Assembly (NCBI GenBank): GCA_017527365.1 | Contig: JAFXQD010000001.1 | Coordinates: 1-47,706, forward strand | Direction: 5' to 3' | Length of the DNA stretch: 47,706 nucleotides | Source of the DNA: Oscillibacter sp. | Lineage (GTDB): Bacteria; Bacillota; Clostridia; Oscillospirales; Oscillospiraceae | Part shown: positions 1-47,706 of the stretch, in pieces | Numbering within the stretch: position 1 is the first letter of the stretch | Layout: every line of letters starts with the position of its first letter | Made by a program: the position numbers and the translations under genes | Notes under the pieces: generated by a model | What the model was told of the DNA's origin: nothing | Seen by the model: the letters and a program-made list of their open reading frames with translations, nothing else | The model's database searches: none

Positions 1-88
1 CTCCCCAAAGGGGGAGGGCTTTTTCGCAATTCCTAACAAGCCTGTGTCTCCCCCTTGGGGGGGAGATGTCACGCAGTGACCGAGGGGG
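1..88. repeat. Dispersed palindromic repeat, two opposed copies
   Basis: Bases 1-19 are a C-run/G-run palindrome that looks like the end of a copy cut by the window edge. Bases 46-88 are a second copy in the other orientation: a C-run/G-run hairpin, then a GTCACGCAGTGAC core, then a G-run. The same arrangement recurs near 32.54 kb and at 38626-38797, so this is a family of short non-coding elements. It sits just after the addB stop codon and could act as a transcript end. Confidence 0.7.
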
Positions 89-3000
89 TTACACGCTTTC
101 CTTGTCCAGCAGTTCCCAAAACTCATCCGGTTTGAGCTTGCGCACATAGCGCAACCTGTCGCGGTCGCGCCCGTCCTGAAAGTGGCACGCGCCCGCCCAG
201 TCGCAGTATTGGCACGGCGTATCGTTGGACGAATGACAGCACGGGTCGGCGTCGATATTGCCCGCCCGGACTTCCCCGCCGATTTGCCGCAACAGCTTTT
301 CGACATATTTGCCCAGCTTTCCCAACTGTTCCGCCGACGCCAAGTCGCCCGTGATTCCGCCGTCCTTGCCGACGCGTATCGGCAAAAAACGCGGCTCCGA
401 CAGGCTTTCGTGCTCCATGGCTTGCAATACTTCCGGGTCGGACAGGATTAAACCGGAACGCTTCAATTCTTTGGCGCGTTCTTTTTCAAGCTCTTCTTCC
501 GTGATTCCGCGCTCCGCGTTCAAGAGCGCGTCGCGTGCCGGGAGGTACAGCACCCCCGCCGCCTCCACGTCCTCGCCGAACCGCCGCTTTCCGTTGCGTT
601 CCAGCGCGAACAGGTACAACAGCATTTGCAAATCCAAGCCCATGCGCACGTTGGACAGGTCGAACTTTTTCCGCCCGGACTTGTAGTCCATGACGCGCAG
701 ATACAGCTTTCCGCCGTGCCGCCAAGCGTCCACGCGGTCAATGCGCCCTTTGAGGCGGAGTTCCCCTTCCGGGTCGTGGATGACAATCGCGGGAAGCGGC
801 TTTTTGCCGTCGTCGGACGGCGTCCCGACGCCCAGCTCAAACTCCACGGGCACGAAGTCGGAGTGGCGCAACTCGTCCGCCGTCTGCTCGATAATCTCCA
901 AGGCGGTATTGCGCAGGCGGCGGAACAGGTACCGGAAACGCGCCGTCTTTTTCGACAGGTCGCCGAAGTTCTCCTTCACAAACTGGTCGATATACTTTTC
1001 CGCAAGGCGGCGCAGGGCGTCGTTTTCGACTTGCGCGAAGCCGCCCATAGCTTGCGCGTCGGCGCAGACGCGCTCCAAGAGGAAGTGTAAGAACGTGCCG
1101 ATTTGCGGGGCGTCGAAGGAGGCGGCGTCGCGGGGTTTGGCGCGCAGTCCGTAGCGCATGAAGAAGGCGAAGTGACAGCTCCGCATTCGCTCCATCTGCG
1201 AAGCCGACAGCGACAGCCTTTCGCCGTAGAGCGCCCGCACCGCCGGACGCGACAGGGAGCCGCGTTTCAGGGTCGAGGCGCGTTTCATAGCGTCAAGGGC
1301 GTCGGCGCAGTCGCCGCGCCGCTCCAAATAGTTCCACAGCTCGCCGCCGATGTCGCCCCCTGCGGCCTCCAACGCGGGCAGTTTCGCCGTCAGGCGGTAC
1401 TCATGCCGCCCGGTCTCCCGCTCCACGCGCAACGACGGGAACAGCGCAAGCAGTCGCGGGACAATGAACGCCGGGCGCAACTCCTCCCCGGCGGCGCCCG
1501 CCGCGGGATAACTGACCGTCAAGCCGTCCGTGGGCTGGACTAAGGCGGCGTAGAGGTTCTGCATTTCCATGCCCATCTGCTCCAAGCCGTTCGGGGAGAG
1601 TTCCACGCCCATATTGGCAAGCTCGCGGCGGTCGTCCTCGTTGAGTATGCCGCCGCTCTGCCCGACGGCGGGAAGAACGTGGTCGTTTGCGCCCAGCAGG
1701 AACAAATATTTGACGGTGTGGCGTTCGTTGCGGGTAATCTCGCTCACGGAAACTTGGTCAAGCGACGCCGGGATTGTGCCCACGCTGTACTGCGAAAGAG
1801 CTTGCTTGAAAAGACGTGCGAACGTGTCCGCGTCGATGATTTCGCCGCCTAAGATTTCTACAAACTGGTCGAGGACGCCGCAGAGGATTTCCCACAGCTG
1901 CGCGGTCTCCTCCGCCTCCTGCATACGCCCCGCCTCCGCCTGTGCGCGCATACGGCTTTCCAACGTCTCGCGGAGTTGCAAGCGTTCCAAGAACGCGTAA
2001 AGGGCTTCCGTTTTCTCCGCCGCCGTGTCGCCGTTTTTGAGCCCCTCCGACAGCGGCAGAAGCGTCTCGCGCACCCGCGCCCGCAGACGGTTCACGCGCT
2101 TTAATCGCGCCGTCTGCTCGTCGCCCCACTCGTTCCCGTACCCGTCGGGATGTTCCGCCCAGTCGGCGTCACGCGTCCACATGGCGCCGTGAACCTCCCA
2201 TTTGAGCGCGTAGTTTTCCAGTATGTCGCATTCCTCCGCCGACAGCCCGCCCAATCCGGTTTTGAGCCAGCGGAACATGTCGTCGTACTCGTAGCCGCCC
2301 GTCGCCGCCGACAGCGCCCCCGTGACAAGGCTAATCGCGGGCTTCTCTAAAATGTCGCTCCGCTTGCTGAAATAGGCGGGGATTTCCCAGCGCGAAAAGA
2401 CGGTTTGCAGGATTCCGAGATAATCTTCCATGTTCCGCGCCGATACGGTAATATCGCGGTAGCGGGCGCGTCCGGCGGAGACAAGGCGCACGATGTCGGC
2501 GGCGGTCTGCTCCGCCTCCGCGACGGCGTTCGCCGCCTCCCGGACGCGGATTTCCGCGCAGTCGCCCTGATACGCCGCGCCGCCCCGGAAACAGTATCGT
2601 TCCAAGTGCCCCAGCGCCCCGGACGCCCGCGCCGTCATGTGCTCGACTTGGACGGGCTGTCCCGCCTCCTCCGCCAGCCGCCGCAACTGCCACAACGTGC
2701 GCAACGCCGCCGAAAACATCTCCTCGCGGCTGTTGGGCTCTCCCAAAAGCGCGACGGTCACGGAACGCGCCTGTTTCAGCGTGATAAGCAGTACGCGCCG
2801 CTCCTGCGCGTTGAAGTACGCGAAGCCGTCAAGGAAAACGTCCTTGCCGCGCACGTATCCCGACTTTTCAAGGTTGTCGCAAAGGCGGCTCATGCGGTCG
2901 CGGCGGTCGTGGCCGCGCCCGCGCAGGCGGCTTTCATACGCGCCGTAAATCATGGACAAGTCGCGGAGCTTGTCGGCGGTCATGCCGGAGAGTTCCCCGG

Positions 3001-3415
3001 CTTTTTCGTGGAGCAGTTCGGGCGTGACCTCGAAGGCGCGGAGCTCGTCGAACAAGTCCAAGAGCTTTTGCAGGAACGCGGGCTTCCTTGACGGGCGGCG
3101 GTAGACCGTCAGGACGGGCGAAAGCTCCGTCATGCAACGCTGCAGCGTAAGCAGTTTTCCCCCGGCGTCAAGGACGGTCTCCGACGCGCCGCCCGTAATC
3201 GAAAGGACGCGGTCGCAGAGGCGGCGGAAGCTCAAAACTTCCGCGTGGCGGCTCGCCGTGTCGCCGCAGGCGCGTTGCAAGTCCACCTCCGCCGCGTGGG
3301 AAGCGTGCTCCGGGACAAGCAGAATCTGTTCGCCGCCGTCGCCCAAGGCGCGGATAGTTTCCAGAATCCGGGTTGATTTCCCCGTCCGCGCCCGCCCCAT
3401 CCAGATTGCAAGCAT
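89..3415 (-). CDS. addB: ATP-dependent helicase/nuclease subunit AddB
   Basis: AddB pairs with AddA to form the Gram-positive counterpart of RecBCD, which unwinds and resects double-strand breaks and stops at Chi. The protein (1108 aa) has a P-loop near its start (GRARTGKST), a long degenerate helicase region, and a C-terminal RecB-type nuclease whose DYK triad lies at residues 910-912. Cysteines at 747, 1068, 1071 and 1077 (last three as C-x2-C-x5-C) match the AddB iron-sulfur staple that pins the nuclease domain. Length is normal for AddB. The partner addA usually follows and would lie beyond the left edge. Transcription starts from a divergent promoter shared with the next gene. Identification is firm. 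Confidence 0.95.
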   Translation of the reverse strand: MLAIWMGRARTGKSTRILETIRALGDGGEQILLVPEHASHAAEVDLQRACGDTASRHAEVLSFRRLCDRVLSITGGASETVLDAGGKLLTLQRCMTELSPVLTVYRRPSRKPAFLQKLLDLFDELRAFEVTPELLHEKAGELSGMTADKLRDLSMIYGAYESRLRGRGHDRRDRMSRLCDNLEKSGYVRGKDVFLDGFAYFNAQERRVLLITLKQARSVTVALLGEPNSREEMFSAALRTLWQLRRLAEEAGQPVQVEHMTARASGALGHLERYCFRGGAAYQGDCAEIRVREAANAVAEAEQTAADIVRLVSAGRARYRDITVSARNMEDYLGILQTVFSRWEIPAYFSKRSDILEKPAISLVTGALSAATGGYEYDDMFRWLKTGLGGLSAEECDILENYALKWEVHGAMWTRDADWAEHPDGYGNEWGDEQTARLKRVNRLRARVRETLLPLSEGLKNGDTAAEKTEALYAFLERLQLRETLESRMRAQAEAGRMQEAEETAQLWEILCGVLDQFVEILGGEIIDADTFARLFKQALSQYSVGTIPASLDQVSVSEITRNERHTVKYLFLLGANDHVLPAVGQSGGILNEDDRRELANMGVELSPNGLEQMGMEMQNLYAALVQPTDGLTVSYPAAGAAGEELRPAFIVPRLLALFPSLRVERETGRHEYRLTAKLPALEAAGGDIGGELWNYLERRGDCADALDAMKRASTLKRGSLSRPAVRALYGERLSLSASQMERMRSCHFAFFMRYGLRAKPRDAASFDAPQIGTFLHFLLERVCADAQAMGGFAQVENDALRRLAEKYIDQFVKENFGDLSKKTARFRYLFRRLRNTALEIIEQTADELRHSDFVPVEFELGVGTPSDDGKKPLPAIVIHDPEGELRLKGRIDRVDAWRHGGKLYLRVMDYKSGRKKFDLSNVRMGLDLQMLLYLFALERNGKRRFGEDVEAAGVLYLPARDALLNAERGITEEELEKERAKELKRSGLILSDPEVLQAMEHESLSEPRFLPIRVGKDGGITGDLASAEQLGKLGKYVEKLLRQIGGEVRAGNIDADPCCHSSNDTPCQYCDWAGACHFQDGRDRDRLRYVRKLKPDEFWELLDKESV

Positions 3416-3445
3416 ACAATTCCCCCTTTTTCCGTTGCCGACGCC

Positions 3446-3474
3446 ATTATAGCACGTTCCGGCGCGTCTGTCCG
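3446..3474 (-). promoter_or_regulatory. Sigma-A-like promoter of addB
   Basis: Read on the minus strand: -35 CGGACA, 17-base spacer, -10 TATAAT, about 30 bases before the addB start. The -10 is perfect and the -35 matches four of six bases. Confidence 0.6.
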
Positions 3475-3486
3475 GCGTAAAAACGC

Positions 3487-3515
3487 TTGCAATCCGCCGC
3501 TTTTCGGGTTATACT
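3487..3515 (+). promoter_or_regulatory. Sigma-A-like promoter of the O-antigen-ligase-like gene
   Basis: TTGCAA, 17-base spacer, TATACT. It lies back to back with the addB promoter and about 60 bases before the ATG of the downstream gene. Confidence 0.65.
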
Positions 3516-3577
3516 GTCGGATACGCAAACACCATAGGCGCGTCCGGACGCGCCGCCCGGCACGGAGGCCAAAAGTT

Positions 3578-5014
3578 ATGAAAATTCGATTGCAAGAACT
3601 GAAAGAAACGAAAGCGTGGCGCGTTCTCACCGCCCGACATTCCTTCGGCGCCCTGTTCGACCGCATTCCGTGGCTTGGCGTCAGCGTCATAGCCTTTATC
3701 GCGCTGGCGGATTTCGGTCTCTGGCCTCTCATGGTGCTGGCTCCGACGTTGCAACATTTGAGCTTTGACCGCATGGTCGACTGGAACCGGGACTTGCTGG
3801 ACAAGGCGCTTTTCCCGCTGGTGGCGTGGCTGTCCGTGGCGGCGTACCTCCTCGCGCTGGTCAAAGCGTTGCGGGAAAAGCGCCCCCTGTTGCGCTCGGC
3901 CCGACGGAATCCCGCGCTCCTGATTTTCGCGGCGCTCCTCGTGTGGGAGACCGTCAACATGTTTTTCACGAACGGCTTGACATACTCCGTCATGCACGGC
4001 GCGGGGCTGAAGCACGAGAGTTTCCCCCTGCATTTGGAATATTTCCTTTGCTTTTTCGCGCTGGGGCTGTTCCTGCACAACCGCGCCCTCAAACTCTGGC
4101 TTTTGCGCGGCATGGCTATCGTCGGCGTGATTTTGGGCGCCACTTCGTTCTACCTCTTTCATCACCTGACCGCCACCTCGTGGTACTATGACTGGAAGCC
4201 CGTCGTCGCCTCTATCTTTACGAATATCAACTACTACGGCTATTATCTTACAGTCTTTATCGGCTTGTCGGCGGCGATGATGGTCGTAGAGGAGCGGCGC
4301 GGCTGGCGCCTGTTCCACGCCGCCGCGCTGGTTCTCAATGCGGTTGTCCTCGGCTACAACGACACTGTGGGCGCACAGATTGGCAGTTTGTTCGCCTGCC
4401 TTTTTGTAATCGTTGCGCGGCGCGTCATAGACGGAAAGTTTTCGCGGCGGGCTTTCGCGCCGCTGATACTGTTCGCCGCCGCGCTGTGCCTGACCGGCGC
4501 GCTCAACGGAAGGCTGTCGTATAATACCACGCGCATTTCCGGCGACGTAAGCGCAATTTTGACCCAGCCGGATTCCGGGCGGGCTAACATCGCCGGCTCC
4601 GGGCGGTGGTATATTTGGAAATGCTGTATGGAGCTTATCGCCAAAAACCCCCTCTTCGGCATAGGCTACGAGGGAATCAACGTAAGGAATCTGGCGTACA
4701 TTGGCAACCAGCGCCCGCATAACGAAATTATGCAGTATACGCTTTTCTACGGCATTCCCGGCGGGCTGTTGTATTTCTGCGGCTGTCTGGGCGTGTACCT
4801 GCGGGCTTTGCGGCGCCGCGCTCGTTTGGACGCCTTAACCTTCGCCGCGCTGACGGCGGCTTTCGGCTATCTCGTCGGCTCCAACTTCGGCCTCACCGTG
4901 TACAATACGGCGCCCTACTTTTTCATCATGCTGGGGCTTGGGTACATGCAGGGAGGCGTCGAAAACGCGCAAGCCGCCGCCCCGGACGCGTCCGGAGGGA
5001 GTAAAAACGCGTAA
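3578..5014 (+). CDS. O-antigen ligase/polymerase family membrane protein (Wzy_C-like)
   Basis: A 478-residue polytopic membrane protein with roughly ten hydrophobic segments. The segment near residues 375-400 (motif RPHNEIMQYTLFYGIPGG, followed by a membrane span) is typical of the Wzy_C/O-antigen ligase family, whose members join or polymerise lipid-linked glycans at the outer face of the cytoplasmic membrane. In a Gram-positive cell the likely substrate is a cell-wall or capsular glycan; the sequence does not say which. A GGAGG sequence precedes the ATG. Two genes downstream is a transferase that could prime the same kind of glycan, but trpS stands between them with its own promoter. The family call is good; the substrate is unknown. 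Confidence 0.8.
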   Translation: MKIRLQELKETKAWRVLTARHSFGALFDRIPWLGVSVIAFIALADFGLWPLMVLAPTLQHLSFDRMVDWNRDLLDKALFPLVAWLSVAAYLLALVKALREKRPLLRSARRNPALLIFAALLVWETVNMFFTNGLTYSVMHGAGLKHESFPLHLEYFLCFFALGLFLHNRALKLWLLRGMAIVGVILGATSFYLFHHLTATSWYYDWKPVVASIFTNINYYGYYLTVFIGLSAAMMVVEERRGWRLFHAAALVLNAVVLGYNDTVGAQIGSLFACLFVIVARRVIDGKFSRRAFAPLILFAAALCLTGALNGRLSYNTTRISGDVSAILTQPDSGRANIAGSGRWYIWKCCMELIAKNPLFGIGYEGINVRNLAYIGNQRPHNEIMQYTLFYGIPGGLLYFCGCLGVYLRALRRRARLDALTFAALTAAFGYLVGSNFGLTVYNTAPYFFIMLGLGYMQGGVENAQAAAPDASGGSKNA

Positions 5015-5033
5015 AAACGCTTTGGGAAAGAGG

Positions 5034-5062
5034 TTGCGCTTTGCGAAAGCGCGTGATACAAT
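5034..5062 (+). promoter_or_regulatory. Sigma-A-like promoter of trpS
   Basis: TTGCGC, 17-base spacer, TACAAT, ending about 55 bases before the trpS ATG. The short 5' region shows no T-box landmarks that I can recognise. Confidence 0.6.
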
Positions 5063-5116
5063 ACGGACGCCGCCGCCCGAACGCGGCGCGACACGCCATG
5101 TCAAGGAGGCGCCGCA

Positions 5117-6124
5117 ATGGAAAAAGCGGAAACGACAGCACGGAAAAAGATTTTCAGCGGAATCCAGCCCAGCGGGGAACTGACCCTCGGCTCGTACATG
5201 GGGGCTATCCGCAACTGGAGCGCGTTGCAGGCGGAATACGACTGCGTATACTGTATCGTGGACTTGCACGCCATCACGGTTCGGCAGGACCCCGCGCAAC
5301 TGCGGCGGCGGTGCCTGTCGCAACTGGCGCAATACGTCGCCTGCGGGCTCGACCCGGAGCAGTGCGTATTGTTCGTTCAAAGCCACGTGCCCGAACACGC
5401 CGAATTGGCTTGGATTCTGGGTTGCTATACGCAGTTCGGCGAACTCAGCCGCATGACGCAGTTCAAGCAGAAGTCCCAGCAACACGCCGACAACATCACA
5501 GCCGGGTTGTTTACGTACCCGGTTCTCATGGCGTCCGACATCCTGCTTTATCAGGCCGACGCCGTGCCCGTCGGCGCCGACCAGAAACAGCACGTGGAGC
5601 TCTGCCGCGACATCGCCCAGCGCTTCAACGGCATTTACGGCGATGTTTTTACGATTCCGGAGCCGCTCATTCCGAAAGTCGGGGCGCGGATTATGAGCCT
5701 TAGCAATCCCCTGAACAAGATGAGCAAGTCGGAGCCGGACGGGTGCGTGAACCTGCTGGACAGGCCGGAGGACATCCGCCGCAAGTTCAAGCGCGCCGTC
5801 ACCGACAGCGAAACCGCCGTGCGCTTCGACCCCGAAAGCAAGCCCGGCGTCTCGAATCTGCTTGCGATTTACTCCGCCGCGACCGGAAAGGCTGTCCAAG
5901 AGGCGGAGGCGGAGTTCGCCGGGCAGGGCTACGGCGCGTTCAAGGCCGCCGTCGGCGATTCCGTGGTAGAGCTTTTCCGCCCCATCCGGGAGGAGTCGGA
6001 GCGGCTTCTGTCCGACAAGGCGTATCTGGAGGCGCTCTACCGCCGGGGCGCGGAGCGGGCGCGGGCAATCGCCGGGCGCACGTTGCGCAAAGTTCACAAA
6101 AAATTAGGGTTCCTGTCACGCTGA
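5117..6124 (+). CDS. trpS: Tryptophan--tRNA ligase
   Basis: This class Ic cytoplasmic synthetase charges tRNA-Trp. The 335-residue protein has the TrpRS opening IFSGIQPSGELTLGSYMGA, which carries the HIGH-equivalent signature, and the KMSKS loop at residues 201-205. The length is normal for a bacterial TrpRS. An AAGGAGG sequence lies a few bases before the ATG. The next gene begins 13 bases after the stop, so the two are probably co-transcribed. Confidence 0.97.
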   Translation: MEKAETTARKKIFSGIQPSGELTLGSYMGAIRNWSALQAEYDCVYCIVDLHAITVRQDPAQLRRRCLSQLAQYVACGLDPEQCVLFVQSHVPEHAELAWILGCYTQFGELSRMTQFKQKSQQHADNITAGLFTYPVLMASDILLYQADAVPVGADQKQHVELCRDIAQRFNGIYGDVFTIPEPLIPKVGARIMSLSNPLNKMSKSEPDGCVNLLDRPEDIRRKFKRAVTDSETAVRFDPESKPGVSNLLAIYSAATGKAVQEAEAEFAGQGYGAFKAAVGDSVVELFRPIREESERLLSDKAYLEALYRRGAERARAIAGRTLRKVHKKLGFLSR

Positions 6125-6137
6125 AAGGGGGCGCGGT

Positions 6138-7349
6138 ATGGCTTTTGGAAACGCGCTGATTGCTTACGTTTTAATCGCCATGCTTGTGGCGATGATTGTC
6201 AGTTTCCTTATGACGCCCGTCGTGCGGTCGTTCGCCTACAAGGTCGGCGCGATTGACGTGCCCAGAGACGCCCGCCGTATGCACAAAGTCCCCGTGCCGC
6301 GCCTCGGCGGGCTGGCGATTTTCTCCGGCTTCATGGTCAGTTCCCTTCTGTTCGTCTCCATGACCCCGGAGACGAAAAGCGTGCTTCTGGGCGCCGTCGT
6401 CATTGTCGTGCTCGGCGTCATTGACGACAGCATGGACTTGCCCGCCGCGTTGAAATTCGTCGTGCAGATTCTCGCCGCGCTTATCCCCGTCTCGCACGGC
6501 GTCACGATTCAAGTTTTCTCCAACCCCAACATCTTCTCCGACGACCTCTACTGGAACCTCGGCAGTTTCTCCGCGCCGCTCACGATTCTGTGGATTGTCG
6601 CCGTGACCAACTCCGTCAACCTCATCGACGGGCTCGACGGCCTCGCCAACGGCGTCTCCGCCATTTCCGCCACGACTATGCTTGTTATCGCGCTTCTGCT
6701 CGGCGAAACCGACGTTAGCCTTGCCTTAGCCGCCCTCATGGGCGCCTGCGTCGGCTTCATGCCCTACAACCTCAACCCCGCCAAAATGTTCATGGGCGAC
6801 ACCGGAGCCACCTTCCTTGGCTATATTTTGAGCGTCCTTTCCATACAGGGCTTGTTCAAGTATTACGCCGTCATTTCCTTTGTCGTGCCGTTCCTCATCC
6901 TCGGACTGCCGATTTTTGACACGAGTTTCGCCTTTTTCCGCCGTATCGCCCACGGGCAAAGCCCCATGCAGGCCGACCGCGGGCACATCCATCACCGCCT
7001 GATTGACATGGGGCTCAACCAAAAGCAGGCCGTCGCCACGCTTTACGTGATTTCGGCGATACTCGGTCTCAGCGCGGTGGTGCTGACCACGGGCGGCGAA
7101 CAACGCGCCATCTTGTTGTTCGCGGCGCTGTGCATTGCGGGGGCGATTGCGGCGCGGCTGGTGTTCCCGCAGGAAATCCGCGCCGAACTCGACGACTGGC
7201 GCGAGCGTCGCAACGAGGACAAGCCGCCGCGGGAGCCGCCGCCGTCCTTGAAGCCGGAACCGTCCGACAGCGCCGCGCCGCCGTCGGTCAAGGCGTCGCC
7301 GTCGCCCAAGCGCAAGCGCAAAAAGCGCAAGTCCGCCCGCAAACGCTGA
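6138..7349 (+). CDS. Glycosyl-1-phosphate transferase to undecaprenyl phosphate (TagO/WecA/MraY family)
   Basis: Members move a sugar 1-phosphate, usually GlcNAc-1-P, from UDP to undecaprenyl phosphate and so prime teichoic acid or other wall-glycan synthesis on the cytoplasmic side of the membrane. Family signatures seen include NLIDGLDGLANG (catalytic Asp region), a MGDTGATFLGY motif and the histidine-rich loop RGHIHHRL, separated by about ten membrane spans. The lack of UDP-MurNAc-pentapeptide features and the HIHH loop point to the TagO/WecA branch rather than MraY. The last 45 or so residues form a cytosolic tail rich in Pro, Lys and Arg that is longer than usual. Confidence 0.88.
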   Translation: MAFGNALIAYVLIAMLVAMIVSFLMTPVVRSFAYKVGAIDVPRDARRMHKVPVPRLGGLAIFSGFMVSSLLFVSMTPETKSVLLGAVVIVVLGVIDDSMDLPAALKFVVQILAALIPVSHGVTIQVFSNPNIFSDDLYWNLGSFSAPLTILWIVAVTNSVNLIDGLDGLANGVSAISATTMLVIALLLGETDVSLALAALMGACVGFMPYNLNPAKMFMGDTGATFLGYILSVLSIQGLFKYYAVISFVVPFLILGLPIFDTSFAFFRRIAHGQSPMQADRGHIHHRLIDMGLNQKQAVATLYVISAILGLSAVVLTTGGEQRAILLFAALCIAGAIAARLVFPQEIRAELDDWRERRNEDKPPREPPPSLKPEPSDSAAPPSVKASPSPKRKRKKRKSARKR

Positions 7350-7402
7350 AAAACCACAGCGCGAACGCATGGCGGCGTCCGCGCTGGAGAGGAGGCCGGA
7401 GC

Positions 7403-8152
7403 ATGATATACCTTACCGGGGACACGCACGGGGATTTCAAACGCTTCAAGGCGGGCGAGTTCCCCGAACTCGACAAGCTCACCAAAGCCGATTACGTCAT
7501 TATCTGCGGCGACTTCGGCGGCGTGTGGAGCCGGAGCCGCGAGCAGGCGTACTGGCTGGACTGGCTGGAGGAGCGCCCGTTTACCACGCTCTTTGTTACG
7601 GGCAATCACGAAAACTACGACCTGCTGGCGACGTACCCGACGGAGGAATGGCGCGGCGGCATTGTACAACGTATCCGCCCTTCCGTCGTCCACCTGACGC
7701 GGGGGCAGATTTTCGAGCTGGAGGGCAAGCGGTTCTTTACGATGGGCGGCGCGAGCTGTCACGACATCCCCGACGGCGTCCTTGAGCCCGACGACCCCCA
7801 GTTCCGCAAAAAGTACCGCGAACTCACGCGCCGCGACGCCTATTTCCGCATTAACCATGTTTCGTGGTGGAAGGAGGAGCTCCCCAGCCCGGCGGAGTAC
7901 AAAACCGCGCTCGACACGCTGGAACGCGCCGGGTGGGAAGTCGATTACGTCGTGACGCACTGCGCCCCGACTTCTATTCAAAAGGCGATTGTGCGCTACG
8001 GCTACGAGCCCGACGAACTCACGGATTTTTTGGAATCGGTGTCGAACCGTCTGCGCTTCCGCCTCTGGTTCTTCGGGCACTACCACAGCAATTTCATGGT
8101 GAAGGACAAGTACGTCCTGCTCTACGAGCAAATCGCGCAGTTAAAGCTATGA
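7403..8152 (+). CDS. Metallophosphoesterase (calcineurin-like)
   Basis: A 249-residue cytosolic phosphoesterase with all the two-metal motifs in order: GDTHG near the start, GDFGG near residue 37, GNHEN near 70, THCAP near 190 and GHYH near 225. The substrate is not evident. The reading frame is open far upstream, but the GGAGG sequence 7 bases before this ATG, and the MIYLTGDTHG opening, fix the start. It follows the transferase gene by about 50 bases and ends at a terminator facing the minus-strand cluster. Confidence 0.85.
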   Translation: MIYLTGDTHGDFKRFKAGEFPELDKLTKADYVIICGDFGGVWSRSREQAYWLDWLEERPFTTLFVTGNHENYDLLATYPTEEWRGGIVQRIRPSVVHLTRGQIFELEGKRFFTMGGASCHDIPDGVLEPDDPQFRKKYRELTRRDAYFRINHVSWWKEELPSPAEYKTALDTLERAGWEVDYVVTHCAPTSIQKAIVRYGYEPDELTDFLESVSNRLRFRLWFFGHYHSNFMVKDKYVLLYEQIAQLKL

Positions 8153-8158
8153 CAAACG

Positions 8159-8187
8159 GGCCGACGGAAATTCCGCCGGCTCGTTTT
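8159..8187 (+). terminator. Intrinsic terminator after the phosphoesterase gene
   Basis: Palindromic stem around CGGAAATTCCG flanked by GCCG/CGGC arms, followed by TCGTTTT. It ends the plus-strand unit just before the convergent PqqD-like gene. Confidence 0.6.
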
Positions 8188-8191
8188 CGCG

Positions 8192-8449
8192 TCATTCCTC
8201 CAAGGCGCCGAGCTCCCGGAAAACGCGGAGCGCCCGCCCCACGTCCGCCGCCGCGACGCCTATGGGCGCGCCCCCCTCGGCGTAGAGCGCGGAAATCACC
8301 GCTTCCGGGGTGGTCTCGCGTTCGAGACAGCCCGCGACAAAGGCGGCGGTCTCGTCGCCCCGCGTCACCCCGCCGAACGCGGAAACGTCCGCCGCCGCGA
8401 CCTGCGTCCCGCCGACTGTCCGCGTGACAAATTCCTTTTTCAGTTTCAC
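8192..8449 (-). CDS. PqqD-family small protein
   Basis: An 85-residue protein resembling stand-alone PqqD-like proteins: a short beta-rich start (KKEFVTRTVGG), a middle segment (RGDETAAFVAGCLE) and a C-terminal winged-helix-like part ending ALRVFRELGALEE. Such domains bind peptide substrates of ribosomally made, modified peptides; here no precursor or radical-SAM gene is adjacent. The GTG start is preferred because GGGAGGGG lies 7 bases upstream; a longer ATG version would begin in unconserved sequence. It is the last gene of the minus-strand cluster. Confidence 0.7.
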   Translation of the reverse strand: MKLKKEFVTRTVGGTQVAAADVSAFGGVTRGDETAAFVAGCLERETTPEAVISALYAEGGAPIGVAAADVGRALRVFRELGALEE

Positions 8450-8505
8450 GGAATCCCCTCCCTTGCGCGTCGCAGCCCTTGCGGAAAGCTCCATAGGGCA
8501 AAACG

Positions 8506-9096
8506 TCAGTAGTCGAAGGCGTAATGCTCAAAGGCGTTGATAACCGTTGTGTCGCCGAACCGCGACAGGCGCGGAATACGCATTCCGTAAGTGCGGTGAA
8601 TGTGCCCGTGAATGAAGTAGCGGGGGCGGTAGCGTTCCAAGAGCTTGCGGAAGCGCTCAAAGCCCCTGTGGGTCAAAGTGTCGAAGTCGTTGATATGGCG
8701 GGCGGGGGCGTGGGTCAGCAGGATGTCGAAGCCGCGGTATTTCAGGAGTTGGAGCCAAAGGCGGCGCACCCTCGCGTCCATCTGCCATTCCGTGTACATG
8801 TTGTCGCCGTCGCGGTAGCGGAAGGAGCCGCCAAGCCCCAGAATGCGGACGCCGTTATATACGAAAATCCTGTCCTCGACGCACTCGCACCCTTCCGGGG
8901 GCGATTCGCCGAAGGAATCGTCGTGGTTGCCGCGCACGTACAGCAAAGGGCAACGCGCCATTGTCACGAAAAATTCCAGATAGGACTTGTGCAAGTCCCC
9001 GCAGGACAGGATTAGGTCGAACTCGTCCAGCTTTCCGGGCGTGTAGAAGTCGTAATAGTATTCCGATTCCTCGTCGGCCAACGCAAGGATTTTCAC
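8506..9096 (-). CDS. Metallophosphoesterase, small YfcE-like type
   Basis: A 196-residue predicted phosphoesterase. Seen motifs are CGDLH near residue 32, RGNHDDS near 56, LTHAPARH near 128 and HGHIHRTYG near 160. The first metal motif, normally D-x-H, reads ADEES here, so one metal ligand differs from the family norm. The GTG start lies 4 bases after the stop codon of the BMP-like reading frame, with GGAGG inside the end of that frame, which suggests translational coupling to it. Confidence 0.8.
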   Translation of the reverse strand: MKILALADEESEYYYDFYTPGKLDEFDLILSCGDLHKSYLEFFVTMARCPLLYVRGNHDDSFGESPPEGCECVEDRIFVYNGVRILGLGGSFRYRDGDNMYTEWQMDARVRRLWLQLLKYRGFDILLTHAPARHINDFDTLTHRGFERFRKLLERYRPRYFIHGHIHRTYGMRIPRLSRFGDTTVINAFEHYAFDY

Positions 9097-9100
9097 CGCC

Positions 9101-9511
9101 TCACGCCTCCTCGGTTTGCGGGATGACCCCGGCCACGCCGACGGTCGCCTTTCCGGTGTCGTCCAGTTGCGCGTAGGCCGGAAGGCTCCCTATCACGTTG
9201 TCGTTGAGCCAGTCCATATTGATAATGCGCTCGACGCCGAGGCGCTCGCCGTCGTCGGAGCGGCGTTTGCGGGCTTGGTCGTAGAGGGGGCCCCGGAACG
9301 GGTCGCAAATCCCGGCGCGGATTCCGTCGCGGAGAAAGACGGCAAGTTTCCGAACGCTGTCGGGCAGGGCGTCGGACAGCTTGAGCTCCACGACGCCCGC
9401 CGACATGCCCCAGTAGTAGTTGAGCGCCTTACTGCTCCCGCTGTACTCCGACTGTAGCGACTTGTCCTGAATGCGGCGTATGAGCGCCTCGTAGTACGCG
9501 CCCCACTGCCA
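9101..9511 (-). pseudogene. Out-of-frame 3' part of the ParB-like/BMP gene
   Basis: This stretch encodes 136 residues (starting WQWGAYYEALIRRIQ, ending VIPQTEEA) that continue the BMP fold but in another frame than the upstream part. Adding one T to the minus-strand GTTGG at 9509-9513 would join the halves as AAPVWQWGAYYE and give a protein of about 649 residues whose stop lies 4 bases before the next gene. The last part contains the motif LNDNVIGSLP. Either a recent mutation or a sequence error. Confidence 0.75.
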
Positions 9512-11049
9512 ACGGGGGCGGCGAGGCTTATCAGGCTTCCGCCCTGCGTGAGCGACAGCCCGACGCCGACGAAATCCCCGCCGCGCCGCACGGTGTCCAT
9601 GGACGAAATCAGCCGGATTCCCTGCCCGGTCAGGCGCTCCACGGCGTCCCGCGCCCCGCCGACCGACGACCATTCCAGCGACACCAGCGCGTCGGGGTTC
9701 GTCATCTGCACGCCCAGCGCGAAGGCGTTGATTCCCGCGACCTGCCCGAAAATCGGGTAGTTGCACAAGTACCCGATTCGCTCGTGCCCCGTCATTGCGC
9801 CCGCAATCGCGCCCGCAATGAATTTCGCCTCGTATATGCGGGCGTAGTACGTGCGGATGTAGCGGTGCGACTGGTTCACGGAACAGTTGAAAATGGTCAC
9901 GTCGGGGAACTCCACGGCGGCGTTAAGGCTCGCGGGCAACAGGCGCGGCGAAGTCGTGAAAATAACCGCCGCGCCGTCGTCAATGGCTTTGCGGATAACC
10001 GCAAGCGGTCGTTTGTCGGGGGGCTCGTCGGGGCCGGTCGGCTCCATGGCGTTGAAATAGGATTTCGTCTCAATTTCGCCGTGCAAGGTGCGCTGTGCGC
10101 GTTGCCGCCCCTGCTCGTGGCTCCAAGTCCACCCGGAAAGCTCCGGGGTCTTGTCGTGGATGAACGCGACTTTCAGGGCTTTTTTTGGCAGTACGGTCGG
10201 AATCGAGGAAATGAGCGGCTTTGCGCCCTCCTCCGCCGGGGAGAGCTTCACGTCAATCGGCGAAACGTCCTGTTGCAGGGCGATTTCCTCCCAGACTTTT
10301 TCCGTCCGGGACTTCATCTCCGCCGCCGAGATTCCGCGCAGGGAGGCGTAGCCGTAGACGCGGATACAGGCAAGGAAGGCGTCGCCCGGCGTGCCGGAGA
10401 GCCGCCGCCCGCCCAACTGCTCGTAAGCCTTGCGGAAGGTATAGTACGCCGCCTTGAACGCGCCGCGCTCGTCGTCGCCCCACTCCTCCCACGGGCGCTT
10501 TCCCAACAGGCGTTGCAACTTCTGGTAGCTCCCGCGCCGCGAAAACTCCAGAAAGTTGATTTTGCTGTAGCGGTAGAAGTCGATAAACTCATAATAAAGC
10601 GCGGACTCATTGGAGCCGTTGCGCGGGGGCAGAATGCGCGTGACATAAGCCGCGACCGTCTCCGCGCCGAAATACTTTAAGACGCTTACGCGCTTGTTGC
10701 CCTCTTCCACGTAATAGCGGTTCATGTATTCGGTCGCCTTGATGGGGTCGCGTATGCCGTCCTTCAAATGCGCGGCGCAGAGCCGCTCCCATTTCCCGGC
10801 GAACTCCGAGGCGCCGTCGAGCAGGGGCATGAAGTCGCGGGCAAAGGCGTTTGTGCGCCCGCCGCTTTTCGTCCCGACGACAAACTCCATGGGAATCTGC
10901 ACAAGCCCCAAGTCCATGCCGCGCACGGACTGCTCCGGGGGGACGAAATCGTCAAGGCGCGGCAGCCACGGATGTTCCCCCCGCGCCACGCAGGCGCGGA
11001 ACTCCTTTAGCGCAAGCCTCCTCGCGTCCTTGTAGTAGTCTTCCGGCAT
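9193..11049 (-). CDS. BMP (PnrA-like) substrate-binding family protein with N-terminal ParB-like region, frameshifted
   Basis: The first 512 or so residues are a sensible protein; the last 100 or so are out-of-frame and meaningless. Residues 1-220 contain EYMNRYYVEEGNKRVSVLKYFGA, resembling ParB/Srx-like folds. From about residue 290 (KKALKVAFIHDKTPELSGWTW) it follows the BMP/PnrA periplasmic-binding fold. There is no signal peptide or lipobox, so unlike transport BMP proteins it should be cytosolic, as is the Bacillus regulator Med. The intact protein would end in the adjacent frame at 9101. An AGGAGGG sequence precedes the ATG. Role unknown; a ligand-sensing regulator is an inference. Confidence 0.7.
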   Translation of the reverse strand: MPEDYYKDARRLALKEFRACVARGEHPWLPRLDDFVPPEQSVRGMDLGLVQIPMEFVVGTKSGGRTNAFARDFMPLLDGASEFAGKWERLCAAHLKDGIRDPIKATEYMNRYYVEEGNKRVSVLKYFGAETVAAYVTRILPPRNGSNESALYYEFIDFYRYSKINFLEFSRRGSYQKLQRLLGKRPWEEWGDDERGAFKAAYYTFRKAYEQLGGRRLSGTPGDAFLACIRVYGYASLRGISAAEMKSRTEKVWEEIALQQDVSPIDVKLSPAEEGAKPLISSIPTVLPKKALKVAFIHDKTPELSGWTWSHEQGRQRAQRTLHGEIETKSYFNAMEPTGPDEPPDKRPLAVIRKAIDDGAAVIFTTSPRLLPASLNAAVEFPDVTIFNCSVNQSHRYIRTYYARIYEAKFIAGAIAGAMTGHERIGYLCNYPIFGQVAGINAFALGVQMTNPDALVSLEWSSVGGARDAVERLTGQGIRLISSMDTVRRGGDFVGVGLSLTQGGSLISLAAPVGSGARTTRRSYAAFRTSRYSRSTAGAVRRSTTTGACRRASWSSSCPTPCPTAFGNLPSFSATESAPGFATRSGAPSTTKPANAAPTTASASASSALSIWTGSTTT

Positions 11050-11091
11050 ATGTGCGCCCTCCTTTCGTTTTGCGCGGAAAAGTTTAGGGGT

Positions 11092-11124
11092 TTAGCGCAA
11101 AATCATGTTCGCGTCAAAAATGAC
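11092..11124 (-). pseudogene. Remnant of a PIN-domain toxin start
   Basis: Overlapping the end of the antitoxin-like gene, another frame reads VIFDANMILR and then a stop. That is the typical opening of PIN-domain toxins, including the first catalytic Asp. The remaining 120 or so residues of such a toxin are absent: the BMP-like gene begins 42 bases further on. Confidence 0.55.
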
Positions 11125-11356
11125 CGTATTTTTCGGCGGCGGCACGTTCCCACGCTCCCTTCTCCTGCGCGGCCAAGTCCGCGTTCGCGTATGCCGACAA
11201 AGCCCCCCGCAGGCTCTTCTTGCTTGTCTGTTGCGCGGGTTCCATAAACTCGTCCATAATCGTGACAATAACTTTCTGATTCGGTTTCGCCGCGATTTTT
11301 TCCAACAGCCTGACGTTCGCGCCGTCATAATAGCCCAGCGCCGTCAATCCCTTCAT
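11114..11356 (-). CDS. Antitoxin-like small protein
   Basis: An 80-residue protein (opening MKGLTALGYYDGANVRLLEK) with a predicted beta-rich N-terminal half, a segment MDEFMEPAQQ and an acidic helical C-terminus (AAQEKGAWERAAAEKYG). Proteins of this shape in Clostridia usually precede a PIN-domain ribonuclease. Here that partner survives only as ten codons overlapping the 3' end, so this appears to be a toxin-less antitoxin. It lies downstream of the M20 gene in the same direction. Confidence 0.55.
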   Translation of the reverse strand: MKGLTALGYYDGANVRLLEKIAAKPNQKVIVTIMDEFMEPAQQTSKKSLRGALSAYANADLAAQEKGAWERAAAEKYGHF

Positions 11357-11378
11357 AACCTTTCCCCCTGTCCGCGCC

Positions 11379-11413
11379 GCCCTCCCCGCGTTCGGGAGAG
11401 GGCTTTTCGTTTT
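11379..11413 (+). terminator. Terminator-like hairpin, plus-strand orientation
   Basis: GCCCTCCCCG pairs with CGGGAGAGGGC (one bulged base), followed by TTTTCGTTTT on the plus strand. All flanking genes run on the minus strand, so it would stop antisense transcripts or act poorly for the M20 gene. Confidence 0.4.
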
Positions 11414-11422
11414 CGCGGCGCG

Positions 11423-12523
11423 TCAGGGCAGACGCGCCAGCTTTTGCAGAAATTCCACCCCGCGAGGCAAAATATATTCGTCGTCGAAGTCGAAGTTGGA
11501 GGCGTGGAGTTCGGGCGCGTCGCCCGCGCCGAGGAAGAAGAACACCCCCGGCAAACGCTTCTGGTAGAACGCGAAGTCCTCCGCCGCCAAGGACGGCTTG
11601 TCCAGCAGGGCGGGGGCGTCGGCGCCCAAGCCCGCGCAGACGGTTTCGTACAGCTTTTCGTGGTTCCACACCGCCGGGTAGCCGCTCCCAAGCTCCAACT
11701 CCGCCCGACAGCCGCTCTCCTTCCCGACTTCCGCCGCGATACGCTCCAAGCCCTCCCGGCACTGCTCAAAGGTCGCGTCCTGATACGTCCGCAGGCTGCC
11801 CTCCAACACGCACTCGCCGCTCACGGCGTTCCGCACGGTTCCCGCCCGCATTTTGCCGAAGCGCAGTACGCACGGCGGCGGGGCTTCCCCCGCCAGCTTG
11901 TAGGCGCGGGTCAGGTATTCGACGCCCGCCAGCATGGCGTCGCGCCCCTCGTGGGCGCGTGACAGGTGCGCGCTCTTGCCCTCTATGCGCACGGTCACCT
12001 CGTTTGACCGCGCCATCATGGGGCCGGGGCACGAGAACAGTTTCCCTTTGGGGAGCTTTGGCCAGATATGCAAGCCGAAAATCCGCGTCACGTTGCGCTC
12101 TTCCAGCACGCCCGATTCGCAGATACGGTTCGCGCCGCCCGTGGTCTCCTCCGACGGCTGGAACACCGCCAGAACGTTGCGCGGCATACCCTCCGGCTTG
12201 CTTGAAAGCCACTGGCACAGCGACAACAGCATGGCGGTATGCCCGTCGTGCCCGCAGGCGTGCATGTTTCCGGGGTGGCGGGAAGCGTAGGGAAGCCCGG
12301 TCTGCTCCTCGATGGGCAGACCGTCCATGTCGGCGCGGAACGCCACGGTTTCCTTTTGCCCGAAGTCGAACCACACGCACACGCTCCCCTGTATCGGGGA
12401 CGCATACTCGCAACGGTGCCCGCGCAGGACGCCCGTGACAAGGGTTAAAGTCTGCGGAAGCTGGTCGTCCAGCTCCGGAATCTGGTGCAAATAACGGCGG
12501 TGCGCCGCGACAGGCGACAGCAT
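11423..12523 (-). CDS. M20D-family amidohydrolase (N-acyl-amino-acid hydrolase type)
   Basis: A 366-residue metal-dependent amidohydrolase that would cleave N-acyl or peptide amide bonds of small substrates. The M20D signatures are present: ADMDGLPIEEQTG, the metal-binding HACGHDGHTAM, the catalytic and metal-binding QPSEETTGGA, and the C-terminal EDFAFY. No signal peptide. The true start is this ATG, preceded by AAGGAGGG and a promoter; the open frame upstream is not coding. Substrate is unknown. Confidence 0.88.
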   Translation of the reverse strand: MLSPVAAHRRYLHQIPELDDQLPQTLTLVTGVLRGHRCEYASPIQGSVCVWFDFGQKETVAFRADMDGLPIEEQTGLPYASRHPGNMHACGHDGHTAMLLSLCQWLSSKPEGMPRNVLAVFQPSEETTGGANRICESGVLEERNVTRIFGLHIWPKLPKGKLFSCPGPMMARSNEVTVRIEGKSAHLSRAHEGRDAMLAGVEYLTRAYKLAGEAPPPCVLRFGKMRAGTVRNAVSGECVLEGSLRTYQDATFEQCREGLERIAAEVGKESGCRAELELGSGYPAVWNHEKLYETVCAGLGADAPALLDKPSLAAEDFAFYQKRLPGVFFFLGAGDAPELHASNFDFDDEYILPRGVEFLQKLARLP

Positions 12524-12557
12524 GAAGCGTTCCCTCCTTACAATCCTATGCGCCCCT

Positions 12558-12586
12558 ATGTTAGCATATTTTTCCGCGTTTGGAAA
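12558..12586 (-). promoter_or_regulatory. Sigma-A-like promoter of the M20 gene
   Basis: Minus strand: TTTCCA, 17 bases, TAACAT with an upstream TG (extended -10). It lies 35 bases before the ATG and within the short gap to the WapI-like gene. Confidence 0.5.
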
Positions 12587-12614
12587 GCGGTTTTTGCCGG
12601 ACGGCGCGAATTTT

Positions 12615-13049
12615 TTACGGCCTGTCCGGGAACTTGGCGCACAGCGCGGACAACTCGTCCAACAGCGCCCGCATTTGCGCCTTGCCCATGCGGCATTGTA
12701 TCTCCGCCGTGTCCTCGCCATACATGACGTTCGGCAGGTAGAACGAGACCTTGAAGGCGAAGCCGTCGCCGTCTGCGCGGGCGGACAGCGAAAAATAAGG
12801 CTCCGCAAAGTCGCTTTCGTACTCGCCCTTAATGCCCGCGTTGAGGACTTTTAATCCCGCCGTCATTTCCTGCAATTCGTAAGTCAAAAGGCAGGAATTG
12901 CCGTCCCGGATAAGTTCGCCGCCGTCGTTCCACGCGGCGCGGAGCGCAAGCCAGTTGCGGTCGTCGCTTGCGGGGTCTCCGACGCCCTCCGGAAGCTCGT
13001 AGCCGACGATTTCCAGCTTTAATTCGGAATCCTGATTTTGAAAAAGCAT
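12615..13049 (-). CDS. WapI-family-like protein
   Basis: A 144-residue soluble protein (opening MLFQNQDSELKLEIVGYELPE) whose opening, followed by a DRNWLALRAAW segment, resembles the WapI immunity-protein family and related genes of unknown role. WapI neutralises a contact-dependent toxin in Bacillus; no WapA-like toxin is next to this gene, so an immunity role is unproven. The ATG is chosen because it opens the conserved part; the longer frame starts before the promoter. Confidence 0.55.
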   Translation of the reverse strand: MLFQNQDSELKLEIVGYELPEGVGDPASDDRNWLALRAAWNDGGELIRDGNSCLLTYELQEMTAGLKVLNAGIKGEYESDFAEPYFSLSARADGDGFAFKVSFYLPNVMYGEDTAEIQCRMGKAQMRALLDELSALCAKFPDRP

Positions 13050-13098
13050 AGCCGTCCCTTTCCGTGCGGACTGATTCGCAAAGCGTCCCCACGGCGCT

Positions 13099-13126
13099 AT
13101 TGTAGCATACTTTTCCGTTTTTGCAA
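13099..13126 (-). promoter_or_regulatory. Promoter of the WapI-like gene
   Basis: Minus strand: TTGCAA, 16 bases, TACAAT preceded by TGC (extended -10). It is back to back with the lipoprotein promoter. Confidence 0.6.
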
Positions 13127-13142
13127 GGCTTATGAAAACCTC

Positions 13143-13170
13143 TTGCAAATCGGCGAAAACGTGGTAAACT
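13143..13170 (+). promoter_or_regulatory. Promoter of the lipoprotein gene
   Basis: TTGCAA, 16-base spacer, TAAACT within GTGGTAAACTGT. The same 12-base string recurs at the -10 of the TIR operon promoter near 44.36 kb. Confidence 0.55.
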
Positions 13171-13199
13171 GTAGGGACTACGCGGAAGGAGAACTGCCC

Positions 13200-14180
13200 A
13201 TGAAACGGTTAGCGATAGTGTGCGCGATATTCGCCTTGCTGACGGCTTGCGGGGCGGCGGAGACAAGCAAAGCGCCCGTCGTCGAGAAGCAGGCGCCGGA
13301 AATCGCGGAGCCCGTGCCGGAACTGGAAATCGAGCCGCCCCCCGACGACATCGACCCCGAAACCGGCGACCGCGTCCTGCTGTCGGCGGAGGCGTCCGTA
13401 AGCGGCGGGCGCGTCCTGACGGTCGAGGGCGTCGGACAGGCGCTGACCGAGCCCGGCGCCGCCGTGCGCTACGGTCTCCGCGCCGTGCGCGTCTACGAGA
13501 ACGGCGAGCTCTTGCAGACGCTCTTCGCCCGCGATTTCATCGACGGCGACATGATGGAATCGCCCGCGATAGAGGACGCGCTGATTGTGCGCGACGCCAA
13601 CTTTGACGGCGCGGACGACATCGACCTTTGCGGCGGCACGGAGCGCGTCGCGCCCTTGCGCTACTATTTCCTGTGGGACGCCGACGCGAACGGGTACGTA
13701 TACGGCTTCAAACTGCGCGGCGCGTCCGTCGACCCGGACAAACGGGAAATCACGGCGTCGTACCCGCTTGACAGTTCCGTTGACTGCGCGGACGTTTGGC
13801 GCTACGCCCCCGACGGCAGTTTGCAGTTGGCGGAGCGCAAGACCGAGGACTGGAAACGCGGCTCCGAGGATTTCCCGCTTGTCGAATACTATGTTTTCCA
13901 AGACGGCGAAGCGGTTTTGACAAGGCAGGAGTTCACGAACTACAACGACGAGGGCTTGACCGTGCGGGAAGTGCGGGAAGTCGTCAACGGGGAACTGAAG
14001 CCCGTGCGTCTGGAAATTCTGGAGGGCGCCGACGGGGAGTTTAGGGTTGTGCGCACGGAGGAAATCCCGCAAGAGCCCGTATTCCCGGACGTTGCGCCCG
14101 CGCCTATGGACGGCGAATCCGTTCCCGCGGACGGCGAAACGGAAAACGAGCCCGCGCCCGCAGAGGACGCGGAAACATAA
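13200..14180 (+). CDS. Putative lipoprotein
   Basis: A 326-residue exported protein with a short type II signal peptide ending in the lipobox LLTACG (Cys at residue 19 or so). After an acidic, Pro-rich linker comes a region with NFDGADDIDLCGGTERVAPL and LWDADANGYVYGF, similar to repeat-free beta proteins of unknown role seen in Clostridia. The C-terminus is a low-complexity Pro/Glu/Asp tail. An AAGGAG sequence lies before the ATG. It is monocistronic between its own promoter and a terminator shared with rplQ. Function unknown. Confidence 0.75.
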   Translation: MKRLAIVCAIFALLTACGAAETSKAPVVEKQAPEIAEPVPELEIEPPPDDIDPETGDRVLLSAEASVSGGRVLTVEGVGQALTEPGAAVRYGLRAVRVYENGELLQTLFARDFIDGDMMESPAIEDALIVRDANFDGADDIDLCGGTERVAPLRYYFLWDADANGYVYGFKLRGASVDPDKREITASYPLDSSVDCADVWRYAPDGSLQLAERKTEDWKRGSEDFPLVEYYVFQDGEAVLTRQEFTNYNDEGLTVREVREVVNGELKPVRLEILEGADGEFRVVRTEEIPQEPVFPDVAPAPMDGESVPADGETENEPAPAEDAET

Positions 14181-14185
14181 AACAA

Positions 14186-14213
14186 GCGCCCTTCCGTTGA
14201 TACGGAAGGACGC
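14186..14213. terminator. Bidirectional terminator between the lipoprotein gene and rplQ
   Basis: CGCCCTTCCGT / ACGGAAGGACG stem with a TGAT loop. On the minus strand it is followed by TTGTTTTA, ending the ribosomal superoperon; on the plus strand by GCGTTT, ending the lipoprotein gene. Confidence 0.75.
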
Positions 14214-14220
14214 GTTTGAA

Positions 14221-14565
14221 TTAGCGCACCAGTTCAATGACGGCGGTTTCGGCGGCGTCGCCGCGACGCACGCCCGTGCGCACAATGCGCGTATAGCCGC
14301 CGTTGCGCTCCGCGTAGGTCGGCGCAATCTCCTTAAAGAGCTTCTTGCACACGTCCTCGCGGGTGATAAAGCCCAAAGCGGCGCGATAGGCCGCCAAATC
14401 GCTCTTTTTTCCAAGCGTAATCATCTTCTCGGCCAGAGAGCGGATTTCCTTGGCGCGGGTTACGGTCGTTTCCATTTTGCCGTAGTCCAGAAAATCCGTG
14501 ACCTGCTGGCGCAACATCGCCTTGCGCTGGTCGGTGGACTTGCCGAGTTTTCGATTGGAAGGCAT
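14221..14565 (-). CDS. rplQ: 50S ribosomal protein L17 (bL17)
   Basis: Large-subunit protein near the exit tunnel and the last gene of the superoperon. Residues from [20 protein letters not shown] match the L17 family; the 114-residue length is usual. Two in-frame ATG codons lie 6 bases apart; the second is preferred because the AGGGGG sequence is only 2 bases from the first but 7 from the second, and because L17 proteins start MPxNRKLG. Confidence 0.95.
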
Positions 14566-14627
14566 TTCCATTCCCCCTTACTTTCAGGATTTCACGCGGC
14601 GGGTAACGCCGCGAAAACAGTCTCGCG

Positions 14628-15581
14628 TCACGCGGACGGCTCCTCGTCCGCCAAATGCAAGCCCATCATTTCCAGCTTGTTCATGACCTCTTCCAGCGAC
14701 TTGCGCCCAAGGTTGCGAACCTTCATCATCTCGTCCTCCGTCTTGGAAATCAAATCCTCCACGGTGTTGATGTTGGCGCGTTTGAGGCAGTTGAAGCTCC
14801 GGACGGACAAATCCAGCTCTTCAATGGTCATTTCAAGCACCTTGTCGCGCTGGGCTTCCGCCTTCTCGACGACGGTGGGGCGGGAGCCGACGTTGTCGGA
14901 GAGGTCGATAAACAGGGCGAAGTGGTCGCACAGGATTTTCGCGCCGAGCGACACGGCGTCGCGGGCGGAGATTGTGCCGTCCGTCCAGACTTCCAGCGTG
15001 AGCTTGTCGAAGTTGCTGGACGTGCCGACGCGGGTCGGCTCCACGGTGTAGTTGACCTTGTAGACGGGCGTGTAAATGGAATCGACCGCGATAATGCCGA
15101 TTTTGTTCTGCTGGGGCTTGTTGGCGTCGGCGTTGACGTAGCCGTGGCCGTAGTCAAGCGTAATCTCCATGTTGAGAGAGGCGCCGCTGTCGAGCGTGGC
15201 AATGTGCAAATCGGGGTTGAGCACTTCCACCTCGCTGTCGTTCTTGATGTCCCGCGCCGTCACCTCGCAAGGGCCGGCGGCGTCAAGAAAGACTTTGCGG
15301 GGGCCGTCGCCGTGGAGCTTCACCAGCAGTCCCTTGATGTTCAGCACGATTTCGGTCACGTCCTCCTTGACGCCCGGAATCGAGGAGAACTCGTGCTGAA
15401 CGCCCTCGATGGAAATCATGGTCGGGGCGTATCCCGGCAGGGACGAAAGCATGACGCGGCGCAGGGCGTTGCCTAACGTCGTGCCGTACCCACGCTCCAG
15501 ACGGTCCACGACGCACCGCCCGTAAGTGGGGTCATTGGGAGTTTCGATGAACTCAATGAGGGGCTTTTCAATTTCAAACAC
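14628..15581 (-). CDS. rpoA: DNA-directed RNA polymerase subunit alpha
   Basis: The 317-residue alpha subunit dimerises to nucleate RNA polymerase assembly. The N-terminal domain shows [20 protein letters not shown] and spans about residues 1-230; the C-terminal domain that contacts UP elements and activators holds [16 protein letters not shown] and [12 protein letters not shown] (about 250-310). It lies between rpsD and rplQ as in most Firmicutes. A 135-base gap separates it from rpsD. Confidence 0.98.
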
Positions 15582-15716
15582 GCGGATAACCCTCCTTCAT
15601 CATCATCTGATTCCGGCGCGGCGGCGCGCCGGGATACGGGGGCGGGCGGGAAGGGGCGGGGCGCCGTGCACACAAAATGCGGCGCGTCAAGCCCGCGTTT
15701 CCGCCGCGCCTCCCCG

Positions 15717-16319
15717 TTACTTGGAGTACAACTCGACGATGAGGTGTTCTTCCACGGGCACGTCAATGTCCTCGCGGGCGGGCAGGCGGGTAATCGTGCC
15801 TTTGAGGGCGTTCTTCTCGCGCTCCATCCAAGCCGGGAGCAGGAAAATCGGGGCGTCCTGCCCGGTCAGGCGCTTGAACGCCGACGAGGAACGGCTGGCT
15901 TCCTCGACTTCCACCACGTCCCCGGCTTTCACGAGGTAGGAGGGGATGTTCACTTTCTTGCCGTTCACGGTGAAGTGGCCGTGGTTGACAAACTGGCGGG
16001 CCTGACGGCGCGTCATGGCGAACCCCATGCGGTAGACGACGTTGTCAAGGCGGCGCTCCACGGTGATGAGCAGGTTGTCGCCGGTGCGTCCGGGCGCGGC
16101 GGCGGCGGCTTCGTAGTAGGAGCGGAACTGCTTCTCAAGAATGCCGTAAATGAACTTGACTTTCTGCTTTTCGTTGAGCTGAATGCCGTAATCGCTCTTC
16201 TTCCGGCGCATTTGCCCGCCGGGGTTGCGGTTGGTGGTCTTTTTCGTATAGCCCATCACGGCGGGGGAAATGCCCAGCGCCTTGCAGCGTTTGGCGACCG
16301 GCTGCATATTCTTTGCCAT
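15717..16319 (-). CDS. rpsD: 30S ribosomal protein S4 (uS4)
   Basis: Primary 16S rRNA binder that initiates body assembly. The 200-residue protein carries the S4 domain (ERRLDNVVYRMGFAMTRRQARQ, then VNGKKVNIPS). The N-terminus has only one Cys (RCKALG), so it is the zinc-free form, with a segment PAVMGYTKKTTNRNPGG replacing the zinc knuckle, as in related Clostridia. In many bacteria S4 represses this operon; the 135-base gap downstream might hold such a site, but I see no clear one. Confidence 0.96.
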   Translation of the reverse strand: MAKNMQPVAKRCKALGISPAVMGYTKKTTNRNPGGQMRRKKSDYGIQLNEKQKVKFIYGILEKQFRSYYEAAAAAPGRTGDNLLITVERRLDNVVYRMGFAMTRRQARQFVNHGHFTVNGKKVNIPSYLVKAGDVVEVEEASRSSSAFKRLTGQDAPIFLLPAWMEREKNALKGTITRLPAREDIDVPVEEHLIVELYSK

Positions 16320-16340
16320 ATCGCTGAATCCTCCTCTTGA

Positions 16341-16745
16341 TTACACGCGGCGGCGCTTCGGCGGGCGGCAGCCGTTATGGGGAATGGGCGTAACGTCCTT
16401 AATCATGGTCACGTCCAGCCCGACGGCCTGTAAAGCGCGGATAGCGGCTTCGCGTCCCTGACCCGGCCCGCGCACGTAGACTTCCACGGTCTTGAGGCCA
16501 TGTTCCTGCGCGGCGCGGGCGGCGGTTTCGGCGGCGGTCTGCGCGGCGAACGGCGTGGACTTCTTGCTTCCCCGGAATCCGAGTCCGCCGGAGGAAGCCC
16601 ACGAAATGGCGTTGCCCTGCGTGTCCGTCACGGTCACCATGGTGTTGTTGAACGAGGAGCGGATATGGACCTGCCCGCGTTCGATGTTCTTCCGCTCGCG
16701 GCGGCGGCGGACGACTTTCTTTCCGCCGGATTTCGCGCTTGCCAT
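16341..16745 (-). CDS. rpsK: 30S ribosomal protein S11 (uS11)
   Basis: Platform protein at the mRNA exit path. A basic start ([16 protein letters not shown]) is followed by the conserved [19 protein letters not shown] and a C-terminal [18 protein letters not shown]. The 134-residue length is normal. It sits 15 bases after rpsM. Confidence 0.97.
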
Positions 16746-16760
16746 ACGGTTACTCCCTCC

Positions 16761-17126
16761 TTACTTCTTCTTGTTGGCGATGGTCTTCTTGGGGCCCTTG
16801 CGGGTGCGGGCGTTGGTCTTGCTCCGCTGTCCCCGGACGGGCAGCCCGCGGCGGTGGCGGATGCCGCGGTAGCATCCGATTTCGCCGAGGCGCTTGATGT
16901 CAAGCGCGGTCTGGCGGCGCAAATCGCCCTCCACCGTGTACTCGTTCACCGCGTCGCGGAGCTTCTGCTCGTCGGCGTCGGAGAGGTCTTTCACGCGGGT
17001 GTCGGGGTCTACGCCCGTCTTGGCGAGGATGTCCTGCGCGCTCTTCCTGCCAATGCCGTAAATATAGGTCAGGCCGATTTCAACGCGTTTCTCTTTCGGC
17101 AGGTCAATGCCGGCAATACGTGCCAT
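16761..17126 (-). CDS. rpsM: 30S ribosomal protein S13 (uS13)
   Basis: Head protein contacting L5 and the P-site tRNA. It shows the opening [20 protein letters not shown], the helix-hairpin-helix segment [12 protein letters not shown], and the conserved basic tail [20 protein letters not shown]. 121 residues, complete. Confidence 0.97.
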
Positions 17127-17148
17127 ATGCTTTACACCTCCAGATAAA

Positions 17149-17262
17149 TCAGCCCTGTCTCTGCTTGTGCTTGGGGTTTTCGCAGATAATCATAACCCGT
17201 CCCTTGCGGCGGATGATTTTGCACTTCTCGCACATGGGCTTGACGGACGGTCTCACTTTCAT
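17149..17262 (-). CDS. rpmJ: 50S ribosomal protein L36 (bL36)
   Basis: A 37-residue zinc-ribbon protein, opening [20 protein letters not shown] and ending [12 protein letters not shown]. The C-x2-C then C-x4-H ligands for zinc are intact, so this is the zinc-binding (C+) form. It lies between infA and rpsM, its standard Firmicutes place, and is too short for many gene finders. Confidence 0.95.
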
Positions 17263-17306
17263 GGTCTTCAACCTTCCTTTCGGCGGACGCGTGGCGCCCC
17301 GCGCCC

Positions 17307-17525
17307 TTACTTACTGCGCCAAGTGATTCGGCCTCGCGTGAGGTCATAGGGGGACATTTCCACCGTGACCCGGTCGCCGGGCAGAATCCTGATGAAATTC
17401 ATTCTGAGCTTGCCGGAAATGTGGGCGAGTATTTTGTGCCCGTTGCCGATGTCAACCTGAAAGGTCGTGTTGGGCAGGGCTTCGACCACTACGCCCTCGA
17501 CTTCAATCATGTCGGATTTTGCCAA
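17307..17525 (-). CDS. infA: Translation initiation factor IF-1
   Basis: A 72-residue OB-fold protein that binds the ribosomal A site and assists IF-2 and IF-3 during initiation. The sequence ([19 protein letters not shown], then [18 protein letters not shown]) is typical. It starts 3 bases after the stop of the KOW-domain gene, suggesting coupled translation. Confidence 0.97.
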
Positions 17526-17528
17526 GCC

Positions 17529-17813
17529 TCATCCCTCCTGAACCGCCTCGGCGTCGCGGTAGGCCGCCAACGCCCTGCGGAGTTCGCTGTTGGTGATTCG
17601 TTCCCCAGCTTTGATTTTTTTGGAGAGCCGGTTTTCGTCGTCCGCCGCCACGAACAGCGCGTGGCGGCGCTTCTTGCGTTTGGGGGCTTCCAGCTTGCGG
17701 GACTTGCCGTCGGCAAGGAGCAGGTATTCCCCCTCCACGCCCAAGACGACAAAGAGTTTTCCCTTGTCCCTGCCGGCGCCGGAGCGCACAATGTTTGACT
17801 TCGCAATGTCCAT
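17529..17813 (-). CDS. KOW-domain RNA-binding protein (L14e-like)
   Basis: A 94-residue protein whose first half is a KOW-type barrel (VRSGAGRDKGKLFVVLGVEG), the fold of eukaryotic and archaeal L14e. The second half is basic and charged. Firmicutes commonly carry this gene between map and infA; it is thought to bind RNA or the ribosome, but its role is not known. Confidence 0.8.
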   Translation of the reverse strand: MDIAKSNIVRSGAGRDKGKLFVVLGVEGEYLLLADGKSRKLEAPKRKKRRHALFVAADDENRLSKKIKAGERITNSELRRALAAYRDAEAVQEG

Positions 17814-17826
17814 AACGGCGCCCTGT

Positions 17827-18642
17827 TCAAATGGCCGGGGCGGTCAGGATTTCGGGCGCCCCGTCGGTTATCAGGATGGTGTTCTCGTAATGGGCGGCGT
17901 ATGAGCCGTCTTTCGTGACGACCGTCCATTTGTTGTCCAGCACGCGGACTTCCTTCGCGCCCGCGTTGACCATGGGCTCCACGGCGATGACCATGCCGCG
18001 CAACAGGCGCGGGTTTCCGCCCAGCCGCCTCTCCGGGACGTAATTGGGCACTTCGGGCGGCTCGTGCAGCTTCGCCCCGACGCCGTGCCCGACGTACTCC
18101 CGCACGACGGAATAGCCGCGGCTTTCGACGTAGCCCTGCACGGCGGCGGACACGTCAAAGAGGCGGTTTCCCTCGCGGGCCTGCGCGATTCCCTCAAAGA
18201 AACTTTGGCGCGTGGCGTCTATGAGCCGTTGCGCCTCCGGGTCGATTTGCCCGCAGGGGAACGTGGCGGCGCAGTCGCCGTGGTACCCGCCGACGAACGC
18301 GCCCACGTCCACGCTGACAATGTCGCCTTCCTTTAACAGCCGCTTGCCCGGAATGCCGTGGATAACTTCCTCGTTGACGCTGATACAGACGCTCGCGGGG
18401 AATCCGTTGTAGCGGTAGAACGACGGAACCGCGCCCTGCGAACGGATAAACTTGCTCACTTCCCGGTCGATGGACTGGGTGGTGACGCCGGGGCGGACAA
18501 GGCTCCCGGCAAGGGCGCGGGCTTCCGCCGTGATTTTCCCGGCGCGGCGCATAAGCTCTATCTCGTGGGCGGACTTAATGACAATGCGTTCCTGCTGTCC
18601 GGCGGCGTTGGGGACGCGGACGCGGAAAGGGTTTGGCGCCAT
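17827..18642 (-). CDS. map: Type I methionine aminopeptidase
   Basis: Removes the initiator Met from nascent proteins. The five metal ligands can be seen in SVDVGAF and HGDCAATF (two Asp), GHGVGAKLHEPP (His), AVEPM (Glu) and YENTILI (Glu). The ATG used gives 271 residues, with about 19 residues before the usual start region VIKSAHEIELMRRAGK; it begins 3 bases after the adk stop and has a G-rich ribosome site. An ATT codon just before VIKS has AGGA upstream and could be the true start, giving the usual length near 250. Confidence 0.93.
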   Translation of the reverse strand: MAPNPFRVRVPNAAGQQERIVIKSAHEIELMRRAGKITAEARALAGSLVRPGVTTQSIDREVSKFIRSQGAVPSFYRYNGFPASVCISVNEEVIHGIPGKRLLKEGDIVSVDVGAFVGGYHGDCAATFPCGQIDPEAQRLIDATRQSFFEGIAQAREGNRLFDVSAAVQGYVESRGYSVVREYVGHGVGAKLHEPPEVPNYVPERRLGGNPRLLRGMVIAVEPMVNAGAKEVRVLDNKWTVVTKDGSYAAHYENTILITDGAPEILTAPAI

Positions 18643-18645
18643 GCG

Positions 18646-19278
18646 TTACGCCCCCAAAACTTTTAAAATCGCCGCCGTGGTCGCTTCCACGGCGCCCTGA
18701 TTTTCCGCGGTTTTGAGCAGTCCGCGCTTGTCGTAGAACGCTTTGAGCGGCTCGGTCTCCTGATGGTACACGTCGAGGCGGGACTTGACGGTTTCGGGGG
18801 CGTCGTCCTTGCGTTGCACGAGCTTCCCGCCGCAACGGTCGCACACGCCCTCCTGTTTCGGCGGCACGGCGACAACGTGGTAACTCGCCCCGCAGGATTC
18901 GCACACGCGCCGCCCGCCCATGCGCTCCATAATCGTTTCGTCGGAAATCTCGATGGACACCACCGCGTCGAACGCAATCCCGGCTTTTTCAAGGGCTTCC
19001 GCCTGCGCAATCGTGCGCGGAACGCCGTCGAGAATATAGCCGCCCTTGCAGTCGTCCTCTTGGAGCCGCTCGGAGATAATGCCAATGATGACCTCGTCGG
19101 GGACAAGCTGTCCGGCGTCCATGAACGCTTTCGCCTTCAAGCCCGTGGGGGTGCCGTTCTTGACGGCGGCGCGGAGGATGTTTCCGGTGGAAATGGTCGG
19201 AATGCCGAGGCGGTCGGAAAGAATCTCCGCCTGCGTGCCCTTCCCGGCGCCGGGGGCGCCCAACAGAATCAGTTTCAT
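18646..19278 (-). CDS. adk: Adenylate kinase
   Basis: Interconverts ATP, AMP and ADP. The 210-residue protein opens with the P-loop LLGAPGAGKGTQA, has the AMP-site segment STGNILR and VPRTIAQAEAL, and a LID domain with four cysteines (CESCG and CDRCG) that would bind zinc, typical of Gram-positive enzymes. The ATG after the secY stop is used; the open frame further upstream overlaps secY and is not coding. Confidence 0.96.
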   Translation of the reverse strand: MKLILLGAPGAGKGTQAEILSDRLGIPTISTGNILRAAVKNGTPTGLKAKAFMDAGQLVPDEVIIGIISERLQEDDCKGGYILDGVPRTIAQAEALEKAGIAFDAVVSIEISDETIMERMGGRRVCESCGASYHVVAVPPKQEGVCDRCGGKLVQRKDDAPETVKSRLDVYHQETEPLKAFYDKRGLLKTAENQGAVEATTAAILKVLGA

Positions 19279-19291
19279 AACGTCCCCTTTC

Positions 19292-20668
19292 TCACTCCAA
19301 GAAGCCCTTGTACTGCCGCATGAGCATTTGGGATTCCAACGCCTTGACGGTCTCCAGCGCAACGCCCACCACGATAATGACGGACGTGCCGCCGATGGAA
19401 ACGGAGCTGTTCTGCACAATCTTGCCGACAATCAGCGGGCAGAGGGCCACAATGCCGAGGTAAATCGCGCCGAAGAACGTAATGCGGTTCAACACGCGCT
19501 TGATAAAGTCAATCGTGGGCTTTCCGGGGCGGAAGCCGGGGACAAAGCCGCCCTGTTTCTTCAGGTTGTTGGCGATTTCCACGGGGTTGAATTGAATCGT
19601 CGCGTAGAAATAGCTGAAGCCGATAATCATGATGAAATACACGACCATATAGAGGAACGACTGCGCGTCGATAGCCTTATAAATGGCATAGGACACGGTG
19701 CCCTGTTCGGGAATGCCGATAAAGCTCCATACGGTAATGGGCAGGGAGGCAATGCTTTGCGCGAAGATGATGGGGAGCACGCCCGCCATGCCGACTTTCA
19801 TGGGCAGGTTGGACGATTGCCCGCCGTACATCCGGCGCCCGACTTGGCGCTTGGCGTACTGTACCGGAATGCGGCGTTCCGCGTCGTTGATGAACACGAT
19901 GAAGACGATAAGAGCCAGCATTCCGACGACCAGCAGAACCGCGCCCCACGGGGGAATGGCGGAATCAATCAAACGTTGCGCGCTCTCCTCGGTGTAGCCC
20001 GCGCTCTGGAGGGTTTCCGGCGTCATGTCGCCGCTCTGGAGGTTCGACCACGTGCCGACGCCCTCGACAAGCCCGGTGACCATGCTGGGAATGCGGGACA
20101 GAATGCCCGCGAACAGAATCATAGAGATTCCGTTGCCCACGCCGAACTCGTTGACCTGTTCGCCCATCCACATGACGAACGACGAGCCCGCAATCAGGGT
20201 TACGATAATCACGAGCGCGGGCCAGACGCCCTCGCCGCCCTCTTGCAGAATGCCGTAGCGCTGCATCATGAAGTAGTAGCCGACGGCCTGCAACACGGCG
20301 ATTGCGATAGTGGCGTAGCGCGTGATGGACTGGATTTTCTTCCGCCCCTCCTCGCCGCCTTCCTTGGACAACTGCTCAAGGTACGGAATGGCGACGGTTA
20401 AGAGCTGGATAATAATGGAGCTGTTGATATAGGGCTGAATGCTCAACGCGAACACGGTCGCCATAGAGAACGCGCCGCCGCTCATGGCGTTGAGCAGTCC
20501 GAAATAGGTCGTGCCCATGGCGTCGAGCTGGTCTTTGAGCATGGACGTGTCGATATAGGGCACGGTAATGGCGTTGCCAATGCGGAAGATGAGCAGAATC
20601 AGCATGGTGAACACGATTTTCCGCCGCAGTTCCGGGATAGCCCACGCCTTGCGAATGGTCTGAATCAT
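19292..20668 (-). CDS. secY: Protein translocase subunit SecY
   Basis: Channel-forming subunit of the Sec translocon, with ten membrane spans over 458 residues. Conserved pieces include the first span (RRKIVFTMLILLIFRIGN), the plug region with LLNAMSGGAFSMATVFALSI, and the YFYATIQFNPVEIANNLKKQ loop. Its ATG overlaps the rplO stop as TGATG, which couples translation of the two. Confidence 0.98.
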   Translation of the reverse strand: MIQTIRKAWAIPELRRKIVFTMLILLIFRIGNAITVPYIDTSMLKDQLDAMGTTYFGLLNAMSGGAFSMATVFALSIQPYINSSIIIQLLTVAIPYLEQLSKEGGEEGRKKIQSITRYATIAIAVLQAVGYYFMMQRYGILQEGGEGVWPALVIIVTLIAGSSFVMWMGEQVNEFGVGNGISMILFAGILSRIPSMVTGLVEGVGTWSNLQSGDMTPETLQSAGYTEESAQRLIDSAIPPWGAVLLVVGMLALIVFIVFINDAERRIPVQYAKRQVGRRMYGGQSSNLPMKVGMAGVLPIIFAQSIASLPITVWSFIGIPEQGTVSYAIYKAIDAQSFLYMVVYFIMIIGFSYFYATIQFNPVEIANNLKKQGGFVPGFRPGKPTIDFIKRVLNRITFFGAIYLGIVALCPLIVGKIVQNSSVSIGGTSVIIVVGVALETVKALESQMLMRQYKGFLE

Positions 20669-21108
20669 CAGAGCACCTCGGCTTTCCCTCCGGCGTCCTC
20701 AATCGCCTTTTTCGCGGATTCCGAAAACGCGTTCGCCTGTACGGTGAGTTTCTTTGTCACGGCGCCCTTGCCGAGCACCTTGTATCCGTAGCGGCAGGAC
20801 GAGAGAATCCGCTTTTCGAGCAGGGCTTCCGCCGTCACCGTGTCGCCGTCGTTGAACGCGTCCAGCGCGTTCAGGTTGACGACTTCCGGTTTCTTGGCGA
20901 AGATGTTGTTGAACCCGCGCTTGGGCACGCGGCGGGCGAGGGGCATTTGGCCGCCCTCGAACCCGGCGCGGACTTTGCCGCCCGAACGCGCCTTTTGACC
21001 CTTATGCCCGCGCCCGGCGGTCTTGCCGTTGCCGGAGCCGTGGCCGCGCCCTTTGCGGTAAGCCGCCCGCACGGAGCCTTCCGCCGGGGACAGTTCGCTC
21101 ATTTTCAT
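20668..21108 (-). CDS. rplO: 50S ribosomal protein L15 (uL15)
   Basis: Late-assembly large-subunit protein. The Gly/Arg/Lys-rich start ([20 protein letters not shown]) and the basic loop [20 protein letters not shown] are characteristic. It overlaps rpmD by 4 bases upstream and secY by one base downstream. 146 residues. Confidence 0.97.
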
Positions 21109-21296
21109 GCGTTGGCGCCTCCTTCTTCCTCGACGCGGAGCATGTAGCCAATCTTGGCGATTTTGCCCCGCGTGCAGTCGTTGTCGGGCTGCACGGTGGT
21201 GTCGCCGATTTTGCGCAACCCTAACGCGTGCGCCGTGGCGACCTGCTTCTTCAAGCGCCCGTTCAGGCTCTTTACGAGCGTGATTTTATATTCCAT
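21105..21296 (-). CDS. rpmD: 50S ribosomal protein L30 (uL30)
   Basis: A 63-residue large-subunit protein with the typical opening [20 protein letters not shown] and [16 protein letters not shown] short extra tail ([10 protein letters not shown]) overlaps the start of rplO. Confidence 0.95.
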
Positions 21297-21310
21297 GTCT
21301 GCGGCCCTCC

Positions 21311-21811
21311 TCAGCCCAGAATATCCGCCGGGCTCTTGCCCCGGATACGGGCGACTTCCTCCGGGCCGCGCATACTCATGAGACCCTCAAACGCGGCGGC
21401 GACCACGTTGTTGGGGTTGTTGGAGCGCAGGCACTTGGCGCGGATGTCCTTAATCCCGGCGGCCTCGACGACGGCGCGGACGGCGCCGCCCGCGATAACG
21501 CCCGTGCCGGGGGCGGCGGGCTTCATCAGCACGCGCCCGGCGCCGGATACGCCGATAGTCTCATGGGGGATGGTGTCCCCGGAGAGCGTGACGGTGATAA
21601 AGTTCTTCTTGGCGGCTTCGATTCCCTTCCGGATGGCTTCGGGCACTTCGGCGGCCTTGCCGAGGCCGTAGCCGACCTTGCCCTTGCCGTCGCCCACGAC
21701 GACCAGCGCCGAGAACTTCATCACCCGGCCGCCCTTGACGGTCTTGGAGACCCGGTTCAGGGAAACGACTTTTTCGATATACTCGCTCTGTTCGCGTTCA
21801 AATCTGGGCAT
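21311..21811 (-). CDS. rpsE: 30S ribosomal protein S5 (uS5)
   Basis: Decoding-fidelity protein with an N-terminal double-stranded RNA binding domain ([20 protein letters not shown]) and a C-terminal domain with [19 protein letters not shown] and [10 protein letters not shown]. 166 residues, complete, with normal spacing to rplR and rpmD. Confidence 0.97.
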
Positions 21812-21828
21812 TTGCCGTTCCTCCTCCC

Positions 21829-22197
21829 TTAGAATTTCAGCCCGCCCTCGCGGGCGCCTTCCGCCAGCGCTTTCACGCGCCCGTGGTACAGGTATCCGCC
21901 GCGGTCAAAGACCACGTTCTCAATGCCCTTTTCAAGGGCGCGCTTCGCCACGAGCTTCCCCACGGCCTGCGCCGCTTGGACGTTGCCGCCGTAGCCCTCG
22001 ATTTCCTTGTCAAGGGAGGACGCGGAAACAAGCGTCTTTCCGCCCTTGGGGTCGCTGTCGTCGATAATCTGGGCGTAGATGTTGGCCTCAGAGCGGAACA
22101 CGTTCAGGCGCGGGGTCTGGGGCGTTCCGGAAATCTTGGCGCGCACCCGGCGGTGGCGCTTCATGCGCTGGGCGTTTGTGTTGGGACGTTTAATCAT
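21829..22197 (-). CDS. rplR: 50S ribosomal protein L18 (uL18)
   Basis: 5S rRNA-binding protein, 122 residues, with an Arg-rich N-terminus ([18 protein letters not shown]), [18 protein letters not shown] and the C-terminal [20 protein letters not shown] that mark the family. Confidence 0.97.
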
Positions 22198-22211
22198 GTC
22201 AGAGCGCCTCC

Positions 22212-22757
22212 TTACTTCTTCGCGCCGGTCTTGCCGACCTTGCGGCGGACGACTTCGTCGGCGTACTTAATGCCCTTGCCCTTGTAGGGCTCCGGCGGGC
22301 GCTTCTCGCGGACTTCGGCGGCGAACTGCCCGACTTTCTGCTTGTCGCAGCCGCTGATGACAATCTTGTTCGGCGCGGGCACGTCAATCGTGATGCCGTC
22401 GGTTTCTTCCATCGTGACGGGGTGGGAGTAGCCGAGCGTCATGACGAGCTTGCCGCCCTCTTTGGCGACGCGGTAGCCCACGCCGTTGACTTCGAGTTCC
22501 TTCTTGTAGCCTTCCGTCACGCCCACGACCATGTTGTGAAGCAGGGAGCGCGTGAGGCCGTGCAAACTGCGGTGGAGCTTATCTTCGGACGGGCGCTCTA
22601 CCGTAAGCACGGCGCCGTCGAGTTTGAGCTTCATTTCGGGGCGGAGGGCTTGTTTGAGTTCTCCCTTGGGGCCCTTGACCGTGACGACGTTGCCTTCGGC
22701 GATGTCGACGGTAACCCCGGCGGGAATGGTAATGGGCATTCTGCCGATACGAGACAT
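22212..22757 (-). CDS. rplF: 50S ribosomal protein L6 (uL6)
   Basis: Large-subunit protein near the factor-binding site, built of two similar alpha/beta domains. Marks are [17 protein letters not shown] at the start and [19 protein letters not shown] at the end. 181 residues. Confidence 0.97.
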
Positions 22758-22770
22758 TCTTTCTACCCCC

Positions 22771-23169
22771 TTACCAGACGAATGCCAGAACTTCGCCGCC
22801 GACGTGAAGCTCCCGCGCTTTCCTGTCGGTCATGACGCCTCTGGACGTGGAGATAATGGCAATGCCAAGGCCCTTGAGCACCTTCGGAAGCTCGTCGGCC
22901 CCGGCGTACACGCGCAGGCCGGGTTTCGAGACGCGTTTCAGCCCCGTGATAACCCGTTCCTTGCCCGGATTGTATTTCAGCGTAATGCGAATGGTTCCCT
23001 GCGGGCTGTCGTCCAGAACCTGATAGTTCCGGATATAGCCTTCTTCCAACAGAATGCGGGCAATGCTCTTTTTCATGTTGGAGGCGGGGACTTCCACCTT
23101 GTCGTGTTTGGCCGCGTTGGCGTTGCGGATACGGGTGAGCATATCCGCCACAGGGTCGGTGATGTGCAT
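22771..23169 (-). CDS. rpsH: 30S ribosomal protein S8 (uS8)
   Basis: Central-domain 16S rRNA binder of 132 residues; shows [20 protein letters not shown] and the C-terminal [20 protein letters not shown]. An AAGGAGG sequence precedes its ATG, itself preceded by an unusually long spacer after rpsN. Confidence 0.97.
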
Positions 23170-23396
23170 AGTAAGTCCTCCTTACAAAGAGTGGCGGCGC
23201 CGGGACCGCTGCGGCGGCGAGGTATCACAGAGGCCTTGCAGCCCGCCCGGACGGGCAGTCTGTCTCCCGCCGGCTTCCGTGACCTTTCGCCGTCCGGGGA
23301 CGCCAACCCCCGGAGTCGGCGTCCGCGTTTTTGGAAGGGATTCCGGAAAGCGCGAGCGTTTGCGGGTTCGCGCCTTGCGGAAGCGGAGGTAAAAAA
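23170..23396 (-). other. Long non-coding spacer within the spc region (rpsN-rpsH)
   Basis: A 227-base gap where neighbouring genes are 12-20 bases apart. It has no plausible gene. On the minus strand it holds several potential stems: GGACGCC with GGCGTCC, CCCGGACGG with CCGTCCGGG, and GCCCG with CGGGC. It shares CGGCGGGAGAC with the rpsJ-rplC spacer. It could be an internal leader or processing site. Confidence 0.5.
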
Positions 23397-23582
23397 TCAG
23401 AACGAGGCCTTGCGGACGCCGGGAATCTGCCCGCGGTAGGCCAGCTCCCGGAAGCAGATACGGCAAACGCCGTAGTTGCGCAGATAGGCGTGGGGGCGCC
23501 CGCAGAGCTTGCAACGGTTGTACTTGCGGGTGGAGTATTTCGCGGCCCTCTGCTGTTTCAGAATCATAGATTTCTTAGCCAT
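23397..23582 (-). CDS. rpsN: 30S ribosomal protein S14, zinc type (uS14)
   Basis: A 61-residue S14 with the CKLCG and CRICF pairs that bind zinc (positions near 24, 27, 40 and 43), so the short zinc-dependent form. It starts 11 bases after the rplE stop with an AGGAGG sequence. The first in-frame ATG fits the family start MAKKSMI. Confidence 0.96.
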
Positions 23583-23593
23583 GGTATTCCTCC

Positions 23594-24133
23594 TCAGCGG
23601 GCGAACGGCGCGCCGACCTGTCCGAGCAAAGCGCGGGCTTCCTCGTCGGTCTTGGCGGTGGTGCAGATGACCACGTCCATGCCGCGAATTTTGTCGATTT
23701 TGTCGTACTCGATTTCGGGGAAAATCAACTGCTCCCGAATGCCGAGGGCGTAGTTGCCGCGCCCGTCGAACGCGTTGGGGTTAATGCCCTGAAAGTCGCG
23801 CACGCGGGGCAGGGCGACGTTGAAAAGGCGGTCGAGAAATTCCCACATCTTTTCGCCGCGCAGCGTCACTTTCGCGCCGATGGGCATATTTTCGCGGAGC
23901 TTGAAGTTGGCGACAGACTTCCGGGCGCGGGTAATGACGGGCTTCTGTCCGGTAATCTTCGCCAAATCCCCGGACACGTTGTCCAGAATCTTGGCGTTCT
24001 CGCGGGCCTCCCCGCAGCCGACGTTCACGACGACCTTTTCAATGCGGGGAATCTGCATGACGCTCTTGTAGTTGAACTGCTTCATGAGGGCCGGAGCGAC
24101 TTCGGCCTTGTAGCGCTCTTTCAATCTTGCCAT
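23594..24133 (-). CDS. rplE: 50S ribosomal protein L5 (uL5)
   Basis: 5S rRNA-binding protein of the central protuberance. The 179-residue product starts [20 protein letters not shown], the usual opening; the longer open frame upstream overlaps rplX and is not used. Conserved [26 protein letters not shown] and [16 protein letters not shown] are present. Confidence 0.97.
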
Positions 24134-24147
24134 GTCCGCCGCTCCTC

Positions 24148-24459
24148 TCACAACGCCGCGCCGCACTTCTTGCAGACGCGGGTTTTCTTGTCGTCCTCGA
24201 ACTTCATGCCCACGCGGGTGGGCTTGCCGCACTGCGGGCACACGACCTGCACTTTGCACACGGGCATGGCGGCCTCGCGGCTGACGATTCCGCCCGTTTC
24301 GCCCTGCCTGCGCGGCTTAACGTGGCACGTGGCCATATTCAAGCCCTCGACCACGACCTTGGCTTCCTTGGGCACGGTTCCCATGACCTTCCCCTGCTTG
24401 CCCTTGTCCTTGCCGGAGAGGACGACCACGGTGTCGCCTTTTTTGACTTTCATCGCCAT
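24148..24459 (-). CDS. rplX: 50S ribosomal protein L24 (uL24)
   Basis: Assembly-initiator protein with an N-terminal KOW motif ([20 protein letters not shown]). The C-terminal part carries CPQCG and CKKCG, a four-Cys set able to bind zinc, as seen in many Gram-positive L24 proteins. 103 residues; a second ATG two codons in would give the more usual MKVKKGD start. Confidence 0.96.
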
Positions 24460-24471
24460 ACTGCCGCCTCC

Positions 24472-24840
24472 TCAAATCACTTCCGGCGCGAGGGAGAGGA
24501 TTTTCATATAGTCCCGCTCGCGCAGTTCGCGGGCGACGGGCCCGAAAATGCGGGTGCCTCTGGGGTTCTTGTCGTCGCGGATGAGCACGGCGGCGTTGTC
24601 GTCGAACCGGACGTAAGTCCCGTCGGCGCGGCGGATTCCCTTCGCGCTCCGCACGATGACGGCGCGGACGACCTCGCCCTTCTTCACCATGCCGCCCGGC
24701 GTCGACTTGCGCACGGACGCGACAATCACGTCTCCGATATTGCCGTACTTCCGGGTGGAGCCGCCCAAAACCCGGATGCATTTAATCTCGCGGGCGCCGG
24801 TATTGTCGGCGACCTTGAGGAAAGTTTCCTGTTGAATCAC
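24472..24840 (-). CDS. rplN: 50S ribosomal protein L14 (uL14)
   Basis: Intersubunit-bridge protein of exactly 122 residues; opens [20 protein letters not shown] and has the [14 protein letters not shown] motif. No oddities. Confidence 0.98.
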
Positions 24841-24855
24841 TCTCAGCGCCTCCCC

Positions 24856-25122
24856 TTACTTCGCCTTTTCCAGAATCTTGACCACGCGCCAGCGCTTCTC
24901 CTTGGACAGGGGGCGCGTCTCCATGACCTGCACGCGGTCTCCGATTCCGCATTCGTTGTTCTCGTCGTGGGCTTTGAGCTTGTACGTCCGCCCGACGATT
25001 TTCTTATAGAGCGGGTGCGCCACGCGGTCGGCGACGGCGACCACCACGGTTTTGTCCATCTTGTCGGAAACAACCTTGCCGACGCGGGTCTTGCGGGAGG
25101 AAGTCCGTTTTTCTTCGCTCAT
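24856..25122 (-). CDS. rpsQ: 30S ribosomal protein S17 (uS17)
   Basis: OB-fold 16S rRNA binder, 88 residues, with [18 protein letters not shown] and [21 protein letters not shown] short Ser/Arg/Lys lead precedes the conserved region. Confidence 0.97.
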
Positions 25123-25141
25123 ATCCTGTTTCCTCCTTCAC

Positions 25142-25342
25142 TCACTGCCGGGCGGCGATTTCCGCCAGCACGGTCTTGACGCGGGCGATGTCGTGCCGGG
25201 TCTCCCGGATTTTCAGGGGGTTGTCGAGCTGGTTGGTGGCGTGCTGCATACGCAGGAAAAAGAGGTCCTTCTTCAATCCGACCAGTTTTTCGTCCAGCTC
25301 TTCCTTGGTCATCTTGCGAAATTCGCTTGCCTTCATTCTCAT
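25142..25342 (-). CDS. rpmC: 50S ribosomal protein L29 (uL29)
   Basis: Two-helix protein at the tunnel exit; 66 residues with the [20 protein letters not shown] core. Its ATG overlaps the rplP stop by 4 bases, which couples the two genes. Confidence 0.96.
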
Positions 25343-25788
25343 TCACCTGCTTCCGCGGACACGCCGCCGGCTTCCATGGCGCCCTCCCGGCGGACGATTT
25401 TGGTCTTGATGGGCAGTTTGTGGCTCGCCAGACGCAGGGCTTCTTTCGCGGTCTCTTCGGGGACGCCCGCGATTTCAAACATGACGCGGTCGGGCTTCAC
25501 GACCGCCACCCAGAACTCCGGGGAGCCTTTGCCGGAGCCCATGCGGGTTTCGGCGGGCTTCTTGGTCACGGGCTTGTCGGGGAAAATCTTAATCCAGACC
25601 TGCCCGCCGCGCCGCGTGTAGCGCGTCATGGCGATACGGGCGGCCTCGATTTGGTTGCTGGTAATCCAGCCGGGTTCCAGAGCTTGCAGGCCGTACTCGC
25701 CGTAGGTAATGGTATTGCCCCGCGTGGCCTTGCCGGTCATCCGCCCGCGATGGACGCGGCGGTATTTCACTCTCTTGGGCATTAACAT
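25339..25788 (-). CDS. rplP: 50S ribosomal protein L16 (uL16)
   Basis: A-site tRNA-contacting protein. Typical start [19 protein letters not shown], then [20 protein letters not shown] and [15 protein letters not shown]. The 149-residue length includes a short acidic tail ([11 protein letters not shown]). Two bases separate it from rpsC. Confidence 0.97.
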
Positions 25789-25790
25789 GG

Positions 25791-26879
25791 TTATTGAGCG
25801 CCTCCTTCTTCCTTGGCGGGGGCGGCGCCTTCCGCCGGACGGGCCGCCGGACGCGGCGGGGTCATCTGCCGGTTCAATCCGGCCTGACGGTTGAACCCGC
25901 CGGGGGCGCCTTGGCCGCCGCGATTGAATCCGCCGCCTTGACGGTCGCGGTTAAAGCCTCCGCCCTGTCCGCCGCGATTGAAGCCGCCGGGGGCTCCGCC
26001 TTGGCGGTCGCGGTTGAACCCGCCGCCCGGCGCGCCCTGACGGTCGCGGTTAAACCCGCCGCCGGGGGCTCCCTGACGGTCGCGGCTAAACCCGGCGCCC
26101 GGCGCGCCTTGGCGGTCGCGGCTAAAGCCTCCGCCCTGACGGTCGCGGTTAAAGCCGCCGCCGCCCCTGCGGTCGTCGCGGCGCCGACGCTCGCGGCGCT
26201 CCTGATAGGGCTTGCTGGTGTCCATGGTGCGCGGGGTCGTGCGCAACGTCTGCGACAGGACTTCGCCCTTGTAAATCCAGACCTTCACGCCGATGCGCCC
26301 GAACGTGGTCGCGGCCTCGGCGAAACCGTATTCAATGTCGGCGCGGATGGTTTGCAGGGGAATCGTGCCCTCGTGGTAGTGCTCGACGCCCGCGATTTCG
26401 CGTCCGCCGAGGCGCCCGGAACAGCAGGTCTTAATGCCCTTGGCGCCCGCCCGCATGGCGCGGGCCATTGCGTTTTTCATGGCGCGGCGGTGGCTGATAC
26501 GCTTTTCAAGTTGCTGCGCGATGTTCTCGGCGACAAGCTGCGCGTCCATGTCGGGGTTTTTCACTTCCACGATGTTCAGGCGCGTTTTCTTGCCGACCAT
26601 TTTTTCCAGCGCGGCGCGGTACTCTTCGATTTGCTTTCCGCCCTGCCCGATGACCATGCCGGGGCGGGCGCAGTGCAGGAACACCGTGACCACGTCGGAA
26701 CTGCGCTCAATCTCAATGCGGGGCACGCCCGCGCCGTACAGGGTCTTTTTGAGGAACTTCCGGATTTTCTGGTCTTCCACAATCAGGTCGCCGACCTTCT
26801 CCTCGCTGGCGTACCAGCGGGAATCCCAGTCCTTAATGACGCCCACGCGCAGGCCGTGCGGGTTTACTTTCTGTCCCAT
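25791..26879 (-). CDS. rpsC: 30S ribosomal protein S3 (uS3) with long Gly/Arg-rich tail
   Basis: S3 lines the mRNA entry tunnel. Residues 1-215 are an ordinary S3: [20 protein letters not shown], a KH domain ([16 protein letters not shown], near 80) and the C-terminal domain ([21 protein letters not shown], near 160). From about residue 219 it continues for roughly 144 residues, making it about 1.6 times the usual length. The tail starts with an Arg cluster ([13 protein letters not shown]), followed by nine 9- or 12-residue units of the form [12 protein letters not shown], and ends in a Pro/Ala/Glu stretch. It is in frame, uninterrupted, and followed 2 bases later by rplP, so it is probably made. 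Confidence 0.96.
25877..26170 (-). repeat. Tandem repeat encoding the S3 tail
   Basis: Nine imperfect in-frame units of 27 or 36 bases within rpsC. All keep the frame and vary mostly between N and S, D and G; the 36-base unit encodes [12 protein letters not shown]. Such units are prone to copy-number change. Confidence 0.85.
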
Positions 26880-26892
26880 AAAACTTCCTCCC

Positions 26893-27237
26893 TCACGCCT
26901 TCTCCGCCACGCTCAACGTCACGTGCGACGTGCGCTTGTTGATACGGTACGCCCTGCCCTGCGCCCTCGGCATAATCCGTTTCAGGATGGGGCCGGGGGT
27001 GGCGAACACTTCGGAGACGACCAGCTTTTCCGGGCTCATGCCGAAATTGTTCTCCGCGTTGGCAACGGCGCTTTTCAACAGCTTCTGCAACGGTTCGGAA
27101 GCGGCCTTCGGGGTCTGCATGAGAATCGCCATAGCGGTGTTGGCGTCCTTGCCGCGAATCAGGTCGCACACAATCTGAACCTTACGGGGGGAGATGCGGA
27201 CATAGCGCAGGTACGCGCTCGCTTCGTTGCGTTCCAT
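26893..27237 (-). CDS. rplV: 50S ribosomal protein L22 (uL22)
   Basis: Tunnel-wall protein with a long beta hairpin. 114 residues with [30 protein letters not shown] and the hairpin region [19 protein letters not shown]. Normal length. Confidence 0.97.
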
Positions 27238-27259
27238 ATCCTACTATCGGCTCCTTCCC

Positions 27260-27523
27260 TTAAGAATCCTTCCGGTGCCCGCGGAAGGTGCGGGTAGGCG
27301 CGAACTCGCCTAACTTGTGCCCTACCATGTCCTCCTGAATGTAGACGGGCACGTGCTTGCGCCCGTCGTGCACGGCGATGGTATGGCCGACGAAAGCGGG
27401 GAAAATCGTGGAGGCGCGGCTCCAAGTTTTCAGCACTTTCTTCTCGTTCTTCGCGTTCATTTCCTCAACCCGTTTGAGAAGCTCCGGAGCCACAAACGGG
27501 CCTTTCTTAACCGACCTGCTCAC
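27260..27523 (-). CDS. rpsS: 30S ribosomal protein S19 (uS19)
   Basis: Head protein that pairs with S13. 87 residues starting [20 protein letters not shown] and carrying [20 protein letters not shown] and [16 protein letters not shown]. Complete. Confidence 0.98.
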
Positions 27524-27535
27524 AGTAACGCCTCC

Positions 27536-28372
27536 TTACTTCTCGTTGCGCCGCTTGACGATGAACTTGTTGGTGGGGTTCTTGCCCTTGCGGGTCTTGA
27601 ATCCGAGGGCGGGCTTGCCCCACGGTGTCACGGGTCCGGGGCGCCCGACGGGGGCGCGGCCTTCGCCGCCGCCGTGCGGGTGGTCGTTGGGGTTCATGAC
27701 GGAGCCGCGCACGGTCGGGCGCCAGCCCATGTGCCGCTTGCGCCCGGCTTTGCCGATGTTGATGTTCTCGTGGTCGATGTTGCCCACCTGCCCGACGGTC
27801 GCCATGCAGTTTACGCGGACAATGCGCACTTCGCCGGAGGGCATACGGATTTGGGCGTCCTTGCCTTCCTTCGCCATAAGCTGGGCGGCGGTTCCGGCGG
27901 AGCGCACTAACTGCGCGCCTTTGCCGGGGTGCAGTTCGATGTTGTGGATAACCGTGCCGACGGGGATATTGGCGATAGGCAGGGCGTTGCCGGGTTTAAT
28001 GTCGGCGCCCATGCCGGATTCCACCTTGTCCCCGGCGGAGAGCCCCACGGGGGCGAGGATATAGCGGCGTTCGCCGTCCTCGTACTCCAACAGGGCGATG
28101 TTCGCGCTCCGGTTAGGGTCGTACTCAAGGCGCAGGACGGTTGCGAACATGTCGTGCTTGTCGCGCTTGAAGTCGATAACGCGGTACTTGCGCTTGTTGC
28201 CGCCGCCGCGATGGCGCACGGTGATGTGCCCGTAGCTGTTGCGTCCGGCGCTCTTTTTCAGAGTGGTCGTCAGGGACGGCTCCGGGCGGGCGTGCTTGTC
28301 GATGCCGTCGAACCCGGACACGGTCATCTGCCGTCTGGACGGGGTGGTCGGCTTGTAGCTCTTAATGGACAT
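27536..28372 (-). CDS. rplB: 50S ribosomal protein L2 (uL2)
   Basis: Essential for subunit joining and peptidyl transfer. The 278-residue protein has the [19 protein letters not shown] segment and the C-terminal [19 protein letters not shown] with the functionally important His. No oddities. Confidence 0.98.
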
Positions 28373-28390
28373 GTGTTAGCTCCCTCCCCG

Positions 28391-28687
28391 TCAAATCATG
28401 CCGTCGAAGAACTCGATGGTCTTGGAGTCGTCTTTCAGGCGGACGTAAGCCTTTTTCCAGCTCTTGGTCATGCCCGGACGCCCCGCGCCCACGCGTTTCT
28501 TCTTGCCGCTCATATTGATGGTGTTCACGTCGGCGACCTTCACGCCGAAAATCTCCTCCACGGCCTGCTTGACCTGAATCTTGTTCGCGTCGGGCGCGAC
28601 TTCAAAGACGTATTTCTTATCCTGCGCCGACGCCATGGAGCGCTCCGTGATAATCGGGCGGATGATGATGTCATAAGCGGTAGCCAT
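28391..28687 (-). CDS. rplW: 50S ribosomal protein L23 (uL23)
   Basis: Tunnel-exit protein that docks trigger factor and SRP. 98 residues with YDIIIRPIITERSM and AVEEIFGVKVADVNTINM. Its start overlaps the rplD stop by one base. Confidence 0.97.
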   Translation of the reverse strand: MATAYDIIIRPIITERSMASAQDKKYVFEVAPDANKIQVKQAVEEIFGVKVADVNTINMSGKKKRVGAGRPGMTKSWKKAYVRLKDDSKTIEFFDGMI

Positions 28688-29310
28688 TACGCGTACACCT
28701 CCTCGATTTTGGCGAGCGCGGCTTGGTCCACTACCAGATACTGCGCGTTGAGCACGTCGTAGGCGTTCAACTGCGCGGCGGGCGTCGTGAGGACGCCGGG
28801 AAGGTTGCGGGCGCTCTTGTAGACCGTCATGTTGACTTCCGGCGTCACGACAAGGGCTTTCCCGTCCGCCTTGACCGCCTCTAAGAACTTGCGGAAAACG
28901 GCGGTCTTGATTTCGTCCATTTGGATGGCGTCAATCACGAGCAGGTTTCCCTCCTGAGCCTTCGCCGAAAGCACGGACTTGAGCGCCAAGCGGCGCACTT
29001 TCTTGTTGACATGGAACTTGTAGCTCCGGGGCTTGGGCGCGAACGCCACGCCGCCGTGCGTCCACTGGGGGGCGCGGGTGCTTCCCTGCCGGGCGTGCCC
29101 GGTGCCCTTCTGGCGCCACGGCTTCTTCCCGCCGCCCGACACCTCGGCGCGGGTCAAGGCGCTCTGCGTGCCTTGGCGGCAGTTCGCCAAGTGGTTGCGG
29201 ACAACCATGTGCACAACGGCCTCGTTGGGTTCAATCCCAAAAATCGCGTCGTTCAGTTCCACGGTTCCGGCCTGTTCGCCGGACATCTTCAAAACGTTCA
29301 CGGTAGACAA
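28687..29310 (-). CDS. rplD: 50S ribosomal protein L4 (uL4)
   Basis: Tunnel-constriction protein, and in some bacteria the repressor of the S10 operon. I choose a TTG start: it gives 207 residues, the usual L4 length, opening STVNVLKMSGEQAGTVELND in line with the family, and AAGGGG lies about 11 bases upstream. No ATG or GTG fits better; the first ATG in the frame lies inside rplC. The conserved PWRQKGTGHARQGSTRAPQW loop is present. Confidence 0.94.
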   Translation of the reverse strand: MSTVNVLKMSGEQAGTVELNDAIFGIEPNEAVVHMVVRNHLANCRQGTQSALTRAEVSGGGKKPWRQKGTGHARQGSTRAPQWTHGGVAFAPKPRSYKFHVNKKVRRLALKSVLSAKAQEGNLLVIDAIQMDEIKTAVFRKFLEAVKADGKALVVTPEVNMTVYKSARNLPGVLTTPAAQLNAYDVLNAQYLVVDQAALAKIEEVYA

Positions 29311-29329
29311 TTTGAGTTGCGCCCCTTTC

Positions 29330-30046
29330 TTACTTTCTCGCGGAGGCCTTCTGCGGGTTGCGCCCGGAAGCCTTCTGCGGGTTCTTGCTGATGTCGGCGC
29401 CAACCTGCTTGACCTTGTGCGTCTTGACGGTGGACTTCACGGTGACAAGGCTTCCCTTGGGGCCGGGCACCGCGCCGCAGACAACCAGCATATTCAAATC
29501 CGCGTTCACCCGCACCACGCGGAGATTCTGCACGGTCACTTGGTCAACGCCCATATGCCCCGCGCCGATTTTGCCCTTGAACACGCGGGAAGGGTCTGTG
29601 GACGGGCCCATGGAGCCGGGATGGCGTCCGACGGGGCCGCTGCCGTGGGTTTCCTTCAAGCGGTGGGCGCCGTGGCGCTTGATGACGCCCTGATAGCCGT
29701 GGCCCTTGCTCGTGCCCGTCACGTCAACGAAATCGCCTTCCGCGAACGTGTCCGCCTTCACGAGGTCGCCGATATTCAGCTCGGCGGCGTTGTCAAGGTC
29801 GAACTCCCGCAGGTACTTTTTCGGGCCGACGCCCGCTTTTTTCAGGTGCCCCATTTCGGGCTTGGTCAGCTTGCGCTCCGGCACGTCCCCGAAGCCAAGC
29901 TGCACGGCGTTGTAGCCGTCCTTCTCCTTGGTTTTCTTCTGCACGACGGCGCACGGCCCGGCCTCAATCACCGTGACCGGAATCACCCTGCCGTTCTCGT
30001 CAAAAACTTGGGACATCCCCACTTTTTTGCCGATAATCGCTTTCAT
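29330..30046 (-). CDS. rplC: 50S ribosomal protein L3 (uL3)
   Basis: Early-assembly protein near the peptidyl-transferase centre. 238 residues: KAIIGKKVGMSQVFDENGRV at the start and SKGHGYQGVIKRHGAHRLKE with GSMGPSTDPSRVFKGKIGAG in the middle. The C-terminus is extended and ends with a duplicated unit, NPQKASGR then NPQKASARK, which is unusual for L3. Confidence 0.97.
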   Translation of the reverse strand: MKAIIGKKVGMSQVFDENGRVIPVTVIEAGPCAVVQKKTKEKDGYNAVQLGFGDVPERKLTKPEMGHLKKAGVGPKKYLREFDLDNAAELNIGDLVKADTFAEGDFVDVTGTSKGHGYQGVIKRHGAHRLKETHGSGPVGRHPGSMGPSTDPSRVFKGKIGAGHMGVDQVTVQNLRVVRVNADLNMLVVCGAVPGPKGSLVTVKSTVKTHKVKQVGADISKNPQKASGRNPQKASARK

Positions 30047-30246
30047 CGCTCTTCCTCCTTGATATAGGTTATTGGTCGTTTCAACTCACGCCCTGAAATC
30101 AGGGCAAACGGCTTTTCAAAGCCGCGCTCCGCAACGAGGGCTCCGCGTTAAATTCCAAGCCGGCGAGTATCTTCAACGACTTGACCCCGCCCGCACGGTC
30201 TCCCGCCGGGCGATTGGCGGCTATATGGCAGTATCCGCGCCCGCCG
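30047..30246 (-). other. Long non-coding spacer between rpsJ and rplC
   Basis: A 200-base gap without a plausible gene. On the minus strand it has hairpins CGGCTTT/AAAGCCG and GCCCTGA/TCAGGGC close to rplC, and a CGGCGGGAGAC string also found in the rpsN-rpsH spacer. It could be a regulatory leader for rplC-rplD. Confidence 0.45.
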
Positions 30247-30558
30247 TCACAGCTTCACGTTGAACTCGACCCCGGCGGGCAGTTCCAGCGCCATGAGCGC
30301 CTCGACGGTCTTGGGCGTGGAGTTGGTGATGTCGATAAGGCGCTTGTGGGTGCGCCGCTCGAACTGCTCCCGGCTGTCCTTGTACTTATGGACGGCGCGG
30401 AGAATCGTCACGACCTCTTTCTTGGTCGGCAGGGGGATGGGGCCGGAGACTTCCGCGCCCGTGCGCCGCGCCGTTTCCACGATTTTTTCCGCGCTCTGGT
30501 CAATCACCTGATGGTCGTAGGCCTTCAAACGGATACGAATTAACTGTTTTTGCGCCAT
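30247..30558 (-). CDS. rpsJ: 30S ribosomal protein S10 (uS10)
   Basis: Head protein and NusG/NusB partner; first gene of the superoperon here. 103 residues: [20 protein letters not shown], then [20 protein letters not shown] and [21 protein letters not shown] sequence precedes the ATG. Confidence 0.98.
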
Positions 30559-30657
30559 GGTTTCGATTCCTCCCTGATTTGTACAGCAGAGCGCGTCCCT
30601 GCCGGATTGGGCGGCGGCGAAAATTTTACCCGCTAATCCGTGCGTGTCATTCCGCCC

Positions 30658-30690
30658 GACAAAAACGCCGGACGGCGAAACTCCGACCGG
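30658..30690 (-). terminator. Terminator-like hairpin (possible attenuator) in the rpsJ leader
   Basis: On the minus strand CCGGTCGG pairs with CCGTCCGG (one central mismatch, 7-base loop) and is followed by CGTTTTTGTC. It lies about 140 bases into the leader and 100 bases before rpsJ, where premature termination could adjust ribosomal protein output. Confidence 0.5.
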
Positions 30691-30838
30691 TCATGGAACG
30701 CCCGGCGCATACGCGCCCCGGCGGTTCCCAGCCGTCCGATGGTTCGGACTGCGCTCCCCGTGAGTTACCCCGCCAGCGCGGGCAATCTCCCGGTTCAATG
30801 CGCGCCGCTTGGAAGTCGCCTCCCAAACAGACTGAAAT

Positions 30839-30867
30839 AGTATAGCGGATAAAAATCTCCCTGTCAA
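30839..30867 (-). promoter_or_regulatory. Main promoter of the ribosomal superoperon
   Basis: Minus strand: perfect TTGACA, 17-base spacer, TATACT; the strongest promoter match in the window. The start would fall near 30832, giving a leader of about 275 bases before rpsJ that includes hairpins such as GTCCGA/TCGGAC and GGCGC/GCGCC. Confidence 0.8.
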
Positions 30868-30897
30868 GGGCTTTTTCGCCGTCCGCAAGGAAAATTT

Positions 30898-30964
30898 TGC
30901 AAGGCGGCTTGAACGGCGTTTTTCCCGCTCTCGGATTCCCGAACGGCGGGAATGCCGCCTTGCA
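30898..30964. repeat. Inverted repeat between the rpsJ and pncB promoters
   Basis: TGCAAGGCGGC at 30898-30908 and its exact complement GCCGCCTTGCA at 30954-30964, 45 bases apart, with a nested CCCGC/GCGGG stem. It fills the space between two divergent promoters and may be a cruciform or operator. Confidence 0.5.
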
Positions 30965-30988
30965 GGCGCAAAAAATCCCATAAAACGA

Positions 30989-31017
30989 TTGATTTTCTCC
31001 GCGCAATGCCGTATAAT
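30989..31017 (+). promoter_or_regulatory. Promoter of pncB
   Basis: TTGATT, 17-base spacer, TATAAT. A small hairpin, CGCCGC-GCAA-GCGGCG (31027-31042), stands between it and the ribosome site AGAGGTG. Confidence 0.7.
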
Positions 31018-31063
31018 CGGGGAAACCGCCGCGCAAGCGGCGTTACATAAGAGGTGTAAAGCT

Positions 31064-32512
31064 ATGACGACAGACAAAGCCCCCAACCTTACCATGCTGT
31101 GCGACTTCTACGAGCTGACCATGGCGAACGGCTACTTCCGTTCCGGGCGGAAAGAGCGCGTGACCTATTTTGACCTCTTTTTCCGCGACGTGCCCGACAA
31201 CGGCGGCTTCGCCGTCTGCGCGGGGCTCCAACAGGTGATTGACTATATCCGCAACCTGCGTTTCGACGACGACGACATTGCCTATCTGCGCGGGCGCAAC
31301 CTGTTCGCGGAAGATTTCCTTGACTACCTCCGCACGTTCCGATTCACGGGCGACATGTGGGCGATACCGGAGGGGACGCCCATTTTCCCCCGCGAGCCTG
31401 TGATTACCGTCCGCGCCCCCGCGATTCAGGCGCAACTTATCGAGACGTTCCTGTTGCTCACAATCAACCACCAAAGCCTGATAGCGACGAAAGCGAACCG
31501 TATCACGCGGGCGGCGGAGGGGCGCACGGTGCTTGAATTTGGCTCGCGCCGCGCCCAAGGCATTGACGCCGCCGTCGTGGGGGCGCGTTCGGCGTATATC
31601 GGCGGGTGCAAGGGCACGGCTTGCACGCTCTCCGACCAGATTCACGGCGTCCCGGCGGGCGGCACGATGGCGCACTCGTGGGTGCAGATGTTCGACACGC
31701 AGTACGACGCCTTCCGCACGTACTGCGAGCTCTACCCCAACAACGCCACCTTGCTTGTGGACACCTACAACACGCTGAAATCCGGCGTCCCCGACGCTAT
31801 CCGCGCCTTTAACGACGTGCTCAAGCCGCTGGGAATCACGAACTGCGGCATACGGCTGGATTCGGGCGACATTGCGTGGCTGTCGCGGGAGGCGCGGCGC
31901 ATGTTGGACGAGGCCGGGTGGACGGGCTGTAAAATCTCCGCGTCGAACTCGCTGGACGAGTACATTATACGCGACCTGTCGCGGCAGGGGGCGCGCATTG
32001 ACATGTACGGCGTGGGCGAACGGCTGATAACGTCGAGCAGTTCGCCCTACTTCGGCGGCGTGTACAAGCTCGTCGCCGTGGAGAACGACGACGGAAGCAT
32101 TACGCCGAAAATCAAGGTCAGCGAAAACGTGGACAAGATTACCGTGCCGCACTTCAAGAAAGTCTACCGCCTTTACAACCGCGAGAGCGGCAAGGCGGAA
32201 GCCGATTATATCTGCCTGCGCGACGAATCCCTTGACGGCGTGACGGAGCTGGAGCTGTTCGACCCCTCCGCCACGTGGAAGCGCAACACGTACAAGGATT
32301 TTATCGCAAAGGAACTCATGGAGCCCGTGTTTCTCAAGGGCGAGCTCGTGATGAAGGAGCGCCCGTTGAAGGAAATCCAAGGCTACTGCCAGCGCCAAGT
32401 CGATTCCCTCTGGGACGAGGTCAAGCGCTTCGACAACCCCCATCATTATTACGTGGACTTGTCGCAAAAGCTCTGGGACATCCGGGAGGGCTTGTTGCAG
32501 AACAGGCGGTAA
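31064..32512 (+). CDS. pncB: Nicotinate phosphoribosyltransferase
   Basis: Joins nicotinate to PRPP with ATP to form nicotinate mononucleotide, the entry step of NAD salvage. The 482-residue protein has the NAPRTase features LTMLCDFYELTMANGYF, LEFGSRRAQG, PAGGTMAHSWVQMF (conserved His) and GIRLDSGDI. The ATG with AAGAGGTG upstream fits the conserved start; an earlier in-frame ATG lies at the promoter itself. A gene for repair of damaged NADH lies two genes downstream. Confidence 0.94.
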   Translation: MTTDKAPNLTMLCDFYELTMANGYFRSGRKERVTYFDLFFRDVPDNGGFAVCAGLQQVIDYIRNLRFDDDDIAYLRGRNLFAEDFLDYLRTFRFTGDMWAIPEGTPIFPREPVITVRAPAIQAQLIETFLLLTINHQSLIATKANRITRAAEGRTVLEFGSRRAQGIDAAVVGARSAYIGGCKGTACTLSDQIHGVPAGGTMAHSWVQMFDTQYDAFRTYCELYPNNATLLVDTYNTLKSGVPDAIRAFNDVLKPLGITNCGIRLDSGDIAWLSREARRMLDEAGWTGCKISASNSLDEYIIRDLSRQGARIDMYGVGERLITSSSSPYFGGVYKLVAVENDDGSITPKIKVSENVDKITVPHFKKVYRLYNRESGKAEADYICLRDESLDGVTELELFDPSATWKRNTYKDFIAKELMEPVFLKGELVMKERPLKEIQGYCQRQVDSLWDEVKRFDNPHHYYVDLSQKLWDIREGLLQNRR

Positions 32513-32532
32513 AATCCTCATAGTATTCGCTT

Positions 32533-32640
32533 AAAACCCCCTCTGTCGCTGCGCGACATCTCCCCCAAAAGGGGAGAACGGGGGCAAAAGCCCATCGTCC
32601 CCCGCCCCTATGGGGAGGGGGACAGGGAGAGGGGTCTTTG
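32533..32640. repeat. Dispersed palindromic repeat
   Basis: A copy of the GTCGCTGCGCGACA core with a flanking C-run/G-run hairpin, followed by a second palindrome (CCCCGCCCC-TAT-GGGGAGGGG). It lies between pncB and the cardiolipin synthase gene and could form the 3' end of the pncB transcript. Confidence 0.7.
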
Positions 32641-32690
32641 AAACAAGAGCCGTAGACAGAAAGGCGGCGCGGCGGGAAAGGACGGCGGGC

Positions 32691-34262
32691 ATGGCGGAAC
32701 GTTGGGACGCGAAACAGGAGCAGGAACAGCGCGTGGAGCGGCGCATATCCGCCGCCGTGTCAATCTCCGTCTGCGCCCTGACCGTCGTCGGGCAAATTTC
32801 CGTCACGCTTCTGCTCACGTCCTTCCTGCGCGAAAACGCCGGGTACGCCTACCTGTTACTGCAAATCGCCGCGCTGGCCGTCGCGCTGTGGGTGCACGGG
32901 CGCCCCGGAAGCCCAAGCTACAAACTGGCTTGGATGTGCCTCTTGACCGCTACGCCCGTCCCCGGAATGATACTGTTTTGCCTCTGGGGCGGCACAAGGC
33001 AGTCGAAACGGCTGAACCTGAAGCGCGTCCCGCCCGTGCGGGAGCCCCGCGAACGGCTCTTGGAGTACGAGCGCAACCTTGCCGCGCTCCGGGAACGCTT
33101 CCCGGCGTGGGGACGCCTCGCGGCGTACCTCATGAAGCGCGACTGCCGCCTTTTCCGCGACACCGCCGCGAATTACTTCTCCGACGGCGACGCGTTTTTC
33201 CGTTCCCTGATAGCCGACATCCGCCGCGCCCGGCGCTATATCTTTTTGGAATACTATATCTTGGCGGAGGGGCGCGTATGGGACGCGCTGTTCGACGCGT
33301 TGCGCGAGCGCGCCGCCGCCGGGGTCGAGATTTGCGTCATCTTCGACGACTTCGGGAACCTGTTCCGCTTCTCCGGGGAGGCGTTGCGGGAACTGCAAAA
33401 CGCCGGGATTGACGCGCAGATGTTCAACCCCGTGCACCGCTACTTCGGGCGCGTCTACTTCAACTACCGCGACCACCGCAAGATAGCGGTTATCGACGGG
33501 GAGACGGCGTACACGGGCGGAATCAACCTCGCCGACGAGTACGCGAATTTGATAGAGCGTTTCGGGCGCTGGAAGGACAGCGGCGTGCGCCTGCGCGGCT
33601 CGGCGGCGTGGGGGTTCGCGGCGTACTTCATGCAACTTTGGAAAATGCTGGGGCGCAGGCTCTCGCGCCCCGACGACGACTACCGCCCGCAACGCGCCTT
33701 CCCGCCCGCGCCCGGATTCTGCCAGCCCTTTTCCGACGGCCCCTCGCGCAACCCCGACTACCCCATACAGGGGACGTACCTGCAACTGATTTCCTCGGCG
33801 CGGCGCAGTCTCTATATCACCACGCCCTACTACGCCGTGGAGGATTCCGTGCAAACCGCGCTGTGCATCGCGGCGGACGCCGGGGTAGACGTGCGGCTGT
33901 GCGTTCCGGCGATTCCAGACCACAAACTGGCGTATCTTGTCGCCGAAACCTACTGGGGGGAGCTTCTCCGCCACGGCGTCAAAATCTACCGCTACGCGCC
34001 CGGATTTTTGCACGCGAAAAGCGTCTTTGCCGACGGCGAAACCGCTTTAATCGGCTCGACGAACATGGACTACCGCACGTTCCAACTACACTACGAGTGC
34101 GGCGTACTGCTCTATGACATGCCCGTTATCGACGACTTGCGGCGGGACTTGGAAGGCGTCATGGAGCGGAGCGCGTTGTACACCTTGGAGGAATGGAAGG
34201 CGCGGCCTCGCGGGCGCAAGCTGGCGGCGTCCGTGCTGAAACTGGGCGCGATTTGGCTTTGA
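32691..34262 (+). CDS. cls: Cardiolipin synthase (phospholipase D family)
   Basis: Makes cardiolipin from two phosphatidylglycerols. The 523-residue protein starts with two membrane spans (about residues 20-70) and a third near 80-100, then two PLD domains with H-x-K-x4-D motifs: HRKIAVIDG in the first, HAKSVFADGETALIGSTN in the second. Order and length match bacterial ClsA/Cls. AAAGGA precedes the ATG. nnrD follows after 14 bases, so the two are co-transcribed. Confidence 0.92.
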   Translation: MAERWDAKQEQEQRVERRISAAVSISVCALTVVGQISVTLLLTSFLRENAGYAYLLLQIAALAVALWVHGRPGSPSYKLAWMCLLTATPVPGMILFCLWGGTRQSKRLNLKRVPPVREPRERLLEYERNLAALRERFPAWGRLAAYLMKRDCRLFRDTAANYFSDGDAFFRSLIADIRRARRYIFLEYYILAEGRVWDALFDALRERAAAGVEICVIFDDFGNLFRFSGEALRELQNAGIDAQMFNPVHRYFGRVYFNYRDHRKIAVIDGETAYTGGINLADEYANLIERFGRWKDSGVRLRGSAAWGFAAYFMQLWKMLGRRLSRPDDDYRPQRAFPPAPGFCQPFSDGPSRNPDYPIQGTYLQLISSARRSLYITTPYYAVEDSVQTALCIAADAGVDVRLCVPAIPDHKLAYLVAETYWGELLRHGVKIYRYAPGFLHAKSVFADGETALIGSTNMDYRTFQLHYECGVLLYDMPVIDDLRRDLEGVMERSALYTLEEWKARPRGRKLAASVLKLGAIWL

Positions 34263-34276
34263 GAGGAGGCGCGGAC

Positions 34277-35164
34277 ATGCGGTTTCAGGTGGGCAAAGAG
34301 TTTGCGCGTTGGGCGTTGCCGCCGCGCAAGCCCGGCGGGCACAAAGGCGACTTCGGAAAGGCGTTTCTTGTCGGCGGCTCCCGCGCCTATACGGGCGCGC
34401 CGTGCCTGATGGCGGCGGCGGCGGTCTGCTCCGGTTGCGGATTGGTCTATCTGGGTGTGCCGGGCGGCATTTGGGCTGTGGAGGCGTCGCGTTGCGTCTC
34501 CGCGATACCCGTCGCGCTGGGCGACGGCGGCGCGTTGTCCCCCGACGCCCTGCCGGCGCTTCGGGCGCAACTGGACGCCTGCGACGTTCTCGCGCTGGGG
34601 CCCGGCCTCGGACGCTTTCCCGGCGTCGCGGAGGCGGTCTGCGACGTTCTCGCCGACACGCCGAAACCCGTCGTCTTGGACGCCGACGGCATAAACGCGC
34701 TGGAGGGGCATATAGATGTACTGGAAGCGCGGCGCGGGCGCGTCACGATACTGACGCCCCACAACGGGGAGTTTGCGCGGCTGTTGGGCGGCGGCGCGAC
34801 GCCCGAAAGCGTCGCAAAAGCCGACCGCGTGGAAACCGCGTCGGCGTTCGCCGTGCGCTACGGTTGCGTGCTCGTCCTGAAAGGACACCGCACCGTTACG
34901 GCGACGCCTTCCGGCACGGCGCTGGTCAACACGACGGGCAATTCCGGGCTTGCCAAGGGCGGGAGCGGCGACGTTTTGACGGGGCTTGTCGCGTCGTTGC
35001 TGGCGCAGGGCGCGACGCCCGCGCAAGCCGCCGCCGGGGGCGTGTGGATTCACGGGCGCGCCGCCGATTTCGCGGCGCAAGCCCTCACGCCCTACGCCAT
35101 GACGCCCATGGACGTTGTCTCCGCGTTTCCGTCGGTCTTTCGGGAGCTCATGGAAGAAAATTAA
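34277..35164 (+). CDS. nnrD: ADP-dependent NAD(P)H-hydrate dehydratase
   Basis: Repairs hydrated NADH and NADPH using ADP. The 295-residue protein has the ribokinase-like fold with GHKGDFGKAFLVGGSRAYTG, ALGPGLGR, VLDADGINAL, LTPHNGEFARLL and the catalytic-loop motif GNSGLAKGGSGDVLTG. The epimerase domain (NnrE) fused in many bacteria is absent. Its last codons lie within a 36-base tandem duplication shared with the next gene. Confidence 0.93.
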   Translation: MRFQVGKEFARWALPPRKPGGHKGDFGKAFLVGGSRAYTGAPCLMAAAAVCSGCGLVYLGVPGGIWAVEASRCVSAIPVALGDGGALSPDALPALRAQLDACDVLALGPGLGRFPGVAEAVCDVLADTPKPVVLDADGINALEGHIDVLEARRGRVTILTPHNGEFARLLGGGATPESVAKADRVETASAFAVRYGCVLVLKGHRTVTATPSGTALVNTTGNSGLAKGGSGDVLTGLVASLLAQGATPAQAAAGGVWIHGRAADFAAQALTPYAMTPMDVVSAFPSVFRELMEEN

Positions 35165-35223
35165 CGGGGGGCTTGCGGAGTGCGAAAGGAAGAAAATTAA
35201 CGGGGGGCTTGCGGAGTGCGAAA
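35152..35223 (+). repeat. Perfect 36-base tandem duplication
   Basis: Two identical 36-base copies, 35152-35187 and 35188-35223. The unit spans the nnrD stop codon and the ribosome site and GTG start of the following lipoprotein gene. In the first copy the duplicate GTG reads only six codons (VRKEEN) to a stop. Confidence 0.9.
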
Positions 35224-35824
35224 GGGACGTTTCGCGCAAATGATAATCCTGCTGTTTCTGCTTGCGGGTTGCGCCGGAAAAGAGGCGGACAACGGCGCGG
35301 CGGCGCTGCGCCTGCGCTATCAGGACATGCAAGGCTGTGAAATGACGGCGAAAGTCTGCTGTACGCAGTACGGGGAGCCTTGGGAGGCGGTTCTGAAGTG
35401 CGCGTATGACCCGGACGGCGAAACCGTGATAGAGGTCGCGTCGCCGGAGACGATAGCCGGGGCGAAAGTCATTCTGGACGGCGGTTTGCAATTCCTGCAA
35501 GCGGACGGGAAGCGTTTGAACGCCGGGAGGATAAGCGCGGAGCGCCTCAGCCCCGCCGACGCCCTGCCGCGCCTCATGGGCGCCCTGCGCGACGGCTGGC
35601 TGTTGGAGGAGAACGCGGAGGACTGCGGCGGCGTCGCCTGCGCCCGCCTGACGCTTGACCAGACGGGGCAGTCCGGGAAAAAAATTTTTTCCACAATCTG
35701 GCTGAAACAGTCGGACGGCGCCCCTTTGCGGGGAGAAATCGCGGTTGACGGCGAAACTATCTTCTTCGCGGAGTTTACAAACTTTGCATTTTCTGATATA
35801 ATGACGGGCGGCGCGTCCCCGTGA
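35216..35824 (+). CDS. Putative lipoprotein
   Basis: A 202-residue exported protein: basic start (RKGRF), hydrophobic stretch MIILLFLLAGC with the lipobox Cys at residue 19. The mature part has features (CEMTAKVCCTQYGEPWEAVLKC) recalling outer-face LolA-like or carrier-type beta proteins of Firmicutes, but I cannot name a family with confidence. GTG is used because it supplies the positive n-region and has GGGGGG upstream; an ATG 8 codons in is possible. Its 3' end holds the alr promoter. Confidence 0.7.
   Translation: MRKGRFAQMIILLFLLAGCAGKEADNGAAALRLRYQDMQGCEMTAKVCCTQYGEPWEAVLKCAYDPDGETVIEVASPETIAGAKVILDGGLQFLQADGKRLNAGRISAERLSPADALPRLMGALRDGWLLEENAEDCGGVACARLTLDQTGQSGKKIFSTIWLKQSDGAPLRGEIAVDGETIFFAEFTNFAFSDIMTGGASP
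35774..35802 (+). promoter_or_regulatory. Promoter of alr inside the lipoprotein gene
   Basis: TTTACA, 17-base spacer, TATAAT preceded by TGA. It lies within the last 17 codons of the preceding gene, about 50 bases before alr. Confidence 0.65.
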
Positions 35825-35852
35825 CGCGTGAAAACGACAAGGAGGGAGACAT

Positions 35853-37034
35853 ATGGAAGAAGGGATACTGCGCCGGACATGGGCGGAAATCGACATGGAC
35901 GCCCTGTCCCATAACTACCGCGCCGCACGGGAGAAAATCGGCGCGGGCGTCAAGTATCTGGGAGTGGTGAAGGCGGACGCCTACGGGCACGGCGCCGTGC
36001 AGGTTTCGCGGAAACTGGAAAGTTTGGGTTGCGACTACTTGGCGGTGTCCAGCCTCGACGAGGCGCGGGAGCTCCGGCGCGGCGGAATCGGCATTCCCAT
36101 ACTGATTCTCGGACACACGCCCCCGGAAATGACGCCCCAGCTTATCCGCCACAACCTCACCCAGACGGTCTCCGCGCTCTCGAAAGCGGAGGAGTACGGC
36201 AAGGCGGCGGCGGAGTGCGGCGGCGTGTTGCGGGTACATATCAAAGCGGACACGGGAATGTCGCGGCTTGGCTTTCTCGTGCGGGGGGAACATTTTGAAA
36301 ACGGCGTTGACGCTATTGCCAAAGCCTGCGCCCTGCCTTCCCTCGACGCGGAGGGAATCTTTACGCATTTCGCAACGTCCGACGGCGACGAACCCGGCGA
36401 CAGGGCTTACGCTATGGAACAGTTCGCCTTGTTCCGCGCCGTCATTGACGCGCTCGCCCAGCGCGGACGCCGTTTCGCTATCCGCCACTGCGCCAACAGC
36501 GGCGCCTTGGCGCGTTACCCCGAAACGTATCTGGACATGGCGCGCCCCGGAATCGCGCTCTACGGTCTCGGCGGCGACGCCCCCGCGCTCGGACTGCGCC
36601 CGGTTATGTCGCTGTACTCCTGCGTGTCGACTATTAAGATTTTCGACCCCGGCACGCCAATCAGCTACGGCGGAACCTACCGCACGGACGGCAAGCGGCG
36701 CGTGGGCGTGTTGCCTATCGGCTACGCCGACGGGCTGTTCCGGGGATTCTCGAACCGCCTCGCGCTATGGACGCCGCAAGGCCCCGCGCCTATTCTCGGA
36801 CGAATCTGCATGGACATGTGCATGGTTGACTTGACCGACTTGCCGGGAATCCATGTCGGCGACGCGCTGGAAGTTTTCGGGGCGCATCAGTCCGCCGACG
36901 ACCTCGCCGCCATGCTCGATACGATTCCCTACGAATTGACCTGCGCCGTGAGCAAGCGCGTCCCGCGCCTCTACATGGAGGGCGGACAGGTCAAGGAACG
37001 CAGTCTCCGGATACTCGGACAAGCCGCGGAATAA
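35853..37034 (+). CDS. alr: Alanine racemase
   Basis: PLP enzyme that makes D-alanine for peptidoglycan. The 393-residue protein has the PLP lysine in VVKADAYGHG (Lys40), the TGMSRLGF motif, and the second catalytic residue Tyr272 in ISYGGTYRT. The ribosome site AAGGAGG is strong. A MazF-type gene follows, the order alr-(mazE)-mazF being common in Firmicutes. Confidence 0.96.
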   Translation: MEEGILRRTWAEIDMDALSHNYRAAREKIGAGVKYLGVVKADAYGHGAVQVSRKLESLGCDYLAVSSLDEARELRRGGIGIPILILGHTPPEMTPQLIRHNLTQTVSALSKAEEYGKAAAECGGVLRVHIKADTGMSRLGFLVRGEHFENGVDAIAKACALPSLDAEGIFTHFATSDGDEPGDRAYAMEQFALFRAVIDALAQRGRRFAIRHCANSGALARYPETYLDMARPGIALYGLGGDAPALGLRPVMSLYSCVSTIKIFDPGTPISYGGTYRTDGKRRVGVLPIGYADGLFRGFSNRLALWTPQGPAPILGRICMDMCMVDLTDLPGIHVGDALEVFGAHQSADDLAAMLDTIPYELTCAVSKRVPRLYMEGGQVKERSLRILGQAAE

Positions 37035-37250
37035 TACATGAACGATAACGCAACCCGCTTTCGCGCCCGCACGGCGCCGCCCCGTCTTGCATAGGATGTC
37101 AGGGCGGCAATACGGAATTTGTCCCCCGGACAGGTATAAATTCCGTCCGGACGCGGGAAACTGAAAGCGGCCCTGTCAAACGCGGGCGCCCGCCCCCGTG
37201 CGCGGCGCGCCCTTGGCAGAGGGTACTTCTTTCGGTGGAGTGTGAACTTT

Positions 37251-37619
37251 GTGGATACGACTGTCAAACGCGGCGACATTTACTACGCCGACCTCTCCCC
37301 CGTGGTAGGCAGCGAACAGGGAGGCGTCCGGCCCGTGCTGATTATCCAGAACGACACCGGCAACCGCTACAGCCCTACCGTGATTGCGGCGGCGATTACT
37401 TCCCAAACCGGAAAGGCGCGCCTGCCCACTCACATAGACCTGCCCGTGAACGAAAGCTCCGGCCTGAGCCGCAATTCCGTGATTCTGCTTGAGCAAATCC
37501 GGACGCTTGACAAGAAGCGCCTGCGCGAGCGCATGGGGCGCGTGGAGGAGGACATGATGACGAAAGTGGACGCGGCCATAGCGGTGAGCTTCGGCCTGCC
37601 CCACGACCAGTTGGTGTAA
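37251..37619 (+). CDS. ndoA: MazF/PemK-family endoribonuclease (NdoA-like)
   Basis: Sequence-specific mRNA interferase. The 122-residue product carries [29 protein letters not shown] and the conserved [14 protein letters not shown], as in Bacillus NdoA. Two in-frame GTG codons are possible: 37242 is only 1 base from GGTGGAG, 37251 is 10 bases away, so the second is preferred. In Bacillus the antitoxin NdoAI lies between alr and ndoA; the 216 bases here encode no such protein, so the toxin appears unaccompanied. Confidence 0.9.
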
Positions 37620-37626
37620 GCGCCGC

Positions 37627-37650
37627 GCCCTTCCGGAATACCGGAAGGGC
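37627..37650 (+). terminator. Hairpin after the MazF-type gene
   Basis: GCCCTTCCGG/CCGGAAGGGC with an AATA loop. It lacks a T-run on the plus strand, so its strength as a terminator is uncertain. The same stem occurs near 38.57 kb. Confidence 0.45.
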
Positions 37651-37660
37651 GTTAAAAATA

Positions 37661-37688
37661 CGGGGAACCGGATTTCTCCGGCTCCCCG
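37661..37688 (-). terminator. Intrinsic terminator of the small secreted-protein gene
   Basis: On the minus strand CGGGGAGCCGGAG pairs with CCGGTTCCCCG and is followed by TATTTTTAA. It ends transcription coming from the gene at 37793-38152. Confidence 0.65.
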
Positions 37689-37792
37689 CATTCGCGTCGC
37701 GGCATTATAATGCCGACAGCGCGACTATTTTCAGAAGAATACGCAAATGCGGCAACAGAGTACGCGCTTAAACATACAAGAAGCGCTGTAAG

Positions 37793-38152
37793 TTAGTGGA
37801 ACTCGTACCGACCTTCGCAGGTAGCGACGTATATGTCTGAGTTCCCTCCCTTGGGAGACACATAAATCTCACGGGTTTGATTTCTCCCCACGCCGATAGC
37901 CACTTTATGGTTAGGCGCGAGTTCCCACGTATGACCGTACTTGTCATAAACCGTAAGATACGACGGGCCATAATTCCGGACGGAGACATAGTTAGTGGAA
38001 TAACTGCTCCCCGCATAGAACGTGAAAGAACGTCTGCTCTTCACATTGTAAGTGTTCGCCTGCGCAAGCACCGTGACACACAGAACCGAAACCATCAACG
38101 CCGCCAGAATCAGAGCCTTGAAAGACTTTACCAGTTTCTTCATTTTTTTCAC
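37793..38152 (-). CDS. Small secreted protein of unknown function
   Basis: A 119-residue protein with a clear Sec signal peptide (basic MKKMKKLVKSFK, hydrophobic core, cleavage after about residue 32 at VLAQA). The mature 87 residues are Tyr/Ser-rich and probably all beta (TFYAGSSYSTNYVSVRNYGP). AAGGAGGTG with good spacing precedes the ATG. The base composition is less GC-rich than the neighbours. I do not recognise a family; it could be a surface or interbacterial protein, but that is a guess. Confidence 0.7.
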   Translation of the reverse strand: MKKMKKLVKSFKALILAALMVSVLCVTVLAQANTYNVKSRRSFTFYAGSSYSTNYVSVRNYGPSYLTVYDKYGHTWELAPNHKVAIGVGRNQTREIYVSPKGGNSDIYVATCEGRYEFH

Positions 38153-38341
38153 CTCCTTCCATTATCGCCGCAGTGTTGCGAACCCATTCTGAAAATGCCC
38201 GGTCAGCCGTTCCAGGGGAGCGGACACGCGTCCGCCTTCCCCGTCCCGGACAGCCGGAAACACAATAACGGCGTTGAGCGCAAACTCAACGCCGCCTAAA
38301 ATTCAGGCAGTTACACAAAACCCCTTTACCCGTTGCCTTCC

Positions 38342-38371
38342 TTGATAAAAAACGGAAAGCACGGGTATAAT
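38342..38371 (+). promoter_or_regulatory. Plus-strand promoter of the candidate antisense RNA
   Basis: TTGATA, 18-base spacer, TATAAT. No protein gene follows it in this direction before a terminator-like hairpin about 85 bases on. Confidence 0.6.
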
Positions 38372-38377
38372 AAGTTT

Positions 38378-38478
38378 AGGCGCGATAAAATCGCTGTGTT
38401 GAGTGAGCTTGTAACTCTGTGCACTCGATGCAAGACCGTTGGAGGTGGAGTTCCGGCGGTCTGCCGCCTTTATTATGT
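38378..38478 (+). ncRNA. Candidate plus-strand antisense RNA, about 100 nt
   Basis: Bounded by the promoter at 38342-38371 and a terminator-like stem GGCGG-TCTG-CCGCC followed by TTTATTATGTTT. Predicted internal stems include GCGAT/ATCGC and GAGTG/CACTC. It is wholly complementary to the 5' half of the opposing RNA. Identity with a known RNA family could not be established by eye. Confidence 0.45.
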
Positions 38479-38490
38479 TTCCTTGCCTAT

Positions 38491-38519
38491 AGTATAGCAC
38501 ACCCTTTTTAAGAACGCAA
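38491..38519 (-). promoter_or_regulatory. Minus-strand promoter facing the antisense RNA
   Basis: Minus strand: TTGCGT, 17-base spacer, TATACT with TG just upstream (extended -10), in an A+T-rich stretch. Confidence 0.6.
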
Positions 38520-38625
38520 GAGTTTTTTTGAAAAATTTTCAGATTTTTCCTGCCGCATAATCCCGCGCCCTTCCGGTTTCCCGGAAGGGCGCTTATCGCG
38601 CCGCCGCAAAGGCGTTAAGTTAAGC

Positions 38626-38797
38626 GAAACCTGCCCCCACCCGTCGCTGCGCGACACCCTCCCCCAAAGGGGGAGGGGCAGGCTTGACGGCGTTTTCGTT
38701 TAAAATTCCGCTCAAATTTTTATGAAAAACATTCCAAGTTCCACCTTCCCCCGGAACGGGGGAAGGTGTCGCGCAGCGACGGATGGGGGCAGGTTTC
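38626..38797. repeat. MITE-like element with 33-bp inverted repeats
   Basis: Arms at 38626-38658 and 38765-38797 are inverted copies with one mismatch, each containing the GTCGCTGCGCGAC palindrome. Each is followed inward by a C-run/G-run hairpin; the 50 or so bases between are A+T-rich. No gene lies inside. It belongs to the same family as the copies at 1-88 and 32.54 kb, and lies upstream of the typA promoter. Confidence 0.8.
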
Positions 38798-38873
38798 ATG
38801 GAACTTGACGCCCGCGCCTCCTTTGGGGAGCTTCTACGCAACCGCACAGGCGGAAAAAATTTCGGCGAACCTG

Positions 38874-38902
38874 TTGCAAGCGGGGGGCGTTGGCGCTATA
38901 AT
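38874..38902 (+). promoter_or_regulatory. Promoter of typA
   Basis: TTGCAA, 17-base spacer, TATAAT, 42 bases before the ATG. Confidence 0.7.
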
Positions 38903-38943
38903 GCCGTTCCGCAATACGAAACCTTGATAGGAGATACCTTTTC

Positions 38944-40770
38944 ATGCGTAACGAACATCTAAGAAACGTCGCCATTATCGCGCACGTCGACCACGGGAAA
39001 ACGACGCTTGTGGACGAAATGCTCAAACAGGGCGGCGCATACCGCGCCAATCAGGAGGTCGTGGAGCGCGTCCTCGACTCCGGAGACCTCGAACGCGAGC
39101 GCGGCATTACGATTTTAGCCAAAAACACCGCCGTGCGCTACGGCGACACGAAAATCAATATTGTGGACACCCCCGGCCACGCCGATTTCGGCGGGGAAGT
39201 CGAGCGCGTCCTGAAAATGGTCAACGGCGTGATTCTGCTTGTGGACGCCGCCGAGGGCCCCATGCCGCAGACGCGCTTCGTGCTCTCCCGCGCCTTGGAG
39301 CTTGGGCACCGCGTCATTGTCGTGCTCAACAAGATTGACCGCCCCGACCAGCGCATTAAGGAAGTGATAGACGAGATTCTGGAACTGCTCATGGACTTGG
39401 ACGCCACGCCGGAGCAGTTGGACAGCCCCATGCTGTTCTGTTCGGGGCGCAACGGCACGGCGTCCTATTCGCCGGGCGTGGAGGGCAAGGACTTGAAGCC
39501 CCTGTTCGAGACCATCCTTGAATACATTCCCGCGCCGGAGGCCGACGCCGCCGCGCCGTTTCAAATGCTGGTTTCATCCATCGACTACAACGAGTTTGTG
39601 GGGCGCATTGCCATAGGGCGCATTGAGCGCGGGACGCTGAAACAGAATATGGAGGTTGCCGTAAGCAACTACCACAGCCCGGACGCCGCGCCGCGCAAGG
39701 CGAAAGCCACCGCCATTTACGAGTTTGAGGGGCTGTCGCGGAAGCAAGTCGCGTCCGCCGAGGCCGGGAACATCGTCGCCATGAGCGGCATTCCCGACAT
39801 CACGATTGGCGACACAATCTGCGCCCCCGACGCGGTCGAGGCGTTGCCGTTCGTGAAAATCTCCGCGCCGACCATGGAAATGACGTTTTCCGTCAACGAT
39901 TCGCCGTTTGCGGGGAAAGAGGGCAAATTTGTCACGTCGCGGCAGTTGCGGGAGCGGCTCTACCGCGAGACGCTCAAAGACGTGTCGCTCCGCGTGGCGG
40001 ACACAGACCGCGAGACCGCGTTCAACGTCGCCGGGCGCGGCGAGATGTCGCTTTCCATTCTCATTGAGACCATGCGGCGGGAAGGCTACGAGTTCCAAGT
40101 TTCGCCCGCCCGCGTGCTCTACCGCGAAATCGACGGCAAGCGGTGCGAACCGATTGAAAGATTAGTCGTTGACGTGCCCGCCGACTGCGTGGGCGCGGTC
40201 ATTGAGAAGCTCGGACAGCGCCGCGCCGACGTGCTGGACATGACGCCCGTCGGCGCCCGCATGAAATTGCAATTCCTCATTCCGTCGCGGGGGCTGTTCG
40301 GCTACCGCAACGACTTCTTGACCGACACGCGGGGCGAGGGCATTATGGCGTCCGTGTTCGACAGCTACGCCCCCTACAAGGGCGACCTGTCCCGCCGCAA
40401 CAGCGGCTCCCTGATTGCCTTCGAGACGGGCGAGTCCGTCGCCTACGGGCTGTTCAACGCGCAGGAGCGCGGGACGCTCTTTATCGGCGCGGGCGTCCCG
40501 GTCTACGGCGGCATGATTGTCGGCGTAAGCCCCCGGAGCGACGACATGACGGTGAACGTCTGCAAGCGCAAGCAGATGACGAACATGAGGGCGTCGGGCT
40601 CCGACGAGGCCTTGCGGCTCGTGCCGCCGCGCCGGATGAGCTTGGAGCAGTGCCTTGAGTTCTTGGCCGACGACGAATTATTAGAAGTGACGCCCAAAAG
40701 CCTGCGTATGCGCAAGGCGATACTCGACCACGAGAAGCGCATGAAAGCCCTGCACGGGAAAAAATCCTGA
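38944..40770 (+). CDS. typA: Ribosome-associated GTPase TypA/BipA
   Basis: Translational GTPase that acts in ribosome assembly and stress adaptation. The 608-residue protein has the G1 motif AHVDHGKTTL, switch II DTPGHADFGGEVER, NKIDRPDQR (G4), an EF-G-like domain organisation, and the TypA-specific C-terminal domain (SRGLFGYRNDFLTDTRGEG). AGGAGA lies 9 bases before the ATG. Monocistronic, ending at a stem-loop shared with the convergent ROK gene. Confidence 0.97.
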   Translation: MRNEHLRNVAIIAHVDHGKTTLVDEMLKQGGAYRANQEVVERVLDSGDLERERGITILAKNTAVRYGDTKINIVDTPGHADFGGEVERVLKMVNGVILLVDAAEGPMPQTRFVLSRALELGHRVIVVLNKIDRPDQRIKEVIDEILELLMDLDATPEQLDSPMLFCSGRNGTASYSPGVEGKDLKPLFETILEYIPAPEADAAAPFQMLVSSIDYNEFVGRIAIGRIERGTLKQNMEVAVSNYHSPDAAPRKAKATAIYEFEGLSRKQVASAEAGNIVAMSGIPDITIGDTICAPDAVEALPFVKISAPTMEMTFSVNDSPFAGKEGKFVTSRQLRERLYRETLKDVSLRVADTDRETAFNVAGRGEMSLSILIETMRREGYEFQVSPARVLYREIDGKRCEPIERLVVDVPADCVGAVIEKLGQRRADVLDMTPVGARMKLQFLIPSRGLFGYRNDFLTDTRGEGIMASVFDSYAPYKGDLSRRNSGSLIAFETGESVAYGLFNAQERGTLFIGAGVPVYGGMIVGVSPRSDDMTVNVCKRKQMTNMRASGSDEALRLVPPRRMSLEQCLEFLADDELLEVTPKSLRMRKAILDHEKRMKALHGKKS

Positions 40771-40778
40771 CGCGCAAA

Positions 40779-40802
40779 CGCCCCGCCTTTTCAGGCGGGG
40801 CG
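40779..40802. terminator. Hairpin between typA and the ROK regulator
   Basis: CGCCCCGCC/GGCGGGGCG with a TTTTCA loop, between two convergent stop codons. T-tracts are weak on both strands; a bidirectional terminator is likely by position. Confidence 0.55.
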
Positions 40803-40806
40803 CCGC

Positions 40807-41973
40807 TTATCGGAAGAACTCGCCGCGAAACACGGCGTCGAGCAGACCGCAGGCGCACCCCCGCACCGCCGCCTCCGCGCCGAACGCCGAGCGCAACACT
40901 TTCACGGGTCGCTTGGCGGCGCGGCGGCGCGTAATCTCCGCCTCCAGCGCCGCGAGGCAACTGTCCGGCAGGTGCGCGCCGCTGTCGCCGATTACGATTG
41001 CCTGCGGGTCAAGCAGGTTCGCCGCGCTGGTCAGCCCCGCCGCCAAAGCCCGCGTCATGGCGTTGAGCGCGCCCCACGCCGCCGACGCCCCGTCGCGCCC
41101 CGCCTCCCGGCAGAACACCTCGAACGGCGCCTCCGGCCGCCCGCACTCCCGCCGCAGGCGCGGCAGGATGACTTGCAACCCCGCGTAAGTCTCCAGACAG
41201 CCCCGGTTGCCGCACGCGCACAGGTTCCCGCGCCAGTCAATGCTCATGTGCCCCAGCTCGCTGGAAAAGCCCGCCGCGCTCCGCAACAGCTCCCCGTGCG
41301 ACACCACCCCCGCCCCGATTCCCGACGTAATGCCCACAAAGATGAAGTCGCGGTAGCCCCGCGCCGCGCCGAAATACTTCTCCGCCAGCGCGGCGCAGGC
41401 GTACTGCCCGTCGAGGCGCACGGGCAGGCGGTAGCGTTCGCGCAGGAGCTTTGCTATCGGGAAATCGTGAATCCCGTGGAAGCGGGGCGCGTCGAGTATG
41501 ACGCCGCGGCGCAGGTCGATGGGCCCGATGGACCCCACGCCGATGCCAAGCGGCGTTTCGTTTTCGGGGTAAACGCTGTCAATCAGGCTGAACAGGATGT
41601 CGGCGAGGTTGGCGGCGTTGGCGGCGTTGACGGCGGCGCGGGCTTCGCGCAAAGCGTTTAAGCGCATGTCGCAGAGTATCGCGGCGCACTCGTCGCGGAA
41701 CACGAACAGCCCTATGAGCTTGGGCGCGGCGTCCGACAGGCGCAACGCCACGGGGTTTCGCCCCGCGCCCGCCGCCGACACCACTTCGTGGACTTCGACA
41801 TAGCCGCGCCCGTCGAACTCGGCGATGATGTTGCTGACGGACATTTTCGAAAGCCCGGTGCGGCGGGCGAGCTCCACGCGGGAGAGCGCGCCTTCGGTCG
41901 CCAGCAGTTTGAGGATAAGCCCGCGGTTGCGCGAGCGCAACGTGTCGTTGTTCATGCCCTTGCGCGTGTCCAT
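40807..41973 (-). CDS. ROK-family transcriptional regulator
   Basis: A 388-residue NagC/XylR-type protein. Residues 5-70 form a winged helix-turn-helix (LSRVELARRTGLSKMSVSNI), followed by the ROK sugar-kinase-like fold. The zinc-site signature GHMSIDWRGNLCACGNRGCLE is intact near residue 245. ATP-site residues look degenerate in part, as expected of a regulator. It is the last of three minus-strand genes after malQ and queH, so a sugar or maltodextrin-related signal is plausible but unproven. Confidence 0.9.
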   Translation of the reverse strand: MDTRKGMNNDTLRSRNRGLILKLLATEGALSRVELARRTGLSKMSVSNIIAEFDGRGYVEVHEVVSAAGAGRNPVALRLSDAAPKLIGLFVFRDECAAILCDMRLNALREARAAVNAANAANLADILFSLIDSVYPENETPLGIGVGSIGPIDLRRGVILDAPRFHGIHDFPIAKLLRERYRLPVRLDGQYACAALAEKYFGAARGYRDFIFVGITSGIGAGVVSHGELLRSAAGFSSELGHMSIDWRGNLCACGNRGCLETYAGLQVILPRLRRECGRPEAPFEVFCREAGRDGASAAWGALNAMTRALAAGLTSAANLLDPQAIVIGDSGAHLPDSCLAALEAEITRRRAAKRPVKVLRSAFGAEAAVRGCACGLLDAVFRGEFFR

Positions 41974-41996
41974 GCCCCCGCCCCCATTGATAAAAC

Positions 41997-42575
41997 TTAG
42001 CGTTGCGACAGAAGCGCGTCGAACTTGGCGCGGTCGCGCTCAATCGCCTTGCGGTAGCGGTCCTCCTCCGAAAAAACGCACCCGCAATATTTTTGCATAT
42101 AGAACCCCAGTTCGCGGGCGCGCCGGTTGCCCTCGCGGAAGTTCGGGCGGAAGTCGCGGTACAGGAACTCCACGCCGTGCCGCGCCGCGCACTCCGCCGC
42201 CGCCCGCGCTATGCCCTCGTGGTCTTGGTAGGGGCTCGCCAGCAGGGTTGTCGTGAACGCCGCAAAGCCGCGTTCGGCGGCGAAACGCGCCGTCTCCTCC
42301 ATGCGGCTTTCGTAGCAGTAGCGGCACCTGTGCGCAATGTCCCCGGCGACAGCTTGCGCGAACTCCCGCAAGCCGTAATTCTCCTTCACGATAACTTCCA
42401 TGCCGATGGTCGGGGCGTATTCCAGCAGGCAGTCGCGCCGCGCCTCGTATTCCTTCCAAGGGTGGATGTTGGGGTTGTGCCAGAACGCGACGGGCTCCAA
42501 GCCCTCGCCGCGCAGGGGGTCGATACAGCTCAACGAGCACGGGGCGCAACAGCAGTGCAACAGTACGCGGTTCAT
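41997..42575 (-). CDS. queH: Epoxyqueuosine reductase QueH
   Basis: Last step of queuosine tRNA modification, reducing epoxyqueuosine; the non-homologous alternative to QueG. The 192-residue protein has the cysteine-rich start LLHCCCAPCS, the CRYCYESR motif near residue 88 and the C-terminal KYCGCVFSEEDRY, which together supply the Fe-S and extra metal ligands of the family. AAGGAGAA precedes the ATG. Confidence 0.92.
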   Translation of the reverse strand: MNRVLLHCCCAPCSLSCIDPLRGEGLEPVAFWHNPNIHPWKEYEARRDCLLEYAPTIGMEVIVKENYGLREFAQAVAGDIAHRCRYCYESRMEETARFAAERGFAAFTTTLLASPYQDHEGIARAAAECAARHGVEFLYRDFRPNFREGNRRARELGFYMQKYCGCVFSEEDRYRKAIERDRAKFDALLSQR

Positions 42576-42641
42576 AGGCTTTCTCCTTTGCGGTCGGCGG
42601 TTATGTAGGGCGCCCCGCCTTGCGCGGGACGCGATTGCTTG

Positions 42642-44198
42642 TCAGTCGGCTTTCTTGTCGGCTTTGGCTTGGGCTTTCTCCGCCTTCTTTTCGGCTTTCT
42701 TGTCCTCCTTCGGACGCGGGGCGCAGCGCCCGTAAGCCTCCGTCAAAGCGCGGATTTCCTCGGCGAGCTTCTTGTCCGCCGCCCCCTGCGCCATGCGCCA
42801 GCGCCAGTTCCCTTCGGCGGTGCCGGGGACGTTCGTCCGGGCATCTGTGTCAAGGGCGAGGTAGTCCTGCATTTGCGCTACGAACAGAACCGCCACGCTT
42901 CCCTGTCCGGCGCGCAACATCGCCTTGCGCAGGTTCTCCGCGCCCTTCGCGCCCAGATACGCCTCGGCGTAAGCCTTTTCGCCCTTCTTGACCGCCTTGC
43001 ACCAGCCCATGAGCGTGTCGTTGTCGTGCGTGCCCGTGTAGCAAATGCAGTTTGGATTGGTGTAGTTGTGGGGCAGGTAGGCGTTGGAGGGGTCGGAGAA
43101 GGCGAACTCCAAGACCTTCATGCCGGGAAGCCCCGCGCCGTCGCGCAACTCGTGCACGGCGTCGGTCAGGATTCCCAAATCCTCCGCGATGTAGGTGATG
43201 TTCGGGAACCAGCCGGTCAGGACGCGGAGCAAATCCATGCCGGGGCCCTTGACCCATTCGCCCGTTTTCGCCGTCTTGGAGCCGGACGGCACCGCCCAGT
43301 AGCTCTCCAGCCCGCGGAAGTGGTCGATACGGACGGCGTCGAACAGCCGCGCCGCGCCCTCGACGCGGCGTATCCACCAGCCGAAGCCGTCGCGCCTCAT
43401 GGCGTCCCAGTCGTAGAGCGGGTTGCCCCAGAGCTGCCCGTCCTCGGAGAAGTAGTCGGGCGGCACGCCCGCGACTTTCGTCGGGCGCCCCTCGGCGTCA
43501 AGCTGGAACTGCGTCCGCTCCGCCCACACGTCGGCGGAGTCGTGGGAGACGTAAATCGGCAAATCGCCGATAATCTTGATTCCCAGCCCGTTGACGTAGC
43601 CCTTGAGCGATTCCCACTGCTTGAAGAAGCAGTATTGCTCCCAAGTATGATAGGCGACTTCCGCCTCAAGCTCCCTGTGCCAGTGTTCGACGGCGCGGAA
43701 CTCGTGGTTGCGGAGGGACGGTTCGGGCCAGTCGAACCACGCCTTGCCCCCGAAGCGCTCCTTCAGCGCCTGATAGAGCGTGTATTCGCGCACCCACGCG
43801 TACTTGTCGCGGAAATCGCGGGCGGCGCGGGCGGTCTCCGGGGGAATGCGCGAGAACGCCTTGCGCAAAATCGCGGGGCGCGTCTTGGCGAGCGCCCCGT
43901 AGTCGATTTTGTCGCTCTGCGGGACTTGCGCGGCTTTGAGCTCGTCGGCGGTCAGCAGACCCTCTTCCGCGAGGGCGTCAAGGTCGATGAAGTACGGGTT
44001 CCCGGCGAAGGTGGACAGCGTGGTATAGGGCGAGTCGCCGCCGCCCGACGGCCCCAGCGGCAACACTTGCCACCAGCTTTGCCCGGCTTCCTTGAGGAAG
44101 TCGGCGAAGGCGCGGGCTTCCTTGCCAATCGAGCCGACGCCGTAGGGCGAGGGCAGGGAGAAAATTGGCAGGAGCGTTCCGGCGGAACGTTTTATCAT
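42642..44198 (-). CDS. malQ: 4-alpha-glucanotransferase (amylomaltase)
   Basis: Transfers alpha-1,4-glucan segments in maltodextrin and glycogen metabolism (GH77). The 518-residue protein starts RSAGTLLPIFSLPSPYGVGS and has PLGPSGGGDSPYTTLSTFAG, the nucleophile region FDAVRIDHFRG, the acid/base EDLGILT, and THDNDTLMGW. The last 25 or so residues are a Lys/Ala/Glu-rich helix-like tail not needed for the fold. The ATG just after the promoter is used; the longer frame overlaps the divergent TIR gene. Confidence 0.95.
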   Translation of the reverse strand: MIKRSAGTLLPIFSLPSPYGVGSIGKEARAFADFLKEAGQSWWQVLPLGPSGGGDSPYTTLSTFAGNPYFIDLDALAEEGLLTADELKAAQVPQSDKIDYGALAKTRPAILRKAFSRIPPETARAARDFRDKYAWVREYTLYQALKERFGGKAWFDWPEPSLRNHEFRAVEHWHRELEAEVAYHTWEQYCFFKQWESLKGYVNGLGIKIIGDLPIYVSHDSADVWAERTQFQLDAEGRPTKVAGVPPDYFSEDGQLWGNPLYDWDAMRRDGFGWWIRRVEGAARLFDAVRIDHFRGLESYWAVPSGSKTAKTGEWVKGPGMDLLRVLTGWFPNITYIAEDLGILTDAVHELRDGAGLPGMKVLEFAFSDPSNAYLPHNYTNPNCICYTGTHDNDTLMGWCKAVKKGEKAYAEAYLGAKGAENLRKAMLRAGQGSVAVLFVAQMQDYLALDTDARTNVPGTAEGNWRWRMAQGAADKKLAEEIRALTEAYGRCAPRPKEDKKAEKKAEKAQAKADKKAD

Positions 44199-44256
44199 AA
44201 CGGTTCCCCTTTCCGGACGCGGCGTTTTTGGGTTCGGGCTCTGCGCGTCCGGAGCT

Positions 44257-44285
44257 ATTATAATACAATCTCGGCGCGCAGGCAA
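44257..44285 (-). promoter_or_regulatory. Promoter of malQ
   Basis: Minus strand: TTGCCT, 17-base spacer, TATAAT, about 60 bases before malQ and probably serving malQ-queH-ROK. Confidence 0.65.
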
Positions 44286-44315
44286 GGCGGGCGCCCCGTT
44301 TTTTTCGCGCCCGCC
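44286..44315. repeat. Inverted repeat between the malQ and TIR promoters
   Basis: GGCGGGCGC at 44286-44294 and GCGCCCGCC at 44307-44315 with a T-rich loop. It directly abuts the malQ -35, so it could be a regulator-binding site, for instance for the ROK protein. Confidence 0.5.
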
Positions 44316-44337
44316 GCTCAATATATGTAAAAAACAC

Positions 44338-44366
44338 TGGACAAGACGCGCAGAATGTGGTAAACT
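44338..44366 (+). promoter_or_regulatory. Promoter of the TIR gene pair
   Basis: TGGACA, 17-base spacer, TAAACT preceded by TGG; the GTGGTAAACTGT string is identical to the lipoprotein promoter near 13.16 kb. Confidence 0.55.
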
Positions 44367-44399
44367 GTCGGCAGGAGGGCGCGGAAGGGGGCGGACGGC

Positions 44400-44861
44400 G
44401 TGGCGGACGTGTTTATCAGCTATCACGAGGACAGTACCGGAGAAAAAAGTGCTGGACAACTGGTGCCTAAAATCGCTGACGCGCTGGAAAGCGTCGGAAT
44501 TTCCTGTTGGTATGCGCAAAGAGACTTATCCTTCGGCACATTTGCAAGTGCTATTACAAGGGAAATTGATACCTGCAAGATATTTTTGCTTGTACTTAAT
44601 AAAGAAAGCAATAAATCCGCGTATGTGGAAAGCGAGGTACACCTTGCCTTTGACCGGATGCACCTTGATAGACAACACAATATTCAATCAATGCTACCCG
44701 TGTTATTTAGGGTAGATAATTGCGCCCTTTCCGATTCCATGAGATTCTATACAGGCATTTTTCAAATAACAGACGGAACTTTCCTTGATTCACAGCGTAT
44801 AGGCAAATTAGTTAAACGCATTCATGACTGTTTGCCTGCTTTAGACAGTGGTCATCCATAA
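44400..44861 (+). CDS. TIR-domain protein
   Basis: A 153-residue protein that is almost only a TIR domain. It opens MADVFISYHEDSTGEKSAGQ, has the BB-loop region SCWYAQRDLSFGTF and the C-helix AYVESEVHLAF, where Glu79 sits in the place of the catalytic Glu of TIR NADases. No membrane span or signal peptide, so cytosolic. GTG start, with AAGGGGG upstream. It is 44 bases ahead of a second TIR gene whose first 40 codons are close to identical, which suggests a partial duplication. Either an NAD-consuming effector or an adaptor for its neighbour; which one cannot be told. Confidence 0.85.
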   Translation: MADVFISYHEDSTGEKSAGQLVPKIADALESVGISCWYAQRDLSFGTFASAITREIDTCKIFLLVLNKESNKSAYVESEVHLAFDRMHLDRQHNIQSMLPVLFRVDNCALSDSMRFYTGIFQITDGTFLDSQRIGKLVKRIHDCLPALDSGHP

Positions 44862-44905
44862 AAAGCTAATGCTTTATCCGGTTCCATTTGAAAGAGGTGT
44901 AAAAC

Positions 44906-46423
44906 GTGGCGGACGTGTTCATCAGCTATCACGAAAAGAGCGCGGGGGAACTCGTCGCGCAAATCGCCGACGCACTGGAAAGCGTCGGAATTTCCTGCTG
45001 GTATGCGAAGCGAGATATTCCCTCTGGCGGCGATTTCGCCCGCTACATCCCGTTGCAGATTGACGCTTGCAAAGTCTTTCTGCTCATTTTGAATGAGAAT
45101 GCGCAAAACTCCAGACATATCGAAAGCGAATTAGGGCTTGCATTTGGGCGATTCAATCGTAAAGAGCAAATAACAATCCTCCCGTTTGAGATAGGAGATT
45201 TCAAACGAGAATCATGGATAAGGTATTACTTGATTCATGTGCAAAGCGTTAAATTCCAAAGCGTAGAGGCATTGGTAAAGAAAGTCGGCGGTATTTTGAA
45301 TATTCCAGGTGAAATAATGCCGTTTTCCCTTTCTTCACAGGATGTTCAAGTCGCTAAGACAGTCCAACGTCAAATGCCTCCTCGTAAAACTATTCAAAGC
45401 GGCAACTGCGGGGATAACGTCGCTTATGTTCTTTCCGAAAACGGCTTGTTGACGATTTTCGGAACAGGAGCTATGTGGAGTTACGACTGGAATAGAAAAA
45501 CTGGAACGGCTAACACGCCGTGGTGGGATATTCGCGCAAAAATTTCTCATGTCGTGATTCAATCCGGGGTTACTTCTGTAGCAAAATACGCTTTTTGTAA
45601 TTGCATAAATTTGAATGCCGTCGAAATGCCGGACAGCATAACAAAAATTGAGGTCGGCGCGTTTGACAACTGCATATGCTTGACAAATGTCATCATTCCA
45701 AGCCATGTGATGAAAATTGAAACTGGCACTTTCAACGGTTGTGTGAATTTAAGCGACATTCAAATTTCCGACAAGGTAACAAAAATTGAATTTGGCGCTT
45801 TCAAGGATTGTAAATATTTGACGAATATTATAATTCCTGATAGTGTCACAGAAATTGAACTTGGTGCTTTCGCAGGCTGTACCAGTTTGAACATTGCAAG
45901 CGTGGCGGCGAAAACTAACGTCAATTCCTTTTCATTCCCTGAAAATGTCGCAGTTATTCGCAGGAAACCTGCGCAACCGCTCGCAAACAATAAAAGCGGC
46001 GAATGCGGGGATAATGTCACTTATACGCTGGTCGATGGCATATTGACTGTCTCCGGCGCGGGGCTTATGCGGAATTACAACTTTGACGAAAAAACCTTCT
46101 CTTGTAACACTCCATGGTGGAATGTGCGAAAATCGATTTCCTCTGTGCGCATCCAAGACGGCGTTACATCCGTAGGAGCGTTCGCTTTCAACAGTTGCGC
46201 GAACTTGTCCCGCGTTGAGATTCCCGACAGCATAACGGAGATTTGCGCGGAGGCTTTCTATCGGTGCGGCAGTCTGCGTGAAGTCTGGATTCCCGACAGC
46301 GTAAGATTCATCCGAAAATTCGCTTTTGACGAATCGGGGCTGACAGAAATCAGTATTCCGAAGTACGCGAAAACAGGCTGGCGCACATTCCCCAAAGGCG
46401 CCCGCGTCATACGCCGTGCATAA
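44906..46423 (+). CDS. TIR domain fused to BspA-type leucine-rich repeats
   Basis: A 505-residue protein. Residues 1-130 form a TIR domain (VFISYHEKSAGELVAQIADA; BB-loop SCWYAKRDIPSGGDF; C-helix HIESELGLAF with Glu75 as candidate catalytic residue). A linker leads to two copies of a larger module at about 164-350 and 363-505, each starting SGxCGDNVxYxL and containing NTPWW, then LRR_5 repeats of the AFxxCxxLxxVxIPDSITxI type: about five in the first, three to four in the second. There is no signal peptide, so repeats normally displayed outside the cell would here be cytosolic. AGAGGTG precedes the GTG. The LRR half is distinctly A+T-rich against its surroundings, suggesting transfer. Domain calls are firm; role unknown. 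Confidence 0.88.
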   Translation: MADVFISYHEKSAGELVAQIADALESVGISCWYAKRDIPSGGDFARYIPLQIDACKVFLLILNENAQNSRHIESELGLAFGRFNRKEQITILPFEIGDFKRESWIRYYLIHVQSVKFQSVEALVKKVGGILNIPGEIMPFSLSSQDVQVAKTVQRQMPPRKTIQSGNCGDNVAYVLSENGLLTIFGTGAMWSYDWNRKTGTANTPWWDIRAKISHVVIQSGVTSVAKYAFCNCINLNAVEMPDSITKIEVGAFDNCICLTNVIIPSHVMKIETGTFNGCVNLSDIQISDKVTKIEFGAFKDCKYLTNIIIPDSVTEIELGAFAGCTSLNIASVAAKTNVNSFSFPENVAVIRRKPAQPLANNKSGECGDNVTYTLVDGILTVSGAGLMRNYNFDEKTFSCNTPWWNVRKSISSVRIQDGVTSVGAFAFNSCANLSRVEIPDSITEICAEAFYRCGSLREVWIPDSVRFIRKFAFDESGLTEISIPKYAKTGWRTFPKGARVIRRA

Positions 46424-46429
46424 CGACAA

Positions 46430-46453
46430 CTCCCCCGGAGAAATCCGGGGGAG
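46430..46453. terminator. Hairpin between the TIR-LRR gene and nifJ
   Basis: CTCCCCCGG/CCGGGGGAG with a six-base loop, followed on the plus strand by CGTTGCTTCT. By position it ends both convergent units. Confidence 0.6.
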
Positions 46454-46494
46454 CGTTGCTTCTATGGGGACGCTTTCGGGATAGCGTGCGCGGC

Positions 46495-47706
46495 TTACGC
46501 GTACATCTCCTTGAGCTTGAGCAGGTGCTGGTAGCGTTCCATAGCGGTCTTTTCGTTCTTGTCGAACAGGGTCTCGGCGCGGGCGGGGAACTCGCGGGTC
46601 AGGCGGCTGTAGCGCGCCTCGCCCATGAGGAACGGACGGTAGCCTTCCTCTTTCGGCTCCTTGCTGTCGAGCGTGAACTTGCCGGACTCCGCCGCCGGGT
46701 TGAACCGGAACAGGTTCCAGTAGCCGCACTCGACCGCCTTCTTCATCTCGGACTGGCAGTTGGTCATGCCGCCCTTGATGGAGTGCATTTCGCAGGGGGC
46801 GTAGCCGATAATCAGGGACGGGCCCGGATAGGCTTCGGCTTCCTGAATGGCTTTGAGGGTCTGCGCCATATTCGCGCCCATGGCGATTTGCGCCACGTAG
46901 ATATAGCCGTAGGAAATGGCGATTTCGGCGAGGGACTTCTTCTTGATTTCCTTGCCCGCCGCCGCGAACTGCGCGACCTGCCCGATGTTGGAGGCTTTGG
47001 ACGCCTGCCCGCCCGTGTTGGAGTACACTTCCGTGTCGAACACGAACACGTTCACGTCGTTTCCGGAGGCGAGGACGTGGTCAAGCCCGCCGTAGCCGAT
47101 GTCGTAAGCCCAGCCGTCGCCGCCGAAAATCCAGAAGGACTTCTTGCGGAGGAACTCCTTCTTTTCGAGGATTTGCGCCACGAGGGAGCAGGCGGAGCAG
47201 TCGCAGAACTGTTCGCCGGAGGCTTTGCGCTCCTCGGCGTGCTTGAGCATTTCGGCGGCCTTGTCCGCGCCGAAATACTCCTTCCCGGCGTCGCTGGCAA
47301 AGAAGGGAATGGTTTCGTCAAGGGTGGAGATGTTCGCCGTCAGCGCGGCAATATAGGCGTCGGCGGCGGCGCCGTTGGCGGAGCCGTCGGCGTAGGTGTC
47401 GAGCCACTTCTGGGCGGCGTCCTTGAGTTCGGGGCGCGTCTGGGGCTGGGCGATAAGGGTTTCCGTCTTGGCTTTGAGGCTGTCGCGGACGGCGTTGTGT
47501 CCGAGGGAGAGCCCAAGCCCGTGCTCGGCGTTGTCCTCAAAGAGGGAGTTGCACCACGCGGGCCCGCGCCCCTCTTTGTTCGTGCAGTAGGGAGAGGTCG
47601 CCGCCGGGCCGCCCCAGATGGAGGAACAGCCTGTGGCGTTGGAGATGAACATACGGTCGCCGAACAGTTGCGTGACGAGGCGGGCGTAAGAGGTTTCGGC
47701 GCAGCC
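46495..47706 (-). CDS. nifJ: Pyruvate:ferredoxin (flavodoxin) oxidoreductase, C-terminal part
   Basis: Oxidises pyruvate to acetyl-CoA and CO2 with reduction of ferredoxin; central to clostridial fermentation. The frame runs off the window, so only the last 403 or so residues are seen. They hold the TPP-binding domain: NATGCSSIWGG, the FGGDGWAYDIGYGGLDHVLA segment, DTEVYSNTGGQ, and a lone Cys region (FCDCSAC) linked to the proximal Fe-S cluster. The family is about 1170 residues, so roughly two thirds lies outside. Confidence 0.95.
   Translation of the reverse strand, partial: GCAETSYARLVTQLFGDRMFISNATGCSSIWGGPAATSPYCTNKEGRGPAWCNSLFEDNAEHGLGLSLGHNAVRDSLKAKTETLIAQPQTRPELKDAAQKWLDTYADGSANGAAADAYIAALTANISTLDETIPFFASDAGKEYFGADKAAEMLKHAEERKASGEQFCDCSACSLVAQILEKKEFLRKKSFWIFGGDGWAYDIGYGGLDHVLASGNDVNVFVFDTEVYSNTGGQASKASNIGQVAQFAAAGKEIKKKSLAEIAISYGYIYVAQIAMGANMAQTLKAIQEAEAYPGPSLIIGYAPCEMHSIKGGMTNCQSEMKKAVECGYWNLFRFNPAAESGKFTLDSKEPKEEGYRPFLMGEARYSRLTREFPARAETLFDKNEKTAMERYQHLLKLKEMYA

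What the first reader, a model, noticed from the sequence alone, without database searches (positions are those of the whole stretch)
44400..46423. Tandem TIR and TIR-LRR genes: a bacterial architecture reminiscent of immune receptors
Two adjacent cytosolic TIR proteins share one promoter. The first is a bare TIR; the second joins a TIR domain to two blocks of BspA-type leucine-rich repeats without any signal peptide. TIR domains in bacteria often cleave NAD or make cyclic-ADP-ribose signals in anti-phage defence, and both keep a Glu at the expected place (79 and 75). LRR_5 repeats are usually on secreted adhesins, so an intracellular use as a sensor would be novel. A sensor-plus-effector pair is my inference.
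Basis: partly seen in the sequence, partly recalled or inferred. Interest (0 to 1): 0.88.

Follow-up and report, generated by a model that had tools for sequence, protein, structure and literature searches.

The report
Bacterial TIR–leucine-rich-repeat receptor gene family
A bacterium related to rumen microbes carries an immune-receptor-like protein that joins a probable NAD-cutting TIR domain to leucine-rich repeats without an export signal; it belongs to a small gene family and might be a bacterial counterpart of plant and animal immune receptors, though its function is untested.

Summary
44400-44861 encodes a bare TIR protein; 44906-46423 encodes TIR plus two LRR_5 blocks, without export signal, behind one promoter. 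I collected 21 TIR-LRR proteins from 6 of 86 genomes of the genus (named relatives are mostly rumen 'Oscillibacter' MAGs). 0 of 21 has a hydrophobic N-terminus; 3 have one membrane segment between TIR and LRR, a fourth two hydrophobic stretches. The putative catalytic Glu is invariant in 41 of 41 TIRs aligned. TIR-LRR occurs in two separate TIR clades. Copies are GC-poor, mostly lone genes among housekeeping-like genes, often behind the same promoter. At the window's site a sibling genome keeps only that promoter and a 35-codon stub. Wider scans (capped) listed no TIR-LRR outside the genus; no phage or plasmid carrier, defence island or print record was found in my searches. Most likely each TIR-LRR is a one-protein receptor-NADase, SpbK-like in logic. 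The 'sensor-plus-effector pair' is not the rule (3 of 21 have a TIR neighbour). The anti-phage role is inference; faster LRR divergence failed its control.

The parts
44338..44366 (+). promoter (TGGACA-17-TAAACT, TG before the -10), shared in sequence, spacer included, with dispersed TIR paralogues
   Evidence: pattern search (13 of 18 hits lie before TIR genes of this family, reversed control 0)
44383..44391 (+). purine-rich ribosome-binding site of gene 1
   Evidence: sequence; similar block before paralogues
44400..44861 (+). gene 1: bare TIR protein, 153 aa; putative catalytic Glu79 codon 44634-44636
44893..44899 (+). ribosome-binding site of gene 2 in the 44-nt gap; no promoter-like site there
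44906..46423 (+). gene 2: TIR-LRR_5 protein, 505 aa
44915..45199 (+). TIR_2 domain of gene 2; putative catalytic Glu75 codon 45128-45130
45401..45970 (+). first module: N-cap (SGNCGDNV...) plus LRR_5 array, ending in an IRRK tail
45992..46420 (+). second module: duplicated N-cap plus shorter LRR_5 array
46430..46453 (.). terminator-like hairpin, most likely of the convergent TPP-enzyme gene (kept in siblings without the pair); may also end the pair's transcript

Best explanation
Gene 2 is a one-polypeptide receptor: the cytosolic LRR_5 array binds a protein or surface ligand, ligand-driven clustering brings TIR domains together, and the composite TIR active site cleaves NAD+ (to ADPR or a cADPR), stopping growth of the affected cell, most likely during phage infection. 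The bare TIR (gene 1), probably made from the same transcript, co-assembles with or amplifies the TIR-LRR. The family works as a set of receptors with a conserved TIR and exchangeable repeat modules (LRR_5, Sel1, RCC1), soluble or membrane-spanning. Shown here: domains, conserved Glu, absent export signal, paralogue family, TIR-LRR in two TIR clades, patchy presence and loss. Inferred: co-transcription, ligand binding, oligomerisation, NADase activity, phage defence, role of gene 1.
For: Domains over Pfam cut-offs: 19 of 20 TIR-LRR proteins scanned pass both; one, L152 (= G708_C146), is below it for LRR_5; one of the 21, G030_C4b, was not scanned. Glu invariant in 41 of 41 and aligned by profile with the Glu of the 'TNYELDG' stretch of the NAD hydrolase AbTIR and with oyster TIR-STING (that this is AbTIR's catalytic Glu is recall). 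Direct-sensing precedent: SpbK, where a phage portal clusters TIR domains and turns on NADase (PMC12847820: abstract, section 10 and passages). TIR-LRR in two TIR clades. Multi-copy, patchy distribution, GC-poor lone genes, loss to a stub in a sibling. In 3 syntenic pairs TIR is 80-86% identical but the C-terminal half 49-62%, and one pair has 2 against 6 repeat motifs.
Against: No defence island; neighbours read as housekeeping genes. PADLOC and NCBIfam give only weak TIR-domain matches (besides LRR matches), no system. Control: an exported LRR_5 orthologue between the same two genomes is only 59% identical, so the LRR divergence is ordinary for such repeats (one pair); only the repeat-number change stands out, in few pairs. 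The case for NADase is by sequence alone; not every TIR with the Glu is an active NADase. No structure, no assay.
Confidence: 0.5

Rival explanations
1. TIR-LRR proteins are NAD-based signalling receptors for a non-phage cue (envelope stress, competing bacteria, host surface, sporulation or growth state), the membrane forms reading the outside.
For: 3 of 21 have one membrane segment after the TIR with slightly more positive charge on the TIR side, which would put the LRR outside; promoter looks like an ordinary sigma-70 type; no link to phage or defence genes at most sites read.
Against: Patchy presence (6 of 86 genomes) and loss to a stub fit an accessory defence gene better than core signalling.
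Confidence: 0.22
2. TIR acts only as an assembly module or adaptor and the LRR as scaffold; no enzyme activity.
For: The survey PMC7075850 calls NAD degradation the less common TIR function (start of abstract in the listing; passages).
Against: Glu invariant in 41 of 41; profile matches to solved NADase TIRs.
Confidence: 0.12
3. Expanding and decaying lone-gene family with little present use (selfish or relic), spread with its own promoter.
For: The promoter recurs with the gene at unrelated sites, lone genes among housekeeping-like genes, 35-codon stub in G027, LRR array split by a stop in G708_C89.
Against: TIR halves of syntenic pairs are under purifying constraint (dN/dS 0.13 and 0.23; the third pair's dS was saturated).
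Confidence: 0.1
4. Host-directed TIR protein that disturbs animal TLR signalling.
For: Gut or rumen origin of named relatives; box-2-like CWYAKRD..G resembles TLR TIRs (motif comparison from recall).
Against: 0 of 21 has an export signal; single-segment membrane forms would keep the TIR in the bacterial cytosol.
Confidence: 0.06

Closest known systems
SpbK (Bacillus subtilis TIR NADase defence protein)
   Same: One protein with a sensor part and a TIR, with a Glu (E192) that the paper places at the NAD+ site; single-gene logic
   Different: SpbK senses through a small N-terminal domain, TIR is C-terminal, no LRR; by sequence only a weak PADLOC spbK hit, of the TIR-Sel1 paralogue
Plant TIR-NB-LRR receptors (TNL)
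   Same: N-terminal TIR, C-terminal LRR, intracellular, multi-copy
   Different: No NB-ARC/NACHT domain here; LRR_5 type repeats; no evidence of common descent of the architecture
Animal Toll-like receptors
   Same: TIR, one membrane segment and LRR in one protein in the C60, C28 and G019 forms
   Different: Domain order is inverted (TIR-TM-LRR); window gene 2 has no membrane segment
Thoeris ThsB and CBASS/Argonaute TIR effectors (PADLOC SAVED_TIR, Aga_TIR)
   Same: TIR domain, weak profile matches
   Different: No ThsA, SAVED, cyclase or Argonaute domain in gene 2; neighbours are MalQ and a TPP enzyme
Bacterial TIR plus P-loop NTPase (STAND-like) proteins
   Same: In other genera of the family and in a Blautia MAG, TIRs with the same boxes head such proteins (L154, L411, L412)
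   Different: Gene 2 and the other TIR-LRR proteins have no NTPase
BspA-type LRR_5 surface proteins (PDB 4gt6, 4fs7, 4h09)
   Same: The LRR_5 array and its cap; the same cap-plus-LRR module occurs in exported proteins of the same genome
   Different: Here fused to a TIR and not exported

Membership tests
TIR NADase (TIR_2, PF13676) | TIR domain over the curated cut-off | tested here: met
   54.1 and 59.7 bits against 28
TIR NADase (TIR_2, PF13676) | conserved catalytic Glu | tested here: met
   (41 of 41)
TIR NADase (TIR_2, PF13676) | NAD+ cleavage | not testable with these tools
   needs an assay; structure tool was off
BspA-type LRR_5 protein | LRR_5 repeats over cut-off | tested here: met
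BspA-type secreted adhesin | export signal | tested here: not met
   (hydrophobicity only): 0 of 21 TIR-LRR; four exported LRR_5 controls positive
Thoeris | ThsA-type effector next to the TIR gene | tested here: not met
   window neighbours are MalQ (Glyco_hydro_77) and a TPP enzyme (TPP_enzyme_C)
Plant-type TNL / STAND NLR | NB-ARC or NACHT domain between TIR and LRR | tested here: not met
   none in the Pfam scans of 20 TIR-LRR proteins
Toll-like receptor | extracellular LRR, one membrane segment, C-terminal cytosolic TIR | tested here: not met
   TIR is N-terminal; window gene has no membrane segment
SpbK-like single-protein TIR defence | phage-protein-triggered NADase giving abortive infection | not testable with these tools
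   experiment needed
Known defence system in PADLOC 2.0 | match to the whole protein of a system model | tested here: not met
   weak matches confined to the TIR domain

The most novel reading that the evidence does not exclude
Some rumen Oscillospiraceae-like bacteria keep a receptor repertoire analogous to plant and animal innate immunity: 7-8 TIR-LRR genes in each of the two richest genomes, soluble and membrane-spanning (TIR inside, LRR outside), with interchangeable LRR_5, Sel1 and RCC1 sensing modules, many under one shared promoter, built by repeated joining or exchange between TIRs and the LRR module of surface proteins, and turning over between species.
Probability: 0.36. Interest if true: 0.9.

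Novelty: new variant of a known kind. Interest (0 to 1): 0.62.

Why it matters
TIR effectors and LRR sensors are joined in animal and plant immunity, by a membrane helix or an NTPase. A bacterial family that joins them directly, with soluble and membrane forms and several copies per genome, would be a minimal receptor in which the TIR-LRR logic, including the question whether an NTPase is needed, can be tested in one small protein.

Tried and rejected
Faster LRR evolution as proof of an arms race: rejected, because an exported LRR_5 orthologue pair (own C20 vs G019 C182, 59%) diverges as much as the TIR-LRR C-terminal half (62%) between the same genomes (one control pair). Sensor-effector pair as a system: rejected as a rule (3 of 21). 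'At least two joinings': my first wording was too strong; the tree needs at least 2 changes of the LRR label on starred branches (5 in all), and a change may be a gain or a loss, so one joining plus replacements, or exchange of the LRR module, is not excluded; I lowered the novel case from 0.38 to 0.36 for this. Own terminator of the pair: dropped, since the hairpin is kept 3' of the TPP-enzyme gene in siblings without the pair. Clean empty site between malQ and the TPP enzyme: the two are not neighbours in the sibling loci read, but G027 has a stub there, and G708 has a TIR-LRR between ROK and queH where the window has a 23-nt gap, and no A4-type TIR beside its malQ where the window has its pair. 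Promoter as a regulon with partner genes: of 18 hits, 13 precede TIR genes and 1 the stub; the other 4 precede no TIR (two the same membrane-protein gene in two genomes). Phage or plasmid carriage: 28 phage and 16 plasmid records match, all under 60% identity, none covering 80% of the query; the 15 + 15 rows shown begin at residue 126 or later, so they are LRR matches; IMG/VR pattern scan 0 relatives. Rfam: 0 matches in 44100-46600. Print search: searches listed no paper that I could recognise as describing a bacterial TIR-LRR_5 protein; I saw passages or sections of five papers (PMC7159879, PMC12847820, PMC7075850, PMC8195603, PMC8866957) and listings of the rest. Limits: the broad scans (398 phylum genomes; 250 family; 394 order) scored 5-8 candidates per genome and did not list all rows, so rarity is provisional; of rows that might have hidden a TIR-LRR I read 13 loci and saw no frame with both, L409 showing neither motif; other phyla were not searched with the full architecture. 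The 25 genus genomes beyond the first 61 were searched only with the TIR profile A4. G708 is an 88% complete, 5% contaminated, 640-contig MAG. Repeat counts are regular-expression counts.

Full report
What is there. The window is a whole contig (C47) of a 2.07-Mb, 107-contig genome, 96% complete. Gene 1 (44400-44861) is a 153-aa bare TIR; gene 2 (44906-46423) is a 505-aa TIR followed by two cap-plus-LRR_5 modules that are an internal duplication. A promoter-like site (44338-44366) precedes gene 1; the 44-nt gap has a ribosome-binding site but no promoter-like site; the scan itself finds no more than shuffles would. The pair lies between malQ (Glyco_hydro_77, divergent) and the C-terminal part of a TPP enzyme that I read as pyruvate:ferredoxin oxidoreductase (convergent; Pfam gives TPP_enzyme_C, the PFOR name is recall). 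The hairpin after gene 2 is kept 3' of that enzyme in G019, G009, G003 and G027. GC is 43 and 46% against 62% for window bases 1-44000.

A family, not a pair. The genome has 12 TIR_2 hits: 7 TIR-LRR_5, 3 TIR-Sel1, the bare gene 1, and one other (Sel1 by Pfam for one, the other two by eye). Two of the 7 (C60, C28) have one strongly hydrophobic segment between TIR and LRR. The other own copies lie singly among genes that read as housekeeping and have GC 0.47-0.54. In the genus (86 genomes held) 8 match the TIR profile A4. Reading their loci gave 21 TIR-LRR proteins in 6 genomes: own 7, G708 8, G030 3, G019 1, G003 1, G709 1. Of 20 scanned, 19 pass Pfam cut-offs for both TIR_2 and LRR_5; L152 (= G708_C146) falls below for LRR_5; G030_C4b was not scanned.

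Topology. By hydrophobicity 0 of 21 has an export-like N-terminus (highest 1.22; four exported LRR_5 controls 2.24-2.92). Four have a membrane-like segment: C60, C28 and G019_C78 a single one after the TIR, with net charge +1 before and -3, 0, -1 after, weakly in favour of TIR inside and LRR outside; G708_C146 has two hydrophobic stretches inside its cap, so its LRR side is open.

Wider scans. 61 genus genomes, 250 family, 394 order and 398 phylum genomes listed no row spanning TIR and LRR outside the genus. Rows that might have hidden one (13 loci) were read: exported LRR proteins, TIR proteins with other tails, two TIR plus P-loop NTPase proteins (L411, L412), and one kinase-like LRR protein (L413), none with both (names by eye). 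These scans score few candidates per genome and cut their lists. A genome-contig scan with the TIR (79 loci kept, of which I read 26) found in relatives the same TIR with LRR_5, RCC1, or nothing, and in more distant ones Sel1 plus NTPase-like, MORN-like or other tails (RCC1 by Pfam; the other names are my reading).

Origin. In a maximum-likelihood TIR tree of 34 rows the LRR label needs 5 changes, at least 2 forced by starred branches: one TIR clade (ADVFISYH) and another (PYIFISY, with C62 and G030 copies) both carry LRR_5, while 5 of 6 Sel1 TIRs group apart with one bare TIR. Changes may be gains or losses, so two joinings, one joining with later replacement, or exchange of modules all remain possible. 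The cap-plus-LRR module also occurs in exported proteins of this genome, so the source was probably a surface protein.

Movement and loss. Own C19 and G708 C190 share neighbours (by my reading YchF and citrate lyase ligase), as do own C60 and G019 C78 (fusA) and G003 C66 and G708 C169 (spoIIIAH-like). Other copies are at unrelated sites. The promoter, spacer included, recurs at unrelated sites: a 30-nt pattern with up to 3 mismatches gives 18 hits in 8 genomes, 0 in the reversed control; 13 precede TIR genes of this family. One more, G027:C3, lies at the site of the window pair, 3' of the TPP enzyme: promoter, then a 35-codon ORF that reads like the cap and tail of a TIR-LRR, then the enzyme's hairpin. 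That is best read as a deletion relic at the orthologous site.

Evolution of the halves. In the three syntenic pairs the TIR is 80-86% and the rest 49-62% identical, with 0 of 10000 permutations as extreme in each; dN/dS where defined is 0.13 vs 0.22 (C19/C190) and 0.23 vs 0.32 (C66/C169), dS of the TIR being saturated in the third. Window gene 2 and its nearest TIR relative G708 C23 (not syntenic): 59 vs 43% (42 of 10000). Control against over-reading: an exported LRR_5 orthologue between own genome and G019 is 59% identical. So LRR divergence alone proves nothing; the change from 2 to 6 motifs between C19 and C190 is the stronger hint of changing specificity.

Mechanism. The Glu at 75/79 is invariant in 41 of 41 TIRs and falls on a Glu of AbTIR, an NAD hydrolase, in the profile alignment (its catalytic role there is recall). 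In SpbK the phage portal YonE clusters the protein and thereby builds active sites between TIRs; BB-loop and interface mutants lose NADase and defence (PMC12847820; abstract, section 10, passages). I propose the same logic with the LRR_5 array as the sensing part, and gene 1 as a co-assembling or amplifying TIR. Ligand binding, oligomerisation, NADase and anti-phage effect are inferred.

Known or new. TIR with LRR is known from TLRs (LRR-TM-TIR) and plant TNLs (TIR-NB-LRR) (PMC7075850, passages). Bacterial STAND and related conflict systems with effector domains and repeats are described (PMC7159879, passages and section 16; PMC8195603, passages). Direct TIR-LRR_5 fusion without an NTPase, and TIR-TM-LRR with TIR first, I did not find described in the searches; the library lacks most subscription papers. 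I rate it a new variant of a known kind.

Noticed in passing
L362:2795-4105 (= L147), goat reticulum MAG RGIG3329: The same TIR type fused to seven RCC1_2 repeat stretches (E 5e-65); unlike the TIR-LRR genes it is not GC-poor (0.61).
   Followed up: partly
L359:1702-2799 (G708:C74): One ORF with two TIR domains joined by a coiled-coil-like linker, under the family promoter.
   Followed up: partly
L317 (G030:C6:75448-75783 region), 851-aa frame; L411; L412: TIR or TIR-like N-terminus followed by a P-loop NTPase-like stretch (reading by eye).
   Followed up: no
L413 (G756:C35), 734-aa frame: Protein-kinase-like N-terminus followed by LRR_5-like repeats (reading by eye); another possible intracellular use of LRR_5.
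   Followed up: no
L029:1000-2100, L382, L383, L384: A second non-exported LRR_5 family: helical-looking N-terminus, LRR_5, hydrophobic C-terminus (seen in C30), 62-96% alike in four genomes of the genus; Pfam knows only the LRR_5 part.
   Followed up: partly
L031:1129-2373 (G000:C33): LRR_5 array fused to what reads like a cytidine deaminase (recognised by motif, no call).
   Followed up: no
L018:1973-3187, about 5.4 kb from the C62 TIR-LRR: GC-poor AAA_15/AAA_21 ATPase with PADLOC HEC-02A match (E 3.9e-28), the only defence-like gene seen near a family member.
   Followed up: partly
L371:157-966 and 972-1409 (G708:C89): TIR-LRR whose LRR array is interrupted by a stop and continues in the next ORF.
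   Followed up: no
phage records such as PV036433.1, PV036441.1: 28 phage records match gene 2 (under 60% identity, LRR part in the rows shown), e.g. Ruminococcus phages; function unknown.
   Followed up: no
L364, L365, L110: TIR-LRR genes sit beside what read like spoIIIA operon genes in two genomes (names by eye); possibly a rearrangement point.
   Followed up: no
L017:3254-3805: GC-poor (44%) protein with hydrophobic stretches near the C60 TIR-TM-LRR gene, no Pfam or PADLOC match.
   Followed up: partly
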